DNA of 64,000 nt from contig JAFXKX010000009.1 in assembly GCA_017531505.1 (NCBI GenBank), positions 80,154-144,153 of the forward strand, written 5' to 3'. A model generated the notes under the pieces. The model did no database searches, was not told the DNA's origin, and saw only the letters and a program-made list of their open reading frames with translations. Below, piece after piece: positions 1-64,000 of this stretch. Positions within the stretch are counted from its first letter, which is position 1, and the number at the start of each line of letters is the position of its first letter. The stretch is from Clostridia bacterium (GTDB lineage: Bacteria; Bacillota; Clostridia; Christensenellales; Christensenellaceae). The position numbers were made by a program, and so were the translations under genes.

Positions 1-380
1 ACCGCATTCTTTTTCATGTCTTTGTAAATGCCCTTGCGCATATCCGGCTTCTTGCTGTAAGCCAATATCAGTTTTGTCTGCGGCGGCAATACTTCCATCA
101 CCTTTTCAAACTGCAATGCTTTTTCGCTGATATCGATGTCTTCCAGCAGAACAACACGCAGTTCCGCAAAACAGGGAGCTTGTAAACACGCATTTTTGAC
201 ATCTGCGTAAGTCGTCTTTTCCTTCAGGATCGTCAGGTTCATTTCGGGAAATTGGATATCCAAAGCAGCAATCAGCGCATCTTTACAGTGATCTACCAGA
301 TATTGTTCTTCACCGTACAGAAAAAAACAGTTTTCTGTTTTCAGTTGTGGCAGCTGATTGATAAATTCCAATGCCTGCAT
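1..380 (-). CDS. holA: DNA polymerase III delta subunit, N-terminal part (cut by window edge)
   Basis: This is the clamp-loader delta subunit, which opens the sliding clamp during replication. About 126 N-terminal residues are visible and the gene runs off the left edge. The start MQALEFINQLPQ leads into the FFLYGEEQYLVD segment, typical of the delta subunit's degenerate AAA+ fold. The ATG at 380 has a perfect GGAGG seven bases upstream, lying over the comEC stop codon, so it is probably translated after comEC. The comEC-holA neighbourhood is widespread in Bacillota and supports the call. Only the first domain can be checked here. Confidence 0.85.
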   Translation of the reverse strand, partial: MQALEFINQLPQLKTENCFFLYGEEQYLVDHCKDALIAALDIQFPEMNLTILKEKTTYADVKNACLQAPCFAELRVVLLEDIDISEKALQFEKVMEVLPPQTKLILAYSKKPDMRKGIYKDMKKNA

Positions 381-383
381 ATG

Positions 384-2483
384 TTATCCTCCGTTTTCCG
401 GGATCAGATCGATCTCCAGCATCCCTGTCTGATACAGATTTTCTCCCGACCCATGCACTGCTCTTTGATCCGCATATACAAAACGCATATACTCCAACTG
501 TGCAGGCAATTCACTGTATCCACCCTTATTATAATAAAGAATCGGGATACTTCCAATGTCTTGAGCAATATTTTCATGAAAATCCAATACAAACAGGCAA
601 GCCGGATCCTCTGCCACCGTCAGCAGCAAGGTACTTTCTTCCTGCCCCTGCCACAAATACATCTGTTCGCTGATCCGTAATGACTCCGGTAATGCTTTGA
701 CATCGGTATATCCCCACTTATATTTCAATACCGTCGCTACGGTATCCGCCGCATATATGCATTGTATGCGCCCCATATCATACAGCCGACACAGCGCTTC
801 ACTTCCGCTGCCCACATCTGTCATAATACACACATCGTAATCCATACCGCGTTCCAGCGCATATTCCCATGCCGCTTCGCCGCCGCCATCCGAAATCAAT
901 ATATTTCTGCCGTCCTCGGTAGTGAGTACCGCACAAAGATCCTCCTCTGCAAAACACCGCAGCGTCATCTTCTTAGGTAGCGCAGGCAGCAGCAACCCCA
1001 GCGCAAAGACCACAGCCAGCGCACCTGCAATGACCTTCTTGTATTTTTGCGACAGAAAGACTTTATCAGAATACAGATACAGGCTGAAATACCAGACCCC
1101 TATCAGCAGCGGTGCCATCGCCGGCAGATAAAATCCCCAGTGGTCTATGGCCGCACACGCGCTTACAAATTCATCAAAAATATGGATGCACCATGCACCG
1201 ATCTCTGCCCAGACCGCACCTGTATCAAACAGCAGCGCCAACGCTGTTACACCCATAAGCAACGGGATCATCAAAGCCGAATACAACACTGCTGCTGTAT
1301 TGGCCAGCAGTCCGGGCAACCAAATATAATGACTGATCCCAAGCGTGATGGGCAATGTCCCCAGCGTTGCAGCTATGCCTGTACAAACCGCCTGCCGCAA
1401 TATCGACGGGCGCATTTTACAAAGGATCTCTTCCAGCGGGCGTGTCAGCAATATCATACCCAGCACTGCAGAGAAGGACAATTGCAGACCCAGATCAAAT
1501 ATCTGCGCCGGATTCCCCGCCAGGATTCCCAGATAGGCAGCCGCCAATGCCGTCAGCGGGTCATTGCGTTTGCCGAGGTATTTTACCCATACCGCCACTT
1601 CATACATCCATAAAGCACGTACCATAGATACTTTCCAGCCGGTCAGTATCGTGTAAAACACCATCACCGCCTGTCCTATCCAAAAAGGAATACGTCGATC
1701 GATCATTTTACCGCGGAATACCCAATGCAACAGTCCTGCCAAAATGGCAATATGTGAACCGGATATCGACAAAATATGCGTCAACCCCGTCAGCCGCAGT
1801 TGTTCTTTACGCAGGCTGTCTACATCGCTTTCATCACCCAGCAGAAATGCCTTTGCCAAATCTCCGTGCTGCGGGAACAATGCGTCGATACGCCGGCCAA
1901 GGTTTCGGCTCAATCGGTGAATAGCTGCCAACAAACCGCCTTTTGTGCCTGTTGCGGCATCTGCCTCACTATAACCGCGATACATCACACCTTGAGACAT
2001 ACAGTATCTGAGATCGTCAAAATCTCCGGGATGCAGCGAAGCCTCCGGCACCTGAAGCCGCACCATCGCCATAATATATGTATCCTGCTCATATTCTTCA
2101 GACGAAGTCAAAAAGATACCTTTGGACAATGCCTCGCCTTCTGCCGTTGCCTCTGTCAGCAGATAAGTATATCCGTCCTCCGACGGTATCACCTTTTGTA
2201 CACATCCCGTAATCGTGACTGTTTGAGAGAGATCGATATCGGGATACACAGGGATCACTGTGCCGCCGGCCCAGATACCGGCACACAATGCCGCCGCCAT
2301 ACCGCATATCAGCAGCCGTTTCCCGTCCAAAAACCATATACCGATGCCCATCAGCAGACCGATCACCAACAGACAGACCAATACCGGTAACCGATATACG
2401 ATACCCAATAAAATCCCCACCGTATACATCACTGCCGCAAACAGCAATATCCGCGGGTGCATCCATACACGCTTTTCTTTCAC
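384..2483 (-). CDS. comEC: ComEC/Rec2-type DNA uptake channel, with degenerate C-terminal domain
   Basis: This is the 699-residue inner-membrane channel for single-stranded DNA in natural transformation. Its order is an N-terminal membrane and OB-like region (about 1-200), the polytopic Competence domain with the SISGSHIAILAG signature (about 220-500), and a C-terminal domain from residue 506 where metallo-beta-lactamase folds normally sit. I placed the start at GTG 2483 because AAGGAGAGATC precedes it; an open extension to 2678 overlaps plsX and lacks a ribosome site. The C-terminal domain lacks the HxHxDH metal motif: the expected strand reads CIMTDVGSGSEAL. It lies between plsX and holA. 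Whether the cell is competent cannot be told from this gene alone. Confidence 0.9.
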   Translation of the reverse strand: MKEKRVWMHPRILLFAAVMYTVGILLGIVYRLPVLVCLLVIGLLMGIGIWFLDGKRLLICGMAAALCAGIWAGGTVIPVYPDIDLSQTVTITGCVQKVIPSEDGYTYLLTEATAEGEALSKGIFLTSSEEYEQDTYIMAMVRLQVPEASLHPGDFDDLRYCMSQGVMYRGYSEADAATGTKGGLLAAIHRLSRNLGRRIDALFPQHGDLAKAFLLGDESDVDSLRKEQLRLTGLTHILSISGSHIAILAGLLHWVFRGKMIDRRIPFWIGQAVMVFYTILTGWKVSMVRALWMYEVAVWVKYLGKRNDPLTALAAAYLGILAGNPAQIFDLGLQLSFSAVLGMILLTRPLEEILCKMRPSILRQAVCTGIAATLGTLPITLGISHYIWLPGLLANTAAVLYSALMIPLLMGVTALALLFDTGAVWAEIGAWCIHIFDEFVSACAAIDHWGFYLPAMAPLLIGVWYFSLYLYSDKVFLSQKYKKVIAGALAVVFALGLLLPALPKKMTLRCFAEEDLCAVLTTEDGRNILISDGGGEAAWEYALERGMDYDVCIMTDVGSGSEALCRLYDMGRIQCIYAADTVATVLKYKWGYTDVKALPESLRISEQMYLWQGQEESTLLLTVAEDPACLFVLDFHENIAQDIGSIPILYYNKGGYSELPAQLEYMRFVYADQRAVHGSGENLYQTGMLEIDLIPENGG

Positions 2484-2509
2484 ACGATCTCTCCTTTCCT
2501 TATAATATA

Positions 2510-2535
2510 AATGCAGCGCCTTAAGGCGCTGCATT
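2510..2535 (-). terminator. Hairpin between plsX and comEC, possible weak terminator
   Basis: This is a perfect 11-bp stem (AATGCAGCGCC with its complement) and a TTAA loop, directly after the plsX stop. On the minus strand it is followed by TATATTATAAGG rather than a clean T-run. It may attenuate or process the transcript rather than end it fully. Confidence 0.5.
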
Positions 2536-2547
2536 GTGTTTGTGTTC

Positions 2548-3567
2548 TTATTCGGCCTGCACAGTCTTCTCGTTGAGTTTTGCCAGCTCTTCCTGGATCT
2601 TTGCCACAACACCCATCTGCGCAAATTCTCTGCCCTGACGGATCGCGCTGACGATCGCCTTTGCATTGGAACTGCCATGGGATTTGATCAGACCTGCCTT
2701 GGTACCCAGCAGCAAAGAACCGCCGTATTCCGTATAGTCCAGTTTCTTTTTCAGATCTGTAAACGCAGGTTTTGCCAACAATGCGCCGATTTTTGTACGC
2801 GTTGTGCTCATCATTGCTTCCTTTATCTCTGCAAACAGGAAAGATGCGCAACCCTCCATAAACTTCATCAATACATTGCCGGTAAATCCGTCTGCTACGA
2901 CTACGTCAAAATCACCGCTCAGAATGTCTCTTCCTTCTGCATTGCCTACAAAGTTAATATCTGCCTGCTTGAGCAGCTGATATGCCTCTTTGGTCAATGC
3001 ATTTCCTTTTTCTTCTTCAGCACCGTTGTTGATCAGGCCTACTCTGGGGTTTTCGATGCCCATGATCAATCGCATATAAATGCTGCCCATGACTGCAAAC
3101 TGCTGCAAGTATGCAGGCTTACAGTCTACATTGGCGCCGCAGTCGATCAGCAATACACCACCGCCAGCCGAGGGGAGGATCGGTGCCAGCGCAGGGCGCA
3201 GAACGCCGGGTGCGCGGCGAATGACCAAAGTACCGCCGGCTACTGCCGCACCGGTGCTGCCTGCCGTGATAAAGATATCTCCTTTGCCTTCTGTAGCCAT
3301 ACGCATACCAACTACCATAGAAGAATCCTTCTTGGTACGCACAGCGGCTACAGGCGGTTCTGCCATCTCTATCTCTTCCCTTGCATCTACGATTTCTACG
3401 CGTTCCTTATCATAATTCTGACCTGCCAGATGTTCGCGGATCACTTCCTCTTTGCCTACCAGATAGACAAAAATATCCTCATACTCATGCAGCGCTGCCA
3501 CGGTACCGTCAATAATCGCCTTCGGCGCGTTATCGCCGCCCATGGCATCTATAATGATTTTATACAT
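2548..3567 (-). CDS. plsX: Phosphate acyltransferase PlsX
   Basis: PlsX converts acyl-ACP and phosphate to acyl-phosphate, the first step of phospholipid synthesis in most Gram-positive bacteria, as a peripheral membrane enzyme. The 339-residue protein has the family's usual length, the MYKIIIDAMGGDNAP start, and the glycine-rich GSTGA and ADGFTGNV segments of the PTA-like fold. The start at 3567 has GAGG nine bases upstream. In many Bacillota plsX is followed by fabD, acpP and rnc; here it is followed by comEC, so the lipid cluster has been split. The small membrane gene at 3580-3891 lies 12 bases upstream and is probably co-transcribed. Confidence 0.95.
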   Translation of the reverse strand: MYKIIIDAMGGDNAPKAIIDGTVAALHEYEDIFVYLVGKEEVIREHLAGQNYDKERVEIVDAREEIEMAEPPVAAVRTKKDSSMVVGMRMATEGKGDIFITAGSTGAAVAGGTLVIRRAPGVLRPALAPILPSAGGGVLLIDCGANVDCKPAYLQQFAVMGSIYMRLIMGIENPRVGLINNGAEEEKGNALTKEAYQLLKQADINFVGNAEGRDILSGDFDVVVADGFTGNVLMKFMEGCASFLFAEIKEAMMSTTRTKIGALLAKPAFTDLKKKLDYTEYGGSLLLGTKAGLIKSHGSSNAKAIVSAIRQGREFAQMGVVAKIQEELAKLNEKTVQAE

Positions 3568-3579
3568 ATCTGCCTCGCA

Positions 3580-3891
3580 TTACTTCAGGTATTTCCCGAA
3601 TTTCTTTTTGAAATAAACGACCGTTCCCAATACCAGTGCCAGACAAATGCCATACATAATATAGCTCAGTACCATCAGATTTTCGATCGCATACATTTCG
3701 ATCACGCTGATTGCCGTCATCAGAATACCAACCACAATAGCCAGTATGCTGATCGCCTTATTGACTTCGGGCTTGATCTCATCGGGATAATCGTTTTTAT
3801 ACAAACTGCCTTTACGGGTAATACCGGAGATCAAAAAGAAAATACCAATACCCAGGTTAAACAATGTAAGCATATTGTCCATATCATTCAT
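3580..3891 (-). CDS. Small three-helix membrane protein, function unknown
   Basis: This 103-residue protein has three hydrophobic segments (about 8-24, 45-65 and 70-92) and a basic tail ending YFKKKFGKYLK. The region between helices 1 and 2 is charged (SLYKNDYPDEIKPEVNK). I recognise no named family. GAGG sits eight bases before the ATG. It lies 12 bases upstream of plsX on the same strand and probably shares its transcript, which hints at a membrane role but no more. The 83 bases before the metallophosphoesterase gene hold no obvious terminator. Confidence 0.7.
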   Translation of the reverse strand: MNDMDNMLTLFNLGIGIFFLISGITRKGSLYKNDYPDEIKPEVNKAISILAIVVGILMTAISVIEMYAIENLMVLSYIMYGICLALVLGTVVYFKKKFGKYLK

Positions 3892-3974
3892 AATTGCGTC
3901 CTCTTCAGCGGATAACCGCTTCTCTTATATGATTTTATAATTATATAGTTCTGTGTCGAAAAAGTCAACGCGGC

Positions 3975-4667
3975 TCAGCGAATCTCTCGCAGCGAGAATT
4001 CCAAATAGTCACATGATGTCAGTATATAGCGGACACCGTCGATCACGATATCTTCAAAATCCTCTTTACGGATCTGCCTGCCGTGCAGATGTCCGTACAA
4101 CACTGTTTTTACACCGTACTCCGCATATAGTCTTGTAAACTCACTGGCACCTTTATCCTGCGTAAACGGTGGATAATGCATAATCCCGATGCGTTCTCCC
4201 TCCAGCTTCTGCGCCGCTTTCAGAGACAGTTCCAGGCGATTGACCTCGCGGGCATAGATCTTTGCATCCTCCTGCGAAAAATCCTGTTCGCCCTTCTGCT
4301 TCCATCCGCGCGCCCCGACAAATACATAATCCCCTAATACAATGGCATTATTCTGCAGAAAATGCGTATTGTTATGCAAATAAGCATTTGTCTTTTTGAG
4401 AGAAGCGTGCCAGTAGTCATGATTGCCGCGAATCAGGATCTTGGTACCCGGCATACCGCATACCGCATCCAGATCCGCCTTGGCATGAGCATAGTCCATC
4501 GCCCAGCTGGTATCACCTGCAGAAATGACCACATCATCGTCTGTCACTTTTTCCATCCAATCTTTTTGGATGCTCTGCCAATGATCTGTCCAATTTTGTC
4601 CGAAAATATCCATGGGCTTATCGCTGTCCAATGAAAGATGCAGGTCGGATATGGCATATATCTTCAC
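3975..4667 (-). CDS. Calcineurin-like metallophosphoesterase
   Basis: This 230-residue protein of the two-metal phosphoesterase superfamily starts VKIYAISDLHLSL and carries the metal-binding blocks DLHL, GDTSW, GNHDYW and GHLHG in order. It resembles the YpbG/YmdB-like group often found near engB, but the substrate cannot be read from sequence. The start is GTG at 4667, which overlaps the engB stop as GTGA and has GGAGG seven bases upstream. That overlap means it is translated together with engB at the tail of the lon-engB unit. Confidence 0.85.
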   Translation of the reverse strand: MKIYAISDLHLSLDSDKPMDIFGQNWTDHWQSIQKDWMEKVTDDDVVISAGDTSWAMDYAHAKADLDAVCGMPGTKILIRGNHDYWHASLKKTNAYLHNNTHFLQNNAIVLGDYVFVGARGWKQKGEQDFSQEDAKIYAREVNRLELSLKAAQKLEGERIGIMHYPPFTQDKGASEFTRLYAEYGVKTVLYGHLHGRQIRKEDFEDIVIDGVRYILTSCDYLEFSLREIR

Positions 4668-5266
4668 GCCTCTTCCTCCTCCGCAAACAGATATCCTTCT
4701 ATTACTTCCAGCAATTCGTCCTTGCCCAATTTGTCTTCCGAGGAGATGTGCAGCACGGTTTCGCAATGATAGTCTTTCAGCAGACGTTTGATACGGTTAC
4801 ATTCATTTTTCCGCTTGGATTTTGCCACCTTGTCCGCCTTTGTCGCCACTACAATATACGGTATTCCAAAATAGTTGGCATACTCGATCATCGCGATATC
4901 ATGCTCTGTCGGTTCTCTGCGGATATCGATCAGGATCAATACCACTTTCAGCATAGGTGACTGTTCAAAGTAGCCACCCATACGTGCATCCCACTGTCCC
5001 AGTTCCTCCTTGGATACATTTGCAAATCCGTATCCCGGCAAGTCCACCAGATAAAAATTGCCATTGAGCAGGAAATAATTGACCAGTTTTGTCTTACCCG
5101 GCGTTTTGGATACTTTGGCCAGCTTATTCTGGTTTGTCAACATATTGATCAGTGAAGATTTTCCCACATTGGATTTACCCACCAATGCCACTTCAGGCAG
5201 ATCGCTGTTGAATTCCGCATAATCCTTTGTCAAACTCTTGATAAACTTTGCAGATGTGATGCGCAT
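4664..5266 (-). CDS. engB: Ribosome-biogenesis GTP-binding protein EngB/YsxC
   Basis: EngB is an essential GTPase that assists late assembly of the large ribosomal subunit. The 200-residue protein has the expected G-motifs: G1 GKSNVGKSS, G3 DLPGYG, and G4 ATKADK. It also has the conserved N-terminal AEFNSDLPEVALVG. Its ATG overlaps the lon stop by one base (TAATG), so translation is coupled to lon. The lon-engB order is common in Bacillota. The metallophosphoesterase gene follows with a four-base overlap. Confidence 0.95.
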   Translation of the reverse strand: MRITSAKFIKSLTKDYAEFNSDLPEVALVGKSNVGKSSLINMLTNQNKLAKVSKTPGKTKLVNYFLLNGNFYLVDLPGYGFANVSKEELGQWDARMGGYFEQSPMLKVVLILIDIRREPTEHDIAMIEYANYFGIPYIVVATKADKVAKSKRKNECNRIKRLLKDYHCETVLHISSEDKLGKDELLEVIEGYLFAEEEEA

Positions 5267-7578
5267 TACGCTTTCTCCTTCATCAATCCCAGCCGCAGCA
5301 CCTCTTCAAAATGGGTCACCGGATGGAACTGCAGTTTCTCTCGGATCTCTTTAGGGATATCCTGAATATCCCTTACATTTTCTTTGGGAATAATGATCTC
5401 TCGGATACCCGCACGGTATGCCGCAAAAGCCTTCTCCCGCAAGCCGCCGATCATCAGTACTCTGCCTACCAATGTGATCTCACCGGTCATTGCAATATCT
5501 CTGCGCACTTTACGGCCGGTCAGCGCGCTGCTGACAGCCAGTGCCATGGTGATACCCGCAGAAGGACCATCTTTGGGCACCGCGCCCTCGGGCACATGGA
5601 TGTGGATATCTTTATTCTTATAAAACTCCCCATCGATGCCCAGCGAACCGCTGATCGCCCGCACGTGAGAAATCGCCGTCTTGGCACTTTCCTTCATCAC
5701 ATCGCCCAACTGACCTGTCAGTTCGATATTGCCGCTGCCTTCCATAGCCGATACTTCCACCGGCAATGTGGTGCCGCCCGCATATGTCCATGCCAGACCT
5801 ACCGCCACGCCTACACAGGGCTTATCCGGCAGCTGTGTTTCCAGATGTTTCGGCTTACCCAAATACTCTGCCAGATCTTTTTTGCCGATCGCGATGGACT
5901 GATTTTGCTCCACATACTTTTTGGCTGCTTTGCGGCAAAGCACACCGATCTCCCGCTCCAGCGAACGCACACCGCTTTCCACCGTATACTCGCTGATGAT
6001 CGCGCGTACTGCTGCAGGCTGTATTTTGAGCATTTCTTTGGTCAGGCCATTCTTTTCCAACTGTTTGGGAATGAGATGTTTGTTTGCGATCTGCTCTTTC
6101 TCATAAGGCGTATAGCTTTCCAGTTCTATGATCTCCAATCGGTCATACAATGCCGGCGGGATATCCTCTGCATTGTTTGCTGTTGCAATAAACATGACCT
6201 GAGACAGATCAAAATCAATATCCAGATAATGATCCTGGAACGCGGTATTGACTGATTCGTCCAGCACTTCCAGCATAGCAGAAGTGGGGTCCCCCTTATA
6301 ATCGCTGGCCATCTTATCGATCTCATCCAGCAGGAATACCGGATTCATCGTTCCTGCACGGCGAATGTTGGAGATGATGCGTCCGGGCACGGCACCGATA
6401 TACGTTCTGCGATGTCCGCGGATCTCTGCCTCATCACGCACGCCGCCCAGCGACATTCTGACAAATTTACGACCGATCGCCTCTGCAATACAGCTGGCAA
6501 TGGATGTTTTGCCTACACCGGGCGGTCCCACAAAGCACAGGATATTGCCCTGCAGTTTGCCGGTCAGAGAGAACACAGATAAATACTCTAAAATGCGCTC
6601 CTTGACCTTATCCATGCCATAGTGTTTCTTATCCAGCGTCTTCTTCGCCTTTGCGATATCCACCGTATCCTCGGTATAGCGTCCATACGGCAGCGCTGTG
6701 ATCCATTCAAAATAGTTGAGCAGCACATTATAATCCGGAGACTGCGGATTCATACGCTCCATACGCGCCGCTTCCTTATACAGTTTTTCCTTGATATCCT
6801 CTTCCACGGGCATAGATGCAATGAACTCCTTAAAGCCCTGCACCTCACCCTCTACATCGTCATCGCCCAAAGAGATCTGCATAGATTTGATCTGTTCGCG
6901 CAGATACGCCTCTTTCTGCATCTTCTCCATACGTACACGGGTAGACTTGGTGATCTCACGTTCCAGTTCGCCGATGTTCTTTTCCTGCTCGATCAACTCG
7001 ATCAGTTTTTTATAGCGCACCTGAATATCCAATGTATCCAACAGATCCTGCTTGTCCTCGATCTTGTTGACAAATGTCAGCGCAACCGTATCTACCAACT
7101 CCTGCTCAGAAGTGATATCCTGCAATGCATATACGGTTTCCATGCTTACTTTACCTGTCACCTGCGCATAATCTTCATAGGCATTGAGCAATGCGCGCAT
7201 ATATGCGTGTCCGAATCTGCCATCTACCGGCAATTCTTCACACTCCTGTACATCTGCATAATAATGTCCATCCACCCAGCAGTCCAGCATACGGGCCCGG
7301 CTGATGCCGTTTGCCAATATCCGCAGAGCACCGTCCTGCAGTTTCAATACATGCTTGATCTTGCACAGCACACCGGTGGTATATATGTCTTTTTTGGCAG
7401 GGCTCTCCATCCGCAGGTTTTTCTGCGTTGCCAGAAAAATATAAGAATCCTGCTCTACTGCATGGTTGACCGCATCAACAGAAGTCTGCCGTGCCACTTC
7501 AAAATTTATTACTGTATTGGGAAATACAACGATACCGCGCAGCGGTACCATAGGCAGGCTGCGATATTCTTTTTGCAT
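5266..7578 (-). CDS. lon: ATP-dependent protease Lon (LonA type)
   Basis: Lon is a cytosolic AAA+ serine protease for damaged and regulatory proteins. The 770-residue protein runs: N-terminal substrate domain (about 1-290), AAA+ module with Walker A GPPGVGKTS and Walker B VFLLDEIDK, and a C-terminal peptidase with the catalytic Ser673-Lys716 dyad in DGPSAG and LREKAF. I chose the ATG at 7578 because GGAGG is 11 bases upstream; an ATG at 7587 sits only two bases from the same site, and further upstream starts have no ribosome site. It has its own promoter (7618-7646), downstream of the clpX terminator. Confidence 0.96.
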   Translation of the reverse strand: MQKEYRSLPMVPLRGIVVFPNTVINFEVARQTSVDAVNHAVEQDSYIFLATQKNLRMESPAKKDIYTTGVLCKIKHVLKLQDGALRILANGISRARMLDCWVDGHYYADVQECEELPVDGRFGHAYMRALLNAYEDYAQVTGKVSMETVYALQDITSEQELVDTVALTFVNKIEDKQDLLDTLDIQVRYKKLIELIEQEKNIGELEREITKSTRVRMEKMQKEAYLREQIKSMQISLGDDDVEGEVQGFKEFIASMPVEEDIKEKLYKEAARMERMNPQSPDYNVLLNYFEWITALPYGRYTEDTVDIAKAKKTLDKKHYGMDKVKERILEYLSVFSLTGKLQGNILCFVGPPGVGKTSIASCIAEAIGRKFVRMSLGGVRDEAEIRGHRRTYIGAVPGRIISNIRRAGTMNPVFLLDEIDKMASDYKGDPTSAMLEVLDESVNTAFQDHYLDIDFDLSQVMFIATANNAEDIPPALYDRLEIIELESYTPYEKEQIANKHLIPKQLEKNGLTKEMLKIQPAAVRAIISEYTVESGVRSLEREIGVLCRKAAKKYVEQNQSIAIGKKDLAEYLGKPKHLETQLPDKPCVGVAVGLAWTYAGGTTLPVEVSAMEGSGNIELTGQLGDVMKESAKTAISHVRAISGSLGIDGEFYKNKDIHIHVPEGAVPKDGPSAGITMALAVSSALTGRKVRRDIAMTGEITLVGRVLMIGGLREKAFAAYRAGIREIIIPKENVRDIQDIPKEIREKLQFHPVTHFEEVLRLGLMKEKA

Positions 7579-7617
7579 ATCTTTCATTTCCTCCAAATCA
7601 CTAAATATCCATTTTGT

Positions 7618-7646
7618 ATTATACAACAAAACCCGACTTCGCACAA
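7618..7646 (-). promoter_or_regulatory. Sigma-A-type promoter for lon
   Basis: Reading on the minus strand: -35 TTGTGC (7646-7641), 17-base spacer, -10 TATAAT (7623-7618). It lies between the clpX terminator and lon. No CtsR or CIRCE heat-shock operator is visible around it. Confidence 0.65.
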
Positions 7647-7683
7647 CCGACACTGCCCGTGCAAATTGCGGAACAATTTGTAA

Positions 7684-7712
7684 ATAAAAAAAGCAGCCGT
7701 ATTGGCTGCTTT
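7684..7712 (-). terminator. Intrinsic terminator after clpX
   Basis: Nine-base-pair stem AAAGCAGCC/GGCTGCTTT with a five-base loop, followed on the minus strand by a run of T. It starts two bases after the clpX stop and separates tig-clpP-clpX from lon. Confidence 0.9.
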
Positions 7713-7714
7713 TA

Positions 7715-8977
7715 TCAGTTTGCTTGTAAAGCAGGCTGCGAGTCCGAAATCAGCTTCAGCTTTTCAGGACGCCGTACTGCTTCTTTGGTAATGATACACT
7801 CCCGGATGTCTTTTCTGGAAGGAGCCTCATACATCGCATCGATCATGATCGTTTCCAGAATAGAACGCAAACCTCTCGCACCGGTATTTCTCTCCAGTGC
7901 CAGAGTCGCTACCTCTTCAATGGCCTCATCCTCAAACTTCAATGTAATACCATCCATGTCAAACAGTTTCTTATACTGTTTGACCAAAGAGTTTTTCGGT
8001 TCGGTCAGAATGTTCTTAAGCGCATCTTTATCCAGTGCTTCCAAAGTCACTACCATCGGGACACGGCCGATAAACTCGGGAATCAGGCCGAATTTCAACA
8101 GATCCTGAGGCAGCAATTCATTATACAGTTCCCCCAGATTTTTTTCCTGTTTGGTCTTTACATCGGCACCAAAGCCCATCGTTTTTTTGCCGACGCGCTG
8201 CTCGATAATGCTTTCCAGCCCTACGAATGCGCCGCCGCAAATAAACAGAATATTGGTAGTATCGATCTGCAGCATCTCCTGATGGGGATGCTTTCTGCCT
8301 CCCTGCGGCGGTACGCTGGCCACAGTTCCCTCAAGGATCTTGAGCAGTGCCTGCTGTACACCTTCACCGGATACATCTCTGGTGATGGAAGGATTCTCAC
8401 TCTTACGGGCGATTTTATCGATCTCGTCGATATACACGATGCCGCGCTGCGCCTTTGCAATATCGCCGTTTGCTGCCTGAATCAATTTGAGCAGGATATT
8501 TTCTACGTCTTCACCTACATAGCCTGCTTCAGTCAGCGTGGTCGCATCTGCAATGGCAAAGGGCACTTTCAGGATGCGTGCCAATGTCTGTGCCAGCAGC
8601 GTTTTGCCGCATCCGGTAGGGCCCAGCATCAGGATATTGCTCTTGGAAAGTTCCACGTCATCGTCATTCTTACCGGCAAAGATCCGTTTATAGTGATTAT
8701 AAACGGATACTGCCAGATACTTTTTTGCCTTCGCCTGCCCGATCACATAATCGTCCAATACATCAACGATCTCTGCCGGGGTAGGCAACTCAAAGGCCTC
8801 AGGCGCACTTTCTTCGACTGCAAACTCATCAGAAACGATCTCCTGACAGAGTTCGATGCATTCATCACAGATGAATACGCCCGGACCGGCGATGATTCTT
8901 CTGACCTGATCCTGACTCTTTCCACAGAAAGAGCAGCGGACGGTCATATTGGTATCGTCAGACCTATTGTCGCTCAT
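7715..8977 (-). CDS. clpX: ATP-dependent Clp protease ATP-binding subunit ClpX
   Basis: ClpX is the AAA+ unfoldase that feeds substrates to ClpP. The 420-residue protein has the N-terminal C4 zinc domain (Cys15, Cys18, Cys37, Cys40), Walker A GPTGCGKT, Walker [11 protein letters not shown], and a ClpP-docking loop region (IGFG-like KTMGFGAD). The ATG at 8977 follows AAGGAAAGG with good spacing; a GTG two codons earlier is less likely. It lies 12 bases after clpP, so the two are co-transcribed. A strong terminator follows. Confidence 0.97.
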
Positions 8978-8989
8978 ATGCACCTTTCC

Positions 8990-9574
8990 TTATCTTTTTG
9001 CGGGAATCACTTCGTCAATGATTCCGTATTCCAGAGCCTCTGCCGCAGACATGTAGTAGTCTCTTTCCATATCTGCCTTCAGGCGCTCGATATCCTGACC
9101 GGTTCTCTCGGCCATGATATTGGTCAGTTTTTCTTTGATCTTCAGGATCTGACGAGCCTGGATCTCAATATCCGTTGCCTGCCCTCTGGCACCGCCAAGA
9201 GGCTGGTGGATCATGATCTCACTATTGGGCAGTGCTTTACGCTTGCCCTTTGCGCCTGCATTGAGCAGGAACGCACCCATAGATGCTGCCATACCGATGC
9301 AGATGGTGGATACATCACACTTTACATACTGCATGGTGTCATAGATCGCCATACCTGCAGTCACAGAACCACCCGGGCTGTTGATATACATATAGATATC
9401 TTTATCGGGATCCTCTGCTTCCAGGAAGATCATCTGTGCTACAACCAGATTTGCCATCATATCATCGATCTCACCGGAGAGGAAGATGATACGGTCTTTG
9501 AGCAGTCTGGAGTAAATATCATAGGAGCGCTCGCCCCTGTTTGTTTGTTCTACTACGATGGGTACATAACTCAT
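8990..9574 (-). CDS. clpP: ATP-dependent Clp protease proteolytic subunit ClpP
   Basis: ClpP is the tetradecameric serine peptidase partner of ClpX. The 194-residue protein has the catalytic triad Ser98 (in GMAASMGA), His123 (in MIHQP) and Asp172 (in ERDYYMS), at the standard positions of the family. The ATG at 9574 has AAAGGAG nine bases upstream; a TTG three codons earlier abuts the ribosome site and is unlikely. It stands between tig and clpX in the conserved tig-clpP-clpX order, 53 bases after the tig stop. Confidence 0.97.
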
Positions 9575-9627
9575 AACAGTCAACTCCTTTACTTATATTG
9601 CCTGTAACAAGCCCTACCCCGCGCAGA

Positions 9628-10950
9628 TTATTCTGCTTTGGTCTCTTCTTCTGCCTTGGCAGGTGCAACTACTTTAGCAATAGAGACGAGGTAGCGGCCC
9701 AGAGCGCTGAATGCTGCTCTGTTTTCAATATATTCCATAGAATCTGCATCCAATTCCTTCTTCAGGTCTTCGATGCTCTTCTTCTGTGCTTCAGCAAATT
9801 CACCGAATACTTCGTTCAGATCTTCTTCGGTTGCCTTGATTGCTTCTTTTTCCTTGATGGCATCCAGTACCAACTGGGTCTTTACGCGGCGCTCAGAGCT
9901 GTTCTTGAGCATTTCACGCAGGGATGCTTCGGTCTGACCGGTGAACTGGAAGTACTGTTCCATGGTCATGCCCTGATACATCAGGTTGTAAGCCATTTCG
10001 TTCAGTTCCTGATCGATCTGAGTCTCTACCATAGAAGCGGGGATCTCCACCTTGCATTCGCTGACGATCTTTTCGATAATAGCGCTCTGCAGACGCATGG
10101 TGTTCTGCTCTTCGTTTCTCTTCTGGAGTTTTTCCTTCAGATCTGCTTTGTATTCTTCGAAAGTATCAAATTCAGATACATCCTGTGCAAATTCATCGTT
10201 TGCTTCGGGAACGATCTTTTCCTTGATAGCATTTACGGTAACTGCGAATACAGCTGCCTTACCTGCCAGGGAAGCCTCATGGTACTCAGCGGGGAAGGTT
10301 ACTTCGATATCCTTGGTTTCGCCAACATTCATACCTACTACGCCATCTTCGAAGCCGGGGATAAACATATTGGAACCCAGATCCAGAGACTGTGCTTCTG
10401 CGGTGCCGCCGTCAAACTTAACGCCATCAACGGTGCCGGAGTAGTCAATGATAACTCTGTCGCCCATAGCAGCTGCGCGTTCTACATCTTCATAACGTGC
10501 GTTTGCTTCCAGAGCAGCTTTGACATCGTTTTCTACTGCCTCATCGGTCAGAGCGATTTCTTCGTATTCAACTTCTACACCTGCTGCATAGTCACACAGT
10601 TCTACTTCAGGCTTTACATATACCTGAGCGGTAACAACCATTGCTTCGCCGGCTTTTGCAGATACGATATCAACGTTTTCGGGACGGGATACTACGAACA
10701 GATCCAGTTCCTTTACAGCTGCCATATATGCTTCGGGGAAAGCTTCTTCAAAAGCCTCTTCAAAGAACAGACCTTCACCATAGTACTTTTCCAATACAGC
10801 CTTGGGTGCATGGCCTTTTCTGAAGCCGGGAACCTGCAGTTTGCCCTTGTTCTTCTGATAAGCCTTATTCTCACATGCGCTGAAAAGTTCTGCAGAGATC
10901 TCAAACTCAACCTGAACTTTATTCTTTTCGATTACTTTTACAGTAGCCAT
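9628..10950 (-). CDS. tig: Trigger factor, ribosome-associated chaperone and prolyl isomerase
   Basis: Trigger factor binds the ribosome exit tunnel and shields nascent chains. The 440-residue protein has the N-terminal ribosome-binding domain with the GFRKGHAP signature, a central FKBP-type PPIase domain (GDRVIIDYSG, DLGSNMFIPGFE), and the helical C-terminal chaperone arms. GGAGG lies six bases before the ATG at 10950. It begins the tig-clpP-clpX unit. A TATAAT-like -10 is present at 11041-11036, but no convincing -35 could be placed. The far C-terminus is Ala/Glu/Lys-rich, as is usual. Confidence 0.96.
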   Translation of the reverse strand: MATVKVIEKNKVQVEFEISAELFSACENKAYQKNKGKLQVPGFRKGHAPKAVLEKYYGEGLFFEEAFEEAFPEAYMAAVKELDLFVVSRPENVDIVSAKAGEAMVVTAQVYVKPEVELCDYAAGVEVEYEEIALTDEAVENDVKAALEANARYEDVERAAAMGDRVIIDYSGTVDGVKFDGGTAEAQSLDLGSNMFIPGFEDGVVGMNVGETKDIEVTFPAEYHEASLAGKAAVFAVTVNAIKEKIVPEANDEFAQDVSEFDTFEEYKADLKEKLQKRNEEQNTMRLQSAIIEKIVSECKVEIPASMVETQIDQELNEMAYNLMYQGMTMEQYFQFTGQTEASLREMLKNSSERRVKTQLVLDAIKEKEAIKATEEDLNEVFGEFAEAQKKSIEDLKKELDADSMEYIENRAAFSALGRYLVSIAKVVAPAKAEEETKAE

Positions 10951-11085
10951 TCTGTTTCCTCCCGCTGCATTTACGCAGCTCCAGTTCATCTTATGATTTT
11001 TATTTTTTGACACACAAAAAAATGCCTATAGGCACATTATAGTTTAGCATAAACCAATTTTGTATGCAATAACTATTTTACGCAT

Positions 11086-11113
11086 AAAAAATCACGGAGA
11101 TTTCTCTCCGTGA
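11086..11113 (-). terminator. Intrinsic terminator of RNase P RNA
   Basis: Nine-base-pair stem TCACGGAGA/TCTCCGTGA with a four-base loop, followed on the minus strand by six T. It lies ten bases after the 3' end of rnpB. An A-run on the other side makes it potentially usable in both directions. Confidence 0.9.
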
Positions 11114-11122
11114 AAAAAAGTA

Positions 11123-11459
11123 GGATCGAGACGGCTCATACGCCGAGTTCTGTTTATATGACCATCTGTCTAGGCCTGTTGTTGCCAACAGGCTCGAGCG
11201 ATTACACGAAGCTTAACGGGCCGCTATTCAATGCTCCTATATCAATCTTGCACCGGACGGGGTTTACAGGGAACCAAAGTTACCATTGGCTCCGGTGAGC
11301 TCTTACCTCGCCTTTCCACCCTTGCAGCTTGCGCTGCGGTATATTTCTGTTGCACTTTCCTTGAAGTCGCCTTCACCGGGCGTTACCCGGCGTCCTGCCC
11401 TGTGGTGCTCGGACGTTCCTCACCTCTTGCGAGCCGCGGTCATTTGTTCCGCTCGATCC
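11123..11459 (-). ncRNA. rnpB: RNase P RNA
   Basis: This is the catalytic RNA that removes 5' leaders from tRNA precursors. The ends are set by the P1 helix: GGATCGAG at the 5' end (11459) pairs with CTCGATCC at the 3' end (11123). Inside, on the minus strand, are the conserved GAGGAACGTCCGAGC block, GAAAGTGCAACAGAAA, GGTAAGAGCTCACC, and the 3' ACAGAACTCGGCGTA segment. The length of about 337 bases suits a bacterial type A RNA. It starts only eight bases after the zinc-ribbon gene stop, so it may be processed from a shared transcript. A clear terminator follows. Confidence 0.93.
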
Positions 11460-11467
11460 AAACTTTG

Positions 11468-12190
11468 TTACAAAACAATCAGTATTCTGCCGCAGTTTTC
11501 ACAGGTTACAATACCGTCCCCTTTCAGGATCCTGCCGGAAACGCCTGCAGGCAGCTGCATATTGCATCCATTGCAGCGGCTGTTTTCCAGTATTGCCACC
11601 GGATTGGGGCGGAATCCCTTAATACGGTTATATTCTGCCAGTATTTCCGGGGAAATATTCTGCGCAGCTTCTTTTACAGCGTTTTCCAACGCCTGTTGTT
11701 CACCGCTTCCGCTATCCAATTCCTTCTGATGCTCTACCTTGAGCATATCGTATTCTTTCTTTGCGGAAAGCATTTTCTGCAGCAATTCACGTACCGTCTT
11801 ATCTGCCTGTTCCACTTCATCATGCATACTCTGCAGATCTTCCTTCAGTTTGCCGGATTTATTGACAACTGCAGTAGCCTGCTTGATCAGTGTCTTTGCC
11901 TGTTCCGCATCCAGTTCATCGTCATCACATTCGCTGTAATAGCTGATGTCCTTTTCCAGTTCTTCCAGTTCTGCTTCCAATCCTGCATACTGTTTTTCAA
12001 TGGACTGCATCTCGCCCTGCATCTGCAGTGCGCGTGCCTCCATATTATTTACTTTCTTCTGGCTGTTTTTCAGATATCTCTGCAACTTTACCAGACGCTT
12101 TCTGGTAGGCGTATCTTTCAGCGCCGCCTTAAACTGATCGAGGGCCATATCCTTCTGCTGATATTCCCACAACTGATTCCATTGTTCCAT
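11468..12190 (-). CDS. Coiled-coil protein with C-terminal C4 zinc ribbon (DUF164/zf-RING_7-like)
   Basis: This 240-residue protein has a long acidic coiled coil over about residues 15-165, then a zinc ribbon with Cys206, Cys209, Cys230 and Cys233 in CNGC and CENC. Members of this family are widespread in bacteria and thought to act in nucleic-acid or ribosome-related work; the precise role is not established. AAGGAGG stands four bases before the ATG. It follows the Nif3-like gene and directly precedes rnpB, an order seen in other Clostridia next to trmK and rpoD. Confidence 0.85.
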   Translation of the reverse strand: MEQWNQLWEYQQKDMALDQFKAALKDTPTRKRLVKLQRYLKNSQKKVNNMEARALQMQGEMQSIEKQYAGLEAELEELEKDISYYSECDDDELDAEQAKTLIKQATAVVNKSGKLKEDLQSMHDEVEQADKTVRELLQKMLSAKKEYDMLKVEHQKELDSGSGEQQALENAVKEAAQNISPEILAEYNRIKGFRPNPVAILENSRCNGCNMQLPAGVSGRILKGDGIVTCENCGRILIVL

Positions 12191-12245
12191 CGGTACCTCC
12201 TTATGCCGTAATTACTCGTCTACTCTTGTCAGATACCCAAAGCGC

Positions 12246-13061
12246 TCATACCACCTGATAGGGGCGCGCTTCAGCTTCGGAGCGTTTTACCGTCAAATTA
12301 TATTGTAACTGAAAAAATTCTTTTTGTAAACACGTGGTCAAATAATCGGAAAACAACACTTCTGTGTCATAATGTCCTGCCTCAAACAGAGCGATCCCCA
12401 GATTGCGTGCTTCCTGATACATATTATGCTTCACTTCACCGGTGATCAATGCATCTGCCCCTGCCCGGACAGTCTCTGCCATAAAGTCTCCTCCGGATCC
12501 TCCCACACAAGCCACCTTTACAATGGGCTTTTCTGTACCTACCATATTTACCGCAGCAGCACCCAGCTTCTGTTTGATATAGTTTGCCGCTTGTTCTGCA
12601 GACATTGTCTGGGGCAGCACCCCCACCGTGCCCGCGATCATAAGCGGCCTGCTCTGATCATCATATCGTTCCACCGCCAGCGGTACTATCTCACTGCAGC
12701 CCAATTTTTGAGCCAATGCAATATTCAGGCCTTGCGGTGCACAGTCAAAGGAAGTATGTGCGCAATAAATGTTGATCCCTGCACGCACCGCCTCCATCGC
12801 CACCCCGCAAACCGGATCATCATACATCCATTTTCCGGGGGCATGGAACAATAACGGATGATGGGACAATACCGTATCTGCCCCGATCCTTTTTGCCTCC
12901 TCCAGCACAGCATATGTCACATCCAGACAAACCAAAATACTGCGGATCTCTTCATGACAACGGATATTCCAGCCGCTGTTATCCCAATCATACGCAGCCT
13001 TCAGGGGCGCATAGTTTTCTACTACATCTGCAAATTGTGCTGTGGTCAATGCCTGTGTCAT
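12246..13061 (-). CDS. Nif3-like dinuclear metal centre protein (YqfO family)
   Basis: This 271-residue protein belongs to the Nif3/YqfO family, hexamers with a two-metal site. The ligand blocks LSHHPLLF, HTSFD, and the C-terminal GHYDTE are visible. The family is often labelled GTP cyclohydrolase I type 2, but the in vivo role is uncertain. Unlike the longer YqfO, it lacks a large inserted PII-like domain beyond a short central section. Its ATG overlaps the trmK stop as ATGA, so the two are translationally coupled, a pairing conserved in Bacillota. Confidence 0.9.
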   Translation of the reverse strand: MTQALTTAQFADVVENYAPLKAAYDWDNSGWNIRCHEEIRSILVCLDVTYAVLEEAKRIGADTVLSHHPLLFHAPGKWMYDDPVCGVAMEAVRAGINIYCAHTSFDCAPQGLNIALAQKLGCSEIVPLAVERYDDQSRPLMIAGTVGVLPQTMSAEQAANYIKQKLGAAAVNMVGTEKPIVKVACVGGSGGDFMAETVRAGADALITGEVKHNMYQEARNLGIALFEAGHYDTEVLFSDYLTTCLQKEFFQLQYNLTVKRSEAEARPYQVV

Positions 13062-13738
13062 AATTGCATTCCTTTCTGCCGGGCGGCTTTATACATATCC
13101 AGACGCACCTGCAATCTGGGAAGTTCGGGACTATCCTGCGCCTGATCTACTATAGTCTGAAATTTGTTGATCATATATTCCATGTATTCCAAAAACCGCT
13201 CTTTGCTGCGCATCAATTCCGGTTTGCCCGTAAAGCATTCTGCAGATGTATATGCCTGCGCCTGTGCAGGAACAATCCGCATAATGGGATAGTATTTTCC
13301 ATCCTCTTCAACGATATCCTCTTCCTCAATGCACAAGTGCATTTGCGGCAGACTGCTTCTTACCAGATCCACATTGCTCTGGGGCGAAATGACCAGCCAA
13401 TCGGCCTTTCTCACAACTTCGGGACGATCCTGTAAAATATGCAGGATCATTTGTCCGCCCATGCCCGATATTACGATCCCTTCGGCTTCACCGGGCTGCA
13501 GCACCTGTATTCCGTCACCTACACGGCACTCTGTCTTATCTGCCAGACCTCGTTCGCTAAATAAAGCCTGTGCTTTTGCTATGGATTTTTCGCTGATATC
13601 CGATGCTATGATCCGTTCTGCCAGCCCACGCCACAATAGCGCAGCGCTGGTCAATCCATGATCTGCGCCGATATCCGCAGCAGTCTTTACCGATTTGCAA
13701 AGATCCACGATCCGTTTGATACGGGTGCTTGTCGTCAT
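13058..13738 (-). CDS. trmK: tRNA (adenine(22)-N1)-methyltransferase TrmK
   Basis: TrmK makes m1A22 in tRNA using S-adenosylmethionine. The 226-residue protein has a Rossmann methyltransferase fold with the SAM motif VKTAADIGADHG, the ASDISEKSI loop, and the catalytic-region GMGGQMI. The ATG at 13738 is preceded by AAAGGAT at good spacing, and the longer reading frame upstream lies in the rpoD terminator. The C-terminal helical part (LEYMEYMINKFQ) is typical. It is coupled to the Nif3-like gene by a four-base overlap. Confidence 0.93.
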   Translation of the reverse strand: MTTSTRIKRIVDLCKSVKTAADIGADHGLTSAALLWRGLAERIIASDISEKSIAKAQALFSERGLADKTECRVGDGIQVLQPGEAEGIVISGMGGQMILHILQDRPEVVRKADWLVISPQSNVDLVRSSLPQMHLCIEEEDIVEEDGKYYPIMRIVPAQAQAYTSAECFTGKPELMRSKERFLEYMEYMINKFQTIVDQAQDSPELPRLQVRLDMYKAARQKGMQL

Positions 13739-13762
13739 TGTCTGTATCCTTTCTTTCTGAAA

Positions 13763-13795
13763 ACAAAAATGACGATGGTTGGTCGTCATTTTTGC
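13763..13795 (-). terminator. Intrinsic terminator after rpoD
   Basis: Ten-base-pair stem AAAATGACGA/TCGTCATTTT with a seven-base loop, then TTTTG on the minus strand. It separates the dgt-dnaG-rpoD unit from trmK. Confidence 0.8.
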
Positions 13796-13798
13796 GGA

Positions 13799-14941
13799 TC
13801 ATTCAAGATAATCTCTTAACTTTTTACTGCGGCTGGGATGGCGCAGCTTGCGCAAAGCCTTTGCCTCGATCTGACGGATACGCTCTCTGGTGACCTGGAA
13901 CTCTTTGCCCACTTCCTCCAGCGTTCTTGCTCTACCGTCATCCAGACCGAATCTCAGTTTCAACACTTTCTTTTCACGGTCGGTCAATGTATCCAATACA
14001 TCCAGCAGCTGCTCTTTGAGCAATGTAAATGCAGCGGCTTCTGCAGGTGCGGGTGCATCTTCATCCGGGATAAAGTCACCCAGATGACTGTCTTCCTCTT
14101 CGCCGATAGGCGTTTCCAAAGATACCGGTTCCTGTGCGATTTTCAAGATCTCGCGCACCTTTTCTTCAGGCATGTCCATTTCTTTGGCCAATTCTTCAGG
14201 AGACGGATCTCTGCCGTATTGCTGCAGCAGCTGACGGGATACACGGATCAATTTATTGATGGTTTCCACCATGTGTACCGGAATACGAATGGTACGTGCC
14301 TGATCTGCGATCGCTCTGGTTATTGCCTGACGGATCCACCATGTTGCATAGGTAGAGAACTTGTACCCCTTGGTATAGTCAAACTTTTCAACCGCCTTGA
14401 TCAGACCCAGATTACCTTCCTGAATCAGGTCAAGGAACAACATACCTCTGCCTACATAGCGTTTTGCAATACTGACAACCAGTCTCAGGTTTGCCTCAGC
14501 CAGTTTCTGCTTGGCATACTCGTCGCCCTCGCTCATACGGATCGCCAAATCGCGCTCTTCATCAGCAGACAACAGCGGCACCTTACCGATCTCCTTGAGA
14601 TACATACGCACCGGGTCATCGATACTGATCGTATCCGGTACCAGACTCTCCAGATTGCCTTCCTTGCTGCCTTCGTTTTCTTTCATCAAATCCTTATCGG
14701 CTTCCAGATCGGCATCATCTTCGATGATTTCAATATTCAGGCTTTCCAGCGCATCGTAGAGCTTATCCATCTCTTCTGCCTTGACATTCACGCCTTCCAG
14801 CATATCGGCCATCTCTTTACTGGAAATGGACCCTTTTTCTTTGGCAAAGGCCAACAGTTTACGAACAGCTTCCCGCTTATCGTTGCGTGGCTGCCGTGTC
14901 TGTTTTTCACCCTTATCCTGTTTTGTGGTAGCTTTACTCAA
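13799..14941 (-). CDS. rpoD: Primary RNA polymerase sigma factor (sigma A / RpoD)
   Basis: This is the housekeeping sigma factor. The 380-residue protein has a short region 1.1, region 1.2 ([11 protein letters not shown]), region 2 with the -10 recognition and melting stretch ([19 protein letters not shown]), region 3, and region 4 with the -35 helix-turn-helix ([20 protein letters not shown]). The start is debatable: TTG at 14941 has AGAAGG eight bases upstream, while GTG at 14950 overlaps the dnaG stop but has no spacing to that site. The dnaG-rpoD order is the classic macromolecular-synthesis arrangement of Gram-positives. Confidence 0.97.
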
Positions 14942-14946
14942 TCTAT

Positions 14947-16704
14947 TCACCTTCTAAAAAAATTATCGTTCAACTTGTGCAATGATGCATTCAGCATCGA
15001 TACTTCCTTCATTGCCGCAGCCCGTTGTGCAGCATCCATATTCTGCATGGAGGCGATCAAATTATCTCTTTTTTCTTTCAACCGACCGATCTCGATCCGC
15101 TTGATCAATGTCTCGGCATAATCATCTGCCGCAGTTCCTTCGGGAATATCCTGATGCAGTTTTTCGGCCAATTGTCCACTCTCCACAGAAAACACGGATA
15201 ATAATTCGGCACAAGTAGGCAAAATTCCTTTTTTTATTTCCTCAAAAATGTGAAAAATTATTTTTTTATGCAGTTCCTCACGGAATATGTCGGTATACCG
15301 CTCGGAATTATTCTGCAGCAAGTCCGGGCGCTCCATGATCAAGGCGATGAGTTTTTCCTCGTCTGTACTTTCTTTTGCGAACGGCACTTTCTCTTCTGCG
15401 GGCAGATCGCTCTTCTTTTCGGTCCGTTCCTTGCCCATTTGCTTATACAGACTGTTTTCACTAAGGCCTGTATCCATCGCCAGATGGCGTACATACCGTT
15501 CCTTTTCCAGTTCGTTTTCCAATTTGCTAATGATCTCTACGGCGCGCGTTGCATATTCCACTACCTGATCCGCTTCATCCAGATCAAAGTCTCGCTTCAA
15601 TGCCCGGAGTTTGAATTCCGTACCGCTCAGCGACTCTTTTGCAAGCTTGACAAACATATCTTTGCCATATTTCTTCGCCACATCATCGGGATCCAATCCA
15701 TCCGGCATCACCATCACCGAGATTTTTATACCGTCTGCCTGCAGCATATCGATGGCACGCAGTGAGGCATTGATACCGGCATTATCGCCGTCATAACACA
15801 GATACACCCGATTGGTATATTTCTTGATCAGACGGATCTGTTCTTTAGTCAACGCCGTACCCAAGGAAGCCACTGCATTGTCAATACCCACCGCACGCAA
15901 TCCTACTACATCCATATACCCTTCTGTCAGTATGATGTTTTTGAGATTGTGCTTTTTCCGTACCTGATTCAACGCATATAAATGATACCGTTTATTGAAC
16001 AGATACGTTTCTCCGCTGTTCAGATACTTGGGTTCGCCTTGATCCATAACACGGCCGCCAAAACCAATGACATCTCCAAAGGCATTCTGAATCGGGAACA
16101 TAACGCGATTTCTGAAAAAGTCATAGTTTTTACCGTCCCGGGAGCGAACCACACCCGCATCCATCATTTCACGCAGCGAATATCCCTTTGCCGATAAAAA
16201 CCGATAAGCGTCATCGTAGGCATCTTTTGCATAGCCGATTCCATAGGTCCGGATCACATTTGCGATCTTGCGTTTGTGCAAATACTCTACCGCAGCCTTA
16301 CCGCCCGGCCCCTTCAGATTATCGTGATAATGCAGTGCCAGTTCTTTCATCATGCCCTGCAAGCGCTTTGTATATTCGCGTTTCTTCTGATAGGCCTCGT
16401 TATCCTGCACTTCGGGCATTTCCATCCCTACACGCTCCGCAAGAAATTCGATGGCTTCCATGTAGGACATCTTTTCCTGCTCCATGATAAAGTTGACTAC
16501 ACCGCCACCTTTTTTACAGGAAAAACAATAGAACATCTGCTTTTCGGGAGTAACACAAAAGGACGGATTTTTTTCCGCATGCCAGGGGCAAGCCGCCCAT
16601 AACCGTGTACCCTTCTTTTCCAGATGCACATATTCGCCGATCACATCGACAATATCATTTTTGTCCAACAGCTGCGAGAGCCATTCATCATTGAATCTAG
16701 CCAA
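14947..16704 (-). CDS. dnaG: DNA primase DnaG
   Basis: DnaG makes RNA primers for replication. The 585-residue protein has a CHC2 zinc finger (Cys39, His42, Cys60, Cys63), the TOPRIM core with EGYMDVVGL and CYDGDNAG, and a C-terminal helicase-binding region ending near residue 585. The zinc finger reads CPWH instead of the common CPFH, a conservative change. It precedes rpoD with a stop-start overlap or close coupling and follows dgt by nine bases, so the three probably form one unit. Confidence 0.97.
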
Positions 16705-16713
16705 AACCTACTC

Positions 16714-17730
16714 CTATAATAATGCCCAGCCATGGGGCACAAAAAACTCCTGAAACTTCATGACGGCAAACTTATCCGTCATGCCTGCGATATAGTCTGC
16801 GATACATACCATCAGACCATCCCGCTCTATATGGATCCGTTCATCTTCCGGCAGCGCTTCCGGATGCTTCATATAATATTCCATCAGCAGGAAGATGACA
16901 TCCTTGACTTTCTTTTCTTCTTCTTTGGCGGGGCTGCCCACATACACTTCCTGAAACATATATTCACGCAGCCGATCGGTCGCCCATGCAACATCCTTGC
17001 TCATACACAGTTTGGGTTTGCCGAAACTCTGCTCCACAATATCGGTGATCATAGTATTCAGCCGTTCGCTGTGCCCTCTACCCAGAATGTCCATACACTC
17101 CTTTGGCAAATCATCAATGGTGATGATCCCGGCTCGCAATGCGTCGTCAATATCATGATTGAGATACGCAATGCGGTCTGCAAAATTGACAGCCATACCT
17201 TCCAGCGTTTCAGGTGTTCTGCTCTTTTTATGATTGAGGATACCGTCCCGTACTTCATAAGTCAGATTAAGACCCTTCCCGTTTTCCAAGGTATCCACAA
17301 TACGCAGACTTTGCTCATTATGCCAAAATTCCAGATCGATATTATTTTCCCGATAAAACTGTGTGATCGCCACCTCACCGGCATGTCCGAAGGGAGTATG
17401 CCCCAAATCATGTCCCAAAGCCGCCGCTTCGGTCAGATCTTCATTCAGCGCAAGGCACCGCGCAATGGTGCGGGAGATTTGTGCGACTTCCAGCGTATGT
17501 GTGAGCCGCGTACGATAGTGGCTGCCTTCGGGGTTGATAAATACCTGTGTCTTATCCTTTAACCGACGGAATGCTTTGCAATGGATGATGCGGTCACGAT
17601 CGCGCATATACTCGGTACGCATATCGCTCTCTTCAATAGGCGTACGGCGACCTTTGCTGTTTTCGCACAGCATCGCATAGGGGGAAAGTGTTTCCCGTTC
17701 TCTTTTGTAGAAAACCTCTCTCAGCAGCAT
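16714..17730 (-). CDS. dgt: Deoxyguanosinetriphosphate triphosphohydrolase-like HD protein
   Basis: This is an HD-domain dNTP triphosphohydrolase, releasing deoxynucleoside and tripolyphosphate. The 338-residue protein has the metal-binding residues in RLTHTLEVAQ, GHDLGHTPFGH and a later aspartate in NFADRIAYLNHD. The start MLLREVFYKRERETLSPYA at 17730 has GGAGG five bases upstream; an ATG four codons earlier is spaced too closely to its site. It sits directly upstream of dnaG, as in many Clostridia. The preferred nucleotide cannot be read from the sequence. Confidence 0.92.
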   Translation of the reverse strand: MLLREVFYKRERETLSPYAMLCENSKGRRTPIEESDMRTEYMRDRDRIIHCKAFRRLKDKTQVFINPEGSHYRTRLTHTLEVAQISRTIARCLALNEDLTEAAALGHDLGHTPFGHAGEVAITQFYRENNIDLEFWHNEQSLRIVDTLENGKGLNLTYEVRDGILNHKKSRTPETLEGMAVNFADRIAYLNHDIDDALRAGIITIDDLPKECMDILGRGHSERLNTMITDIVEQSFGKPKLCMSKDVAWATDRLREYMFQEVYVGSPAKEEEKKVKDVIFLLMEYYMKHPEALPEDERIHIERDGLMVCIADYIAGMTDKFAVMKFQEFFVPHGWALL

Positions 17731-17793
17731 AGCATCCTCCATTTCTCCATATTAAGTATTTGACATTTTCGCCAAAATCCCTTTTTTTCATAG

Positions 17794-17824
17794 AAAAAAC
17801 CGATGCGATGCCGCATCGGTTTTG
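17794..17824 (-). terminator. Intrinsic terminator after rny
   Basis: GC-containing stem AAAACCGATGC/GCATCGGTTTT followed by T-rich sequence on the minus strand, beginning within ten bases of the rny stop. Confidence 0.85.
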
Positions 17825-17830
17825 TTCTTC

Positions 17831-19384
17831 TTATTTTGCGTAGTCTACGACACGCGTTTCTCTGATTACGTTTACCTTGATCTGGCCGGGGTAATCAAGA
17901 TCCTTTTCGATCTTCTTCACGATGTCTCTTGCCAGCAATGCGGTACCGACCTCGTCCACATCATCGGGTTTTACGATGATACGTACTTCTCTGCCGGCCT
18001 GGATTGCGTAAGACTTTTCAACACCCTTGAAGGAGTTCGCTATTTCTTCCAAAGATTCCAGACGTTTTACATAGTTATCAAGAGATTCCCTTCTTGCGCC
18101 GGGCCGCGCTGCAGATACAGCATCTGCTGCCTGCACCAATACTGCCTCGATGGTCTGCGCTTCCACATCACCATGGTGTGCTGCGATCGCATTGACAACA
18201 TCCGGGTTTTCCTTATATTTGGTAGCGAGTTCTGCGCCCAACTGTGTATGGGAGCCTTCCATCTCATGGTCGACTGCCTTACCGATGTCATGCAGCAGAC
18301 CTGCGCGCTTTGCCAAACGGGCATTTGCGCCGATCTCGTCTGCCATGATGCTTGCCAGATGTGCGACTTCCAGAGAATGCTTCAGCACATTCTGACCGTA
18401 ACTGGTACGGTAACGCAATCTGCCCAGCAGCTTGACCAGTTCGGGGTGCAGAGAATGGATACCTACATCAAATACCGCAGCCTCACCGGCTTCACGGATC
18501 TGTGCATCCACTTCCTTCTTCGCCTTATTGACCATTTCTTCAATTCTTGCCGGATGGATTCTGCCGTCAATGATCAGCTTTTCCAATGCAATGCGGGCGA
18601 TTTCCCTGCGAACAGGGTCAAAGCCGGACAAAATGACTGCTTCCGGTGTATCGTCGATGATCAGATCGATTCCTGTAGCGGTCTCGAGTGTACGAATATT
18701 TCTGCCCTCACGACCGATAATTCTACCCTTCATTTCATCGTTGGGCAATGCCACAACAGAAATTGTGGATTCTGCAACATGATCTGCTGCGCAGCGCTGG
18801 ATTGCCAGCGAGAGGATCTCGCGTGCTTTCTTTTCTGCTTCGTCTTTTGCTGCAGTTTCAATATCACGGAGCATTACTGCCATATCACGGCGTGCTTCCT
18901 GCTCCACTTTCTCCAGCAGCAGTTCTTTCGCCTGCTCTGTAGACATCTCGGCGATCTTCTCCAATTCCTGCAATTCCTGAGCCTGCAGGCGCTTGATCTC
19001 CTCTTTGGTAGCGGCGATCTCTTTGAGTCGAGCATCGAGTTTTTCATTTTTCTTATCGGCAAGCTCGTTTTTCTTATCAAGTGCTTCCTCTCTTGCAAGA
19101 AGCCGCTTTTCCATCTTAGCCTGCTCGTTTCGTCTGTCTTTGGATTCTTTATCAAACTCTGTTCTGAGTCTGTGGACCTCTTCTTTTGCTTCCAATACCG
19201 TTTCCTTACGGATCGCTTCTGCCTTCTTCTGTGCATCTTCGATCAATTTTACAACGGTCTCTTCGGCCCGGCCTATCTTCTTTTCTGCGATGTTCTTTCT
19301 GTAAGCATAGCCGATTGCCACACCTATCAGGATACCAACAACGCCTCCGAGGATAGCCCATATTACCATGTTAGTCTTTGGCAC
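17831..19384 (-). CDS. rny: Ribonuclease Y
   Basis: RNase Y is a membrane-anchored endoribonuclease that starts mRNA decay in many Gram-positives. The 517-residue protein has an N-terminal transmembrane helix (about 7-27), a long coiled coil (about 30-200), a KH domain with [11 protein letters not shown], and an HD domain with HSLEVAHL and [12 protein letters not shown]. The start may be GTG 19384, which lies right against GGGAGG, or ATG 19369, 14 bases from it; neither is ideal. It has its own strong promoter and terminator, so it is a single-gene unit. Confidence 0.96.
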
Positions 19385-19465
19385 CTCCCTTTCTTCGCCA
19401 ATACTTGTTTATATCACACTTCCAAATCTGAATGTTCAGTTAATTTGTTAATGCTTTATTTATAT

Positions 19466-19494
19466 ATTTTAGTACAATCCGACTATGTTGTCAA
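19466..19494 (-). promoter_or_regulatory. Strong sigma-A promoter for rny
   Basis: Minus strand: -35 TTGACA (19494-19489), spacer 17 bases, -10 TAAAAT (19471-19466). It stands about 80 bases before the rny start, abutting the end of the flavoprotein gene. Confidence 0.8.
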
Positions 19495-19495
19495 T

Positions 19496-20722
19496 TCACA
19501 ACTGTGCTGCGCTGCGCCCCGCCAGATAGCCCGTAGAGAACGCGATCTGCAGGTTGTAACCGCCCGTATACGCGTCTACATCCAACATTTCGCCCGCAAA
19601 ATACAAGCCTTCCACCTGTTTGCTTGCCATCCTGGAAGCGTTGATCTGACGCAGCGATACCCCGCCGCGCGTCACAATGGCTTCGTTGATACTGCGCGTA
19701 TCGCAAATAGGGATCTCAAAGCATTTCAACACCTGCACCAAGCGTTTCCGCTCCTCTTTCGTCACAAAGTTGACTGCCTTTTTCTCGTTGAGTTTTGCAC
19801 GGTCGCAGATCTCTTCACACAAAGCCTTGGGCACCAGGCGGAACAGCACATTCTTCAGCTGCGCATTCTGCATCTCGGAAAAATCGCGTAATATTCTCGC
19901 ATCCAGTTTTGCCTCATCCAGCCCCGGCTTAAAGTCGATCACGATTTTTGTCTCTGTAAATGTATAATCCGTAATATGTGCACTGGCCGACAAAATCAGC
20001 GGACCGGACACCCCAAAATGGGTAAACAACATTTCTCCCAGATCTTCGAATTTCTTTTTCCCTTTTTCCCACAAAGTCACCTTTACATTTTTCAGGGAAA
20101 GGCCCATCAGGCTGCGGCATACTTCAGGGTACCGTGCCACCAGCGGAATCAGAGACGGATGCAATTCCGTTGTCTCGTGTCCCAGTTTTTTTGCAATGGC
20201 ATACCCTTCGCCGTCACTGCCCGTTGCCGGATAAGACATCCCGCCGCAGGCCAGTATCACTCTGTCAAATTCTATGATCTTTCCATCCGCCTTTATGCCG
20301 GTTACCTTTCCGTCCTCCGTCAGTATCTGCCGTACATGGGTATTGAGACGCACCTGTACACCCGCATCCCGCAGCATATTCTGCAGCGTACGAATCACAT
20401 CGCTGGATTTATCAGACGCCGGAAAGACTCTGCCGCCGCGCTCTACCTTCGTTTCCAATCCATATTGCTGCAGCAATTCCAATAACTGTTCGTTGGAAAA
20501 TGCACGAAATGCACTGAAGAGGAACTTTGCGTTGCCCGGGATATTGGCAAAAAAGTCCTCCTGCGGGCGGGCATTGGTGATATTGCATCTGCCCTTACCG
20601 GTAATAAACAGTTTTTTACCCAGCTTTTCGTTTTTTTCAAACAGCGTTACCTGCCCATTGCCCGCAGCAGCATAAGCCGCCATCATGCCGGCAGGGCCGC
20701 CTCCGATTACCGCGATCCGCAT
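19496..20722 (-). CDS. HI0933-family FAD-dependent flavoprotein
   Basis: This 408-residue protein belongs to the HI0933/YhiN family of FAD-binding oxidoreductases. It has an N-terminal dinucleotide motif IGGGPAGMMAA, the family signature GKGRCNITN, a second FAD-contacting ACGGMSYPATGS, and the C-terminal FAGEMLDVDAYTGGYN. The physiological substrate of the family is unknown, though it is sometimes annotated aminoacetone oxidase. Only three bases separate it from the RpiR regulator upstream, so they form one unit. No terminator is obvious after it; the rny promoter begins there. Confidence 0.88.
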   Translation of the reverse strand: MRIAVIGGGPAGMMAAYAAAGNGQVTLFEKNEKLGKKLFITGKGRCNITNARPQEDFFANIPGNAKFLFSAFRAFSNEQLLELLQQYGLETKVERGGRVFPASDKSSDVIRTLQNMLRDAGVQVRLNTHVRQILTEDGKVTGIKADGKIIEFDRVILACGGMSYPATGSDGEGYAIAKKLGHETTELHPSLIPLVARYPEVCRSLMGLSLKNVKVTLWEKGKKKFEDLGEMLFTHFGVSGPLILSASAHITDYTFTETKIVIDFKPGLDEAKLDARILRDFSEMQNAQLKNVLFRLVPKALCEEICDRAKLNEKKAVNFVTKEERKRLVQVLKCFEIPICDTRSINEAIVTRGGVSLRQINASRMASKQVEGLYFAGEMLDVDAYTGGYNLQIAFSTGYLAGRSAAQL

Positions 20723-20725
20723 AGA

Positions 20726-21616
20726 TCAGATTTCCTCTCCTTCGTCTTCAATAGGCGTATAGTCGTGTACAGCGTAAATGTTCTTTTCTCTCCAGATATT
20801 TTCCATAATGCTGTAATGTTCGATCAATGTATCCTTTTTGCGCAGGCCCGCCAAAATAATAATGCTGTTGATGATACTCAGCGGTGCCACAAAAGAATCC
20901 ACAAAAGAATTGATATTGTTCTTTGTCAAAATGCAGTGGTCAGACAAATTATACAGCGGAGACAATACGTTGTCTGTCAGCGTAATGATCTTTGCCTTGC
21001 GTTCCTTCGCAAAACGTACCCCTTCGACCGTCTGGGAAGAATATCTGGGGAACGCCAGACCGATGACTACATCCCCTTCCCCTACGTGTACCAGCTGCGA
21101 GTAAATATCTGCCGTACCAATGGTCACCTGATGCAGGTTATCAAAAATATATCCCAGATAATACACGATAAACTGTACCAGCGGTGCGCAGCTGCGGAAT
21201 CCCAATACGAAAATCTTTTTGGCATGGATCAACGCATCCACTACCTTCTCCAGTACTTCCACATCCAGCATCTCTACCGTATTTCTGAGGTTTTTGCTCT
21301 CCATCTTATAGACTGCACGCACCAGTTCTTCGGTAGACAATCCTTCCATCAGATTGAGTTTCTGCACGTTAGTCAGTTTATTTTTGATGATCTCCTGCAG
21401 GTGTTTCTGCAGTTTGGGATATCCTTTATATCCCAAAGCATACGCAAACCGCACAACAGTGGATTCGCTGACGCCTACTGTATTACCCAAAACGCCCGCC
21501 GTCATGAAGGCTGCTTTATCGTAATTTTCAAGAATATAGGCTGCAATTGCCCTTTGGCCCTTGCTGTAAGAACTGTATTCTTCCCTGATTCTCTCCAATA
21601 AATTAGACTTTTCCAT
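20726..21616 (-). CDS. MurR/RpiR-family transcriptional regulator with SIS domain
   Basis: This 296-residue regulator has an N-terminal helix-turn-helix of the RpiR type (about 1-80, including GVSESTVVRFAYALGYKGY) and a C-terminal SIS sugar-phosphate-binding domain (about 115-250). RpiR proteins usually control sugar-phosphate or amino-sugar genes, but here the partner gene is a flavoprotein three bases downstream. The last section (VHDYTPIEDEGEEI) is a short acidic tail. A terminator lies upstream, so the pair has its own promoter in the short gap after surE's terminator; no clear -35/-10 was found. Confidence 0.9.
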   Translation of the reverse strand: MEKSNLLERIREEYSSYSKGQRAIAAYILENYDKAAFMTAGVLGNTVGVSESTVVRFAYALGYKGYPKLQKHLQEIIKNKLTNVQKLNLMEGLSTEELVRAVYKMESKNLRNTVEMLDVEVLEKVVDALIHAKKIFVLGFRSCAPLVQFIVYYLGYIFDNLHQVTIGTADIYSQLVHVGEGDVVIGLAFPRYSSQTVEGVRFAKERKAKIITLTDNVLSPLYNLSDHCILTKNNINSFVDSFVAPLSIINSIIILAGLRKKDTLIEHYSIMENIWREKNIYAVHDYTPIEDEGEEI

Positions 21617-21653
21617 AGTTTTTTATTCCCTTTGGCAGATGATCGGCTTCAAC

Positions 21654-21688
21654 AAAAAATGAAGCGAAGAAATTTCTCCGCTTCATTA
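21654..21688 (-). terminator. Intrinsic terminator after surE
   Basis: Long stem AATGAAGCG.../...CGCTTCATT with an AAATTT centre, then TTTTTTG on the minus strand. It ends the transcript that includes surE. Confidence 0.85.
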
Positions 21689-21715
21689 TATCACATTCTT
21701 TTATCGGAATCTATC

Positions 21716-22492
21716 TTAGATTTCCATATCGTTCAAGAACATCAGACCTTCCAGCGCGCTTTCATCGGTGAATTCAGAAAGCAGGGGCGTGATAGAGATG
21801 TTTTCCTGACGGATCTCATAAGCATCATCGCCGGGGCCGTCTTCTGCCTTGTAATCGCTCGCCACACGATAAGATACTGTGTTCTCATCGATCTCTTCCA
21901 CTACATTGTAACCGCCAAACCAGTTGGTCTTGCTCATGCGGGTAACCACAACTTTCTTGGGGGTAACTTCGTTCAGGTTGGGGAAGTTAACGTTGAGGAT
22001 CGTGCGGATGGGGAACTTGAACTTATCTGCCATCTCTGCCAGTCTGCGTGCAAACTGAGCTGCATAAACAAAGCCTTCGGGCTCATTTGTGAAACATACA
22101 TGGCTGAATGCCAGTGCGCGTACGCCGTGCAGAGTTGCCTGCGTAGCAGCATTGGTCGTGCCGGACCACAGAATGTTAACACCCATATTGGGGCCTCTGT
22201 TAATGCCGGACAAAACGATATCGGGCATATTATCTTTCAGAATGACCTTCAGCGCAATTCTGGTACAGTCCGCAGGGCTGCCATCCACATGCCATGCAGG
22301 TACATCTTCATAGCCGGGAATGGTGGTCTTGGTAACCGTGATCGGCACACGGAAATTCAATGTATGAGAGTTACCGCTGCACTCGTGCTTGGGTGCTACT
22401 ACATAGATTTCATGTTTGCCATACAGTTCTTTTACAAGTGCGATCAAACCAACACCGGTAATGCTATCGTCGTTTACGAGCAATATTTTCAT
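21716..22492 (-). CDS. surE: 5'/3'-nucleotidase SurE
   Basis: SurE is a metal-dependent phosphatase acting on nucleoside monophosphates and sometimes polyphosphate. The 258-residue protein has the signature start MKILLVNDDSITGVGL with the metal aspartates Asp8 and Asp9, the CSGNSHTLNF segment and the LSGINRGPNMG loop with conserved asparagine. GGAGG lies five bases upstream of the ATG. It lies 47 bases downstream of the biotin-dependent OadA-like gene with no terminator between, so it may be co-transcribed as the last gene of that operon. Confidence 0.93.
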   Translation of the reverse strand: MKILLVNDDSITGVGLIALVKELYGKHEIYVVAPKHECSGNSHTLNFRVPITVTKTTIPGYEDVPAWHVDGSPADCTRIALKVILKDNMPDIVLSGINRGPNMGVNILWSGTTNAATQATLHGVRALAFSHVCFTNEPEGFVYAAQFARRLAEMADKFKFPIRTILNVNFPNLNEVTPKKVVVTRMSKTNWFGGYNVVEEIDENTVSYRVASDYKAEDGPGDDAYEIRQENISITPLLSEFTDESALEGLMFLNDMEI

Positions 22493-22539
22493 GTTTTCCT
22501 CCTATCACTTTTTCACTTCAAAGTCTCTTTTTATTGTTA

Positions 22540-23937
22540 TCACACCGGATGAATGCGGTTTTCGCTATCCAACTTGGTGGGATCCACTTGGTACAGTGCT
22601 GCCCTTCTGTATTCAAAATACTTGGGAGCCACCTGCGGGAACATTGCATAAGAAAGGATATCCTCTTCCTGTTCGATAACATCCTTCAACTGTTCACGGT
22701 ACTGTTCCAGTTCGGGAGCCAGATCATCTGCGGGACGGTGCGTGATCACGGGAGCATCACCGATGCACTTCTTGCGCACTTCCTCGTTGACTTCACCGGG
22801 CAATCTGCCGTATTCACCGCGCAGCAGACCCTTGGATTCTTTGGATACCAGCTTATAGCGTTCGCCGCCCAGCACGTTCATAACTGCCTGCGTACCAACG
22901 ATCTGGCTGGTGGGGGTTACCAAAGGCGGATACCCAAAGTCTTTTCTTACACGCGGTACTTCTTCCAGTACTTCCAGCAGTTTATCTTCTGCGTTTGCGT
23001 TTTTCAACTGGCTGATCAGGTTAGAGAGCATGCCGCCCGGCACCTGATAAAGCAGCGTATTGACATCTACGCCCAAAACCTTGGTAGAGATCAAACCGTC
23101 CGCACGCATACGCTCTACTGCGGGTTTGATCAGTTTTGCGGCCTCGGTCAGATCCTCCAGTTTCAGACCGGTATCGTATTCAGTGCCCATCAATGTAGCA
23201 ACCAATGCCTCGGTACAGGGCTGTGCCGTACCGTTTGCCATGGGAGACAACGCACAGTCTACAATATCCGCACCTGCTTCGATCGCCTTCAAGTAGACCA
23301 TATCACCGGTACCGGTGGTATTGTGGGTATGGATGTGCACAGGAATGCTGACCTTTTCCTTGACCATTTTTACCAGTTTATATGCATCATAGGGCAGCAA
23401 CAGGTTTGCCATGTCTTTGATACAGATAGAATCTGCACCCATTTCCTGCATCTCATATGCCAGGTCTGCAAAATACTCCATGCTGTGTACAGGGCTTACA
23501 GTATAGCAGATAGCTGCTTCTGCCCAACCGCCGTATTTCTTAGTGGCTTCCATTGCCGTCTTGATGTTTCTCGTATCATTGAGTGCGTCAAAAATACGAA
23601 TGACGTCCATACCGTTTTCGATGGCTTTCTTTACAAAGAAATCTACCACGTCATCGGCATAGTGCTTATAGCCCAACAGATTCTGACCGCGCAGCAACAT
23701 CTGTGTTTTTGTGTTGGGCATTGCTTTTTTCAGTGTACGCAGACGTTCCCACGGATCTTCATTGAGGAAACGCATGCAGGTATCAAATGTCGCACCGCCC
23801 CAGCATTCCAAAGACCAATATCCGGCCTTGTCCAACACCGCTGCTGCATCGAGCATTTCCTCGGTACGCATACGGGTTGCTGCCTGAGACTGATGGGCAT
23901 CTCTTAAAATCGTATCTGTGATTCCTACTTTACCCAT
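22540..23937 (-). CDS. OadA/PycB-type carboxyltransferase (transcarboxylase 5S-like subunit)
   Basis: This 465-residue protein is the TIM-barrel carboxyltransferase that moves CO2 between pyruvate/oxaloacetate and carboxybiotin. Visible features are DTILRDAHQS (metal Asp), the SICIKDMAN block with the lysine expected to be carbamylated (Lys174), and HIHTHNTTGTG with metal histidines 203 and 205. The C-terminal PYC_OADA helical domain is complete, but no biotinyl domain is fused. That domain is encoded separately just upstream, as in Propionibacterium transcarboxylase (5S plus 1.3S) rather than the fused OadA of Klebsiella. It may act as oxaloacetate decarboxylase alpha, pyruvate carboxylase B or transcarboxylase 5S; context favours the last. 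Confidence 0.88.
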   Translation of the reverse strand: MGKVGITDTILRDAHQSQAATRMRTEEMLDAAAVLDKAGYWSLECWGGATFDTCMRFLNEDPWERLRTLKKAMPNTKTQMLLRGQNLLGYKHYADDVVDFFVKKAIENGMDVIRIFDALNDTRNIKTAMEATKKYGGWAEAAICYTVSPVHSMEYFADLAYEMQEMGADSICIKDMANLLLPYDAYKLVKMVKEKVSIPVHIHTHNTTGTGDMVYLKAIEAGADIVDCALSPMANGTAQPCTEALVATLMGTEYDTGLKLEDLTEAAKLIKPAVERMRADGLISTKVLGVDVNTLLYQVPGGMLSNLISQLKNANAEDKLLEVLEEVPRVRKDFGYPPLVTPTSQIVGTQAVMNVLGGERYKLVSKESKGLLRGEYGRLPGEVNEEVRKKCIGDAPVITHRPADDLAPELEQYREQLKDVIEQEEDILSYAMFPQVAPKYFEYRRAALYQVDPTKLDSENRIHPV

Positions 23938-23973
23938 AGATCAAACCTCCTGATTCATGGATGACTGATATGA

Positions 23974-24369
23974 TCAGCCGATTACGCCCAGTACATCGCC
24001 GGAGTTTACGACGGTGCCCTTGGAAGTATTTACAGAAACTACGGTACCGGCGCAAGGAGCCATCAGTTCGTTTTCCATCTTCATTGCTTCAAGAACGAAC
24101 ATAACATCGCCTTCGTTTACTTTATCGCCTACGTTTACCTTCACTTCCAGAATGGTGCCGGGCATGGGAGCTTCTACCTTGGTGCCGTCAGCCACTGCTG
24201 CGGAAGGTGCTGCAGGTGCTGCTGCGGGTTGCTCTGCGGGAGCCACGGGAGCTGCAGGTGCTGCAGGTGCGGGTACGGGTGCTGCTGCGGGTGCGCTTGC
24301 GCCTGCTGCTACTTCTTCTACTGCTACGTCATAAGACTTGCCGTTTACATTTATAATGAATCTACGCAT
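23974..24369 (-). CDS. Biotin carboxyl carrier protein (1.3S-like)
   Basis: This 131-residue carrier shuttles carboxyl groups on biotin. It has an N-terminal strand pair MRRFIINVNGKSYDV, a flexible Ala/Pro-rich linker (about residues 21-58), and a C-terminal biotinyl domain with the target lysine Lys97 in EAMKMEN. The ATG at 24369 has GGAGG six bases upstream; the longer upstream frame overlaps the oadG-like gene and is not used. Size and layout match the 1.3S transcarboxylase subunit and the gamma/delta biotin subunits of sodium-pump decarboxylases. Confidence 0.92.
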   Translation of the reverse strand: MRRFIINVNGKSYDVAVEEVAAGASAPAAAPVPAPAAPAAPVAPAEQPAAAPAAPSAAVADGTKVEAPMPGTILEVKVNVGDKVNEGDVMFVLEAMKMENELMAPCAGTVVSVNTSKGTVVNSGDVLGVIG

Positions 24370-24385
24370 ATTATCCTCCAAAAAA

Positions 24386-24757
24386 TCAGATGTAACGATT
24401 GATCTGTGCTGCTCTGCCTGCTTTCGACCATGCAGATCTGCCGGCATACACACGTGTATTTGCGGTTGCTTTGCCGCTCTTGATTTCCTGATACGAAGTA
24501 ACTTTTACGTCCTTAGCATCTTTACCCATCATAGCTGCGACTGCTGCTGTAATGACAGCGATGAGTTCTTCCTCTTCCTGTGCTGCTGCAGATGCCTGCT
24601 GTTTTGCTGCAGGTGCTGCTGCGGGTGCCTGCGCTGCTTCCCTAGGCATCTGATTGCCCAGTTTGCGCAGGATCGCGATACACAAGAGTATGAGTAACCC
24701 ATTGGCCGCCAGCAAAACCAGCTGCGCCGCACTGAATTCAATTCCAAACAGTATCAT
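24386..24757 (-). CDS. OadG-like membrane subunit
   Basis: This 123-residue protein has one N-terminal transmembrane helix (about 10-32), an Ala/Pro/Gln-rich linker and a small C-terminal domain (from EEEELIAVITAAVAAMMG). That plan matches the gamma/delta subunits of oxaloacetate and methylmalonyl-CoA decarboxylases, which tie the soluble subunits to the membrane beta pump. The ATG at 24757 is six bases from AAGGAGG. A membrane anchor next to a set that lacks the beta subunit is notable, since no pump gene is in this operon. Confidence 0.8.
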   Translation of the reverse strand: MILFGIEFSAAQLVLLAANGLLILLCIAILRKLGNQMPREAAQAPAAAPAAKQQASAAAQEEEELIAVITAAVAAMMGKDAKDVKVTSYQEIKSGKATANTRVYAGRSAWSKAGRAAQINRYI

Positions 24758-24768
24758 ATGCATCCTCC

Positions 24769-26178
24769 TTACAACGGCATGATGCCATGCTTCTTGCTGA
24801 GTCTGCTTTCTCTCTTATTGGTAGCCATCGACAGTGCCTGTACCAATGCAGCGCGGATATCTGCCGGAGCAATGATATCGTCCACGATCCCCTGCTTTGC
24901 AGCACTGATGGGGCTCAGGAATGCCTCTGCATATTCCCCTGCCTTTGCCTTGGTATCGTACAGAATGATGCTGCCTGCTTCGGCTTCTACACAGCCGATC
25001 TGCGCACCTTCCAGTGCATATACCAGATCTGCTCCGTTGCCCTTGTTGGACATTGCGCTATAACCTTCACCGATGGCTTTGCCTGCCAGTACGCTGATCA
25101 TGGGGCAGCCTGCCTCACCGTATGCGTACGCCAGTTTTGCAACAGCGCGCATATTTTTGTGGCATTTTGCAACTTCCACACCTTTGTTATCTACAAAAGT
25201 GATCACGGGCATATCATATGCATCCAAGATCTGTACAAATCTCGCAGCCTTTTCACAAGCCGCATTGGTCAGATATGCATCTCCTGCATTGGCAACTACG
25301 CCTGCGATCAGGCCGCCGAAAGAAGCAAACCCCGTCACGATCTCGCTGCCATAACCCTTCTGTACCTCAAAGAATACACCGCCGTCTGCAGCTTCCGCCA
25401 CATACGCAGGGAGATTTTGGGGAGAAGTCGCCACTTTGCGCTCTACCGCATCTTCATTTTCCAGATACGGTGCATCCTCCAGATTATTGGAAGGCAGGCA
25501 CAACAGCAGACGTTTCAACGTCTCATATGCTTCTGCTTCGTTTTCACACAAAAACTGTGCATTGCCGCAGGCATACTGTGCTTCCGCACCATTGATTTTT
25601 TGCTCATCCGGCTGCATACCAAACGTTGCCGCCGTAACAGTAGCACTCTTCAGACCTACATTGGAAACGCCCTTTACGGCAATGGTAAAATCTGAAAGAG
25701 GTGCAAAAAAAGCAGCCGAACCCAACATACCGCCGTCTGCAACAGAAACAGTCGGTACCACGCCGGATAACTCTGCCATCTTCTTCATTACAATTGTATA
25801 TGCGTGCATTGCTGCAGCACCTTCCTGCACCTTTGCACCATTGGAATCCCACAAAAATATCATCGGATAGCCGGATTTTGCAGCCATATCCATCACTTTC
25901 ACGATCTTGCCTGCATGTCCCATACCGAATGCACCGCCCAGTGCTTCACAATCCTGTGCCACGATGCAAACAGCCTGTCCATCTACGGTACCCCAACCGG
26001 CTACAACGCCCTCACCGGGTACACAGACATCAGGATATCCCAATACAGCATTGGACTTCTGCAGATATTTGTCTACTTCCGCAAAAGAACCCGCATCAAG
26101 AATCTGCTCAATCCGTGCTCTGGCAGTGAACTTATTCGACTGGCCTTGCTGCAAGGCAGTTCGAGTATTCTCACTCAT
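24769..26178 (-). CDS. Acyl-CoA carboxyltransferase (MmdA/PccB/12S-like), divergent
   Basis: This 469-residue protein is a crotonase-fold carboxyltransferase with two repeated halves, like methylmalonyl-CoA decarboxylase alpha, propionyl-CoA carboxylase beta and transcarboxylase 12S. The FTARARIEQILDAGSF opening and DSNGAKVQEG (111-120) are recognisable, but the second reads Asn where the family normally has Gly, and the following CAGG block is replaced by GGMLGSAAFF. It is somewhat shorter at the N-terminus than usual. It begins the operon, about 80 bases after a TATAAT-type promoter, with AGGAGG six bases before the ATG. The acyl donor or acceptor cannot be assigned. Confidence 0.85.
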   Translation of the reverse strand: MSENTRTALQQGQSNKFTARARIEQILDAGSFAEVDKYLQKSNAVLGYPDVCVPGEGVVAGWGTVDGQAVCIVAQDCEALGGAFGMGHAGKIVKVMDMAAKSGYPMIFLWDSNGAKVQEGAAAMHAYTIVMKKMAELSGVVPTVSVADGGMLGSAAFFAPLSDFTIAVKGVSNVGLKSATVTAATFGMQPDEQKINGAEAQYACGNAQFLCENEAEAYETLKRLLLCLPSNNLEDAPYLENEDAVERKVATSPQNLPAYVAEAADGGVFFEVQKGYGSEIVTGFASFGGLIAGVVANAGDAYLTNAACEKAARFVQILDAYDMPVITFVDNKGVEVAKCHKNMRAVAKLAYAYGEAGCPMISVLAGKAIGEGYSAMSNKGNGADLVYALEGAQIGCVEAEAGSIILYDTKAKAGEYAEAFLSPISAAKQGIVDDIIAPADIRAALVQALSMATNKRESRLSKKHGIMPL

Positions 26179-26260
26179 CTATTTCTCCTCCTAATCTACT
26201 CAATCCTATCAGAACGATTCTTCAAAGTTCTAAAACTTCTCCATTCTGCTTTATACTGCT

Positions 26261-26269
26261 ATTATAGCA
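26261..26269 (-). promoter_or_regulatory. Extended -10 promoter for the carboxyltransferase operon
   Basis: Minus strand TGCTATAAT: a perfect -10 with the TGn extension, about 85 bases before the first gene. The -35 region is weak, which is usual for extended -10 promoters. Confidence 0.6.
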
Positions 26270-26349
26270 CACTACTTTGAAAAAATCTATTTTTACAAAA
26301 TAAATATTCCGTTTTCTTTTAAGTTTTCCTTACGCCGGTCGATTTATGC

Positions 26350-26381
26350 AAAAATAAAACCGGACAGTCATACTGTCCGGT
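26350..26381 (-). terminator. Intrinsic terminator after rluB
   Basis: Perfect ten-base-pair stem ACCGGACAGT/ACTGTCCGGT with a three-base loop, then TTTATTTTTG on the minus strand. Confidence 0.9.
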
Positions 26382-26389
26382 CAGCAGTC

Positions 26390-27100
26390 TTATTTGATGC
26401 TCTTCAGGTATGCGACTTCTTCATTGGTCAACATACGATATTTTCCCTTTTTCAGCGGCCCCAGATTGATATCACCTACGCTGATACGCTTCAGGAATAC
26501 TACGTTCTTGCCAACAGTTTCAAACATACGGCGTACCTGACGATTGCGTCCTTCATGAATAATGATGGTCAATTCGGTACGTTCAGGTGTCGCATTCATT
26601 ACCTTGATGCGCGCAGGTGCGGTCTTGCCGCCCTCGATCACAACACCGCGCTCCAACTGGGTGATCTCATCCTGAGAAACATAGCTGTCTACTACTACAT
26701 AATAGCGCTTTGTTACTTCGTGACTGGGGTGCATCAGTTTATTTGCCAGTTCTCCGTCATTGGTAAGCAGCAGCAGACCTTCTGTTGTAAAGTCCAACCG
26801 ACCGATCGGATAAATACGCTGATCGATGCCCTTTACATAATCAAGAACCGTTCTTCTGCCCTTGTCATCGTGGCATGTAGATACACAGCCTACCGGTTTA
26901 TTGAGCATGATGTAGATCTTCTCGTCGGGGATGCGGATCTTTCTGCCGGATACATAAATCTCATCGATTTCCGGATTTACATTGGTTGCAGGATCATATA
27001 CAAATCTGCCATTGACTCTGACAACACCTTTTTTGATCAATTCTTCTGATTTTCTTCTGGAAGCGACTCCCGCCGCCGCCATAAACTTCGCAATACGCAT
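26390..27100 (-). CDS. rluB: 23S rRNA pseudouridine synthase RluB-type
   Basis: This is a pseudouridine synthase of the RsuA/RluB group. The 236-residue protein has an N-terminal S4 domain (MRIAKFMAAAGVASRRKSEEL) and a catalytic domain with GRLDFTTEGL, placing the catalytic aspartate at Asp103. The C-terminal RQVRRMFETVG segment is also family-typical. It closes the scpA-scpB-gerW-dacF gene series and is followed by a strong terminator. In Bacillus the spmA and spmB genes stand between dacF and rluB; here they are absent. Confidence 0.93.
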   Translation of the reverse strand: MRIAKFMAAAGVASRRKSEELIKKGVVRVNGRFVYDPATNVNPEIDEIYVSGRKIRIPDEKIYIMLNKPVGCVSTCHDDKGRRTVLDYVKGIDQRIYPIGRLDFTTEGLLLLTNDGELANKLMHPSHEVTKRYYVVVDSYVSQDEITQLERGVVIEGGKTAPARIKVMNATPERTELTIIIHEGRNRQVRRMFETVGKNVVFLKRISVGDINLGPLKKGKYRMLTNEEVAYLKSIK

Positions 27101-27132
27101 GCATTACCTCCATCGGATGGATGCCTGTCGCA

Positions 27133-28272
27133 TCATCCGATCCATTTTTCCATAATTTTTTCAAAGTGATATCCGTAAGTGTTTTTCAAAACATCCGCTG
27201 TCGCTATGATCTCTGCCGTGGCGATAGGTTCTCCATTCAGGCAAAAATCCACACTGCCCACCACCATTCCCCGGTGAACAGGTGCCTGCACTTGCGATAC
27301 GATATGCACCTTTTTCTCTATAATTTTATACTCTTCTGCCTGCAAAGGCAAGGATATCCCGCAATTTATTGCAATTTCCACTCCTTTTTCGATCCCTTCC
27401 TGCACAGGCAGCAGTCCCATAGACTTTCCTTCTTCACACAATTCATATAAATCATATTCCGAAAAACCGTAGTCCAGTAAATCATAACAATCTTCAAACA
27501 TATTGCTGTCGTTGAGCACCACCGCGATCATCTGCATACCTTCCCTGCTTGCCCCTGCGGTCAGACATTTTCCTGCCGCTTTGGTATATCCTGTTTTGAC
27601 CCCGTTGCCGCCCTCATATTGATACAGTATTTTATTTTTACTACGCAAATACCGGGCAGGAGAATCATCGTCCTGTGCCAGATCCCGGGATGCTGTCCCC
27701 ACAATATTACGGAACACTTCATTTTGCATTGCATAGGCAGATATTCTTGCCAGATCGCAGGCCGTTGTGTAATGACCTTCTGCAGGCAGGCCGTTCGGGG
27801 TTACAAAATGCGTATTGAATGCACCGATCTCCGCCGCCTTTTGATTCATCATATCCGCAAAGTTTTCTACACTGCCGGCAATGTGTATCGCAATGGCCAC
27901 CGCCGCATCATTACCGGATGCCAGCATCAAACCGTACAGCAGATCCTCCATCGTCATGGTTTCTCCGTACTTCAGATAGATGGATGAGCCTTCGATCCCT
28001 ACCGCCTCGTCCGGCACTTGTACGATCTCATCCAGTTTTCCGTTCTCAATGGCTACAATACAAGTCATCACCTTCGTCGTACTGGCCATAGGTAGTTTTT
28101 CATCTCCCCGTTCAGACAACAGCATTCTGCCGCTGTCCGCCTCCATCAATGCATAGGCCTGCGCGCCAATGGTCGGCAGTGCACAGGCATTGCCGACCAT
28201 AACACACAGAAACCACACAATACTAACACTGCATACCATCGCTCTGCGCAGCCATTTTTTCTTTCCGTTCAC
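27133..28272 (-). CDS. dacF: D-alanyl-D-alanine carboxypeptidase (DacF-type PBP)
   Basis: This is a low-molecular-weight penicillin-binding protein that trims peptidoglycan stem peptides, exported across the membrane. The 379-residue protein has an N-terminal signal segment (about 8-31), then the S11 motifs: SxxK as Ser64-Lys67 in ASTTK, SGN at 119-121 and KTG at 226-228. A C-terminal beta domain follows. The start is GTG at 28272, within the 3' end of gerW, with GGAGG upstream, so the genes overlap by 50 bases. In Bacillus, DacF works in spore cortex formation; the neighbouring gerW supports that here. Confidence 0.92.
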   Translation of the reverse strand: MNGKKKWLRRAMVCSVSIVWFLCVMVGNACALPTIGAQAYALMEADSGRMLLSERGDEKLPMASTTKVMTCIVAIENGKLDEIVQVPDEAVGIEGSSIYLKYGETMTMEDLLYGLMLASGNDAAVAIAIHIAGSVENFADMMNQKAAEIGAFNTHFVTPNGLPAEGHYTTACDLARISAYAMQNEVFRNIVGTASRDLAQDDDSPARYLRSKNKILYQYEGGNGVKTGYTKAAGKCLTAGASREGMQMIAVVLNDSNMFEDCYDLLDYGFSEYDLYELCEEGKSMGLLPVQEGIEKGVEIAINCGISLPLQAEEYKIIEKKVHIVSQVQAPVHRGMVVGSVDFCLNGEPIATAEIIATADVLKNTYGYHFEKIMEKWIG

Positions 28273-28663
28273 CCTTCGTCTCCTCCTCTTTTTTGCACAA
28301 CGCCTTGCGCAGCAGTTTCATCAGTTCCGGCAACTGCTCCAACAGTTTGTCTGTCACAGTGCGGTTATTTACTGTCATCAACCGCAAATCATCATTGCCG
28401 GATACCATAAATGCCACCGGTGCAATGCTGACCCCTACGCTGCTTCCCCCTGCAAATGGATATTCCGTTGTTTGTTTGTCCTGCTGCCGATACTTGTCAG
28501 AAAACTCGCTACCGCCGCTTGCAAACCCAAAGCTCAGTTTTGAGATGGGTACGATGGTCTGTCCTTCAGGCGTAACAAAAGGTTTCCCCACAATAGTGTT
28601 CACATCTGCCATGTTCTGCAGTTCAGACATAGTGATATTCAGGATGTTCTCAATCGGATGCAT
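28223..28663 (-). CDS. ytfJ: GerW/YtfJ-family sporulation protein
   Basis: This 146-residue protein matches the GerW/YtfJ family: MHPIENILNITMSEL at the start, then TVVGKP-like NTIVGKPFVTPEGQTIVPISKLSFGF, a glycine-rich FAGGSSVGVSI and VAFMV. In Bacillus, GerW is needed for spore germination with certain nutrients. The C-terminus is an extra lysine/glutamate-rich tail (KKEEETKGERKEK) that overlaps the start of dacF. It overlaps the DUF2953 gene by 14 bases upstream, so the three are tightly linked. Confidence 0.9.
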   Translation of the reverse strand: MHPIENILNITMSELQNMADVNTIVGKPFVTPEGQTIVPISKLSFGFASGGSEFSDKYRQQDKQTTEYPFAGGSSVGVSIAPVAFMVSGNDDLRLMTVNNRTVTDKLLEQLPELMKLLRKALCKKEEETKGERKEKMAAQSDGMQC

Positions 28664-29183
28664 ATTCTCTCCTCTTTTCTTTTAGAATGATACTTATAAT
28701 CTTTGTCATTCGCACCCGAAATATACCATGAATTTCTGTCCGGATACCGACCGTGTCATAATCGGGGCACAATCGGATATCACTGTTATGTACTGCATAC
28801 TTCCGTATAAACAGATCGATCGCCTGTTGTCCCACACCGCAAAGCAGTGCCGTCTGCGCCGCATCTCCGGTCCCCAGATACAGCCGCGCTTCCAGCCGCA
28901 ATACACAATCCGATAATTGCCTCCATAATCCCCGGCGTCGATTGCGATTGTATCTGCCCGGGAAAAGCCACGTCAGCTTTCCTCTTTCAATTCTTATGAC
29001 ACGCGGCAAAAACCCATGACTGAAAAATACACAATATAAAAACCGATATACCGGGATACCCCAAAACCGTATGACCAAACCGATCGCCTCATGCCGATAC
29101 AGCGTATGTACCTCTGCCCGTACATAGCTCATCAATATCGCCGTAAAAAAAAGAAGTACCAATCCCAATAAAAAAATACCCAT
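28650..29183 (-). CDS. DUF2953-family membrane protein
   Basis: This 177-residue protein has an N-terminal transmembrane helix (about 2-20) and a basic soluble part with the family-like ending VRTEIHGIFRVR-type stretch (IRTEIHGIFRVRMTKI). Family members (YtfI in Bacillus) sit next to ytfJ, as here, and their role is unknown. The ATG at 29183 has AGAGG five bases upstream, while the GTG two codons earlier does not. It ends inside the gerW start region with a 14-base overlap. Confidence 0.8.
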   Translation of the reverse strand: MGIFLLGLVLLFFTAILMSYVRAEVHTLYRHEAIGLVIRFWGIPVYRFLYCVFFSHGFLPRVIRIERGKLTWLFPGRYNRNRRRGLWRQLSDCVLRLEARLYLGTGDAAQTALLCGVGQQAIDLFIRKYAVHNSDIRLCPDYDTVGIRTEIHGIFRVRMTKIISIILKEKRREYASD

Positions 29184-29231
29184 AATCACCTCTTCACTGT
29201 GCTATGGGTATTTTTTCCTATGTTATAAAAT

Positions 29232-29798
29232 TTATGCCTGTTCTTCTTCCGACCATGTATCCTGCTCTCCAAACAGCGGCAGTTCCTCACCCTCACCGGG
29301 TAGTGCCGGCAGTTCTTCGATCGAAGCGACATCAAAATAGCGCAGAAATGCTTGCGTAGTGGCATACAATTTCGGCCGTCCCAGTGCATCTTTTCTGCCC
29401 GCCACATAGATCAGGTCTTTTTCCAGCAATGCATTGATCGTATAGCTGCTGTTGACACCACGGATCTTTTCCACCTCATCTTTGGTAACAGGCTGCCGGT
29501 AAGCAATGATAGACAACGTCTCCATTGTAGCCCGCGACAATTCCGCTTCATTCTTTTCACCCAGCATTTCCACAATCAAGTCTGCGTATTCGGGACGTGT
29601 ACACAACTGTACGCTATCCTCAAACCGGCGGATCATCAGCCCTGCGGTTTGTTCCCGTGCCTTCATTTCCTCTTCCAGCAGCTGCTGCAGTACATACTTA
29701 TCCATATCCAACGCCATTGCCAGATCTTTGATAGCGACTGCTTCACCGGCCGTAAACAAAATATTTTCGATGATCCCTATGATTTTCACTTTATCCAT
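29232..29798 (-). CDS. scpB: Segregation and condensation protein B
   Basis: ScpB is the kite subunit of the SMC-ScpAB condensin that organises the chromosome. The 188-residue protein has two winged-helix domains; the ETLSIIAYRQPVTKDEVEKIRG signature is clear. The ATG at 29798 overlaps the scpA stop by eight bases, so translation is coupled. A short acidic tail (DTWSEEEQA) closes it. The DUF2953 gene follows 48 bases later. Confidence 0.94.
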   Translation of the reverse strand: MDKVKIIGIIENILFTAGEAVAIKDLAMALDMDKYVLQQLLEEEMKAREQTAGLMIRRFEDSVQLCTRPEYADLIVEMLGEKNEAELSRATMETLSIIAYRQPVTKDEVEKIRGVNSSYTINALLEKDLIYVAGRKDALGRPKLYATTQAFLRYFDVASIEELPALPGEGEELPLFGEQDTWSEEEQA

Positions 29799-30537
29799 TG
29801 GTATTTTCCGATTCCTTCTGTTTGCGATATATTCCAATATTTCCAAACATATCTTTCTGTTTTACCGTGATTTTTCCCTGCCCGATCAATTCCAGCAGTG
29901 CATAAAATGTTACTGCCACTTCCATTCTGGTAGGTGACGGCGAAAACAGATCAAAGAAGTTTAATTCCTTCCCACTGTTGACACGCATCAGAATCAGGTT
30001 CATTTTTGCGTGCATACTGACATAATCGGGGTTGACCACAACTTCGGGTCGATCCTGCTCCTGCTTGTCTACCTTTTCCATCAGCAGCCGATATGCCTCT
30101 GTCAGCGCCTGCACACTGGCATTGAGGATCACAGGTGCCCGCGTATCTATCAGTTCTTCGGGCAATTTGTAAAAGAACGTTCTTCCCTGTTCTTCCATTT
30201 GCCGCATTTGCTCTGCCGCTTCTTTATATTTTTTGTATTCATCCAGGCGCTGTATCAGTTTATCTTCTTCGGATAACCCGTCTTCTTCCTCCACCTTCGC
30301 TTTGGGCAGCAGTGCACGGGACTTGATATACAATAAAGTGGCAGCCATCTCCAAAAATTCGCTGGCACTATCCAGATCTGTCAGATCGCTTTGACGCACA
30401 TAGGATAAATACTGCTCTGTGATCTCAGATACAAAAATATCTTTGATCTCTATCTTTGCCCTACTGATCAAATGCAGCAGCAGGTCCAGCGGACCATCAA
30501 AGTTGGATAATTTCAATTGATATTTTTCTGTTCCCAT
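29791..30537 (-). CDS. scpA: Segregation and condensation protein A
   Basis: ScpA is the kleisin that bridges the SMC heads. The 248-residue protein has the N-terminal YQLKLSNFDGPLDLLLHLI signature, a charged central linker and a C-terminal winged helix (FFDLFSPSPTRMEVAVTFYALLELIGQGKI). It overlaps scpB at its 3' end and its ATG overlaps the end of the M50 protease gene, so the three genes form a coupled unit, an order conserved in Bacillota. Confidence 0.95.
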   Translation of the reverse strand: MGTEKYQLKLSNFDGPLDLLLHLISRAKIEIKDIFVSEITEQYLSYVRQSDLTDLDSASEFLEMAATLLYIKSRALLPKAKVEEEDGLSEEDKLIQRLDEYKKYKEAAEQMRQMEEQGRTFFYKLPEELIDTRAPVILNASVQALTEAYRLLMEKVDKQEQDRPEVVVNPDYVSMHAKMNLILMRVNSGKELNFFDLFSPSPTRMEVAVTFYALLELIGQGKITVKQKDMFGNIGIYRKQKESENTNG

Positions 30538-31199
30538 CAGATAAACAACCCATAAAAACCGCGGAACAAATCATACAGACCTGTTGCCGCCCAGCCCAGT
30601 ACCACATCCAGCGCGCCGCTGAATACCAGCAAAATCAACAGAAAATACCCGTATTTCTGCAAAAAGTCTACTACTGCATAGTTTTTTCTGACAAACAAAC
30701 TGGTCACCACATGGAATCCGTCCAAGGGAGGCACCGGCAAAACATTGAACAATGCAAAATTGAGATTCATGCTGATCAGATACATCACAGTCAGTGCAAT
30801 CCACTGATTTGGCATCGGTACCAGCATAGCCACACCGGTAAATACAAAAGCCAGCAGCAAATTCATTACCGGACCAGCCAAAGAGATCAGAATATCATCT
30901 CTGCGATAATGTTTCAGATTTCTGGAGTTGACCACTACCGGTTTTGCCCATCCAAAACCAAACAGCAAAAACACCACCGCTCCCATCCAATCCATATGCC
31001 GAAAAGGATCGATAGACATTCTGCCCATATTTTTTGCAGTCGGGTCGCCCAATTTATACGCCACAAAGGCATGTGCCCACTCATGAAACGAAATAGCCAC
31101 ACACATCGCCAAAAAAGAAATCAATATATATAACAATGCCTGCATCGGATTCTGACTGAACATCAGCATCACTGTAGAAATTCCCATAGTTTGTTTCAT
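30537..31199 (-). CDS. Site-2 protease family (M50) membrane metalloprotease
   Basis: This 220-residue polytopic protein has the zinc motif HEWAH at about 38-42 and a second ligand region NVLPVPPLDGFHV, both expected of the rhomboid-unrelated S2P family. About five hydrophobic segments are visible. It has no PDZ domain, so it belongs to the short YwhC/FdhX-like group. The start at 31199 sits against AAAGG; a second ATG at 31187 is 12 bases from it, so the N-terminus is uncertain by four residues. It precedes scpA directly, a conserved pairing of unknown meaning. Confidence 0.9.
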   Translation of the reverse strand: MKQTMGISTVMLMFSQNPMQALLYILISFLAMCVAISFHEWAHAFVAYKLGDPTAKNMGRMSIDPFRHMDWMGAVVFLLFGFGWAKPVVVNSRNLKHYRRDDILISLAGPVMNLLLAFVFTGVAMLVPMPNQWIALTVMYLISMNLNFALFNVLPVPPLDGFHVVTSLFVRKNYAVVDFLQKYGYFLLILLVFSGALDVVLGWAATGLYDLFRGFYGLFI

Positions 31200-31285
31200 C
31201 CTTTCATAAAATTCTCACACTTCCGGGACAGTATTATCAGTATAATACACCGATCGTGTTCTGCATATAAACTTTTTATGAAATC

Positions 31286-32722
31286 TTACCGTTTGACGAG
31301 CCCCGGATTGGGCAGCAGTGGAGAAACCAGACTCAGATTACTCCCCTCAAACTTCAGGATTGCTTCTCCTTCCACCAGAAACTGCACCCTGCTGATCGCA
31401 TCGGAAGTACACAACGTATTGACGATCGAATAGATCACCATCACTTGACCCTGTGTATCCAGACGCTCCATACTTTTTGAAAAATCCTCTGTAAAATCGA
31501 GGATCGCGCAATCCCCGCTGATCTTCAGAGAAAGCAGATCTTCGTTGGTCAGACCACCCGGAAATACAGATACCACCGTATCCGGATCTTCTTCCTGCGT
31601 ACCTTTGCCGATCAGCATAATGTACGAACGCAGTTCCAGCGCCTCATCGGAATGTACCAGTCTCTGCACTTCCTGAACACTGTTCATATCTTCACTGGGC
31701 AAATAAATGCTGATTTCGTCACCCAGATATCGCTGCGCCGCCTGCACATCCATCAGCACCAGTGAATCATTCCAGTAACAGTACAGATACTGCAGTTCCG
31801 GCAGTACACTTTGCAGTGTATAGAAAACGCATGCCATCCGGACGTCCATATCTTTTATCATACTGCAGGAAAACAATTTTTCCGCATGGCGTATTGTCAG
31901 CACACCGTTTTCATAACTCAGGTAATTATTCAATTCCTCTACCGTATAGAAAGAGAGCATCTGCGTAAACACCGTTTCCCTTAACGGTGCCTGATACCCC
32001 TGCCGATAACGTGGACCTTTGGATAATTCCCAAAGTACCTGCCGAATCATTTCCAGCGGTTCTTTTACATTGACATTCACGCTGAAAATTTCCGGCAATA
32101 TCAGTTCTTCTCTGTAATGAGGAAAATACATCGCCCCATTCACCATGTAATGCTGACTTTCTTCCAGAGACATGATCGTATCATATTGCTGTTGATACGC
32201 GTCTTCCAGTATTCCTTCCTGTTTGCCGTAAAGTCCGGTCGGCAAACCTGCAAGCGTAATGATCCGGCCGTTGAGTTTTACCTCTACGTATTCCACATCA
32301 CAGTTATCGATCAATGCATTGGCAGTTAAGGATGCCAGATAGTACTGTTGTTTTTCCGTCAGGTAAGATCCTGCTTCCAGTTGTACATAAGCCACCGAAT
32401 CGCTGATCGTCACCGATTTTACTTCGATTTTTGAACCGATATGCCCCAGTCCGATCTCAGACGGCGACGCAAGCAGCGCCTCCAGTATCTCTTCCGGGCT
32501 GTTGGTCCAGTCTACAATATACAATGTATCGGTATAGCCGGTAATCTGTCCGGTAGATTCGCTGATCCGGTACAAAGATGCATAATATTCCAGATACCCT
32601 TTATACTCCGGTTGTTGGGGAGTCAACGGTGTTTCCATCGTGCCCGACTCTTTGAGAATTGAGCAGCTGCTCAGCCCTATGACACAAGCCAAAAGCAGCG
32701 CCAGTATTCTGTACTTTCTCAT
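31286..32722 (-). CDS. Lipoprotein with two GerMN domains
   Basis: This 478-residue exported protein starts with a signal peptide and a lipobox (LSSC; lipidated Cys at about 20). Two GerMN-type modules can be read: one around residues 65-160 and one around 345-465, with a sequence between them of no clear family. GerMN domains occur in spore-germination proteins (GerM) and in actinobacterial LpqB. The gene lies 12 bases after a second GerMN lipoprotein and, through it, behind a two-component system. This layout resembles mtrA-mtrB-lpqB. Confidence 0.82.
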   Translation of the reverse strand: MRKYRILALLLACVIGLSSCSILKESGTMETPLTPQQPEYKGYLEYYASLYRISESTGQITGYTDTLYIVDWTNSPEEILEALLASPSEIGLGHIGSKIEVKSVTISDSVAYVQLEAGSYLTEKQQYYLASLTANALIDNCDVEYVEVKLNGRIITLAGLPTGLYGKQEGILEDAYQQQYDTIMSLEESQHYMVNGAMYFPHYREELILPEIFSVNVNVKEPLEMIRQVLWELSKGPRYRQGYQAPLRETVFTQMLSFYTVEELNNYLSYENGVLTIRHAEKLFSCSMIKDMDVRMACVFYTLQSVLPELQYLYCYWNDSLVLMDVQAAQRYLGDEISIYLPSEDMNSVQEVQRLVHSDEALELRSYIMLIGKGTQEEDPDTVVSVFPGGLTNEDLLSLKISGDCAILDFTEDFSKSMERLDTQGQVMVIYSIVNTLCTSDAISRVQFLVEGEAILKFEGSNLSLVSPLLPNPGLVKR

Positions 32723-32734
32723 ATCGTCTCCCTA

Positions 32735-33691
32735 TTAAAACAGACTTTTCAGCATAGAATAATGGATCTTCCAAACACCGTTTTCACGGATCAGTTTGAC
32801 AGGTATATCTTCATACTGTTTTCTGCCGGTCGCGCCTATGCTTACCGTGTAATCCATCATCAGCAATGCCGTATTTGTCTCTGTAGGCTCTACAAATTCT
32901 GTGACCCGATAATCTTCTAACGTGAGATCCAATGACTTCATCCATACCGAGAAGTTATTTTCCGAAGGGCGCACTTCGCCATCTGCATCGTTGTATGCTA
33001 CATACCAATATACACCCGTATAATCCGCAACCATTATCTGAGAGAAAATATCCTGCAATGTATTTTGTGCCGACAAAACATATTTACCCTCACGGCCAAG
33101 GGGCTCCAATACACCGCTGCCGTTCATACCGACTTCATACAGAGATAAACGTCTGCCGGTACGGCTGTTCTCTTCCTCGACCAATATCTGTACCTTCTTG
33201 CATGCAGAAGCTTCTACAAGGCTGTTAACGATAGAATATACCGCCAGTTTCTTTACATGATCCAGATTTTCGACACTGATGTCTGTATCCGCAATGAAAC
33301 TCCAATCCAAAAATTCTTCGCTCAATATTACGGATATAAACTCTTCCGTTTCCTCGATCTTGATCACTTTTGTTTTGGGATTTACCAGACTTTTGAAGGT
33401 GGCGCCGCTGCTTTGGGGGCCGGCGATCAGATAATCCAGCACGCTGTTTTCGACCCGGCTGCTGACAGGCACTTCTACGGTGACCTCTTCACTCAGCAGC
33501 ATCGTATAATCTTCGTTTGCAAAATATAACTTTACCGTTTTGACGCCCGTATTGGAAGAACCGACCGTGGGATCCAGTTGTATTTCGCTGAATACAGGAC
33601 CCGAAACAGTCTCTTCATTGCGGGAGCAAGCTGTACTGCCGCATATAATACATAACAGTGCCAAAACGATGGCGATCCATTTACTTTTCAT
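32735..33691 (-). CDS. GerMN-domain lipoprotein
   Basis: This 318-residue lipoprotein has a signal peptide with lipobox GSTAC and one GerMN domain (about 50-180: VKLYFANEDYTMLLSEEVTVEVP onward). The C-terminal part (about 210-318) ends in an NTF2-like VWKIHYSMLKSLF strand and is otherwise unassigned. The ATG at 33691 has AAGGAG ten bases upstream and overlaps the histidine kinase gene by 11 bases, so its production is coupled to the kinase. The likely site of action is the outer face of the membrane. Confidence 0.82.
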   Translation of the reverse strand: MKSKWIAIVLALLCIICGSTACSRNEETVSGPVFSEIQLDPTVGSSNTGVKTVKLYFANEDYTMLLSEEVTVEVPVSSRVENSVLDYLIAGPQSSGATFKSLVNPKTKVIKIEETEEFISVILSEEFLDWSFIADTDISVENLDHVKKLAVYSIVNSLVEASACKKVQILVEEENSRTGRRLSLYEVGMNGSGVLEPLGREGKYVLSAQNTLQDIFSQIMVADYTGVYWYVAYNDADGEVRPSENNFSVWMKSLDLTLEDYRVTEFVEPTETNTALLMMDYTVSIGATGRKQYEDIPVKLIRENGVWKIHYSMLKSLF

Positions 33692-35144
33692 ATTTGCTGC
33701 GCTCCTTATCCGCATTTACAGGAATACTGAGGATAAACGTGGAGCCCTTCCCTTCTTCGCTTTCTACCGCTATATGTCCGTTATGCAGCAGGGCAACCGT
33801 CTGGACGATATGCAGACCCAATCCTGTACCACCTGTTTCTCGGGTACGGGATTTGGAAACACGGTAAAATCTCTCGAAGATTTTTTCCTGCTCCTTTTTG
33901 GCAATGCCTTCACCGGTATCTTTGACACGAACCACCGCCATGCTGCCCTCCCGCAAAATGGTGATGTCTACTCTGCCGCCTTCACCGGTATATTTGATCG
34001 CATTCTCCACCAGATTGGAGATAGCATGCCGCAAATGCACACCCAAGCAATCGATGGTCCCTTCAAATTGGATATGCTGATAAACAGAGATCCACTTTTG
34101 CTCTGCGATCGGCTGCAGTTTTTTGACCACGCCGTCCACCATAGATGCCAGCGAAGCCTTTTCCATATACATACGGCTTTCGTCAATATTCTGCAGCCGG
34201 GTCATCAGCAGCAAGTCATTGATCATCGCCGTCATGCGATCGATCTCCTGATCAATATCACCCAAAAACTCTTTATAGACATTCTCGTCCATACCATCCT
34301 CATAGAGAATGGACTCGGTCAGAATCTTCATAGAGGTCAGAGGCGTCTTCAATTCATGCGATGCATTGGCAATAAACTCGCTGCGCGAACGGTCTACGTC
34401 TTCCAATCGCTGTGCCATGACATTAAATGCCTCAGCCAAGGTAGCCAGTTCATCTCTGCCTTCTACTTTCATACGTCTGCTGAAGTCACCCTGTGCAATG
34501 GCTTCTGTGCCGGCCTTAAGAGACCCCAATGCTTTCAACAGATAGTCGATGAGCAGCGAAAGCAATACCAGCAGCACCAACATGACCAAAAAATAGATCA
34601 CATAATAACTCCACTGAATATCATGCACCATTTGCATAATATCCTGCACGCTTTGTACCAGCACTACCGCACCCAGCGCCTCAGTATCCTGCGAAATCGC
34701 CGATACACAGTTGAGGCACCAAATATCTTCTTCTCCGGTATTCACTTTATGAAAACCGTAAGCAAAATCTTTGCCCTGCGTCAATACTTCCTGCACTTCG
34801 CTGTGGGTCAGACGCATACCGTTGAGCAGGGAAAAACTATCGACCTGCACAATTCCGGCCTTATCCACCATCAGGATGCGTCCGTTCATATCCATGCCGG
34901 CTTCTACCGCTGCTTTATACAACGCCTCTCCATTGTTTTTGGAAAAATCATAAGCGACTGCCAGTGAAAAGTCGTTTGCCTGCTGAGCGAAATCCGAGAT
35001 TCGCATATTCAGCATATTATTTTCCAAAATCCGCGATGTCCCAAAGGTCGCCAATGCGAACGCTGCGATCAGAATGATAATGAAAATAAAGAACCTCCAA
35101 CGAATGGAGGTTGCTTTTTTATTTATCGGAAAAATAGTATCCAA
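33681..35144 (-). CDS. Membrane sensor histidine kinase (WalK/MtrB-like)
   Basis: This 487-residue kinase has a TM helix at about 17-36, an extracytoplasmic sensor region (37-178) with a Cys143-x2-Cys146 pair, a second TM (about 180-200), a HAMP domain, HisKA with phospho-acceptor His263 in ASHELKTPLTS, and HATPase with N box NLVENAIKY and G boxes GEGIAKKEQ and GGTGLGLHI. It probably starts at TTG 35144, 25 bases inside the response-regulator gene; the ribosome site abuts it, so coupling to the upstream gene is likely. The overlapping lipoprotein gene downstream suggests a cell-envelope signal. Confidence 0.92.
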   Translation of the reverse strand: MDTIFPINKKATSIRWRFFIFIIILIAAFALATFGTSRILENNMLNMRISDFAQQANDFSLAVAYDFSKNNGEALYKAAVEAGMDMNGRILMVDKAGIVQVDSFSLLNGMRLTHSEVQEVLTQGKDFAYGFHKVNTGEEDIWCLNCVSAISQDTEALGAVVLVQSVQDIMQMVHDIQWSYYVIYFLVMLVLLVLLSLLIDYLLKALGSLKAGTEAIAQGDFSRRMKVEGRDELATLAEAFNVMAQRLEDVDRSRSEFIANASHELKTPLTSMKILTESILYEDGMDENVYKEFLGDIDQEIDRMTAMINDLLLMTRLQNIDESRMYMEKASLASMVDGVVKKLQPIAEQKWISVYQHIQFEGTIDCLGVHLRHAISNLVENAIKYTGEGGRVDITILREGSMAVVRVKDTGEGIAKKEQEKIFERFYRVSKSRTRETGGTGLGLHIVQTVALLHNGHIAVESEEGKGSTFILSIPVNADKERSKYEK

Positions 35145-35808
35145 CTCCCCATTTTGTCAAAATATACACTGGCTCTGCGGGGTTCTTTTCAATTTTTTCT
35201 CTCAAACGGCGGATATGCACATCTACGGTCCGCAGATCACCCTTTTGTCGCCAGATGAGTTCAAGCAAGCTTTCCCGATCATAGACATGCCCACGATTCA
35301 TCGCAAAGAGATGCAGCAATTCAAATTCTTTTGCGGTTAGATTCACTTCTCTGTCTCCGATACTGACATTACGATTGATCAGATCCAGTGTGATATCCTT
35401 TACCTCTATCTTGCTTGTATCTTTCTTGTTGTTTTCTGCGTTTTCCGCACGGCGAAGGATGTTTTTGATGCGCGCCTTCAACTCCAACATATTAAAGGGT
35501 TTTGTCAGATAGTCGTCTGCACCGTACTCCAGGCCCATGATCTTATCCATATCATCGCCTTTGGCCGTCAGCATGATGATCGGTACATCCGAAGTACTGC
35601 GGATACGCTGGCATACTTCCATTCCACCCAAACGGGGCAACATCAGATCCAGCAATACCAAATCATATTCTCCCATTTCAAATGTATCTACCGCCGCCTG
35701 TCCGTCATAGGCCACGTCGGTGATATAGCCTTCCTGTTTTTCCAGGCTGAAGCGTAGACCTTTTACTACACTCGGCTCATCATCTACGATCAAAATTCTC
35801 TTTGCCAT
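35119..35808 (-). CDS. OmpR/PhoB-family response regulator
   Basis: This 229-residue regulator has a receiver domain (Asp9, Asp10, phospho-acceptor Asp54, Lys103 in LTKPFNMLEL) and a C-terminal winged helix (RTVDVHIRRLREKIEKNP, WGVGYYF) of the OmpR class. It begins the two-component operon and overlaps the kinase gene by 26 bases. It looks closest to the WalR/MtrA group, which controls cell-wall and division genes. The upstream aldo/keto reductase gene ends 24 bases before it, so a shared transcript is possible. Confidence 0.94.
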   Translation of the reverse strand: MAKRILIVDDEPSVVKGLRFSLEKQEGYITDVAYDGQAAVDTFEMGEYDLVLLDLMLPRLGGMEVCQRIRSTSDVPIIMLTAKGDDMDKIMGLEYGADDYLTKPFNMLELKARIKNILRRAENAENNKKDTSKIEVKDITLDLINRNVSIGDREVNLTAKEFELLHLFAMNRGHVYDRESLLELIWRQKGDLRTVDVHIRRLREKIEKNPAEPVYILTKWGVGYYFSDK

Positions 35809-35832
35809 ACTGTAATCCTGTCCATTCTGTCG

Positions 35833-36645
35833 TTATTTGTTCCAAGGATAATCATCAGGGTCGTCTGCCGTACGCATACCGCACTCCAGGCTGCGCATAA
35901 AATCCATATCCTGCTCTGACAGTTCAAAATCAAACAAATCGATGTTTTCCTGCATACGGGCCTTTTTGGTAGACTTCGGCACGATACTCAGGCCCTCCTG
36001 CAGCAGATACCGCAGGCATATTTGTGCAGTGGTCTTCCCGTACTTCTCTCCGACTTTTGCAATATCCGGATTCTGCAGCATATTACCGGTGCGCATCAAC
36101 GGTCTCCATGCCTGTACCACGATCCCCTGCTCACGGCAGAAATCAATGGTTTCCCGATCCATAAAGTATGTATGTGCCTCGATCTGATTGATCATCGGCT
36201 TGATCATTGCCTCTTTCAGAAGTTTTTCCAAATGGTGCTTCTTGAAATTCGATACCCCGATGGCCTTGACGCGGCCTGCACGGTACAACGACTCCAGCGC
36301 CTTCCAGCGATTGAGAAATTCGTCACACGGCCAATGCAGCATATACACATCTACGCGCCCCAACTGCTGTTCGCTCTGTTCAAACTCCTCCAATACACCT
36401 TTATAACCTTTTGCATCGTTCCAGACCTTACTGGTGATCAGTACCTGATCCCGTACGCCCAGTACTTCAAAAGCGTCTTTCAATTCCGCCTCATTCTTAT
36501 AGTATGAAGCAGAGTCAAACATACGATACCCGCAATCATACGCATCACGGATAACGCGCTCCACGCTGTCATTATCATGAATGCGATACGTCCCAAAAAC
36601 CACTTGGGGGACCTGTAATCCGTTATGTAATGTGCTGTACTGCAT
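35833..36645 (-). CDS. Aldo/keto reductase
   Basis: This 270-residue NADPH-dependent reductase of the AKR fold keeps the catalytic tetrad in context: Asp in FDSASYYKNE with the active Tyr48, Lys in ITSKVW and His in YMLHWP. The NADPH-binding KSTKKARMQEN block is near the end. It looks like the AKR5/YtbE group that reduces alpha-keto aldehydes and dicarbonyls. The substrate is not assignable. It lies three bases after the acidic membrane-protein gene, probably in the same transcript. Confidence 0.9.
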   Translation of the reverse strand: MQYSTLHNGLQVPQVVFGTYRIHDNDSVERVIRDAYDCGYRMFDSASYYKNEAELKDAFEVLGVRDQVLITSKVWNDAKGYKGVLEEFEQSEQQLGRVDVYMLHWPCDEFLNRWKALESLYRAGRVKAIGVSNFKKHHLEKLLKEAMIKPMINQIEAHTYFMDRETIDFCREQGIVVQAWRPLMRTGNMLQNPDIAKVGEKYGKTTAQICLRYLLQEGLSIVPKSTKKARMQENIDLFDFELSEQDMDFMRSLECGMRTADDPDDYPWNK

Positions 36646-36648
36646 GAC

Positions 36649-37953
36649 TTATCCTTTCTGTTCGGAGCGTTTCTTTACTTCACAAACAATTGCTGCCACA
36701 GATGCAACATCTTCCCATTCACACCATACCTTGAGGATACACTCTTCGGCATAATTGATGGAGGTAAACAATCCAAACCGGCTGCGTTTCTTTGCAGACA
36801 GGTCAATGATCTTCTTCATGACTTCCGCCTCTTTTTCGGTGCAGGCGATCTCCATATTCACACGGTCTGCACCAAAAGAGCCCCTCAGATAGGAACTCTG
36901 CAGTTCCTGCGGGATCTCTGCTTTTACCGGCTCCGCCAAAGTTTCTTCTGCCGGATCAGCATCTTCTGCGATCTCTTCAAAATCCGCTTCTTCCTGCGGC
37001 AATTCTTCTGCCGGCTCCTCTGCAGGTGTTTCTGCCTGATTTTCTTCTTCCGCTGCGGCGATCTCTTCCGGACAGGTTTCTTCCGTTTCTGCTTCTGTTT
37101 CTGTCTCCGTTGCCGTTTCGGTTTCAGCCATCTGCAGTTCTTCTGCTTCCACCCCCGCAAAAGCCTCTTCTATGATCTGCTCTTCTTCGCTCAGCAGAAC
37201 TTCTTCCTCCGCTTCAATATCGGTTTCTTCCGGAAGGATTTCCTCTTCTACCGTTTCTTCGATTTTTTCTTCCTGCGGACACACGCTCACAGCCGGTATC
37301 GCCTTGGACGCCTTCTGTTTGGGCGCTTCATAAAATTCTTCTTCCGCTTCCTCTGCCTCTGCCGCATCTTCTTCGGATTCCAGCATATCTTTTGCTTCAT
37401 CCAATGCGGCATAGACTTTATTTTCATGATACTGACCAATGACATTGCCTGTCAGCAATACGATAATCGCCAACAGCAGCAGGCACAGCGCCATACTGAG
37501 CAAAATGCCGTATTTGCCTTCCATGATGGAAACAATGCGTCCCAATCCACCGACAGAATATGCCGCTTCGCCGCGCACCAGATCCATGGAAATATCCATA
37601 TCTCCCAGTTGTTCTCCCAAATATACGGAGAGCATACCGTCATCTTTTACTTCCAATACATTTGCCAGATATAATTTGCTTGCAGTCTGTGCCTCGGCAT
37701 GATAAAAGACGATCACATCCCCTGCTGCCAGTGTATTTTCCGATGCTTTTTTTGCCAGCACCACCGCGTTTTTATCAACGCCTTCGTAAATACCGTTGGA
37801 CGAGCAGATGCCTGTCCCAAGGAAATAAGGCAATTCTCCCTCCCCTGCATCGCTGACCGCTATCACCACGGAAACAATTGCCATCATAAGCAACAGCACG
37901 CAAATAACGATCCCTATGATGCCGGGCGCCAGGCTTCTTTTCTTTCTTTCCAT
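36649..37953 (-). CDS. Signal-peptidase-like membrane protein with long acidic tail, function unknown
   Basis: This 434-residue protein has an N-terminal TM helix (about 11-32), an outer segment (about 45-145) that resembles the S26B/SipW signal-peptidase fold (AGDVIVFYHAEAQ, then a GLGRIVSIM stretch), a second TM (about 150-172), a long Glu/Ala-rich region (about 185-365), and a C-terminal basic module ending KVWCEWEDVASVAAIV. Catalytic Ser and Lys/His are not evident: the usual GSMxP site reads GTGICSSNG. It may be a pseudo-protease scaffold. Its start has AAGGAAG upstream and it is divergent to the malate dehydrogenase-like gene. Confidence 0.75.
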   Translation of the reverse strand: MERKKRSLAPGIIGIVICVLLLMMAIVSVVIAVSDAGEGELPYFLGTGICSSNGIYEGVDKNAVVLAKKASENTLAAGDVIVFYHAEAQTASKLYLANVLEVKDDGMLSVYLGEQLGDMDISMDLVRGEAAYSVGGLGRIVSIMEGKYGILLSMALCLLLLAIIVLLTGNVIGQYHENKVYAALDEAKDMLESEEDAAEAEEAEEEFYEAPKQKASKAIPAVSVCPQEEKIEETVEEEILPEETDIEAEEEVLLSEEEQIIEEAFAGVEAEELQMAETETATETETEAETEETCPEEIAAAEEENQAETPAEEPAEELPQEEADFEEIAEDADPAEETLAEPVKAEIPQELQSSYLRGSFGADRVNMEIACTEKEAEVMKKIIDLSAKKRSRFGLFTSINYAEECILKVWCEWEDVASVAAIVCEVKKRSEQKG

Positions 37954-38115
37954 CTTCCTTGCTCCTTTATCTTATGCCGTATCTTTCCCGCTTACACCGC
38001 AGGATACACTTAAATTTATTATATTACACTTTCCGGCGAAAATCCACCCTAAAGTATTTTTTCCTCCTTACAAGCACATCGCGGTTTCTTTTTTTGCCGT
38101 ACCGTATCTTGCTTC

Positions 38116-38143
38116 TTGACAATCCCGTGGAATCCTATAAAAT
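38116..38143 (+). promoter_or_regulatory. Sigma-A promoter for malate/lactate dehydrogenase
   Basis: -35 TTGACA at 38116-38121, 16-base spacer, -10 TAAAAT at 38138-38143; a second TATAAT lies at 38148. The leader to the start codon at 38244 is about 95 bases and contains no obvious structured element. Confidence 0.65.
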
Positions 38144-38243
38144 AATATATAATGGCTTGAAGTTTGTGATATAAAGCCTGATGGTTTTTATTTATTTTTG
38201 TTGTAACTAACTTACAGAGCTTATGGCTCAGAAGGGAAAACAA

Positions 38244-39197
38244 ATGTCTCAGATCAAAAAAGATAAAGTTGTTGTTATCGGTTCCGGCAACGTTGGTGAA
38301 TCCGTTGCTTTTTCTCTCGCAGTAGGCGGCAAAGCTTCTGAAGTTGTCATCGTAGACATCGCAGAAGATCGTGCTCTGGGCAGCGTTCTGGATATCAATC
38401 ACGGTCTGCCTTTCTACAGACAGCTGTCCGTACGTAAAGCCGGTTACGAAGAGTGTGCTGATGCAGGTATCATCGTCGTTTCCGCAGGCGTAGCAAGAAA
38501 GCCCGGTCAGACCCGTCTGGATCTGGCAAAGGTCAATGTATCCATCGCAAAGAGCATCGCTCATAACATCATGGAATATGCGAAGGATCCTATCATTATC
38601 GTTATCTCCAACCCCGCTGACGTACTGACCTACGTAATCCAGAAAGAAACCGGCTTGCCCGCACACCGTGTCATCGGTACCGGCACCCTGCTGGATACCG
38701 CAAGATTCCGCTATGTACTGGCTGAAAAATGCAACGTAGCTATGACCGACGTAAATTCTTACGTACTGGGCGAACACGGCGACTCTCAGGTTCCCGTATG
38801 GAGCTCCGCTACCATCGCAGGTATCCCGCTGGCAGACTACTGCGCACAGAAGGGTATCGATCTGGAACCCACCAAGGCAGAAATGACCGACGCTGTTAAG
38901 TTTGCAGGTGCTAAGGTCATCTCCCTCAAGGGCGCTACCTACCTCGGCGTTGCACTCAACACCGCTCAACTGATCAACACCATCCTGGGCAACGAAAATG
39001 CAATCCTGCCCGTATGCCATGTTGTAACCGAAGAGATCTTTGGTGAATCCGACATCGCGATCAGCATGCCCTGCATCATCGATAACAACGGTATCAAAGA
39101 TATGCTCAAGGTAAGCGTCTCCGCTGAAGAAGAAGAGCTGCTGCACAAGTCCGCAGGTATCCTCAAAGACTTCATCGGTCAGGCTATCAGCGAATAA
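38244..39197 (+). CDS. mdh: LDH-like malate dehydrogenase (probable)
   Basis: This 317-residue NAD-dependent dehydrogenase has the GSGNVGE dinucleotide motif, catalytic His178 in GEHGDSQVP, Asp151, and substrate-binding Arg91 and Arg154. The specificity residue (position 102 in dogfish LDH) is Arg85 in AGVARKPGQTR. Lactate dehydrogenases carry Gln there, while malate dehydrogenases carry Arg, so oxaloacetate/malate is the likely pair. The rest of the protein resembles the clostridial LDH-like MDH group. I chose the ATG at 38244 because AAGGG lies seven bases upstream; an ATG 21 bases earlier has none. A strong promoter precedes and a terminator follows. Confidence 0.85.
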   Translation: MSQIKKDKVVVIGSGNVGESVAFSLAVGGKASEVVIVDIAEDRALGSVLDINHGLPFYRQLSVRKAGYEECADAGIIVVSAGVARKPGQTRLDLAKVNVSIAKSIAHNIMEYAKDPIIIVISNPADVLTYVIQKETGLPAHRVIGTGTLLDTARFRYVLAEKCNVAMTDVNSYVLGEHGDSQVPVWSSATIAGIPLADYCAQKGIDLEPTKAEMTDAVKFAGAKVISLKGATYLGVALNTAQLINTILGNENAILPVCHVVTEEIFGESDIAISMPCIIDNNGIKDMLKVSVSAEEEELLHKSAGILKDFIGQAISE

Positions 39198-39212
39198 GTA
39201 ATCATTACAATA

Positions 39213-39245
39213 AAAAACTCTCCACAATTGTGGAGAGTTTTTTTA
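39213..39245. terminator. Bidirectional terminator between mdh and the S51-like gene
   Basis: Near-palindrome AAAACTCTCCACAATTGTGGAGAGTTTT with A and T runs at both sides, placed between two convergent genes; it can serve both strands. Confidence 0.9.
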
Positions 39246-39248
39246 TGT

Positions 39249-39803
39249 TTAAATAATACAACACTTTTCCTTTTCAATCACCAACGCCTGAGTATTTCCC
39301 AAATAAATCGTTTCTTTCCGGTGTATATCCGTCATCCCTATGGGTTCACATATTTCCTCACTGCAATGCACTTTCATTGTAGTTTTCAATAATCCCAAAT
39401 TTCCTTCCAGGTTATCTGCAAAAATCAATGACCCTGCACTTACTCCAACCACTGTTCCTTTTTCTTCATCAATATATTGGAGCAATTGCTTTGAAAAACC
39501 ATTTTCATTCATTCGTTTCAACAGATATTTTGTATCTCCTCCACAAAGGTAAACCACACCATATTTGTTTAACTCGCTTTGAGAAATACTTTCATGCAAA
39601 TCGTATACTGTAATGTTCTCTTTCAAAATTCCGACTTTGAGCAAATCCTTCATACATTTGGGCAAGACCTCAATTGCATCTGCATTGATCGCTGCCACCG
39701 GTATAAATAATGCTTTTACTCGTGCAGCATCTCCTAAAAATTCTCTGAAACGGTTTTCGATCGCAGCTGTTTCTAATCCACAAGAGGTTAATAAAACTTT
39801 CAT
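39249..39803 (-). CDS. Peptidase S51 / type 1 glutamine amidotransferase-like protein
   Basis: This 184-residue protein resembles peptidase E (S51): it has LLTSCGLE at the start, the VYLCGGDTKYLL segment and the nucleophile elbow GVSAGSLIF. Family members cleave Asp-X dipeptides or act as cyanophycinase-like hydrolases; the substrate is unknown. The DNA is more A/T-rich than the neighbouring housekeeping genes, and the next gene shares this, so both may be a recent acquisition. The ribosome site before the ATG (AAGGAACTCC) is weak. Confidence 0.8.
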   Translation of the reverse strand: MKVLLTSCGLETAAIENRFREFLGDAARVKALFIPVAAINADAIEVLPKCMKDLLKVGILKENITVYDLHESISQSELNKYGVVYLCGGDTKYLLKRMNENGFSKQLLQYIDEEKGTVVGVSAGSLIFADNLEGNLGLLKTTMKVHCSEEICEPIGMTDIHRKETIYLGNTQALVIEKEKCCII

Positions 39804-39826
39804 TTCTTGGAGTTCCTTTACTAAAT

Positions 39827-40105
39827 CTATTCTTCCTTATGATTGACTGCTTTATCTATTTCTCGGATCGCTTCGTTCCACAGATCAACATTTTCGCTGT
39901 GTGGTTCTCTTTTGACAAGATCGTAGCATTCCCGTCTTACATCTGCAAAGAACGCCACATAATCTTCAAATACATCTGCAGAAATGTATATTTGTCCGCT
40001 TTGTTTTTGCAAAAGTTTATAACTTTCTAACTGCACAAAGGGAAAGTATGCTGCATTCTCTTTCAGATGTTCATGCATTTGCATTTTTGTCATATTATAA
40101 CCCAT
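39827..40105 (-). CDS. Small hypothetical protein
   Basis: This 92-residue soluble, helix-prone protein (MGYNMTKMQMHEHLKENAAYF onwards) has an acidic tail EIDKAVNHKEE. I recognise no family. GGAG stands seven bases before the ATG, so it is likely a real gene. It lies 23 bases upstream of the S51-like gene on the same strand with the same A/T-rich composition; the two probably share a transcript. It shows no signal peptide, membrane helix or cysteine motif. Confidence 0.6.
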   Translation of the reverse strand: MGYNMTKMQMHEHLKENAAYFPFVQLESYKLLQKQSGQIYISADVFEDYVAFFADVRRECYDLVKREPHSENVDLWNEAIREIDKAVNHKEE

Positions 40106-40147
40106 TGTTTATCTCCGGTATCCTCTAACAGATTTGCTATGGGCTTC

Positions 40148-42868
40148 TCAGTTGCACATATACAGATCTATCACATGCTTGCCTGCAGTACTATAGGGCA
40201 AGTGTCCGTCAAAAGCCTTACCGTCCAACTGCAGTTCTGCCTGCGTACCCCAGCCATGTACACGGATATCCAGTTCCATATCGCGGCACTTCAGGCCGCA
40301 AAGCTGCATATCTGCCAGTTTTTCGGGGATCGCCGGTGCAAAATGCAGGCCTTCGCCATCCCAGGATAAGCCGATGCAGGCATTGATAAAGAACCCGACA
40401 AAAGAAGAAGCGTGCCATACCATGCCCGGCCAACGCCATGCCTTACCGGTATCATTATCGATCACTTCATGGAACGTCTTATTCATAATGCAATTTCGCA
40501 CCTGCTGGAAGATAAATTCTTCTACCAGATCCAATCTGCCGGCCTGACCTGCCGCAACTGCCATACCCAGCGTCCAGGATACCCAGCAGCAACCCCAGAA
40601 GTGATTCTTTTCCTTACGGAAAGGATACCATGTCAGACCAAAATAAGACATTCTCTTTTGGATCTCGTCCAGCAGACGCTCTCTCTGTTCCGGCAGCGCG
40701 ATATCAAAACGCGGCCAGATCGCCAGTTCCATACCGGTGGCTTCCCACAATCCTTCACGGAATGCCTGACTGCCGACAGGACCGGTGGTGTAATACCCCT
40801 TTTCTTCATTCCAGTACAATGTTTTTACCTGCGCGAGGATTTCCTTGCCGCGCGCTTCCCACAGCATCTGCTTTTCCGGATACATCGCAGTTTCTTTGCA
40901 AATATTGGCCGCCGCCAGATACATATATCCGTAAAACACTTCGGTACCCATGCAATAGCCTTCTGCCTCGGTATCCGGGAATGCATCCTGTGCAGGGCAG
41001 TTATTGGCGATCACCAATTTCTTATCTGCATCATAATGGGCATCCGCCTTCTGCGCCAGACGTACGATATCCGGCAGCACTTCATACAGCAGTGTCTTAT
41101 CCCCCTGGAGCAGATAATAATCCCAGATCGCCACAGCCGGCATAGCCGCACCATCGTCACCGTTATCAAAACCCGCCTTTGTGATATAGATCAGCGTCCG
41201 CCGCATGACCTCGGGCGACAACAAATTCTGTGTACGCAAGGCAGCCTGCGCCGCATCACGCATCCATACACCAAAGCCTTCCCCTTTTCCATGGAACAGA
41301 CCTGCATTGAGCAAGCCTTTCTGCCCCGGCAGATTATACTCGGGCAAGGCATTCTTATACATGACATCGGTTGCGATATTATACGCCGCCTCTACAACAG
41401 GATATTTGCAATACAGGCGGGGATAGTTCAGTTTTGCTTCACCGGTCTTCCATATCTCCTGACGATCCATGACACGGGTCATGTCTCCCCACGGAGTCTG
41501 CCGCCATTCAAATTCTTCCGTCACACGTACAGGAGAGATCACGGTATCTCCATCCGGCGTCCATGCACAGGGCGGCCCATAAATATCATCCTCAACCCCG
41601 TTGGCAAATACCGTATAATCCGGCGTCCGGAACAATACTTCTCCCCGTTCCAAAGATTCCGTCAGTTTACGGCTTTCTGCATCCCAGCGGGCATTTCTGA
41701 GACCGTAAATGTACAGCGAAATGATGTTTGCGGTATCTCCATCACAATTGATTGCAAAATAAGGTTCCCTTACCTGTACCTGATCAAAGGAGTCGTTATC
41801 GATATTGTCTACCTGTGCACTGCGTTCTTCTTCCACATTGCCGATCCCCTGCGGCATATTGATCAGCATCGCCTGACCGGATTGCGTAAACAACATCTGC
41901 GCACAGCGGTCATAGTACCATCGTAATTGCAGCTTGCCGTTTTCGGCAGGTACGCGTATTGCATATTCGCCACAGCGCAAACTGCTGGTCAATGCTTCCC
42001 AATGCCAGATCTTGCCGCAGAAATCAAACGAGATATGGCGTTCTTTGCCGACAAACATCTCCAATACCACTTCTGCACCTTGCGCTCTTACATCATCGCA
42101 AGTACCGTCTTTCGGCAAAATCACAATATTTGGCCAGTTGCTGGGCGCAGTACGGAACCGCATCTCAAATTCAAACCGCTCGGTAATGGGCTTGCAATAC
42201 CACGTCCGCTGCCATACCCGCAGTTTCTCCAAAGCCGCCAACGGTCGCACGCCCTGCGCATCTGCGCAAACCGGGATGCTCAGTACATTGCCAATCGGCA
42301 AAGGGGAATCCTTCAGCGGTGCGGATAACGCCCACTGCACACCCTCTGTGCCAAATACCGCCTCAACATCACCGCTCCAGTGATGCTCATTGTCTGTTAC
42401 AAGCGCAGGACAATCCTCTGCTGCGATCTGCCCGGTCGACCAGTGCAGCAGATCTTTGCTGCTGACCTCATAGGTCTGCTGCAGAGAGGTGCCAAAAGGA
42501 ACAGCTGTATACTGCAGCGTCCATTTACCGTTCCGGCATCCCAGACCTGTCACCTTTGCAATGGTACCGTCTGCCGGTGCAAAGAACAAATGCGGGCGCA
42601 GATCCTCTTCATACGTCCATGCCGGCAAAGTGTCTTTGGTATATACCGCCTGCAGCCAACCGGATTGTGCTGTAATCGTCAGCTGTTTTCCCCATACTTC
42701 CTGCGGCAGCGAAACAGCGGTCCATACATCCGCTCTTTCTCGTGCCAATCGGGCATCAAACTGCATTAATACCCCCTCTTCGGCAGCAATACAAACCGTC
42801 TGCGGGTCTGCATCCCGCTGGATGGGCAAATATACTCTCTTCTTTGCTTGCACGGTAACTTGTAACAT
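40148..42868 (-). CDS. Large two-part glycosidase-like protein
   Basis: This 906-residue cytosolic protein (no signal peptide) appears to have two parts. Residues 1-390 resemble a GH32-type beta-propeller and beta-sandwich: RPHLFFAP (91-98), KDLLHW (138-143) and a sandwich strand LQLRWYYDRCAQMLF (314-328). Residues about 480-830 look like an (alpha/alpha)6 barrel of the GH63/GH78 kind, with a candidate acidic site in GVWMRDAAQ (Asp538) and a Trp-rich barrel core. A C-terminal beta domain follows. GAGG lies seven bases before the ATG. It is the last gene of the glycyl-radical operon, 15 bases after the activase. I cannot name the substrate or family number. Confidence 0.7.
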   Translation of the reverse strand: MLQVTVQAKKRVYLPIQRDADPQTVCIAAEEGVLMQFDARLARERADVWTAVSLPQEVWGKQLTITAQSGWLQAVYTKDTLPAWTYEEDLRPHLFFAPADGTIAKVTGLGCRNGKWTLQYTAVPFGTSLQQTYEVSSKDLLHWSTGQIAAEDCPALVTDNEHHWSGDVEAVFGTEGVQWALSAPLKDSPLPIGNVLSIPVCADAQGVRPLAALEKLRVWQRTWYCKPITERFEFEMRFRTAPSNWPNIVILPKDGTCDDVRAQGAEVVLEMFVGKERHISFDFCGKIWHWEALTSSLRCGEYAIRVPAENGKLQLRWYYDRCAQMLFTQSGQAMLINMPQGIGNVEEERSAQVDNIDNDSFDQVQVREPYFAINCDGDTANIISLYIYGLRNARWDAESRKLTESLERGEVLFRTPDYTVFANGVEDDIYGPPCAWTPDGDTVISPVRVTEEFEWRQTPWGDMTRVMDRQEIWKTGEAKLNYPRLYCKYPVVEAAYNIATDVMYKNALPEYNLPGQKGLLNAGLFHGKGEGFGVWMRDAAQAALRTQNLLSPEVMRRTLIYITKAGFDNGDDGAAMPAVAIWDYYLLQGDKTLLYEVLPDIVRLAQKADAHYDADKKLVIANNCPAQDAFPDTEAEGYCMGTEVFYGYMYLAAANICKETAMYPEKQMLWEARGKEILAQVKTLYWNEEKGYYTTGPVGSQAFREGLWEATGMELAIWPRFDIALPEQRERLLDEIQKRMSYFGLTWYPFRKEKNHFWGCCWVSWTLGMAVAAGQAGRLDLVEEFIFQQVRNCIMNKTFHEVIDNDTGKAWRWPGMVWHASSFVGFFINACIGLSWDGEGLHFAPAIPEKLADMQLCGLKCRDMELDIRVHGWGTQAELQLDGKAFDGHLPYSTAGKHVIDLYMCN

Positions 42869-42883
42869 TTGGGCTCCTCTCTT

Positions 42884-43786
42884 TTAATCGATCAGCACAC
42901 TTTCACACACCGACTGAAATTGCTTTGAAAAAGACTGCATCTGTGCATCCGTCGGAACTGCAAACCGCTGCATCTCCTTTGCAAACCGCCGACCTTTCTC
43001 AATGCCAAAATCATGGTATGTCAGCAAATTGATCTGCTTTATCGATGCACGGACAGGCAGCAGCAGTTTTACAATATTCGCCATTTCCTCCTCGGTATCG
43101 TTGACGCCTCCGATCACCGGGATACGAATATAAAGCGGTTTATATTCTGCCAGACGATACAGATTTTGCAGGATCCTGTCATTGCCAGCCCCTGTATACT
43201 TTTTGTGCTTTTGGCAATCTGCCATTTTCACATCTACCAAAAACAGTTCTGCATACGGCAATGCCTTTTCTACAGAATCCCACGGTACATTCAGCGCCGT
43301 ATCAATGGCAGTCGGGATCCCCTCTGCCTGCAATTGCTTTGCCGCTTCCGCAACAAAATCCGCCTGCAACAGCGGTTCTCCTCCCGAGAAAGTCACACCG
43401 CCTCCCGAAGTTTGATACAAGGTCTTATCCCGCAGCACTTCCTCCAGCACTTGTTCTGCGCTTTTGATATATCCGCATTGTTCCATCGCGCCGGCATAAC
43501 AAACCTGTGCGCATTCGGTACAGTGCATACATTGATCGGCGCAAAACAAATGCAGGCCTTCGGGTCCTGCCAGCTGAGCACCGTTGCTGCACACCTGTAT
43601 ACAGGCGCCGCAGCCGATACACTTTTTTTCATCATACAGCATCTGTATTCTGTTGTCTATAGATTCCGGATTATGGCACCAGGCACAGCGCAGGCTACAC
43701 CCTTTGAGAAACACCGTAGTGCGGATCCCCGGCCCATCATGCAAAGAAAAATGCTGTATATTATAAATCAAAGCTTCCATACTCAT
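42884..43786 (-). CDS. Glycyl radical enzyme activating protein (radical SAM)
   Basis: This 300-residue activase generates the glycyl radical on the neighbouring enzyme. It has the radical-SAM triad Cys30, Cys34, Cys37 in CSLRCAWC, an inserted ferredoxin-like part with eight cysteines (56, 59, 62, 66 and 82 or 86, 89, 92, 96) for two extra [4Fe-4S] clusters, and the SAM-contacting GGVTFSGGEPLLQ motif. The insert is typical of activases for eliminase-type glycyl radical enzymes, not for pyruvate formate-lyase. Its ATG overlaps the enzyme's stop as ATGA, so the two are made together. Confidence 0.93.
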   Translation of the reverse strand: MSMEALIYNIQHFSLHDGPGIRTTVFLKGCSLRCAWCHNPESIDNRIQMLYDEKKCIGCGACIQVCSNGAQLAGPEGLHLFCADQCMHCTECAQVCYAGAMEQCGYIKSAEQVLEEVLRDKTLYQTSGGGVTFSGGEPLLQADFVAEAAKQLQAEGIPTAIDTALNVPWDSVEKALPYAELFLVDVKMADCQKHKKYTGAGNDRILQNLYRLAEYKPLYIRIPVIGGVNDTEEEMANIVKLLLPVRASIKQINLLTYHDFGIEKGRRFAKEMQRFAVPTDAQMQSFSKQFQSVCESVLID

Positions 43787-46032
43787 CGCTGTGTGCGCGC
43801 AATAATTTCATCCTGCTTTTCTTTATCCAGAGAATGAAACAGTGCGCTGTATCCGCAGACACGTACTACAATATTCCGATGATTATCCGGGTCTTCCTGC
43901 GCCTTTCGCAGCTGTGCCCGGTCAATGACATTGAAATCCATAATACTGCCGCCATTCTGCACAAATCCGCGGATCACGCTGACAAATAGATCTCTTCCCA
44001 GTTGACCCTTTGTCACCGGCAGATCCATGTATAACACTCCGCCGCCCGGATAATCGGTATAATCCACAACATTTTGGGCGTATAAAAGCGTTGCCGCATC
44101 GATCCCCCCGGCGTGTTCGCTGGGATTGCCGCCTCGTGACAGATACTCTCCACGCTTGCGTCCGTTTGCAGATGCATTGCTGTTTCTGAACCATTCGAAC
44201 GAATAGAATGTAAACAGTGAAGATTCAAAATAGCCGCCGCGTGTATTTGGGTATCCGTTGATGTGTCTTGCGATATCTGCCATACACTGCTGTGTAAATT
44301 CCCTGATTTCCGGATCCGGATGTCCCATCTTGGCAATACGGTTGCGCAGATATTGACGCAGCGGCTCATATCCCTCAAAATCGCAAGCCAATGCCGTTCT
44401 TAATTCCTGCATCGTAACAATCTTCAGATCGTATACCGCTTTCTTGATCGCAAACAAAGAATCTATCACTGTCCCAAGGCCAGTCATACCAAAACTATCC
44501 GAGTTATATCTTGCGCCGCCTTCTGTTACATCCAGTTCGTTTTGAATACAGTCCGCCATTACCGCCGAATACAGCGGACAGGGATTTGTCTCCGGCCATT
44601 GCAAAGCCAGCTGATTGTACTTATGGACAAAGTTCTGTATCTGCACTCCGAAGTTATACATTGCCCGACGATAGAACACCTCAAAACTTTCTGCTCTGTA
44701 TGCAGGCATAAAATGCACCATATCCCCGGCTGCGGCAAATATCTGTTCCCACTTTTCCGGGAACAACGATACATCCATCATATGCGCCATATTCAAATAC
44801 ACATATGCACGGCTGTTCAGTTCACAGGACAATGTCGGCTCCTGGCAGCCACCGGCCAGATACAATCTGGCGTCCGCTTCCCTCTTGCCGGCTTTGATCT
44901 GCGACGCAATGATCGCCTTGTCATTAAATACCGACAATACATTGGTACCGCTTTTTGCCAGATCCGCCAACTTTTCCAGATATTCCGACGGATGATCATC
45001 GCGTATACGGGCCTGCAGTTTCGGGTTTGCGAACCGGTGCTTCTCCATACTGATGATCAGCATTTCCGTCACGGTATTGTAAACAGATTTCCCTTCTGCA
45101 TCACATCCGCCAATGATCACCGTGGCATTGGTTCCGCCGGGCAGTTCCCGGTTCAGATCCCAGCGAGCATCTGTAATCGCCATAAAGCAATCTATCAATG
45201 CCTGCGCCTGCTCTCTGTCCAAACGGCCCGCCGCTATATCCTTTTGATAATACGGCCACAAAATACGGTCAAGATGCCCATATACCGCAAACCCGATACC
45301 CTCCAGTGCATTGTGCATCTCTCTTATAAAGCATACGGTACACAGCGCCTCGTAAAAAGTTTGCGCCGGCTGCCGGGGGATCCGCCGTGCAGTTGCTGCG
45401 ATCTGCTCCAGATGGTATCGTTCCTGCGGATCTTCTGTTACCTTCAATAAGCGCTCTGCTTCGTCTGCAAACCGTTCTGCGATCTGCATAACGCTATCCA
45501 ATCCGCAGATCATGCTCTCGTAAAAGGCAATGCGGCCCTGTTCTTTGCGCTCCTGTACCTCCGCCAGTTTGGATAGCGCCTGTGCTTTCAGTCCTTCCAA
45601 ACCAAACTCCAATACCCGCTCCACATCTGCATAGTGATGTGCAAAATCCGCAAACATAACGCCGCCGATCATCAAAGCCTTATCGTAATTTGCCAGCCAT
45701 GTCTCGTTGTAATCATGCAGCAGTTGCTTGTTCTGTGCCATCAACCAGGTTGCCAGACCCGGCTCGGGCGGCCAGGTGGAGGTGATGCTGTTGCGATCCC
45801 GCCCTGTATCCAGTTCCATATAAAACGGACACGCCGGCATCAATCTGACTTTACAATCCCGTGCAGCCATCCGGTATATCCACGCTTTCTTTTGAAAAGC
45901 CGATGCCTGCGGGTTTTCCGCCTGCATAATATCCAATTTTTGATACAATCCGCTTATATCCGTCGGATACGTTTCAAACACTTTGCGGAATTGACCAAAC
46001 ATCTTTTCGCGGTCAAATACGAATCTACTCAT
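43783..46032 (-). CDS. Glycyl radical enzyme, eliminase-type, substrate unknown
   Basis: This 749-residue protein belongs to the PFL-like superfamily. The C-terminal radical site is Gly727 in VRVCGYSALF; the thiyl cysteine is Cys396 in GGCQEPT, with Glu398 two residues on. The Cys-x-Glu pair marks eliminase/dehydratase or lyase types (for example glycerol dehydratase, choline lyase, hydroxyproline dehydratase), and pyruvate formate-lyase instead has Cys-Cys. The length is slightly shorter than those enzymes. I could not match it to a known specificity group. It is preceded by AGAGGGAAT and lies 10 bases after the alcohol dehydrogenase gene. Confidence 0.92.
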   Translation of the reverse strand: MSRFVFDREKMFGQFRKVFETYPTDISGLYQKLDIMQAENPQASAFQKKAWIYRMAARDCKVRLMPACPFYMELDTGRDRNSITSTWPPEPGLATWLMAQNKQLLHDYNETWLANYDKALMIGGVMFADFAHHYADVERVLEFGLEGLKAQALSKLAEVQERKEQGRIAFYESMICGLDSVMQIAERFADEAERLLKVTEDPQERYHLEQIAATARRIPRQPAQTFYEALCTVCFIREMHNALEGIGFAVYGHLDRILWPYYQKDIAAGRLDREQAQALIDCFMAITDARWDLNRELPGGTNATVIIGGCDAEGKSVYNTVTEMLIISMEKHRFANPKLQARIRDDHPSEYLEKLADLAKSGTNVLSVFNDKAIIASQIKAGKREADARLYLAGGCQEPTLSCELNSRAYVYLNMAHMMDVSLFPEKWEQIFAAAGDMVHFMPAYRAESFEVFYRRAMYNFGVQIQNFVHKYNQLALQWPETNPCPLYSAVMADCIQNELDVTEGGARYNSDSFGMTGLGTVIDSLFAIKKAVYDLKIVTMQELRTALACDFEGYEPLRQYLRNRIAKMGHPDPEIREFTQQCMADIARHINGYPNTRGGYFESSLFTFYSFEWFRNSNASANGRKRGEYLSRGGNPSEHAGGIDAATLLYAQNVVDYTDYPGGGVLYMDLPVTKGQLGRDLFVSVIRGFVQNGGSIMDFNVIDRAQLRKAQEDPDNHRNIVVRVCGYSALFHSLDKEKQDEIIARTQR

Positions 46033-46042
46033 ATATTCCCTC

Positions 46043-47065
46043 TTAAAATTTCAATACAACTTTCAAGCCTTCTCTGCTGCCGACCAAGCGGAATCCTTCC
46101 TCAAATTCTTCGATCGGTAAAATGTGTGTCACAAAATCCTTAAGATCGATATCCCCCTGCAAGGTATACTGCATCACTTCATCGTGTACTGCTTCCTCAC
46201 GCTCGGGAATCGGCCACTGTACCGAATGTATTTTGAAATTATACGGTCCTCTGTTCCATGCAATCCCCTTGTCTTCCTCTATGCCGATACCATAGATGCC
46301 GATAACCGCGTCATCCTTGATCAATCCCAGTGCCTCCGAAAGGATCCCGCAGCGCCCTACCGCATCAATATAAAAATCCAGTTTTTCAGGGCAAGCTTCC
46401 AGTACTGCTTTTGCAAAATCCTGCTGCTTCTTATTGATCGCCAGATCTGCCCCTTGTTTTTTCGCTATTGCGATACGCCAATCGTGATGTCCGCTCAGCG
46501 CAACAAACTCCGCACCCAGCAATTTTGCGGCTTTTACCATCGCAATACCTACCGGGCCGCAGCCACTGATCGCCACTTTATGTCCTTTGCCGACGCCCAG
46601 TCTTTTGAGGGCACTGTATACTTCCTTGACGGTGATCAGCATCGTACCGTCTACAGGATCGATCCCTTCCGGGATCACCTGCTGTGTAATATCCCCCACA
46701 TTGGCGGGCATACCGTCTGCAACCAATGCCTCATAGTCTACAACACGGCCATATTCCGCAAAGCCTCCCCAAAGGCTGGCATAATCCTGCATATCTCCAA
46801 GGCCGCTGCGTAATACATAGTCACCGACCTTATACTTTGTGACTTTTTCCCCTACTGCCAAAACCTGCCCGACGGCCTCATGCCCCAATACTGCCGGATA
46901 GGTGGAAAATCCGTTCAGATGTCCTTCTCGCAGTTTGGTATCGGTTCCATTACAGATACCGCATGCAATCGTTTTGACCAGCGCTGTGTATGGTGTGACT
47001 TCCGGTACAGGAATATTATTTTCCAGTTTTATCGTACCATTTCCGTAAACTACAAGTCCTTTCAT
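46043..47065 (-). CDS. Zinc-type alcohol/polyol dehydrogenase (MDR family)
   Basis: This 340-residue medium-chain dehydrogenase has a catalytic zinc set (Cys35, His62, Glu63 in CGICNGTD and GHE) and a Rossmann motif ISGCGPVGIAM. The four cysteines of the structural zinc are absent, so it is a sub-type like some sorbitol/threonine dehydrogenases. It is the first gene of the operon, under the candidate promoter and operator at 47096-47150, with AAGGGGT seven bases before the ATG. In the pathway it could reduce the aldehyde or ketone made by the radical enzyme, or oxidise its substrate. Confidence 0.88.
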   Translation of the reverse strand: MKGLVVYGNGTIKLENNIPVPEVTPYTALVKTIACGICNGTDTKLREGHLNGFSTYPAVLGHEAVGQVLAVGEKVTKYKVGDYVLRSGLGDMQDYASLWGGFAEYGRVVDYEALVADGMPANVGDITQQVIPEGIDPVDGTMLITVKEVYSALKRLGVGKGHKVAISGCGPVGIAMVKAAKLLGAEFVALSGHHDWRIAIAKKQGADLAINKKQQDFAKAVLEACPEKLDFYIDAVGRCGILSEALGLIKDDAVIGIYGIGIEEDKGIAWNRGPYNFKIHSVQWPIPEREEAVHDEVMQYTLQGDIDLKDFVTHILPIEEFEEGFRLVGSREGLKVVLKF

Positions 47066-47095
47066 AATTCTTACCCCTTTTTTACATCAAATTTA

Positions 47096-47115
47096 GATGT
47101 GGAACCGTTCCCACA
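47096..47115 (-). promoter_or_regulatory. Candidate LacI-type operator
   Basis: The sequence ATGTGGAACCGTTCCCACAT holds a perfect GGAAC-C-GTTCC palindrome. It lies just downstream of the -10 of the minus-strand promoter, where repressor binding would block the glycyl-radical operon. The divergent LacI gene is the obvious partner; binding is inferred, not shown. Confidence 0.6.
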
Positions 47116-47120
47116 TATTT

Positions 47121-47150
47121 ATAATAGCATTCTTCCTTTCCCTTTGACAA
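47121..47150 (-). promoter_or_regulatory. Promoter for the adh-GRE-activase-glycosidase operon
   Basis: Minus strand: -35 TTGTCA (47150-47145), 18-base spacer, -10 TATTAT (47126-47121), about 55 bases before the adh start codon, with the candidate operator between. Confidence 0.7.
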
Positions 47151-47157
47151 GTACTAT

Positions 47158-47186
47158 TTGCAATTCGTTATCAACCTGTTTATAAT
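47158..47186 (+). promoter_or_regulatory. Promoter for the LacI-family regulator
   Basis: Plus strand: -35 TTGCAA at 47158-47163, 17-base spacer, -10 TATAAT at 47181-47186, 30 bases before the lacI-type start. It is back to back with the operon promoter. Confidence 0.7.
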
Positions 47187-47216
47187 AAATGCAAGATCAT
47201 CAAGAGGTAAATCGCT

Positions 47217-48257
47217 ATGCATTCTGCGGATCAGAAAGATAAAAAAGCATATCTTACCATAGAAGACATTGCCGCTTTGGCCGGTGTTTCCAAAAGCACA
47301 GTTTCCCGCGTTCTGAACAACAGTGGTTTTGTCAGTGACGCCACCCGCAAAAAGGTCATGCGTGTTGTCTCTTCTCACCATTATGTACCCAACGGTTTTG
47401 CCCGGGACCTGGGACGTACAACAACAAAATCGATCGGTATTTTTGTAGGTGATATTTCCAATCAGTATTTTTCAGAGATCCTTGCCGGAGCAGAAGCGGT
47501 CATCAGCCGTTCCGCTTATTTTCCTTTTATATGCCTTGTATCCAACGCCCGTCGGGAAGAATTCTATATCCGCGAAATGCTCAAGCGTCGCGTGAGCGGC
47601 GTCTTATTTGCAAGCACCGGCATCTATAACCCCGATATGATCACCCAACTGCTGCAAACCACCAGCGCCATTTCTATCCAGACCGATATTCCCGGCATCC
47701 CGTATATCGACTGTGATAATTTGGGTGGCACTTATCGTATCATACAGCATTTGATCTCATTGGGGCACGAACGGATCGCTTTTATCAATTCTTTCGGGGA
47801 AACCTCTGTATTGGAGCATCGCTATCAAGGATACTGCAATGCATTGTCTGACCACGGCATCTCGCTGAACCCGCAATATGTACGCCGTGCAGATCGCACC
47901 TCCAACGGATATCAAGCCGTTATCGATCTGCTCAACCTGCCCGAACCGCCTACTGCGATCCATTGCTGCAATGATCACATTGCCATGAGTGCATATCAGG
48001 CACTGCGCAGCCGCGGCATTTCCATTCCCCATCAGATTTCCCTTACCGGTTTTGATGCGTTGTCTCCCACATTGCTCATGGAGCCTCAGCTGACGACTGT
48101 GTCCCAACCGCTTCATAAAATGGGGACCACTGCTGCGGAAATGCTGATCGCCAAAATCGAGGCCAGCCAACCGCTCCCCGATCCTTCCTCACCCATTTTA
48201 TTCCCTACAGAAATACTGCTGCGCGGTTCCACCGCCCCACCCTCTGTTATTTTGTAA
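47217..48257 (+). CDS. LacI/GalR-family transcriptional regulator
   Basis: This 346-residue repressor has an N-terminal helix-turn-helix (about 13-60: LTIEDIAALAGVSKSTVSRVLNN) and hinge, then a periplasmic-binding-protein-like effector domain (from KSIGIFVGDISNQYFSEIL) with CNDHIAMSAYQALRSRG and TGFDALSPT. LacI members sense sugars or nucleosides. It is the only regulator facing the divergent operon and has its own promoter, with GAGG nine bases before the ATG. The ligand is likely a sugar or glycoside released or used by the operon, an inference from the glycosidase-like partner gene. Confidence 0.92.
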   Translation: MHSADQKDKKAYLTIEDIAALAGVSKSTVSRVLNNSGFVSDATRKKVMRVVSSHHYVPNGFARDLGRTTTKSIGIFVGDISNQYFSEILAGAEAVISRSAYFPFICLVSNARREEFYIREMLKRRVSGVLFASTGIYNPDMITQLLQTTSAISIQTDIPGIPYIDCDNLGGTYRIIQHLISLGHERIAFINSFGETSVLEHRYQGYCNALSDHGISLNPQYVRRADRTSNGYQAVIDLLNLPEPPTAIHCCNDHIAMSAYQALRSRGISIPHQISLTGFDALSPTLLMEPQLTTVSQPLHKMGTTAAEMLIAKIEASQPLPDPSSPILFPTEILLRGSTAPPSVIL

Positions 48258-48260
48258 ACA

Positions 48261-48298
48261 AAAACTCTGCACAAAAAACTGTGCAGAGTTTTATTTTA
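48261..48298. terminator. Terminator after the LacI-family gene
   Basis: Thirteen-base-pair stem AAAACTCTGCACA/TGTGCAGAGTTTT with a short A-rich loop, followed by TTATTTT on the plus strand. The flanking A-run also allows use from the minus strand. Confidence 0.9.
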
Positions 48299-48311
48299 CT
48301 GTTTACATATA

Positions 48312-48458
48312 TCAGCCATAGATATAGTAGTGTGTCAGACAATAACCGCCCAATACCTGTTTATTCAGACAGCCATATGCATTACAGTAATAGGTGTATA
48401 CATAATCTTCCGAGCTATGCGTATAGAAAGATTCATCTGCACTTTCGTAATTGGTACA
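48312..48458 (-). pseudogene. Short Cys/Tyr-rich reading frame without a start, possible broken zinc-knuckle gene
   Basis: On the minus strand a 48-codon frame ends at TGA (48314-48312) and encodes SADESFYTHSSEDYVYTYY-like tyrosine-rich sequence followed by CNAYGCLNKQVLGGYC and LTHY. That gives Cys-x4-Cys-x9-Cys-x2-His, a zinc-binding arrangement. Upstream in frame is a TAA with no ATG, GTG or TTG between, but AAAAGGAG stands before a TTG in the next frame. This looks like a small gene broken by a single-base frameshift, or the tail of a lost larger gene. Tyrosine and cysteine content argues against random sequence, but the call is tentative. Confidence 0.4.
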
Positions 48459-48477
48459 AGAACTCTCCTTTTAATAT

Positions 48478-48515
48478 AAAGCGGGGTATATTTTCAGGAA
48501 ATATACCCCGCTTTT
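48478..48515 (-). terminator. Terminator-like hairpin after cyuA
   Basis: Thirteen-base-pair stem GCGGGGTATATTT/AAATATACCCCGC with a five-base loop, about 15 bases after the cyuA stop. The downstream T-run on the minus strand is short (TTTATATT), so some read-through is possible. Confidence 0.7.
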
Positions 48516-48530
48516 CATTGATCCGTAAAA

Positions 48531-49802
48531 TTACTTTTCAACCATAATATCCAGAATTACTTCATCTGTCTCCTTCATACCCTGAGAAGCCAGCACGCCG
48601 ACGCTCTGAATGGTATCTTCGATATTATCCTTGACGATACCTTCACCGGCAGTAAACTGCGCCTGTTCCATCGCCAGACAATGCCCCAAAATCGCAGCAT
48701 CTACTGCAGAAGCGATTTTTGCTGCGCAAGAAGGCTTTGCGCCGTCACAAATAATGCCGGATACATTCGCCAATGTATTGGTGATCGTTGCACAGATCTG
48801 CTCGTAAGAGCCGTCATGCAGATAGGTGATCGCCGCACCGCTGCCGCAAGCAGCGCTGACTGCGCCGCAATATGCAGACAAACGACCAACTGCCATTTTC
48901 TCGTGGATAGCGATCAGATTGCTCAATACCAGCGCGCGCACCAATTTTTCGTGACTGGATTCCAGATGCTTCGCATACTGAATAACAGGCAAAGATACGG
49001 TCATACCCTGATTCCCGCTGCCGGAGTTGATAATGACCGGCTCCAGGCAACCACTCATACGGGCATCGCTGCCTGCGGCTGCATAAGCCTTTGCTCTGAC
49101 TTTGATATCATCGCCGTAATACTTGAGCAGGTTTGCCCCAACAGATACACCATACTCATTTCTGAGGCCTTCTTCTGCAATTCGCTGATTGTATTCGATC
49201 TGTCGGCCGATCACCGCTTCTACATCCGCCAAATTGACCGTATTCGCAAATTCCAGGATCTCGCGCACATTCATTTCATGCTGTTCCTGTACCTGCTCTT
49301 CCTGATTTTCTTCCGTATTCTGATACAATACTTCATCATTTCTGCAGATACAAACAATACGCGTGTGTTCTCTCTCGATCTCTACCGATGCATACTCCTC
49401 ACCTGCATAAGCAGTGATACGTACATGCAGAGGTGCTCTGCCCTTGAGCAGTTTTACTTCACAGTAATTTGCATCCAGCAGCCGTCTTGTTTCTTCGATA
49501 TGTGCTTCCTGCACATCCGCCAGAACTTCCAGTTCCTTTTCTGCGCAGCCGCCAACCACACCAATGGTCACCGCCGCCTCTACGCCCTTCATACCGCCAC
49601 AGTTGGGTACGATAACGCCTTTTACATTTTTAATGATATTGCCGCTGCACTCAGCCAACATACGTTCCGGCTTTTTACCCAATATATCTCTTGCCTTTGC
49701 CGCTGCATAAGCCAGACAAATAGGTTCCGTACAGCCCAATGCAGGCACCAGTTCCTCTTCCAACAGTCTCAGATAATTCTGATATGCTCTTTCGTTGATC
49801 AT
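48531..49802 (-). CDS. cyuA: L-cysteine desulfidase / UPF0597-family protein
   Basis: This 423-residue protein matches the CyuA/YhaM (UPF0597, serine dehydratase alpha-like) family. These anaerobic iron-sulphur enzymes break L-cysteine into pyruvate, ammonia and sulphide. The family motif ALGCTEPICLAYAAAKA with Cys24 is near the start, and other conserved stretches SGNIIKNVKGVIVPN, GSGNQGMTVSLPV and CDGAKPSCAAKIA are present. The ATG at 49802 has GAGG nine bases upstream. It lies 20 bases after a GntR-type regulator, which probably controls it. Whether cysteine or another amino acid is the substrate is not proven. Confidence 0.85.
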   Translation of the reverse strand: MINERAYQNYLRLLEEELVPALGCTEPICLAYAAAKARDILGKKPERMLAECSGNIIKNVKGVIVPNCGGMKGVEAAVTIGVVGGCAEKELEVLADVQEAHIEETRRLLDANYCEVKLLKGRAPLHVRITAYAGEEYASVEIEREHTRIVCICRNDEVLYQNTEENQEEQVQEQHEMNVREILEFANTVNLADVEAVIGRQIEYNQRIAEEGLRNEYGVSVGANLLKYYGDDIKVRAKAYAAAGSDARMSGCLEPVIINSGSGNQGMTVSLPVIQYAKHLESSHEKLVRALVLSNLIAIHEKMAVGRLSAYCGAVSAACGSGAAITYLHDGSYEQICATITNTLANVSGIICDGAKPSCAAKIASAVDAAILGHCLAMEQAQFTAGEGIVKDNIEDTIQSVGVLASQGMKETDEVILDIMVEK

Positions 49803-49822
49803 TTCCCTATACCTCACAAAGT

Positions 49823-50461
49823 TTATTCTATACCCAGCAATTGATTTTTCATTGCATATATGTCATGATACAAAATCTGTTTTGCATGCGCATAATTTTG
49901 TTCTTTCAATGCGCGGACCAGTTCGGTATGTTCGTCTGTACCCTGATCCTTTGCCCATTTCTCATTGAAAAACTGCGCCGCACCGCGGCTGCAAAACTTT
50001 AGTGCCTGCTCCAATGCTGCATACAACAGTAAATTTCCGCACAATCCGCATAAAAACAGATGAAAATCCAGATTCAGCTGCCACTGTTTCCGAACATCAC
50101 GCTCATCTTTTTGCGCCCTTGCCGTTTCTACCTGTGTTTCCAGCTGCCGCAATTGTTCTGCCGTCAAATTGCTGATCGTCTTTTCAAATGCAGCCATTTC
50201 CAGAATAATACGTAGTTCACAGACTTCGTGGATCTCTTTGGGCGTGATCGGCGTCACTTGGTAGCCGTATCTGGGGATATTTTTCAAAATGCCTTCACTG
50301 CAAAGTTGTACCAATGCTTCTCTCACCGGAGTTTTGCTGACTGCATAACGCTCTGTTAATGCCTTTTCGTTCAGAATCGTACTGACCGGAAATTCGCCGG
50401 CAAGAATCCCGCTGTAGATATTTTCATATATAAGATCCTTGATCGATGTTGCTTTGCTCAT
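49823..50461 (-). CDS. GntR-family regulator, FadR/FCD type
   Basis: This 212-residue regulator has an N-terminal winged helix (about 5-70: VSKTPVREALVQLCSEGILKNIPRYGYQV) and a helical FCD effector domain with the metal-type residues spread over 75-205. FCD members respond to organic acids or amino acids. The ATG at 50461 has GGAGGG upstream. It is translated just before cyuA and is the likely regulator of that gene. Two palindromes upstream (50499-50511 and 50523-50530) are candidate operators. Confidence 0.92.
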   Translation of the reverse strand: MSKATSIKDLIYENIYSGILAGEFPVSTILNEKALTERYAVSKTPVREALVQLCSEGILKNIPRYGYQVTPITPKEIHEVCELRIILEMAAFEKTISNLTAEQLRQLETQVETARAQKDERDVRKQWQLNLDFHLFLCGLCGNLLLYAALEQALKFCSRGAAQFFNEKWAKDQGTDEHTELVRALKEQNYAHAKQILYHDIYAMKNQLLGIE

Positions 50462-50498
50462 ATTCCTTTCCCTCCTGTTTCCATCATTAATCATATCA

Positions 50499-50511
50499 CT
50501 GATATTATCAG
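50499..50511 (-). promoter_or_regulatory. Candidate GntR operator, perfect 13-base palindrome
   Basis: The sequence CTGATATTATCAG is a perfect inverted repeat about 40 bases before the GntR start codon. A second 8-base palindrome TGTATACA lies at 50523-50530, of the type bound by FCD-GntR proteins. Autoregulation is inferred. Confidence 0.4.
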
Positions 50512-50528
50512 CGCACAAGAGGTGTATA

Positions 50529-50560
50529 CAAAAAAACGCAGAGTTTTCTCTGCGTTTTTC
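50529..50560 (-). terminator. Intrinsic terminator after the GNAT gene
   Basis: Stem AAAACGCAGAG/CTCTGCGTTTT with a TTTT loop, then seven T on the minus strand. It starts within ten bases of the GNAT stop. Confidence 0.9.
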
Positions 50561-50563
50561 ATA

Positions 50564-51058
50564 TCATTTTAAAGTTTTTGCATAATACAACACCGGAATA
50601 TTGTCTTCTATCTCAAAACAAACATACTTGTCATAGTTCCAATGCAGATAGATTCCGATATTGCGTGTTTCATTGGCATCCACACCAATGGTCAATTCCC
50701 GAAATCCGTGTTCTGCGGCATAAGTTTCCGCACAGCGTACCAATGATGATGCATGACCTTGCCCTTCCCACTGTTTGCGTACACGCAAAGCATTGATATT
50801 GGCAATATCTTGTCTGTCTGCCAACAACGTATTACCGTCGATTGCACTGCAGCTTTGATCGATCAGCAGCGTCACTTCTCCGATCGGCTCCTGATCACAC
50901 ATAGCCACAAAGGTCACAGCTCTACCATCCATATTATAGCCAATATATTCCTGTGCCCAATGCTGCCAACGGGGATCCTTTGGATGCGCCGCCACATTAT
51001 AGGCCCATACCTGCTCTAGATCCTGCAGTGACGCCACTCTGTATGTAATATTCATCAT
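50564..51058 (-). CDS. GNAT-family N-acetyltransferase
   Basis: This 164-residue acyltransferase has the GNAT acetyl-CoA loop VRKQWEGQGHASSLVRCAE (the Q/RxxGxG/A type) and the preceding beta strand INALRV. The N-terminal YRVASLQDLEQVW is the usual first strand and helix. The substrate is unknown. It lies two bases after the thiazoline-hydrolase-like gene and is followed by a terminator, so these two make a small operon. Confidence 0.85.
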   Translation of the reverse strand: MMNITYRVASLQDLEQVWAYNVAAHPKDPRWQHWAQEYIGYNMDGRAVTFVAMCDQEPIGEVTLLIDQSCSAIDGNTLLADRQDIANINALRVRKQWEGQGHASSLVRCAETYAAEHGFRELTIGVDANETRNIGIYLHWNYDKYVCFEIEDNIPVLYYAKTLK

Positions 51059-51060
51059 GA

Positions 51061-51756
51061 TTATCCGATATAGTTAAAATCTTCGTCACCATATTCTGCC
51101 AGCACCCAAGCCATACGACTGCCATAGGTTTTGGAAAATTCGTCATAAACTTCCTGTGCTATATCTTCCCCATCTTCACCAAAAATAGCAATGACCGTAT
51201 CGCTGAAAGTGTAATAGATATGTGCACAATGGTAGTCAAATTCCTTACGATTTTCCGGGGAACTGCCGGGGATCTTTCCCTCTTCAAAATTCGCACCGCG
51301 CAATGCCTGTATGCAATATTCCCGATCATTCATATTCTGCGGAACTTCGTAAACCAGATATGGGTTAAAGCCTCTGGCAATGGAACGGTCAATGTGGGTA
51401 CAATACAAAGCACCGCATTCTTTCATATCCATATCGGCAAACTGTCTTGCCCACGGGCATACTGTTACTTTAAAGGTGTAGTCAGGCGCATAAGTTATAT
51501 CTTCGCTCTGGTTGCCGCCCATCTCCTCGATGATGGATTGGGTGTTGACCCACTCCCCATATGCTTTGTAGTTTGCAAAATCCAACGGCTTGCCATCGCG
51601 GATCGCCCTTTGGGCCATTCTGCTGCCGCGCTGCTCGCCATAGCGCTGAGTCGCCAATACAAATGCCTGCTCGCCGCGCTTACCAAACTTTTCTGTTAAC
51701 AGTTTATAAAAGACAGCCGCGATATATGCGTGATGCCGTTCTGTAAATTCTTTCAT
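51061..51756 (-). CDS. L-2-amino-thiazoline-4-carboxylate hydrolase-like protein
   Basis: This 231-residue protein resembles the ATC hydrolase family (PF14196), with the VTVCPWARQFADMDMKECGALYCTHID core and HAHIYYTF-like CAHIYYTFSD near the end. Bacterial ATC hydrolases open 2-amino-thiazoline-4-carboxylate toward N-carbamoyl-cysteine, a route to cysteine. The family is broad, however, so the substrate is only a suggestion. The conserved Cys/His-bearing core is visible. The ATG at 51756 has GGAGGG five bases upstream. It lies near cyuA, a cysteine-breaking enzyme. Confidence 0.7.
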   Translation of the reverse strand: MKEFTERHHAYIAAVFYKLLTEKFGKRGEQAFVLATQRYGEQRGSRMAQRAIRDGKPLDFANYKAYGEWVNTQSIIEEMGGNQSEDITYAPDYTFKVTVCPWARQFADMDMKECGALYCTHIDRSIARGFNPYLVYEVPQNMNDREYCIQALRGANFEEGKIPGSSPENRKEFDYHCAHIYYTFSDTVIAIFGEDGEDIAQEVYDEFSKTYGSRMAWVLAEYGDEDFNYIG

Positions 51757-51812
51757 ATTGCCCTCCAAGCCAATCTTATATTTTGATTATAGCATACTCT
51801 GCGGAAGAGTAC

Positions 51813-51846
51813 AAAAAAACTTGGCATACCGAAGTATGCCAAGTCT
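51813..51846 (-). terminator. Intrinsic terminator after ppdK
   Basis: Eleven-base-pair stem ACTTGGCATAC/GTATGCCAAGT with a stable TTCG loop on the minus strand, followed by seven T. Confidence 0.95.
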
Positions 51847-51860
51847 TTTTATATTGCTAC

Positions 51861-54485
51861 TTACTTATTCAGAACTACTGCGTGTGCAGCTGCCAATCTT
51901 GCGATCGGTACTCTGAAGGGAGAGCAGGATACATAGGTCAAGCCGATGTTGTGGCAGAAGATAACGGTGGAAGGATCGCCGCCGTGCTCACCGCAGATAC
52001 CCAGCTTGATGTTGGGGCGAGTCTGCTTACCGAGCTTAGCAGCCATTTCTACCAGTTTGCCAACGCCTTCCTGGTCCAGCTTCTGGAAAGGATCGGACTC
52101 ATAGATCTTGTTGTCATAGTATGCATCCAAGAACTTGCCTGCGTCGTCTCTGGAGAAGCCGAAGGTCATCTGAGTCAGGTCATTGGTACCGAAGGAGAAG
52201 AATTCAGCTTCCTTAGCGATTTCATCAGCCATCAGAGCAGCTCTGGGGATTTCGATCATGGTGCCTACTTTGTATTCCATTTCAACGCCATTTTCCTTCA
52301 GAACTTCTTCTGCAACAGCTACTACATAATCCTTAACGAACTTCAATTCTTTCAGTTCGCCTACGAGAGGAATCATGATTTCGGGAACGATGGTTTCGCC
52401 GGTTCCCTTCTGTACGTTTACAGCAGCTTCCATGATAGCTCTTGCCTGCATCTTAGCGATTTCAGGATAGGTTACAGCCAGACGGCAGCCTCTGTGGCCC
52501 ATCATGGGGTTGAACTCGTGCAGACCTTCGATAGTGGTCTTGAGTTCTTCATAGGTCAGGCCCATTTCAACAGCCAGAGCCTTGATATCTTCTTCTGCAG
52601 TGGGTACGAACTCATGCAGCGGAGGATCCAGCAGACGGATGGTTACGGGCAAGCCCTTCATAGCCTTGAAGATACCTTCAAAGTCGCCTCTCTGCATGGG
52701 CAGCAGCTTAGCCAGAGCATTTTCTCTCTGTTCAACGGTCTTGGAAACGATCATCTCACGGATAGCAGCGATTCTGTCTTCAGCAAAGAACATGTGCTCG
52801 GTACGGGTCAGACCAATACCCTGAGCGCCAAATGCGACTGCCTGAGCTGCATCTTCGGGAGAGTCAGCGTTTGCACGAACCTGCATGGTTCTGATTTCAT
52901 CAGCCCAGCCCATAACGGTTTCGAAGTCGCCGGTGATCTGAGCTTCTACGGTCTTGATGCTTTCAGCATATACGTTACCGGTGCTGCCGTCGAGGGAGAT
53001 TGCATCGCCTTCAACGAGTACTCTGCCATCGGGCAGGGTCATGGTCTTAGTTTCTTCGTTAATAATAACTTCGCCGCAACCAGCTACACAGCAGGTACCC
53101 ATACCTCTTGCAACTACTGCTGCGTGAGAGGTTCTGCCGCCTCTTGCGGTCAGGATACCTTCGGATACGTGCATACCTTCGATGTCTTCAGGAGAAGTTT
53201 CCTGACGGCACAGAACGATCTTTTCGCCTCTTTCCTTAGCAGCAACTGCATCTTCAGCGGTGAAGTAAATAACACCGGATGCAGCACCGGGGGAAGCGGG
53301 CAAGCCCTTAGCAACAGCCTTAGCTGCCTTCAGAGCTGCAGCATCAAACTGCGGGTGCAGCAAAGAGTCGAGCTGGCCGGGTTCTACCTTGAGGATAGCC
53401 TGTTCCTTGGTCAGTCTGCCTTCAGCTACCAGGTCAACAGCGATCTTGAGAGCAGCGGGAGCGGTTCTCTTACCGTTTCTGGTCTGCAGCATGAACAGTT
53501 TGCCACCTTCGATGGTGAATTCCATATCCTGCATATCGGAATAGTGATCTTCCAGGGTCTGTGCGATGTTAACGAACTGCTCGTAAACTTCGGGCATGGT
53601 TTCGCTCAGGGAAGAGATGGGCTGGGGAGTTCTGATACCAGCTACTACGTCTTCGCCCTGTGCGTTCATCAGATATTCGCCGTACAGTCTCTTTTCGCCG
53701 GTAGCGGGGTCTCTGGTGAATGCAACGCCGGTGCCGCAGTCATCGCCCATATTACCAAATACCATGGACTGTACGTTTACTGCAGTACCCCAGCTGCTGG
53801 GGATGTCGTTCAGTCTTCTGTAAACGATTGCTCTGGGGTTGTCCCAAGAACGGAATACAGCCTTAACTGCTTCGATCAACTGTACTTTAGCATCCTGGGG
53901 GAATTCTACGCCCAGTTCCTTCTTGTACAGTTCTTTATAGTTTGCTACAACTGCCTTCAGGTCTTCAGCGTCCAGTTCAGTATCCTGCTTAACGCCCTTA
54001 GCTTCTTTTGCAGCATCCAGGATTGCTTCGAATTTAGCCTTTTCAACACCCATTACGACGTCAGAGAACATCTGGATGAAACGACGATAGCTGTCATAAG
54101 CAAAACGGGGGTTCTGAGTCTTGTTAGCAACGCCTTCTACAGCGATGTCATTCAGACCGAGGTTGAGGATGGTGTCCATCATACCGGGCATGGATGCTCT
54201 TGCACCGGAACGAACAGATACCAGGAAGGGGTTCTCGGGATCACCGAACTTCTTGCCGGCGATTTCTTCGGTCTTTGCGATAGCCTCGTTGATCTGCTCG
54301 ATGATTTCATCGGAGATAGTCTGGCCATCTTCATAGTACTTGGTGCAAGCTTCGGTAGTGATGGTGAAGCCCTGGGGTACGGGCAGACCGATCTTGGTCA
54401 TTTCAGCCAGGTTTGCACCTTTACCGCCCAGCAGGTTACGCATGGTAGCATCGCCTTCGCTGAACATGTAAACATACTTGTACAT
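51861..54485 (-). CDS. ppdK: Pyruvate, phosphate dikinase
   Basis: PPDK interconverts phosphoenolpyruvate, AMP and pyrophosphate with pyruvate, ATP and phosphate; in anaerobes it often runs in the glycolytic direction. The 874-residue protein has the nucleotide-binding domain (about 1-340, SVRSGARASMPGMMDT), the swivelling phosphohistidine domain with His454 in GGRTSHAAVVAR, and the C-terminal PEP/pyruvate TIM barrel with FGTNDLTQMTFGFSRDD and GICGEHGGD. AAGGAGG stands six bases before the ATG, and it has its own promoter and terminator. The usual bacterial regulatory gene (yqfL-type) is not adjacent. Confidence 0.97.
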   Translation of the reverse strand: MYKYVYMFSEGDATMRNLLGGKGANLAEMTKIGLPVPQGFTITTEACTKYYEDGQTISDEIIEQINEAIAKTEEIAGKKFGDPENPFLVSVRSGARASMPGMMDTILNLGLNDIAVEGVANKTQNPRFAYDSYRRFIQMFSDVVMGVEKAKFEAILDAAKEAKGVKQDTELDAEDLKAVVANYKELYKKELGVEFPQDAKVQLIEAVKAVFRSWDNPRAIVYRRLNDIPSSWGTAVNVQSMVFGNMGDDCGTGVAFTRDPATGEKRLYGEYLMNAQGEDVVAGIRTPQPISSLSETMPEVYEQFVNIAQTLEDHYSDMQDMEFTIEGGKLFMLQTRNGKRTAPAALKIAVDLVAEGRLTKEQAILKVEPGQLDSLLHPQFDAAALKAAKAVAKGLPASPGAASGVIYFTAEDAVAAKERGEKIVLCRQETSPEDIEGMHVSEGILTARGGRTSHAAVVARGMGTCCVAGCGEVIINEETKTMTLPDGRVLVEGDAISLDGSTGNVYAESIKTVEAQITGDFETVMGWADEIRTMQVRANADSPEDAAQAVAFGAQGIGLTRTEHMFFAEDRIAAIREMIVSKTVEQRENALAKLLPMQRGDFEGIFKAMKGLPVTIRLLDPPLHEFVPTAEEDIKALAVEMGLTYEELKTTIEGLHEFNPMMGHRGCRLAVTYPEIAKMQARAIMEAAVNVQKGTGETIVPEIMIPLVGELKELKFVKDYVVAVAEEVLKENGVEMEYKVGTMIEIPRAALMADEIAKEAEFFSFGTNDLTQMTFGFSRDDAGKFLDAYYDNKIYESDPFQKLDQEGVGKLVEMAAKLGKQTRPNIKLGICGEHGGDPSTVIFCHNIGLTYVSCSPFRVPIARLAAAHAVVLNK

Positions 54486-54555
54486 TGTATTTCCTCCTTA
54501 AAGTTGTTCTGAATAGTTTAGTAACAATAGAGTTTCTTATAATATCCAGTTAAAA

Positions 54556-54584
54556 ATTATACAGTATTTTACCTGCAATGACAA
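54556..54584 (-). promoter_or_regulatory. Sigma-A promoter for ppdK
   Basis: Minus strand: -35 TTGTCA (54584-54579), 17-base spacer, -10 TATAAT (54561-54556), giving a leader of about 65 bases before the start codon. Confidence 0.8.
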
Positions 54585-54628
54585 TAGAAAAATATTGAAT
54601 TTAACCGATAAAGTAGCAAAAAAACTCT

Positions 54629-55330
54629 TTAATGCAGCAAAGAAAGTGTCTTGGGTTCGCTTTCCAGACTGCTGCGCAGCCATCGTATGCCGAGATTATA
54701 GAAATCTTTGTCATATGACAACTCTGTCGTGTGAATATTTTTGGAAGGTGTATGCAATATTCCGGCGATCATTTCTATATACTGAGGCGGCACTTTTTCG
54801 CCTGTGCAATGCTCGCAGACCACACCGCCCGCCGCAATATTTATCTTTGTTGCAGGTTCGCTGCCACACAGTACACACGCATCCAGCATAGGCCGCAGTC
54901 CTTGGATATCCAGCATTTTATATACAAAAAAAAGCAGTACCTTTTTATGATCGCTGCCGTTTGCCAAGGCATACAACGCCCCGGCCAACAGAGCAAACAA
55001 CCGTCCGTTGGGTTCCGCCGGCATGACCGTTTTTTCACAGATCTCCAACAACAGCAATGCCGTCATCAAGGCATTCATATTTTTACGGATATCATAAAAA
55101 TTCGTTTTGGGGACCGCCTGCGTAATATAATATCTGCCATCTTTGATATGAAAGGCATATTCCGCGCAGCACAACACATCACTGGCTGCCAGCAGAGAAC
55201 TTGCCGGTTTGCGGCACCCCCGCGCCAATGCATCGATCCTGCCCCATTCTCTCGAGAACAGTGTCAGCATCTTGTCATTTTCTTTATAATTCGATGCACG
55301 TAATACGATGCAAAGCGACGAATTGGCCAT
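54629..55330 (-). CDS. recO: DNA repair protein RecO
   Basis: RecO helps load RecA in the RecFOR recombination path. The 233-residue protein has an N-terminal OB fold (CIVLRASNYKENDKMLTLFSREWGRIDALARG) and a C-terminal helical part with a zinc-like CVLCGSEP and VVCEHC pair. The ATG at 55330 follows the tiny yqzL gene by four bases; the ribosome site GGAGAAAG is 12 bases upstream inside yqzL's end. Order era-yqzL-recO is conserved in Bacillota. Confidence 0.92.
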   Translation of the reverse strand: MANSSLCIVLRASNYKENDKMLTLFSREWGRIDALARGCRKPASSLLAASDVLCCAEYAFHIKDGRYYITQAVPKTNFYDIRKNMNALMTALLLLEICEKTVMPAEPNGRLFALLAGALYALANGSDHKKVLLFFVYKMLDIQGLRPMLDACVLCGSEPATKINIAAGGVVCEHCTGEKVPPQYIEMIAGILHTPSKNIHTTELSYDKDFYNLGIRWLRSSLESEPKTLSLLH

Positions 55331-55334
55331 ACAG

Positions 55335-55442
55335 CTATCTTTCTCCTTTGTAATCCACTTCGCCGCACAATTCTTTGTACAGCAAATAATAGCGTATTTC
55401 TCCCGTACCGCAAAACAACGCAAATACCGTATCCTTTAGCAT
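55335..55442 (-). CDS. yqzL: YqzL-like small protein
   Basis: This 35-residue protein reads MLKDTVFALFCGTGEIRYYL then LYKELCGEVDYKGER and matches the YqzL family (short proteins found between era and recO in Bacillota). The ATG has a perfect GGAGG seven bases upstream. Its stop TAG precedes recO by four bases. The function of the family is unknown. It is too short for typical gene finders, so it is easily missed. Confidence 0.8.
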   Translation of the reverse strand: MLKDTVFALFCGTGEIRYYLLYKELCGEVDYKGER

Positions 55443-55508
55443 ATCTGAGCCTCCGATCGTATATTTGCAGTTAGTCTGCCTCAACGCAGTTTTTGTAAAA
55501 CAGGCAAT

Positions 55509-56396
55509 TTATTCTTCTTTGCGATATCCCAATTCCTTCAGCATGTGCCCGGAATTACGCCAATCCTCTTTGACTTTTACAAATACCTGCAGGAAAACCT
55601 TGGTACCAAACAACACTTCCAGATCCATTCTCGCCTGAGAGGCGATTTTTTTGAGCATAGCGCCCTTTTTGCCAATGATGATCCCTTTATGAGAATCCCG
55701 CTCACAAACAATCACAGCGCTTACTTCTGTCAGGTTATCCAGTTCTTCCACCTTTTCGATATCGATACCGATACCGTGGGGAATCTCATCCCGCAGATTG
55801 AGCAGCGCTTTTTCGCGTATCAATTCCGCTGCAATAAAGCGTTCCGGCTTATCCGTCACCATATCCTCGGGATAAAACATAGGGCCGGGAATCAAGTGTT
55901 TTACGATCTCTTTTTCCAGTTGCACCAAGCCATCTCCCTGCATTGCCGATATCTCGATCTGCTGCTTGGGCGAAATGTCCAGTCCATGCAATACTTTACG
56001 GATATTCTGCAGCATATCATCATTCACGGCATCCACTTTATTGATGACCACCATCAGATTGCCGTTGCGTAATCTCTGCAGAATTTCCTTATCCCGCTCA
56101 CCGACGCCGACTTTCGCATCGATCAGCAGCAATGTCAGGTCTACATCCCTGTTCGCCTCATATGCGGTTTTTACCATATATTCGCCCAATTTATTTTTGG
56201 GCACATGAATACCGGGGGTATCCAAGAAAATGATCTGGTAGTCTTTTCTCGTCAATATGCCCGTTACTTTGTTGCGGGTCGTCTGCGCTTTTTGCGTAGC
56301 AATGGCGATTTTCTGCCCTACCAGTGCGTTCATCAGCGTAGATTTCCCTACATTGGGGCTGCCCATGATCGATACAAATCCGGATCTGAACTCCAT
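55509..56396 (-). CDS. era: GTPase Era
   Basis: Era is an essential GTPase that binds 16S rRNA and helps assemble the small ribosomal subunit. The 295-residue protein has G1 GSPNVGKST, G3 DTPGIH, G4 NKVD and a C-terminal KH domain with the GKKGAMLKKI motif. The ATG at 56396 is one base after the ybeY stop region (AGGTGG six bases upstream). It stands between ybeY and yqzL; the dgkA and cdd genes often found between ybeY and era in Bacillota are absent. Confidence 0.97.
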   Translation of the reverse strand: MEFRSGFVSIMGSPNVGKSTLMNALVGQKIAIATQKAQTTRNKVTGILTRKDYQIIFLDTPGIHVPKNKLGEYMVKTAYEANRDVDLTLLLIDAKVGVGERDKEILQRLRNGNLMVVINKVDAVNDDMLQNIRKVLHGLDISPKQQIEISAMQGDGLVQLEKEIVKHLIPGPMFYPEDMVTDKPERFIAAELIREKALLNLRDEIPHGIGIDIEKVEELDNLTEVSAVIVCERDSHKGIIIGKKGAMLKKIASQARMDLEVLFGTKVFLQVFVKVKEDWRNSGHMLKELGYRKEE

Positions 56397-56397
56397 A

Positions 56398-56910
56398 TCA
56401 ATCCACCTGCTTTCTGCCCAATGCAATGCGCTGTTTCTCACGCATGATCTTTTCATCCTCCGGGTCGATATGATCGTATCCCATCAGATGCAGCATACCG
56501 TGTACCGTCAAAAAGCATAATTCCTCACACAGTGTATTGCCGTATTCTTCCGCCTGACTCTTTGCACGATCCACAGAAATATAGATCTCGCCCAAAAAGA
56601 TCTCGCGTCCGTCTTCGCTCAGTTCCGGGCTCAGTCCTTCCATCAATGCTTCATTCAAAGGCTTATCCAGATCGTTTGCCGGAAAAGAAATAACGTCTGT
56701 AGGTGCATCTACCTGACGGTATTCCCGATTCATCTGATGAATGAATGCATTGTCTGCCAATACGATCTGTGCTTCAAACGACAGTATGCCTTCCAGCGCC
56801 GCGGCCGTTTTTGCAGCCTTCTCCATAGGCTTGCAAAACTGCTTGTATTCTTTCTTTCTCGATACCAATCCTTCTTCAAATTGTACCAGATGTTTTTTTC
56901 TAAAAATCAT
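56398..56910 (-). CDS. ybeY: Endoribonuclease YbeY
   Basis: YbeY is a zinc-dependent endoribonuclease for rRNA maturation and ribosome quality control. The 170-residue protein has the zinc motif HGMLHLMGYDH (three histidines) and the preceding TDVISFP. The start at 56910 overlaps the pgpH stop by four bases. It continues into era with no gap, so translation of pgpH-ybeY-era is likely coupled. Confidence 0.95.
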   Translation of the reverse strand: MIFRKKHLVQFEEGLVSRKKEYKQFCKPMEKAAKTAAALEGILSFEAQIVLADNAFIHQMNREYRQVDAPTDVISFPANDLDKPLNEALMEGLSPELSEDGREIFLGEIYISVDRAKSQAEEYGNTLCEELCFLTVHGMLHLMGYDHIDPEDEKIMREKQRIALGRKQVD

Positions 56911-59078
56911 GCGTTTCCCTTATTTGCTTCTTTCTCTTTATCCTGCGGATACAGTATCCGTTCATGGCGTTGTCCTACAAAAATTGCTGTAAATGCATCG
57001 ATGATCAAATTCAGATCTCTGCGGGTAAGAGGACATTCGTCAAATTCCCCTTCGTCATATTTGCTCTTGATCAGCTGCGCGATCTGTTCGCGTAAATCCG
57101 GTGCGGATGCGGCCTTTTTTGCACGGATCGCCGCCTCGGTGATATCTGCCATCATCAGCACACCTGCCTCTTTGGTCTGCGGTTTTTTACCGGGATAGCG
57201 GAAGTCTTTTTCATCCACTTCTCCCTGCTGCTTTGCCATGTAGTAGAAATACCCTACCACACTGTCGCCGTGATGCTGGCTGATGATCTCAATCGCTTTT
57301 TGCGGCAAACCGCTCTGCGCCACCAGACGCATACCGTCACGCACATGTTTGCGGATGATCAACGCACTTTCCTTGGGTTTCATCTGATCGTGCGGATTCG
57401 GAATATTGATCTGGTTTTCCTTGAACATCAAGGGGTCTTCCAGTTTACCGACATCGTGATAATATGCCGCCACACGGGTCAGCAGCGCATCGGCACCCAC
57501 AGCCTCTGCGCCTGCCTCTGCCAGATTTGCCACCATAATGCTGTGATGATATGTACCGGGGGCCTCTACCATCAATTTGCGCAGCAGCGGGCGAGACGGG
57601 TCCGTCAGTTCCAATAGTTTGGACGGAGTCACTACCGAGAACATCGTTTCCCAGATAGGTAAAATGCCTACTGTCATAAAGCCGGATACCAGACCGCTGG
57701 CCAATGCATAACACACGGCAGCAAAATGATCTCTCAACCCAAAACCGTTGAGCACGCCGTAACTCATATACATCAATGCAGAAAGGGCTCCTGCCGCAAG
57801 ACCTGCAATGATATACTCAGACCGTTTCTGCTTTGTTTTGAGCAGCAATACAGAGGTCACAGATCCCAATACGCCTGCAGTCAACTGACGCAGTACCTGC
57901 TCGTCAAAGAACATCGCATCCTGCGGTGCCATTACAAATGCCACTACAAAGCTGGCAAATACACCGTAGAAAATCGCTGTATTTCTCTCGAGTACCACTG
58001 CCGCCAGAATGCTGACAATAAACACAGGGCATACCCGCTGATCGATTCTGCGGCACACCAGCGCCACCAGCACGATCAGCACCGTCATGGTCACGATCTG
58101 CATCATTATTTTCTTATTTTCATACAGGCTGCGATCGACAGTGATCGCAAAAATAACACCGGCTGCAAATACCGCCGCCATAATAGACGCACCGGAGAAC
58201 CACCGGGTCATGCGGTTGGAACTTTCGTCCAGCAGACCCAGCTGCTTGATCAGCTGCAGTTGTGCTTCTGATATGAGTTCGCCCTCACGGACGATGTTCT
58301 GCCCCTTCTTATAGGTCACTTCTTCTACAGCAGCAGCCGCTTCTTCCTTTGCTTTTTCTGTTTCAAACTGGTTATATTGGCGATTTGCCTTCAGGGTATT
58401 CTGTACCACATTATGCGCCAGACTTGCTTCCTCAATAGAAAAGTCCTCATTTTCTACAAATTGCGCACGGATATCCTCCACAGCACCCGCTACTTCTTCT
58501 TCCATCAGGCCTCCTACCAACACATTGCGTGTACTCTCGACCGTTTCCTGACGAAGTTTTTCCAATTGTGATGCGCTCATGGATGCTACCGTATACAGGT
58601 TCTGCTCTGTGATATATTCCGGAATTTTGACTCCGTCTGTCAGAACAGCCGCATTCGTCTTGAAGAAGTCTTCCCAGTTCACCGCCGCAAAGTTGGGCGC
58701 CACCTCCATCGGATTGGCGGAAACATACAGGCTCTGCGCTTTCTGACGGATCTGCTCAAAGGCAGAGAATACCTCGATGATATCCTGCTCGACCTGCTGG
58801 GTAACCTCTTCATGGATATCATAAATGGGCGCCACCTTCTGCTTTGCTTCTTCGCGGAGCAGGTTGGTGGAATATTCATCTACCACATCTTTGCTCGCCA
58901 CGATATCGGCATCGGATACGCTGCCTACTTCAAATGCATGGGTCTCCGGCATCGTGCTGACCACACCCATGGTCACACAGAATACATACAAAATAACATA
59001 CATCACTATCGGGATAGCATGTTTGATATTTCTCCGCATCCACACAATCCTGCGTAATTTTTCACGTTCGGTATGCAT
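56907..59078 (-). CDS. pgpH: 7TM-HD cyclic-di-AMP phosphodiesterase PgpH family
   Basis: PgpH degrades cyclic di-AMP, a regulator of potassium and turgor. The 723-residue protein has an N-terminal TM helix, a large extracellular domain (about 45-280), seven TM helices (about 290-490), and a cytosolic HD domain with YHHSIMVANLAE, AAYYHDVGKLEDP and ISQHHGD. I chose the ATG at 59078 because GGAG lies six bases upstream; earlier starts (up to 59123, overlapping phoH) lack it. In the conserved phoH-pgpH-ybeY-era order. Confidence 0.93.
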   Translation of the reverse strand: MHTEREKLRRIVWMRRNIKHAIPIVMYVILYVFCVTMGVVSTMPETHAFEVGSVSDADIVASKDVVDEYSTNLLREEAKQKVAPIYDIHEEVTQQVEQDIIEVFSAFEQIRQKAQSLYVSANPMEVAPNFAAVNWEDFFKTNAAVLTDGVKIPEYITEQNLYTVASMSASQLEKLRQETVESTRNVLVGGLMEEEVAGAVEDIRAQFVENEDFSIEEASLAHNVVQNTLKANRQYNQFETEKAKEEAAAAVEEVTYKKGQNIVREGELISEAQLQLIKQLGLLDESSNRMTRWFSGASIMAAVFAAGVIFAITVDRSLYENKKIMMQIVTMTVLIVLVALVCRRIDQRVCPVFIVSILAAVVLERNTAIFYGVFASFVVAFVMAPQDAMFFDEQVLRQLTAGVLGSVTSVLLLKTKQKRSEYIIAGLAAGALSALMYMSYGVLNGFGLRDHFAAVCYALASGLVSGFMTVGILPIWETMFSVVTPSKLLELTDPSRPLLRKLMVEAPGTYHHSIMVANLAEAGAEAVGADALLTRVAAYYHDVGKLEDPLMFKENQINIPNPHDQMKPKESALIIRKHVRDGMRLVAQSGLPQKAIEIISQHHGDSVVGYFYYMAKQQGEVDEKDFRYPGKKPQTKEAGVLMMADITEAAIRAKKAASAPDLREQIAQLIKSKYDEGEFDECPLTRRDLNLIIDAFTAIFVGQRHERILYPQDKEKEANKGNA

Positions 59079-59119
59079 ACTACACTCCATTCCTACGGGC
59101 CTGTCCACCCGCATGGCTC

Positions 59120-60106
59120 TCACTTTTTACTCTCGTGCTGCTTTTCGTATTTTTCAAAGGCTTTTACTATATCCTTGACCAATTTATGACGCACAACGTC
59201 TTTATTGGTCAGTCTGATCACATCGATCTGCTCGACCTCTGCCAGAATATCCGTAATCCGCTTCAGTCCGGACTTACGCTCCTCCGGCAAGTCGATCTGC
59301 GTAATATCGCCCGTAACCACTACCTTGGAACCTTCACCAAAGCGGGTCAGGAACATCTTCAGCTGCTCCATAGAACAGTTCTGCGCCTCATCCAGTATGA
59401 TAAACGAATCCGACAAAGTGCGGCCGCGCATATATGCCAGCGGAGCCACCTCGATCGTGCCGTTCTCCACCATTTTGTGATATGCATCCGGCCCCATGAA
59501 TTCATAAAGTGCATCGTATAATGGGCGCAGATAGGGGTCTACCTTGCTCTGCAGATCACCCGGCAGGAAGCCCAGTTTTTCTCCCGCTTCCACTGCGGGA
59601 CGTGTCAGGATAATACGCGATACTTGTTTATTTTTCAGTGCCACCACTGCTTTTGCCATTGCAAGATAGGTTTTACCGGTACCGGCAGGTCCGATCGCAA
59701 ATACCACTGTATTCTTGTCAATAGACTCCATATAACGCTTTTGACCAAAGGTGCGGCACTTTACGGGTTTCCCTTTATGGGTAATGGCGACTACACCGGT
59801 CATTGCATCCATGCTGATCACATCTTCTCCATCACCGGCAACGTCCAGCAAATAACTGATCTTGCTTTCGTCGATATAATCGCGCTGCTGATAGAGTTTG
59901 CGCAATTCTTCCAATACCTTCTGCGCAATCGCACATTTATCAAATTCTCCGGAAATAACGGCGGTATTTTCCTTTGATACGATATAGACCCCCGTCTGTT
60001 TCTCGATCTGCCGCAGATTTGCATCCAGATTTCCAAACACTTCCTGCATTTCTTCCAAAGAATCAAATTCTACAATAATCTCTACGTTTGTGCTCTCCAA
60101 AGTCAT
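59120..60106 (-). CDS. phoH: PhoH-like ATPase
   Basis: This 328-residue protein has an N-terminal KH-like region (about 1-110) and a PhoH ATPase core with Walker A GPAGTGKT and Walker B SFIILDEAQN. PhoH-family proteins are linked to ribosome and RNA processing; the exact role is unknown. The ATG at 60106 overlaps the yqfD stop (ATGA), although its GAGG is only one base away; a TTG two codons on (60100) has better spacing. It sits in the ordered yqfC-yqfD-phoH-pgpH block. Confidence 0.93.
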   Translation of the reverse strand: MTLESTNVEIIVEFDSLEEMQEVFGNLDANLRQIEKQTGVYIVSKENTAVISGEFDKCAIAQKVLEELRKLYQQRDYIDESKISYLLDVAGDGEDVISMDAMTGVVAITHKGKPVKCRTFGQKRYMESIDKNTVVFAIGPAGTGKTYLAMAKAVVALKNKQVSRIILTRPAVEAGEKLGFLPGDLQSKVDPYLRPLYDALYEFMGPDAYHKMVENGTIEVAPLAYMRGRTLSDSFIILDEAQNCSMEQLKMFLTRFGEGSKVVVTGDITQIDLPEERKSGLKRITDILAEVEQIDVIRLTNKDVVRHKLVKDIVKAFEKYEKQHESKK

Positions 60107-61302
60107 TCCTCTTTGTATATTCTTTCTGACGTTTCCGTCTGTATCACGTTGACCGGACCTTGCATTCCCAATTCCGTTTGTGCACGCAGTGTACACACAA
60201 CTTTCAGTCCTTCTGCGGTTTGTTCTTCAAATATTTCTATGCTGTAAATATCCGCTGTCTCATCCAGTTCCCGCCGCAGGGATGCATATGCTTCTTCCTG
60301 CAATTCCAACAGAGCCGCGTTCTTTTTTTGCGCAGAATATGCGTATTCTGCCTCCTGCCAAACGATTTTTACGATTTCCAGCGACAACGGACCATTCCTA
60401 CCCATCCGGGCAACCGTTTCCTGTTCACTCAGACTCAGCGAAAACGGATCTTCCCCCTGCAGCACATATTCTCGTCTGCCGATGCGCATACAATACCCCT
60501 GAGCGGTGTTTCCCGTCGGCCGTAAACAACTGATCTGCTCCTCCGTAAGCAATGCCGAATCAACTGCAGTTATCTGTCCTGTTACCGTGCCGGCTGCGTG
60601 CGTCGTGATACAGCGTTCGCCCAACATATAGGTCCCCGCAATAAGCAAGTCGCCTTTTTGTACGCGATCCCCTGCCTGGACCATGGCTTTACCGCTATGC
60701 ACCGTTATTTGCGTAACGACACCATCCCGGGCGGCGTATACCGCGCTTGGTTCGGCCGAGGCGATCTCCGGCGCCTGATACTTCTCCCGCACATCGATCC
60801 GCAATCCCGCCCCATGATATGCCGCATAAGCATAGGATAATTCCGGAAATGCTTCCCACAGGGCTGTTTCTATCTGTTTCAATGCTTCTCTTTTGCGCAG
60901 CCGATACAACTGTATACCGTTTTCTTTTGCCACTTCCCGGATCGCATATTCACTGATGCGTTCGTTTCCCGATACTTCAATATATAAGCAACAGTTTGAT
61001 AAATACAGCATCAGCACCGCTACCGTCAGCAACCCGGCCAACAACACCAGATGCCGTTTCATGGTATGCAGTAATTTCCATGTGCCGCCGATCGTATGCA
61101 CAGCAACACTGCCGCTGCCCGATACTACCTGCTGTAATCTCATAAATTCCCTGCGGCGTACTGTAGCCTGCAGACGGGTATAAGATACGCGTGAAACACC
61201 AATAAGCTCTATTCCCGCCTTTGAAATCCGGAAAAGAGCTTTATCTATATTTGCTGCTTGTATTTCAATAATAGCATATCCCTGTAAAAAAAGCCACAAC
61301 AT
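60103..61302 (-). CDS. yqfD: Sporulation protein YqfD
   Basis: This 399-residue protein has an N-terminal cytosolic section, a TM helix (about 84-104) and a long C-terminal extracytoplasmic part including a hammerhead-like strand segment DGVVTQITVHSGKAMVQAGDRVQKGDLLIAG. YqfD is made in the mother cell under SigE in Bacillus and needed for efficient sporulation. GGGAG stands eight bases before the ATG. It lies 24 bases after yqfC, with which it forms a conserved pair, and supports a spore-forming ancestry. Confidence 0.9.
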   Translation of the reverse strand: MLWLFLQGYAIIEIQAANIDKALFRISKAGIELIGVSRVSYTRLQATVRRREFMRLQQVVSGSGSVAVHTIGGTWKLLHTMKRHLVLLAGLLTVAVLMLYLSNCCLYIEVSGNERISEYAIREVAKENGIQLYRLRKREALKQIETALWEAFPELSYAYAAYHGAGLRIDVREKYQAPEIASAEPSAVYAARDGVVTQITVHSGKAMVQAGDRVQKGDLLIAGTYMLGERCITTHAAGTVTGQITAVDSALLTEEQISCLRPTGNTAQGYCMRIGRREYVLQGEDPFSLSLSEQETVARMGRNGPLSLEIVKIVWQEAEYAYSAQKKNAALLELQEEAYASLRRELDETADIYSIEIFEEQTAEGLKVVCTLRAQTELGMQGPVNVIQTETSERIYKEE

Positions 61303-61326
61303 ATATTATCTCCCTATGCTGCAGTC

Positions 61327-61578
61327 TTATGTCTGAAAGAAAACTTGCCGGATCTGTCCATTTACAGCCATCTGCATCCCATCCATTCGGCAAATACATA
61401 AATCTTCGCCTTGGATATGCAGTTCACCCCAGCTGACTTCCAACTGTATCTGCGTCTGTGTATACATCAAAATACGGTACATCCCCTCCAATACAGCTCC
61501 GGTATGATCCAATATACGCAGCATGGTCCGATGCACATCTGTCTGGGCAGACATACGGTAGGTAACGGTCTGATTCAT
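61327..61578 (-). CDS. yqfC: YabP/YqfC-family sporulation protein
   Basis: This 83-residue protein matches the YabP/YqfC fold: ILDHTGAVLEGMYRILMYTQTQIQLEVSWGELHIQGEDLCI, mainly beta strands. In Bacillus, YqfC partners YqfD during sporulation. The ATG at 61578 has AAAGGAG six bases upstream. It opens the yqfC-recO series, about 50 bases after the terminator of the ribosomal operon. Confidence 0.88.
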   Translation of the reverse strand: MNQTVTYRMSAQTDVHRTMLRILDHTGAVLEGMYRILMYTQTQIQLEVSWGELHIQGEDLCICRMDGMQMAVNGQIRQVFFQT

Positions 61579-61633
61579 CACACACTCCTTTCTTTGGCTT
61601 AATGTATGACCGTACCCCTCCTTTCATACCAAT

Positions 61634-61664
61634 AAAAAAAGAGCAGCGCTTGCTGCTCTTTTTT
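61634..61664 (-). terminator. Intrinsic terminator after rplS
   Basis: Stem GAGCAGC/GCTGCTC (extended by A/T pairs) with a four-base loop and a seven-T run on the minus strand. It closes the rpsP-khpA-rimM-trmD-rplS operon. Confidence 0.95.
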
Positions 61665-61682
61665 ATACGTATCAGGGAGAAT

Positions 61683-62021
61683 TTATCTCTCTTTAACTCT
61701 TGCTGCCTTACCAACTCTGTCACGCAGGTAGTAGAGCTTAGCTCTTCTTACCTTACCGCTTCTTACCTTTTCGATCTTAGCGATCTTCGGGCTGTGCAGG
61801 GGCAGGATACGCTCTACGCCGATACCGTAGCTGATACGACGAACGGTGATGGTCTCGGTGAGGCCGCCGCCATCTCTAGCGATCAGATAACCTTCGAAAA
61901 CCTGAATTCTTTCGCGGTTTCCTTCAGTGATCTTCAGGTGTACTCTGAGCAGATCGCCGATTTCGAGAACGGGCAGATCGTTGCGCAGCTGAGACTGTTC
62001 TACATACTTGATCAAATCCAT
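61683..62021 (-). CDS. rplS: 50S ribosomal protein L19
   Basis: L19 sits at the 30S-50S interface. The 112-residue protein has the family-typical [34 protein letters not shown] and the basic tail [31 protein letters not shown] lies eight bases before the ATG at 62021. It follows trmD by about 90 bases, where a promoter and a short structured leader occur. Confidence 0.98.
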
Positions 62022-62102
62022 TATTAGATCCTCCATTTATAGTTAGCGTTCATACCTTCGCAAAGGCATCGGACCGCTTTAGTACATACACACACAGATG
62101 GT
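62022..62102 (-). ncRNA. Possible rplS leader (L19 leader-like)
   Basis: This is the untranslated stretch between the -10 at 62103-62108 and rplS. It contains a small CCTT-TGCG-AAGG hairpin and a CGAAGGTATGAACGCTAACTA segment just before the ribosome site. Ribosomal-protein L19 leaders occur in this spot in some Bacillota; the resemblance is suggestive, not proved. Confidence 0.35.
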
Positions 62103-62132
62103 ATTATACCATCAGTTACCCTCGTTTTGCAA
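62103..62132 (-). promoter_or_regulatory. Internal promoter for rplS
   Basis: Minus strand: -35 TTGCAA (62132-62127), 18-base spacer, -10 TATAAT (62108-62103). The -35 lies within the end of trmD. The -10 is part of a palindrome GATGGTA-TAA-TACCATC. Confidence 0.6.
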
Positions 62133-62864
62133 GGAGTTTTTCAAAAATTCTTGCTGTTCTTTTGGCGTCAGATCCGCTTTTTTCAGCAAATCCGGTCGTA
62201 CACGAGCTGTTTTTTCAATCGCTTTGCGGCGCTGCCATGCCATGATCTTTGCATGATGTCCGCTCAGTAAAACTTCAGGTGCCTGCATACCACGGAAATT
62301 CGCCGGCCGTGTATACTGCGGATACTCCAGCAAACCACCGTAACTGTAGGATTCATCCTGAGCGCTTTCATGATTTCCCAATACACCGGGTACATAACGC
62401 ATGACTGCATCTGCCAATACCATCGCCGGTAACTCGCCGCCCGTCAATACATAATCCCCGATCGAGATTTCCATATCTACATGCGCATCCAATATCCGCT
62501 GATCAACGCCTTCATAATGTCCGCACAGAATATTGATCTCGTCATATTCCGCCAACTGCGCAGCCATCTCCTGACAAAATGGAGTTCCGGATGCAGACAT
62601 ATACACATTCACGACTTTTTTGCCCTGCTGTGTTTCCTTGATCGCATCAAAACAATCAAATACACTCTGCGGTGCGATCAGCATACCTGCGCCGCCGCCA
62701 AAGGGTGCATCGTCCACACGGCGATGTTTATCCAGCGTGTAATCACGGAAATTATGCAGTGCAAATTCGATCTTTCTGCTTTCGATTGCACGCTTGCAGA
62801 TGCTTGCATTGCAATAGGAATCAAACATCTCCGGGAAAATCGTCAGAACATTGAATTTAAGCAT
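62112..62864 (-). CDS. trmD: tRNA (guanine(37)-N1)-methyltransferase TrmD
   Basis: TrmD methylates G37 of tRNAs reading CNN codons, preventing frameshifts. The 250-residue SPOUT enzyme has FNVLTIFPEMFDSY at the start, DDAPFGGGAGMLI, the knot motif GHYEGVDQRILD, and EISIGDYVLTGGELPA. The ATG at 62864 has AGAGG nine bases upstream and overlaps the rimM end by eight bases, so translation is coupled. Standard order rpsP-khpA-rimM-trmD-rplS. Confidence 0.98.
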   Translation of the reverse strand: MLKFNVLTIFPEMFDSYCNASICKRAIESRKIEFALHNFRDYTLDKHRRVDDAPFGGGAGMLIAPQSVFDCFDAIKETQQGKKVVNVYMSASGTPFCQEMAAQLAEYDEINILCGHYEGVDQRILDAHVDMEISIGDYVLTGGELPAMVLADAVMRYVPGVLGNHESAQDESYSYGGLLEYPQYTRPANFRGMQAPEVLLSGHHAKIMAWQRRKAIEKTARVRPDLLKKADLTPKEQQEFLKNSLQNEGN

Positions 62865-63369
62865 CGATCGCAACCTCTCTTAAACGTGCTGCGCTGACCA
62901 GAATATACCCTTCTTCCAGATTACGTACCAACTCTACACCGGGTGCTATGGGGAACAAAACCGTCTTTTCGCCTTTGACCTGATATACTTCGATACCGCC
63001 GGTAGGGATCACATCATCCAGTACACCCAGCACATTGCCTTCGTCATCCCGTACTGTCAGCCCGATCAGATCTGCGATATAGTTTTCATCCTCGTCCAGC
63101 TCTGCAGCATGTTCCCGATCGATATATACATACTGTTCACGCAGCAGTTCTGCTGCATTTCTGTCTGTATAATCCGCCAATTTCAAATAGGCAAAGCCAT
63201 TGTACACTCTGCCGGACTGTACCTCATGCTTCTCATAACCGCGTTTTCCTTTCAGATAAACATGCGGCAAATGATAAAAGCGCTGAATGTCATCCACATA
63301 AGCTTCCAATTTGACTTCGCCCTTGATGCCTTGCGGCTTAAGTACTTTCGCAATCGCAAAATAGTCCAT
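62857..63369 (-). CDS. rimM: Ribosome maturation factor RimM
   Basis: RimM aids 30S maturation and binds S19. The 170-residue protein has an N-terminal YFAIAKVLKPQGIKGEVKLE beta-barrel domain and a PRC-barrel-like C-terminal half (LIGLTVRDDEGNVLGVLDDVIPTGGIEVYQV). The ATG at 63369 follows the khpA stop by one base, without a strong ribosome site, so it is read by coupling. Longer frames upstream overlap khpA and are not used. Confidence 0.95.
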   Translation of the reverse strand: MDYFAIAKVLKPQGIKGEVKLEAYVDDIQRFYHLPHVYLKGKRGYEKHEVQSGRVYNGFAYLKLADYTDRNAAELLREQYVYIDREHAAELDEDENYIADLIGLTVRDDEGNVLGVLDDVIPTGGIEVYQVKGEKTVLFPIAPGVELVRNLEEGYILVSAARLREVAIDA

Positions 63370-63370
63370 A

Positions 63371-63598
63371 TCAGATAATTTCCACGGTATACTTTTTGCT
63401 GGATTTTGCGGAAGCTGCTTTGACGACCGTACGGATCGCCTTTGCAATTCTGCCCTGCTTACCGATCACCTTACCCATGTCGCCTTCTGCTACAGTAAGC
63501 TCCAGGATCACGGTGTCATCCAGGGTCTTTTCTGTGATCTTGACCTGATCAGGATCGTCAACCAGAGATTTTGCCAGATATTCTACCAATTCTACCAT
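63371..63598 (-). CDS. khpA: KhpA KH-domain RNA-binding protein
   Basis: This 75-residue single-KH protein (YlqC) binds RNA and, with KhpB, is linked to cell-size and sRNA control in Gram-positives. The KH loop reads GKVIGKQGRIAKAIR. It stands between rpsP and rimM as in most Bacillota. GGAG precedes the ATG at 63598. Confidence 0.92.
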   Translation of the reverse strand: MVELVEYLAKSLVDDPDQVKITEKTLDDTVILELTVAEGDMGKVIGKQGRIAKAIRTVVKAASAKSSKKYTVEII

Positions 63599-63623
63599 TA
63601 CTGACTTCTCCAGTGCGGCTTAA

Positions 63624-63863
63624 TCAGCCAAGGATACCGTTCTTCTTGAACAGGTTGCGAACAGTTTCGGTGGGCTGTGCGCCATTGCCTACCCAAGTCT
63701 TAGCCTTGTCTGCATCGATCTTGGTTTCCTTAGTAGCGGGGTTGTAGTAACCGAGTTCTTCAATGAAAGCACCGTCTCTGGGGCTTCTGCTGTCTGCTAC
63801 TACGATTCTGTAGAAAGGAGCCTTCTTTGCACCCATTCTCTTAAATCTGATCTTTACTGCCAT
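63624..63863 (-). CDS. rpsP: 30S ribosomal protein S16
   Basis: S16 is a small-subunit assembly protein. The 79-residue protein starts [22 protein letters not shown] and has the family's [19 protein letters not shown] segment. GGAGG lies eight bases before the ATG. It opens the ribosomal/tRNA-modification run and follows ffh by about 50 bases. Confidence 0.98.
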
Positions 63864-63914
63864 GATTGTATCCTCCGATAAGTTTAAAAAGTTTTTAATT
63901 ATGTAAATGCCTCT

Positions 63915-64000
63915 TTAGAAAGGCAATCCCATCATACCCATGCCGCGGCGTTTACCTTTTTTGCCGCTGAACATTTTCATCATTTTCTTCATCTGTTCAA
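63915..64000 (-). CDS. ffh: Signal recognition particle protein Ffh, C-terminal end (cut by window edge)
   Basis: Only the last 28 codons are visible: the Met-rich EQMKKMMKMFSGKKG end of the M domain, then KRRGMGMMGLPF and a stop. This C-terminus is typical of Ffh, which binds 4.5S RNA and signal peptides. The ffh-rpsP order is the standard one. The rest lies outside the window to the right. Confidence 0.85.
   Translation of the reverse strand, partial: EQMKKMMKMFSGKKGKRRGMGMMGLPF

What the first reader, a model, noticed from the sequence alone, without database searches (positions are those of the whole stretch)
40148..48257. Uncharacterised glycyl-radical catabolic locus with an associated glycosidase-like protein
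Seen: adh, glycyl radical enzyme, activase and a 906-residue protein form one tightly coupled operon (gaps 10, -4 and 15 bases), with a divergent LacI gene. Known: Cys-x-Glu radical enzymes are eliminases or lyases. Inference: the glycosidase-like protein may free a polyol or small molecule from a glycoside, the radical enzyme may eliminate or cleave it, and the alcohol dehydrogenase may deal with the carbonyl product. No transporter or phosphorylating gene is in the cluster, so the substrate is not one of the obvious ones.
Basis: partly seen in the sequence, partly recalled or inferred. Interest (0 to 1): 0.8.

Follow-up and report, generated by a model that had tools for sequence, protein, structure and literature searches.

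The report
New radical-enzyme operon for fructoside breakdown
A four-gene operon in an uncultured bacterium encodes a glycyl-radical enzyme of an unnamed family, and because relatives in gut bacteria carry the same core genes beside sugar-importer and fructosidase-family genes, it is predicted to help ferment an unusual fructose-containing sugar that would need radical chemistry to break down.

Summary
In detail: ADH, glycyl radical enzyme (GRE), activase and a 906-aa protein form one operon (gaps 10, -4, 15 nt) with a divergent LacI gene. The GRE is an unnamed subfamily: at most 25% identical to solved GREs in structural alignment and far below every NCBIfam specificity cut-off it hits, with Cys396, Glu398, Gly727 and His132 invariant in 30 of 30 aligned members. 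In 22 related loci the activase is always present and the ADH in 19 (the other 3 are cut by contig ends); 20 have sugar-type ABC-importer genes, 10 the 906-aa homologue, 9 a GH32-type gene, 7 a PfkB kinase, 5 a class II aldolase. Of 19 loci that run past the activase, 14 have the 906-aa homologue or a GH32-type gene. The 906-aa protein joins a GH32-like remnant to a predicted (alpha/alpha)6 glycosidase/phosphorylase fold. In one genome without a close GRE it overlaps a GH172 gene in a LacI-ABC operon laid out like the known difructose-dianhydride operon. Best reading: import of a fructofuranoside, cleavage, then radical C-O elimination plus ADH reduction of the remainder. The missing transporter and kinase are peculiar to this lineage. 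Substrate unproven. New variant of a known kind.

The parts
46043..47065 (-). Zn-type medium-chain alcohol/polyol dehydrogenase (340 aa), first gene of the operon
   Evidence: PF08240 + PF00107; best solved relatives sorbitol dehydrogenases, E 5e-21; no NCBIfam equivalog near its cut-off; GIC-x3-D, GHExxG and GxGxxG motifs; ADH gene in 19 of 22 related loci, the other 3 (L028, L029, L037) cut by contig ends
43783..46032 (-). Glycyl radical enzyme (749 aa), unnamed subfamily
44839..44847 (-). Active-site Cys396-Gln397-Glu398 (thiyl radical Cys and CxE base)
   Evidence: invariant in 30 of 30 aligned members
43852..43854 (-). Gly727, site of the glycyl radical (RVCGYSA)
   Evidence: invariant in 30 of 30 members; Gly_radical domain
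42884..43786 (-). GRE activase, radical SAM with two ferredoxin-type cluster motifs (300 aa)
   Evidence: PF04055, TIGR02494 above cut-off 331.5/174.35; CX3CX2C at residue 30 and two CX2CX2CX3C motifs; activase in 22 of 22 related loci
40148..42868 (-). 906-aa chimeric glycosidase-like protein
   Evidence: 8 proteins found, the window's own included, among 7996 scored candidates; homologue in 10 of 22 related GRE loci
41849..42868 (-). N-terminal GH32-like remnant (about residues 1-340): blade pieces and a GH32C-like strand, nucleophile Asp absent
   Evidence: weak DUF4980, scrB, GH32N and exo-inulinase matches; by eye, no Asp at the NDPNG position in the 9 of 12 chimeras that keep this region (Glu in the near-identical L024/L025)
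40154..41578 (-). C-terminal (alpha/alpha)6 glycosidase/phosphorylase-type domain (about residues 431-905)
47098..47115 (.). Putative LacI-family operator TGTGGAACCGTTCCCACA in the divergent promoter region
   Evidence: imperfect palindrome beside a -10-like TATTAT of the operon; the pattern was taken from this site and is not repeated elsewhere in the window; promoter-like sites are no more frequent than in shuffles (13 against 13.6); function untested
47217..48257 (+). Divergent LacI-family repressor (346 aa)
   Evidence: PF00356, PF13377; LacI genes in 15 of 22 related loci
48261..48292 (+). Terminator-like hairpin after the LacI gene
   Evidence: 13-pair stem with T tail; such sites no more frequent than in shuffles (8 against 7.8)

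Best explanation
The operon encodes a CxE glycyl radical enzyme of an unnamed subfamily with its activase, a sorbitol-dehydrogenase-like ADH and a predicted GH32-like/(alpha/alpha)6 chimeric protein, and it is likely an anaerobic pathway for an imported fructofuranoside whose non-fructose or anhydro part would be broken by radical C-O elimination. Proposed order, all inferred: (1) the LacI protein senses the sugar and derepresses the operon; (2) the intact glycoside enters the cell, by a sugar-type ABC importer in relatives and by an unidentified route here; (3) the 906-aa protein, or a GH32-type furanosidase in relatives, splits the glycosidic bond; (4) the released fructose is phosphorylated by a ketose kinase and cut by a class II aldolase, genes that some relatives keep in the same locus; (5) in the GRE, the activase-made Gly727 radical moves to Cys396, which takes a hydrogen from a carbinol carbon of the remaining polyol or anhydro-polyol while Glu398 accepts the hydroxyl proton; the neighbouring C-O bond breaks, helped by His132; (6) the ADH reduces the resulting carbonyl and regenerates NAD(P)+. 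Shown: the genes, their order, invariant catalytic residues, predicted folds and recurring neighbourhoods. Not shown: any substrate, product or expression.
Against: None of the window's immediate neighbours that I scanned is an importer, kinase, aldolase or GH32. In the 80.5%-complete own assembly the one SBP_bac_1 protein sits among genes that look like a polyamine-type ABC set (one permease tested; inference). L031, L032, L033, L037 and L135 run past the activase without a chimera or GH32-type gene; L037 is of the window's own genus, and its genome has no chimera. Only 2 of 6 genus mates have the GRE at high similarity. Ordinary hydrolysis of fructosides needs no radical enzyme, so the part that needs the GRE is unknown. 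Glycerol dehydratase residues H281, S282 and D447 align to F248, A249 and A409 (their roles are recalled). GH172 can also act on D-arabinofuranosides (PMC8605356), so fructose is not the only furanoside possible.
Confidence: 0.4

Rival explanations
1. The GRE acts on a free, unglycosylated polyol or anhydrohexitol (1,5-anhydroglucitol-like) that comes in unphosphorylated, a PTS-free version of the radical glycolysis of YbiW/PflD; the glycosidase-like protein is only an upstream feeder.
For: YbiW and PflD are GREs reported to cleave 1,5-anhydrohexitol 6-phosphates (PMC12441222 passages; PDB titles). In E. coli annotations fsaA lies beside ybiWY, and pflDC lies near PTS genes, fsaB and gldA. L031-L033 keep ABC, ADH, GRE and activase with no glycosidase recognised.
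Against: The window GRE is not close to YbiW or PflD (26% by BLASTP; apart in the tree; profile bits 300-302 against 382-383 for HypD, GD and PD). Five of the 22 loci carry class II aldolases, which are not of the Fsa type.
Confidence: 0.2
2. A glycerol or small-diol dehydratase pathway: the 906-aa protein frees glycerol or a short diol from a glycoside, the GRE dehydrates it and the ADH makes the alcohol.
For: Predicted fold close to propanediol and glycerol dehydratases and His132 aligned to GD His164. The (alpha/alpha)6 domain resembles 2-O-alpha-glucosylglycerol phosphorylase among many others.
Against: H281, S282 and D447 of GD are not conserved (roles recalled). The GRE is no closer to GD than to HypD (382.3 against 383 bits). 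None of the neighbours I scanned by Pfam is a propanediol-type or microcompartment protein; the rest were not scanned.
Confidence: 0.12
3. The 906-aa protein is a glycoside phosphorylase and supplies the sugar phosphate that the first reader missed.
Confidence: 0.15
4. The furanoside is a D-arabinofuranoside and the ketose kinase/aldolase pair handles ribulose 1-phosphate; the GRE handles an arabinitol or similar unit.
For: GH172 also has D-arabinofuranosidase activity (PMC8605356 passages). The (alpha/alpha)6 region weakly matches the exo-beta-D-arabinanase 8ic6.
Against: The GH32-type partners, with a true GH32 in L036, are of the fructosidase family.
Confidence: 0.08

Closest known systems
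CxE glycyl radical eliminases (glycerol/propanediol dehydratase, HypD, CutC)
   Different: 22-25% identity in structural alignment; residues invariant in this family around TDARWDL...GGTNA and E404/R408; other substrate-contact residues; linked in relatives to sugar ABC importers and furanosidase-family genes
YbiW/PflD anhydrohexitol-phosphate pathway ('radical-mediated glycolysis', Ma et al. 2024, known here only through PMC12441222)
   Same: A GRE inside carbohydrate fermentation; aldolase and alcohol dehydrogenase genes as neighbours
   Different: That route begins with PTS phosphorylation; here relatives have ABC import, separate PfkB-type kinases and class II aldolases, and the GRE is 26% identical
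Difructose dianhydride operons (B. dentium GH172-GH32-ABC-LacI; Blautia GH91-GH32-ABC, with a sugar kinase in two strains)
   Same: ABC import of an intact disaccharide, intracellular GH32-type enzyme, and in relatives GH172, LacI or a sugar kinase nearby (L133, L030)
   Different: No GRE is described there ('glycyl' occurs 0 times in PMC11538131; PMC8605356 was read only in passages); here the GRE-ADH pair is the constant core
E. coli YdjH/YdjI ketose kinase and aldolase
   Same: Best solved hits of the kinase and aldolase of L024
   Different: Kinase similarity is low and tied with a ribokinase (52.9 against 52.1 bits); their C1-kinase/DHAP-aldolase roles are recalled, not tested

Membership tests
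Glycyl radical enzyme superfamily | Gly radical loop, thiyl Cys, PFL-like barrel, dedicated radical SAM activase | tested here: met
   PF02901, PF01228, invariant C396 and G727, model fold, TIGR02494 activase above cut-off
CxE eliminase class of GREs | Cys-x-Glu in the active site and eliminase-type fold | tested here: met
   C396-Q-E398 in 30 of 30; fold. CxE also occurs in arylacetate decarboxylases (recalled), so the class is likely, not proven
Glycerol/propanediol dehydratase | Diol-binding residues corresponding to GD H164, H281, S282, D447 | tested here: not met
   Only H164 is kept (H132); the others align to F248, A249, A409 (one gap near D447); residue roles recalled
HypD, CutC, sulfopropanediol dehydratases, HPAD, indoleacetate decarboxylase, PFL | NCBIfam equivalog cut-off | tested here: not met
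   All far below cut-off, e.g. HypD 284.6/1100, HpsG 277.1/1000, CutC 234.3/1050, HPAD 159.6/1150
YbiW/PflD anhydrohexitol-phosphate lyases | Close relationship with E. coli YbiW or PflD | tested here: not met
   26% identity; apart in a tree that holds only these two reference GREs
GH32 | Catalytic Asp (NDPNG), RDP and EC motifs in the 906-aa protein | tested here: not met
   No Asp at the nucleophile place in the 9 chimeras that keep this region, Glu in two near-identical ones; middle of the propeller missing (by eye)
(alpha/alpha)6 glycosidases/phosphorylases (GH65, GH94, GH78, GH63 type) | (alpha/alpha)6 fold of residues ~431-905 | tested here: met
Difructose dianhydride degradation system | GH172 or GH91 plus GH32 plus ABC in one operon | tested here: not met
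   None of the three is in the window operon; L133 has the chimera, GH172, LacI and ABC, and its genome has no GRE of this clade at E <= 1e-200

The most novel reading that the evidence does not exclude
The GRE itself is a radical fructoside opener. It takes the hydrogen from C6 of a fructofuranose unit (difructose dianhydride or diheterolevulosan type), expels the ring oxygen at C5, and so opens the furanose and releases its partner without hydrolysis. The ADH reduces the 6-aldehyde to 5-deoxy-fructose, the linked ketose kinase phosphorylates C1, and the class II aldolase cuts it to dihydroxyacetone phosphate and 3-hydroxypropanal: an ABC-fed, PTS-free radical glycolysis, and a glycyl radical enzyme that breaks a glycoside.
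Probability: 0.1. Interest if true: 0.9.

Novelty: new variant of a known kind. Interest (0 to 1): 0.6.

Why it matters
Many abundant gut GREs have no known function (stated in the review PMC11574389, passages). This subfamily is uncommon: 7 of 397 Lachnospiraceae genomes, a draw that includes its centre genome and others already in hand, and 1 of 391 genomes of the host's class, the window's own, at E <= 1e-200. It occurs in named strains (Blautia massiliensis GD8, Diplocloster modestus and agilis; also Murimonas intestini DSM 26524, whose record is flagged UNVERIFIED_CONTAM), and its neighbours narrow the substrate from 'any polyol' towards sugars of the fructofuranoside kind. That makes the function directly testable by growth and transcription on a short list. 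If the GRE breaks fructose anhydrides or anhydro-sugars that come in unphosphorylated, radical chemistry would be a further route of carbohydrate breakdown beside hydrolysis and phosphorolysis. The 906-aa protein is also an unusual glycosidase architecture, a GH32 remnant fused to an (alpha/alpha)6 barrel.

Tried and rejected
Substrate by orthology: NCBIfam and PDB searches of GRE, ADH and activase gave no specificity match. Myo-inositol route: IolC-type models hit the kinases of the related loci and an IolM model hits the ADH only weakly (90.4/300 for L024 and 93.1/450 bits), dropped. Transporter, kinase and aldolase elsewhere in the own genome: two aldolases above cut-off plus a 21.5-bit fragment and two PfkB genes exist, all on other contigs; no match to the L022 ketohexokinase; one SBP_bac_1, in what looks like a polyamine ABC set (inference). 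GH32 in the own genome was not searched for. GH chimera in the host's class: besides the window itself, only partial hits to the C-terminal region in 3 of 391 genomes, in 1400-3227-aa frames, not used. Fold rows: no GRE with known specificity stands out by Z, so specificity by fold was given up. LacI operator conservation: a script looking for near-perfect 18-bp CG-centred palindromes missed the window's own site, found one shared site in L029, L035 and L076 and another in L038; not used as evidence. Literature: searches returned nothing; 11 (40 of 60 listed), 30, 42, 45, 50 (15 of 19 listed), 66 and 82 (40 of 208 listed) returned listings in which I saw no description of this cluster (titles and abstract starts). 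Read in passages: PMC12441222, PMC8605356, PMC11538131, PMC7077986, PMC11574389, PMC8950772 (the last only a reference-list mention). Ma et al. 2024 was not read.

Sampling limits: the 22 related loci are 20 of the 63 loci (those at 38% identity or more) plus L134 and L135. Several are near-duplicates (L024/L025, L038/L039, L031/L033). L026, L028 and L029 end at or inside the activase; L037 begins inside the GRE and runs 2.2 kb past the activase into an unrelated frame. L134's GH32-type gene is a partial frame on the other strand at the locus end. The other 43 loci (about 25-35% identity, no ADH of this kind within 5 kb) were left out of the counts. The tree used 31 rows chosen from these and E. 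coli; L037 (fragment) and L076 (GRE split over two frames) were dropped. Gene starts in the scripts are the first possible start codons. One search scored only the 7996 candidates sharing most words, so it misses homologues.
Full report
Observation. The window holds, on the minus strand, ADH (46043-47065), GRE (43783-46032), activase (42884-43786) and a 906-aa protein (40148-42868), with a divergent LacI gene (47217-48257). Gaps are 10, -4 and 15 nt, and 151 nt separate ADH and LacI. Pfam identifies all of these except the 906-aa protein clearly. This is the only PFL-family match in the assembly of 1,116,522 bases, 80.5% complete. The host's genus includes the genome behind L022, a goat-omasum Clostridia MAG (G001 and record JAFRTU010000018 share the locus). 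Of six genus mates searched, G001 has the GRE in full and G004 a fragment of it; the other four have no match at E <= 1e-30. The chimera is found in G000 and G001 of the seven genomes of the genus.

Neighbourhoods. The search for related loci returned 63 loci. The 20 nearest, plus two from other genomes, give 22. Activase 22 of 22; ADH 19 of 22, the other three (L028, L029, L037) being cut by contig ends; ABC-importer genes 20 of 22, the exceptions being L022 and the fragment L037; LacI 15; chimera homologue 10; GH32-type gene 9; PfkB 7; class II aldolase 5. Of the 19 loci that run past the activase, 14 have the chimera or a GH32-type gene; L031, L032, L033, L037 and L135 do not. Pfam names sampled partners SBP_bac_1, BPD_transp_1, PfkB, F_bP_aldolase and Glyco_hydro_32N. 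In L024 the order is SBP-permease-permease-ADH-GRE-activase-chimera-PfkB-aldolase, with shuffled orders in other lineages. In L022, of the window's genus, a prokaryotic-ketohexokinase-family gene and a SIS gene lie upstream of ADH. In the window's own assembly the importer remains unidentified.

Fructofuranoside link. L036 has a GH32 above the ScrB-family cut-off (367.2/356.4). Four other GH32-type proteins scanned (L030, L034, L035, L038) score 77-92 bits against the Glyco_hydro_32N cut-off of 22.1. By eye, the six non-L036 sequences printed keep an Asp at the nucleophile place, RDP (RDA in L035) and E(C/M)P. The nearest solved relatives of GH32b from L038 include GH117 as well as GH32, all weak, so its substrate is not fixed. 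L024's kinase and aldolase have YdjH (52.9 bits, tied with a ribokinase at 52.1) and YdjI (198.7 bits) as best solved hits. In the Lachnospiraceae draw, 7 of 397 genomes carry the GRE at E <= 1e-200 and 4 of 397 carry the chimera at E <= 1e-40, three of them GRE genomes. The fourth, G773, has the chimera overlapping by 4 nt a DUF2961 (GH172) gene, with LacI and ABC genes and a xylose-isomerase-like gene. L030, a GRE locus, also has DUF2961 downstream. The B. dentium operon of the DFA I synthase/hydrolase consists of LacI, GH32, DUF2961 and ABC genes (PMC8605356, passages). Blautia DFA-III clusters have GH91, GH32 and ABC genes and in two strains a sugar kinase; 'glycyl' does not occur in that paper (PMC11538131). 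In L133 the chimera thus stands where GH32 stands in the B. dentium operon.

Mechanism. From established GRE chemistry, the activase makes the Gly727 radical, Cys396 becomes the thiyl radical and Glu398 the base. The class precedent is elimination next to a carbinol carbon. For anhydrohexitol phosphates, GREs YbiW and PflD are reported to give 1-deoxyfructose 6-phosphate (PMC12441222 passages; PDB titles of 8id0 and 8id7), so ring ethers can be leaving groups. I commit to import of a fructofuranoside, cleavage, fructose through kinase and aldolase, and the other part through GRE and ADH. The bolder reading, in which the GRE itself opens the fructofuranose ring, would explain three things at once: loci without a glycosidase (L031-L033), the constant ADH, and the kinase/aldolase pair. 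No call tests it.

Against. The link to fructosides comes from neighbours of relatives, not from the window. Five of 19 loci lack a chimera or GH32-type gene. The loci are not independent samples. No expression or activity data exist. That no description was found rests in an open-access library, so subscription papers may describe it.

Verdict. Observation confirmed; interpretation partly supported. A new subfamily in a new, recurring setting: new variant of a known kind, interest 0.6.

Noticed in passing
L133:7266-11377 (G773): Homologue of the 906-aa chimera overlaps a DUF2961/GH172 gene by 4 nt in a LacI-ABC operon without the GRE: an apparent variant of difructose dianhydride operons with the chimera in place of GH32.
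   Followed up: partly
L031 and L038 (one genome), L033 and L039 (Diplocloster agilis): Diplocloster modestus carries two diverged copies of the GRE system in one genome (G448), one with an alpha/beta hydrolase and one with a GH32-type gene; D. agilis has the same pair.
   Followed up: no
L076:9953-12243: The GRE reading frame is split over two overlapping frames, so this copy is broken or misassembled; left as it is.
   Followed up: no
L036:13954-17008: Two genes (247 and 763 aa) next to a GRE-GH32 locus have no Pfam match at E 0.001.
   Followed up: no
window 48531-50518: Serine-dehydratase-alpha-like protein (PF03313, 428 aa, no NCBIfam hit) lies next to a GntR-FCD regulator, possibly an amino-acid catabolic pair.
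   Followed up: no
L022:323-2454: Ketohexokinase-family gene and GlmS-isomerase-like SIS gene directly upstream of ADH-GRE in the same genus; the SIS protein is of unknown specificity.
   Followed up: partly
L040, L041, L043-L075, L077-L084 (about 25-35% identity): A wider ring of GREs, mostly in Oscillospiraceae and other gut MAGs, has no linked ADH of this kind and varied neighbours; function unknown.
   Followed up: no
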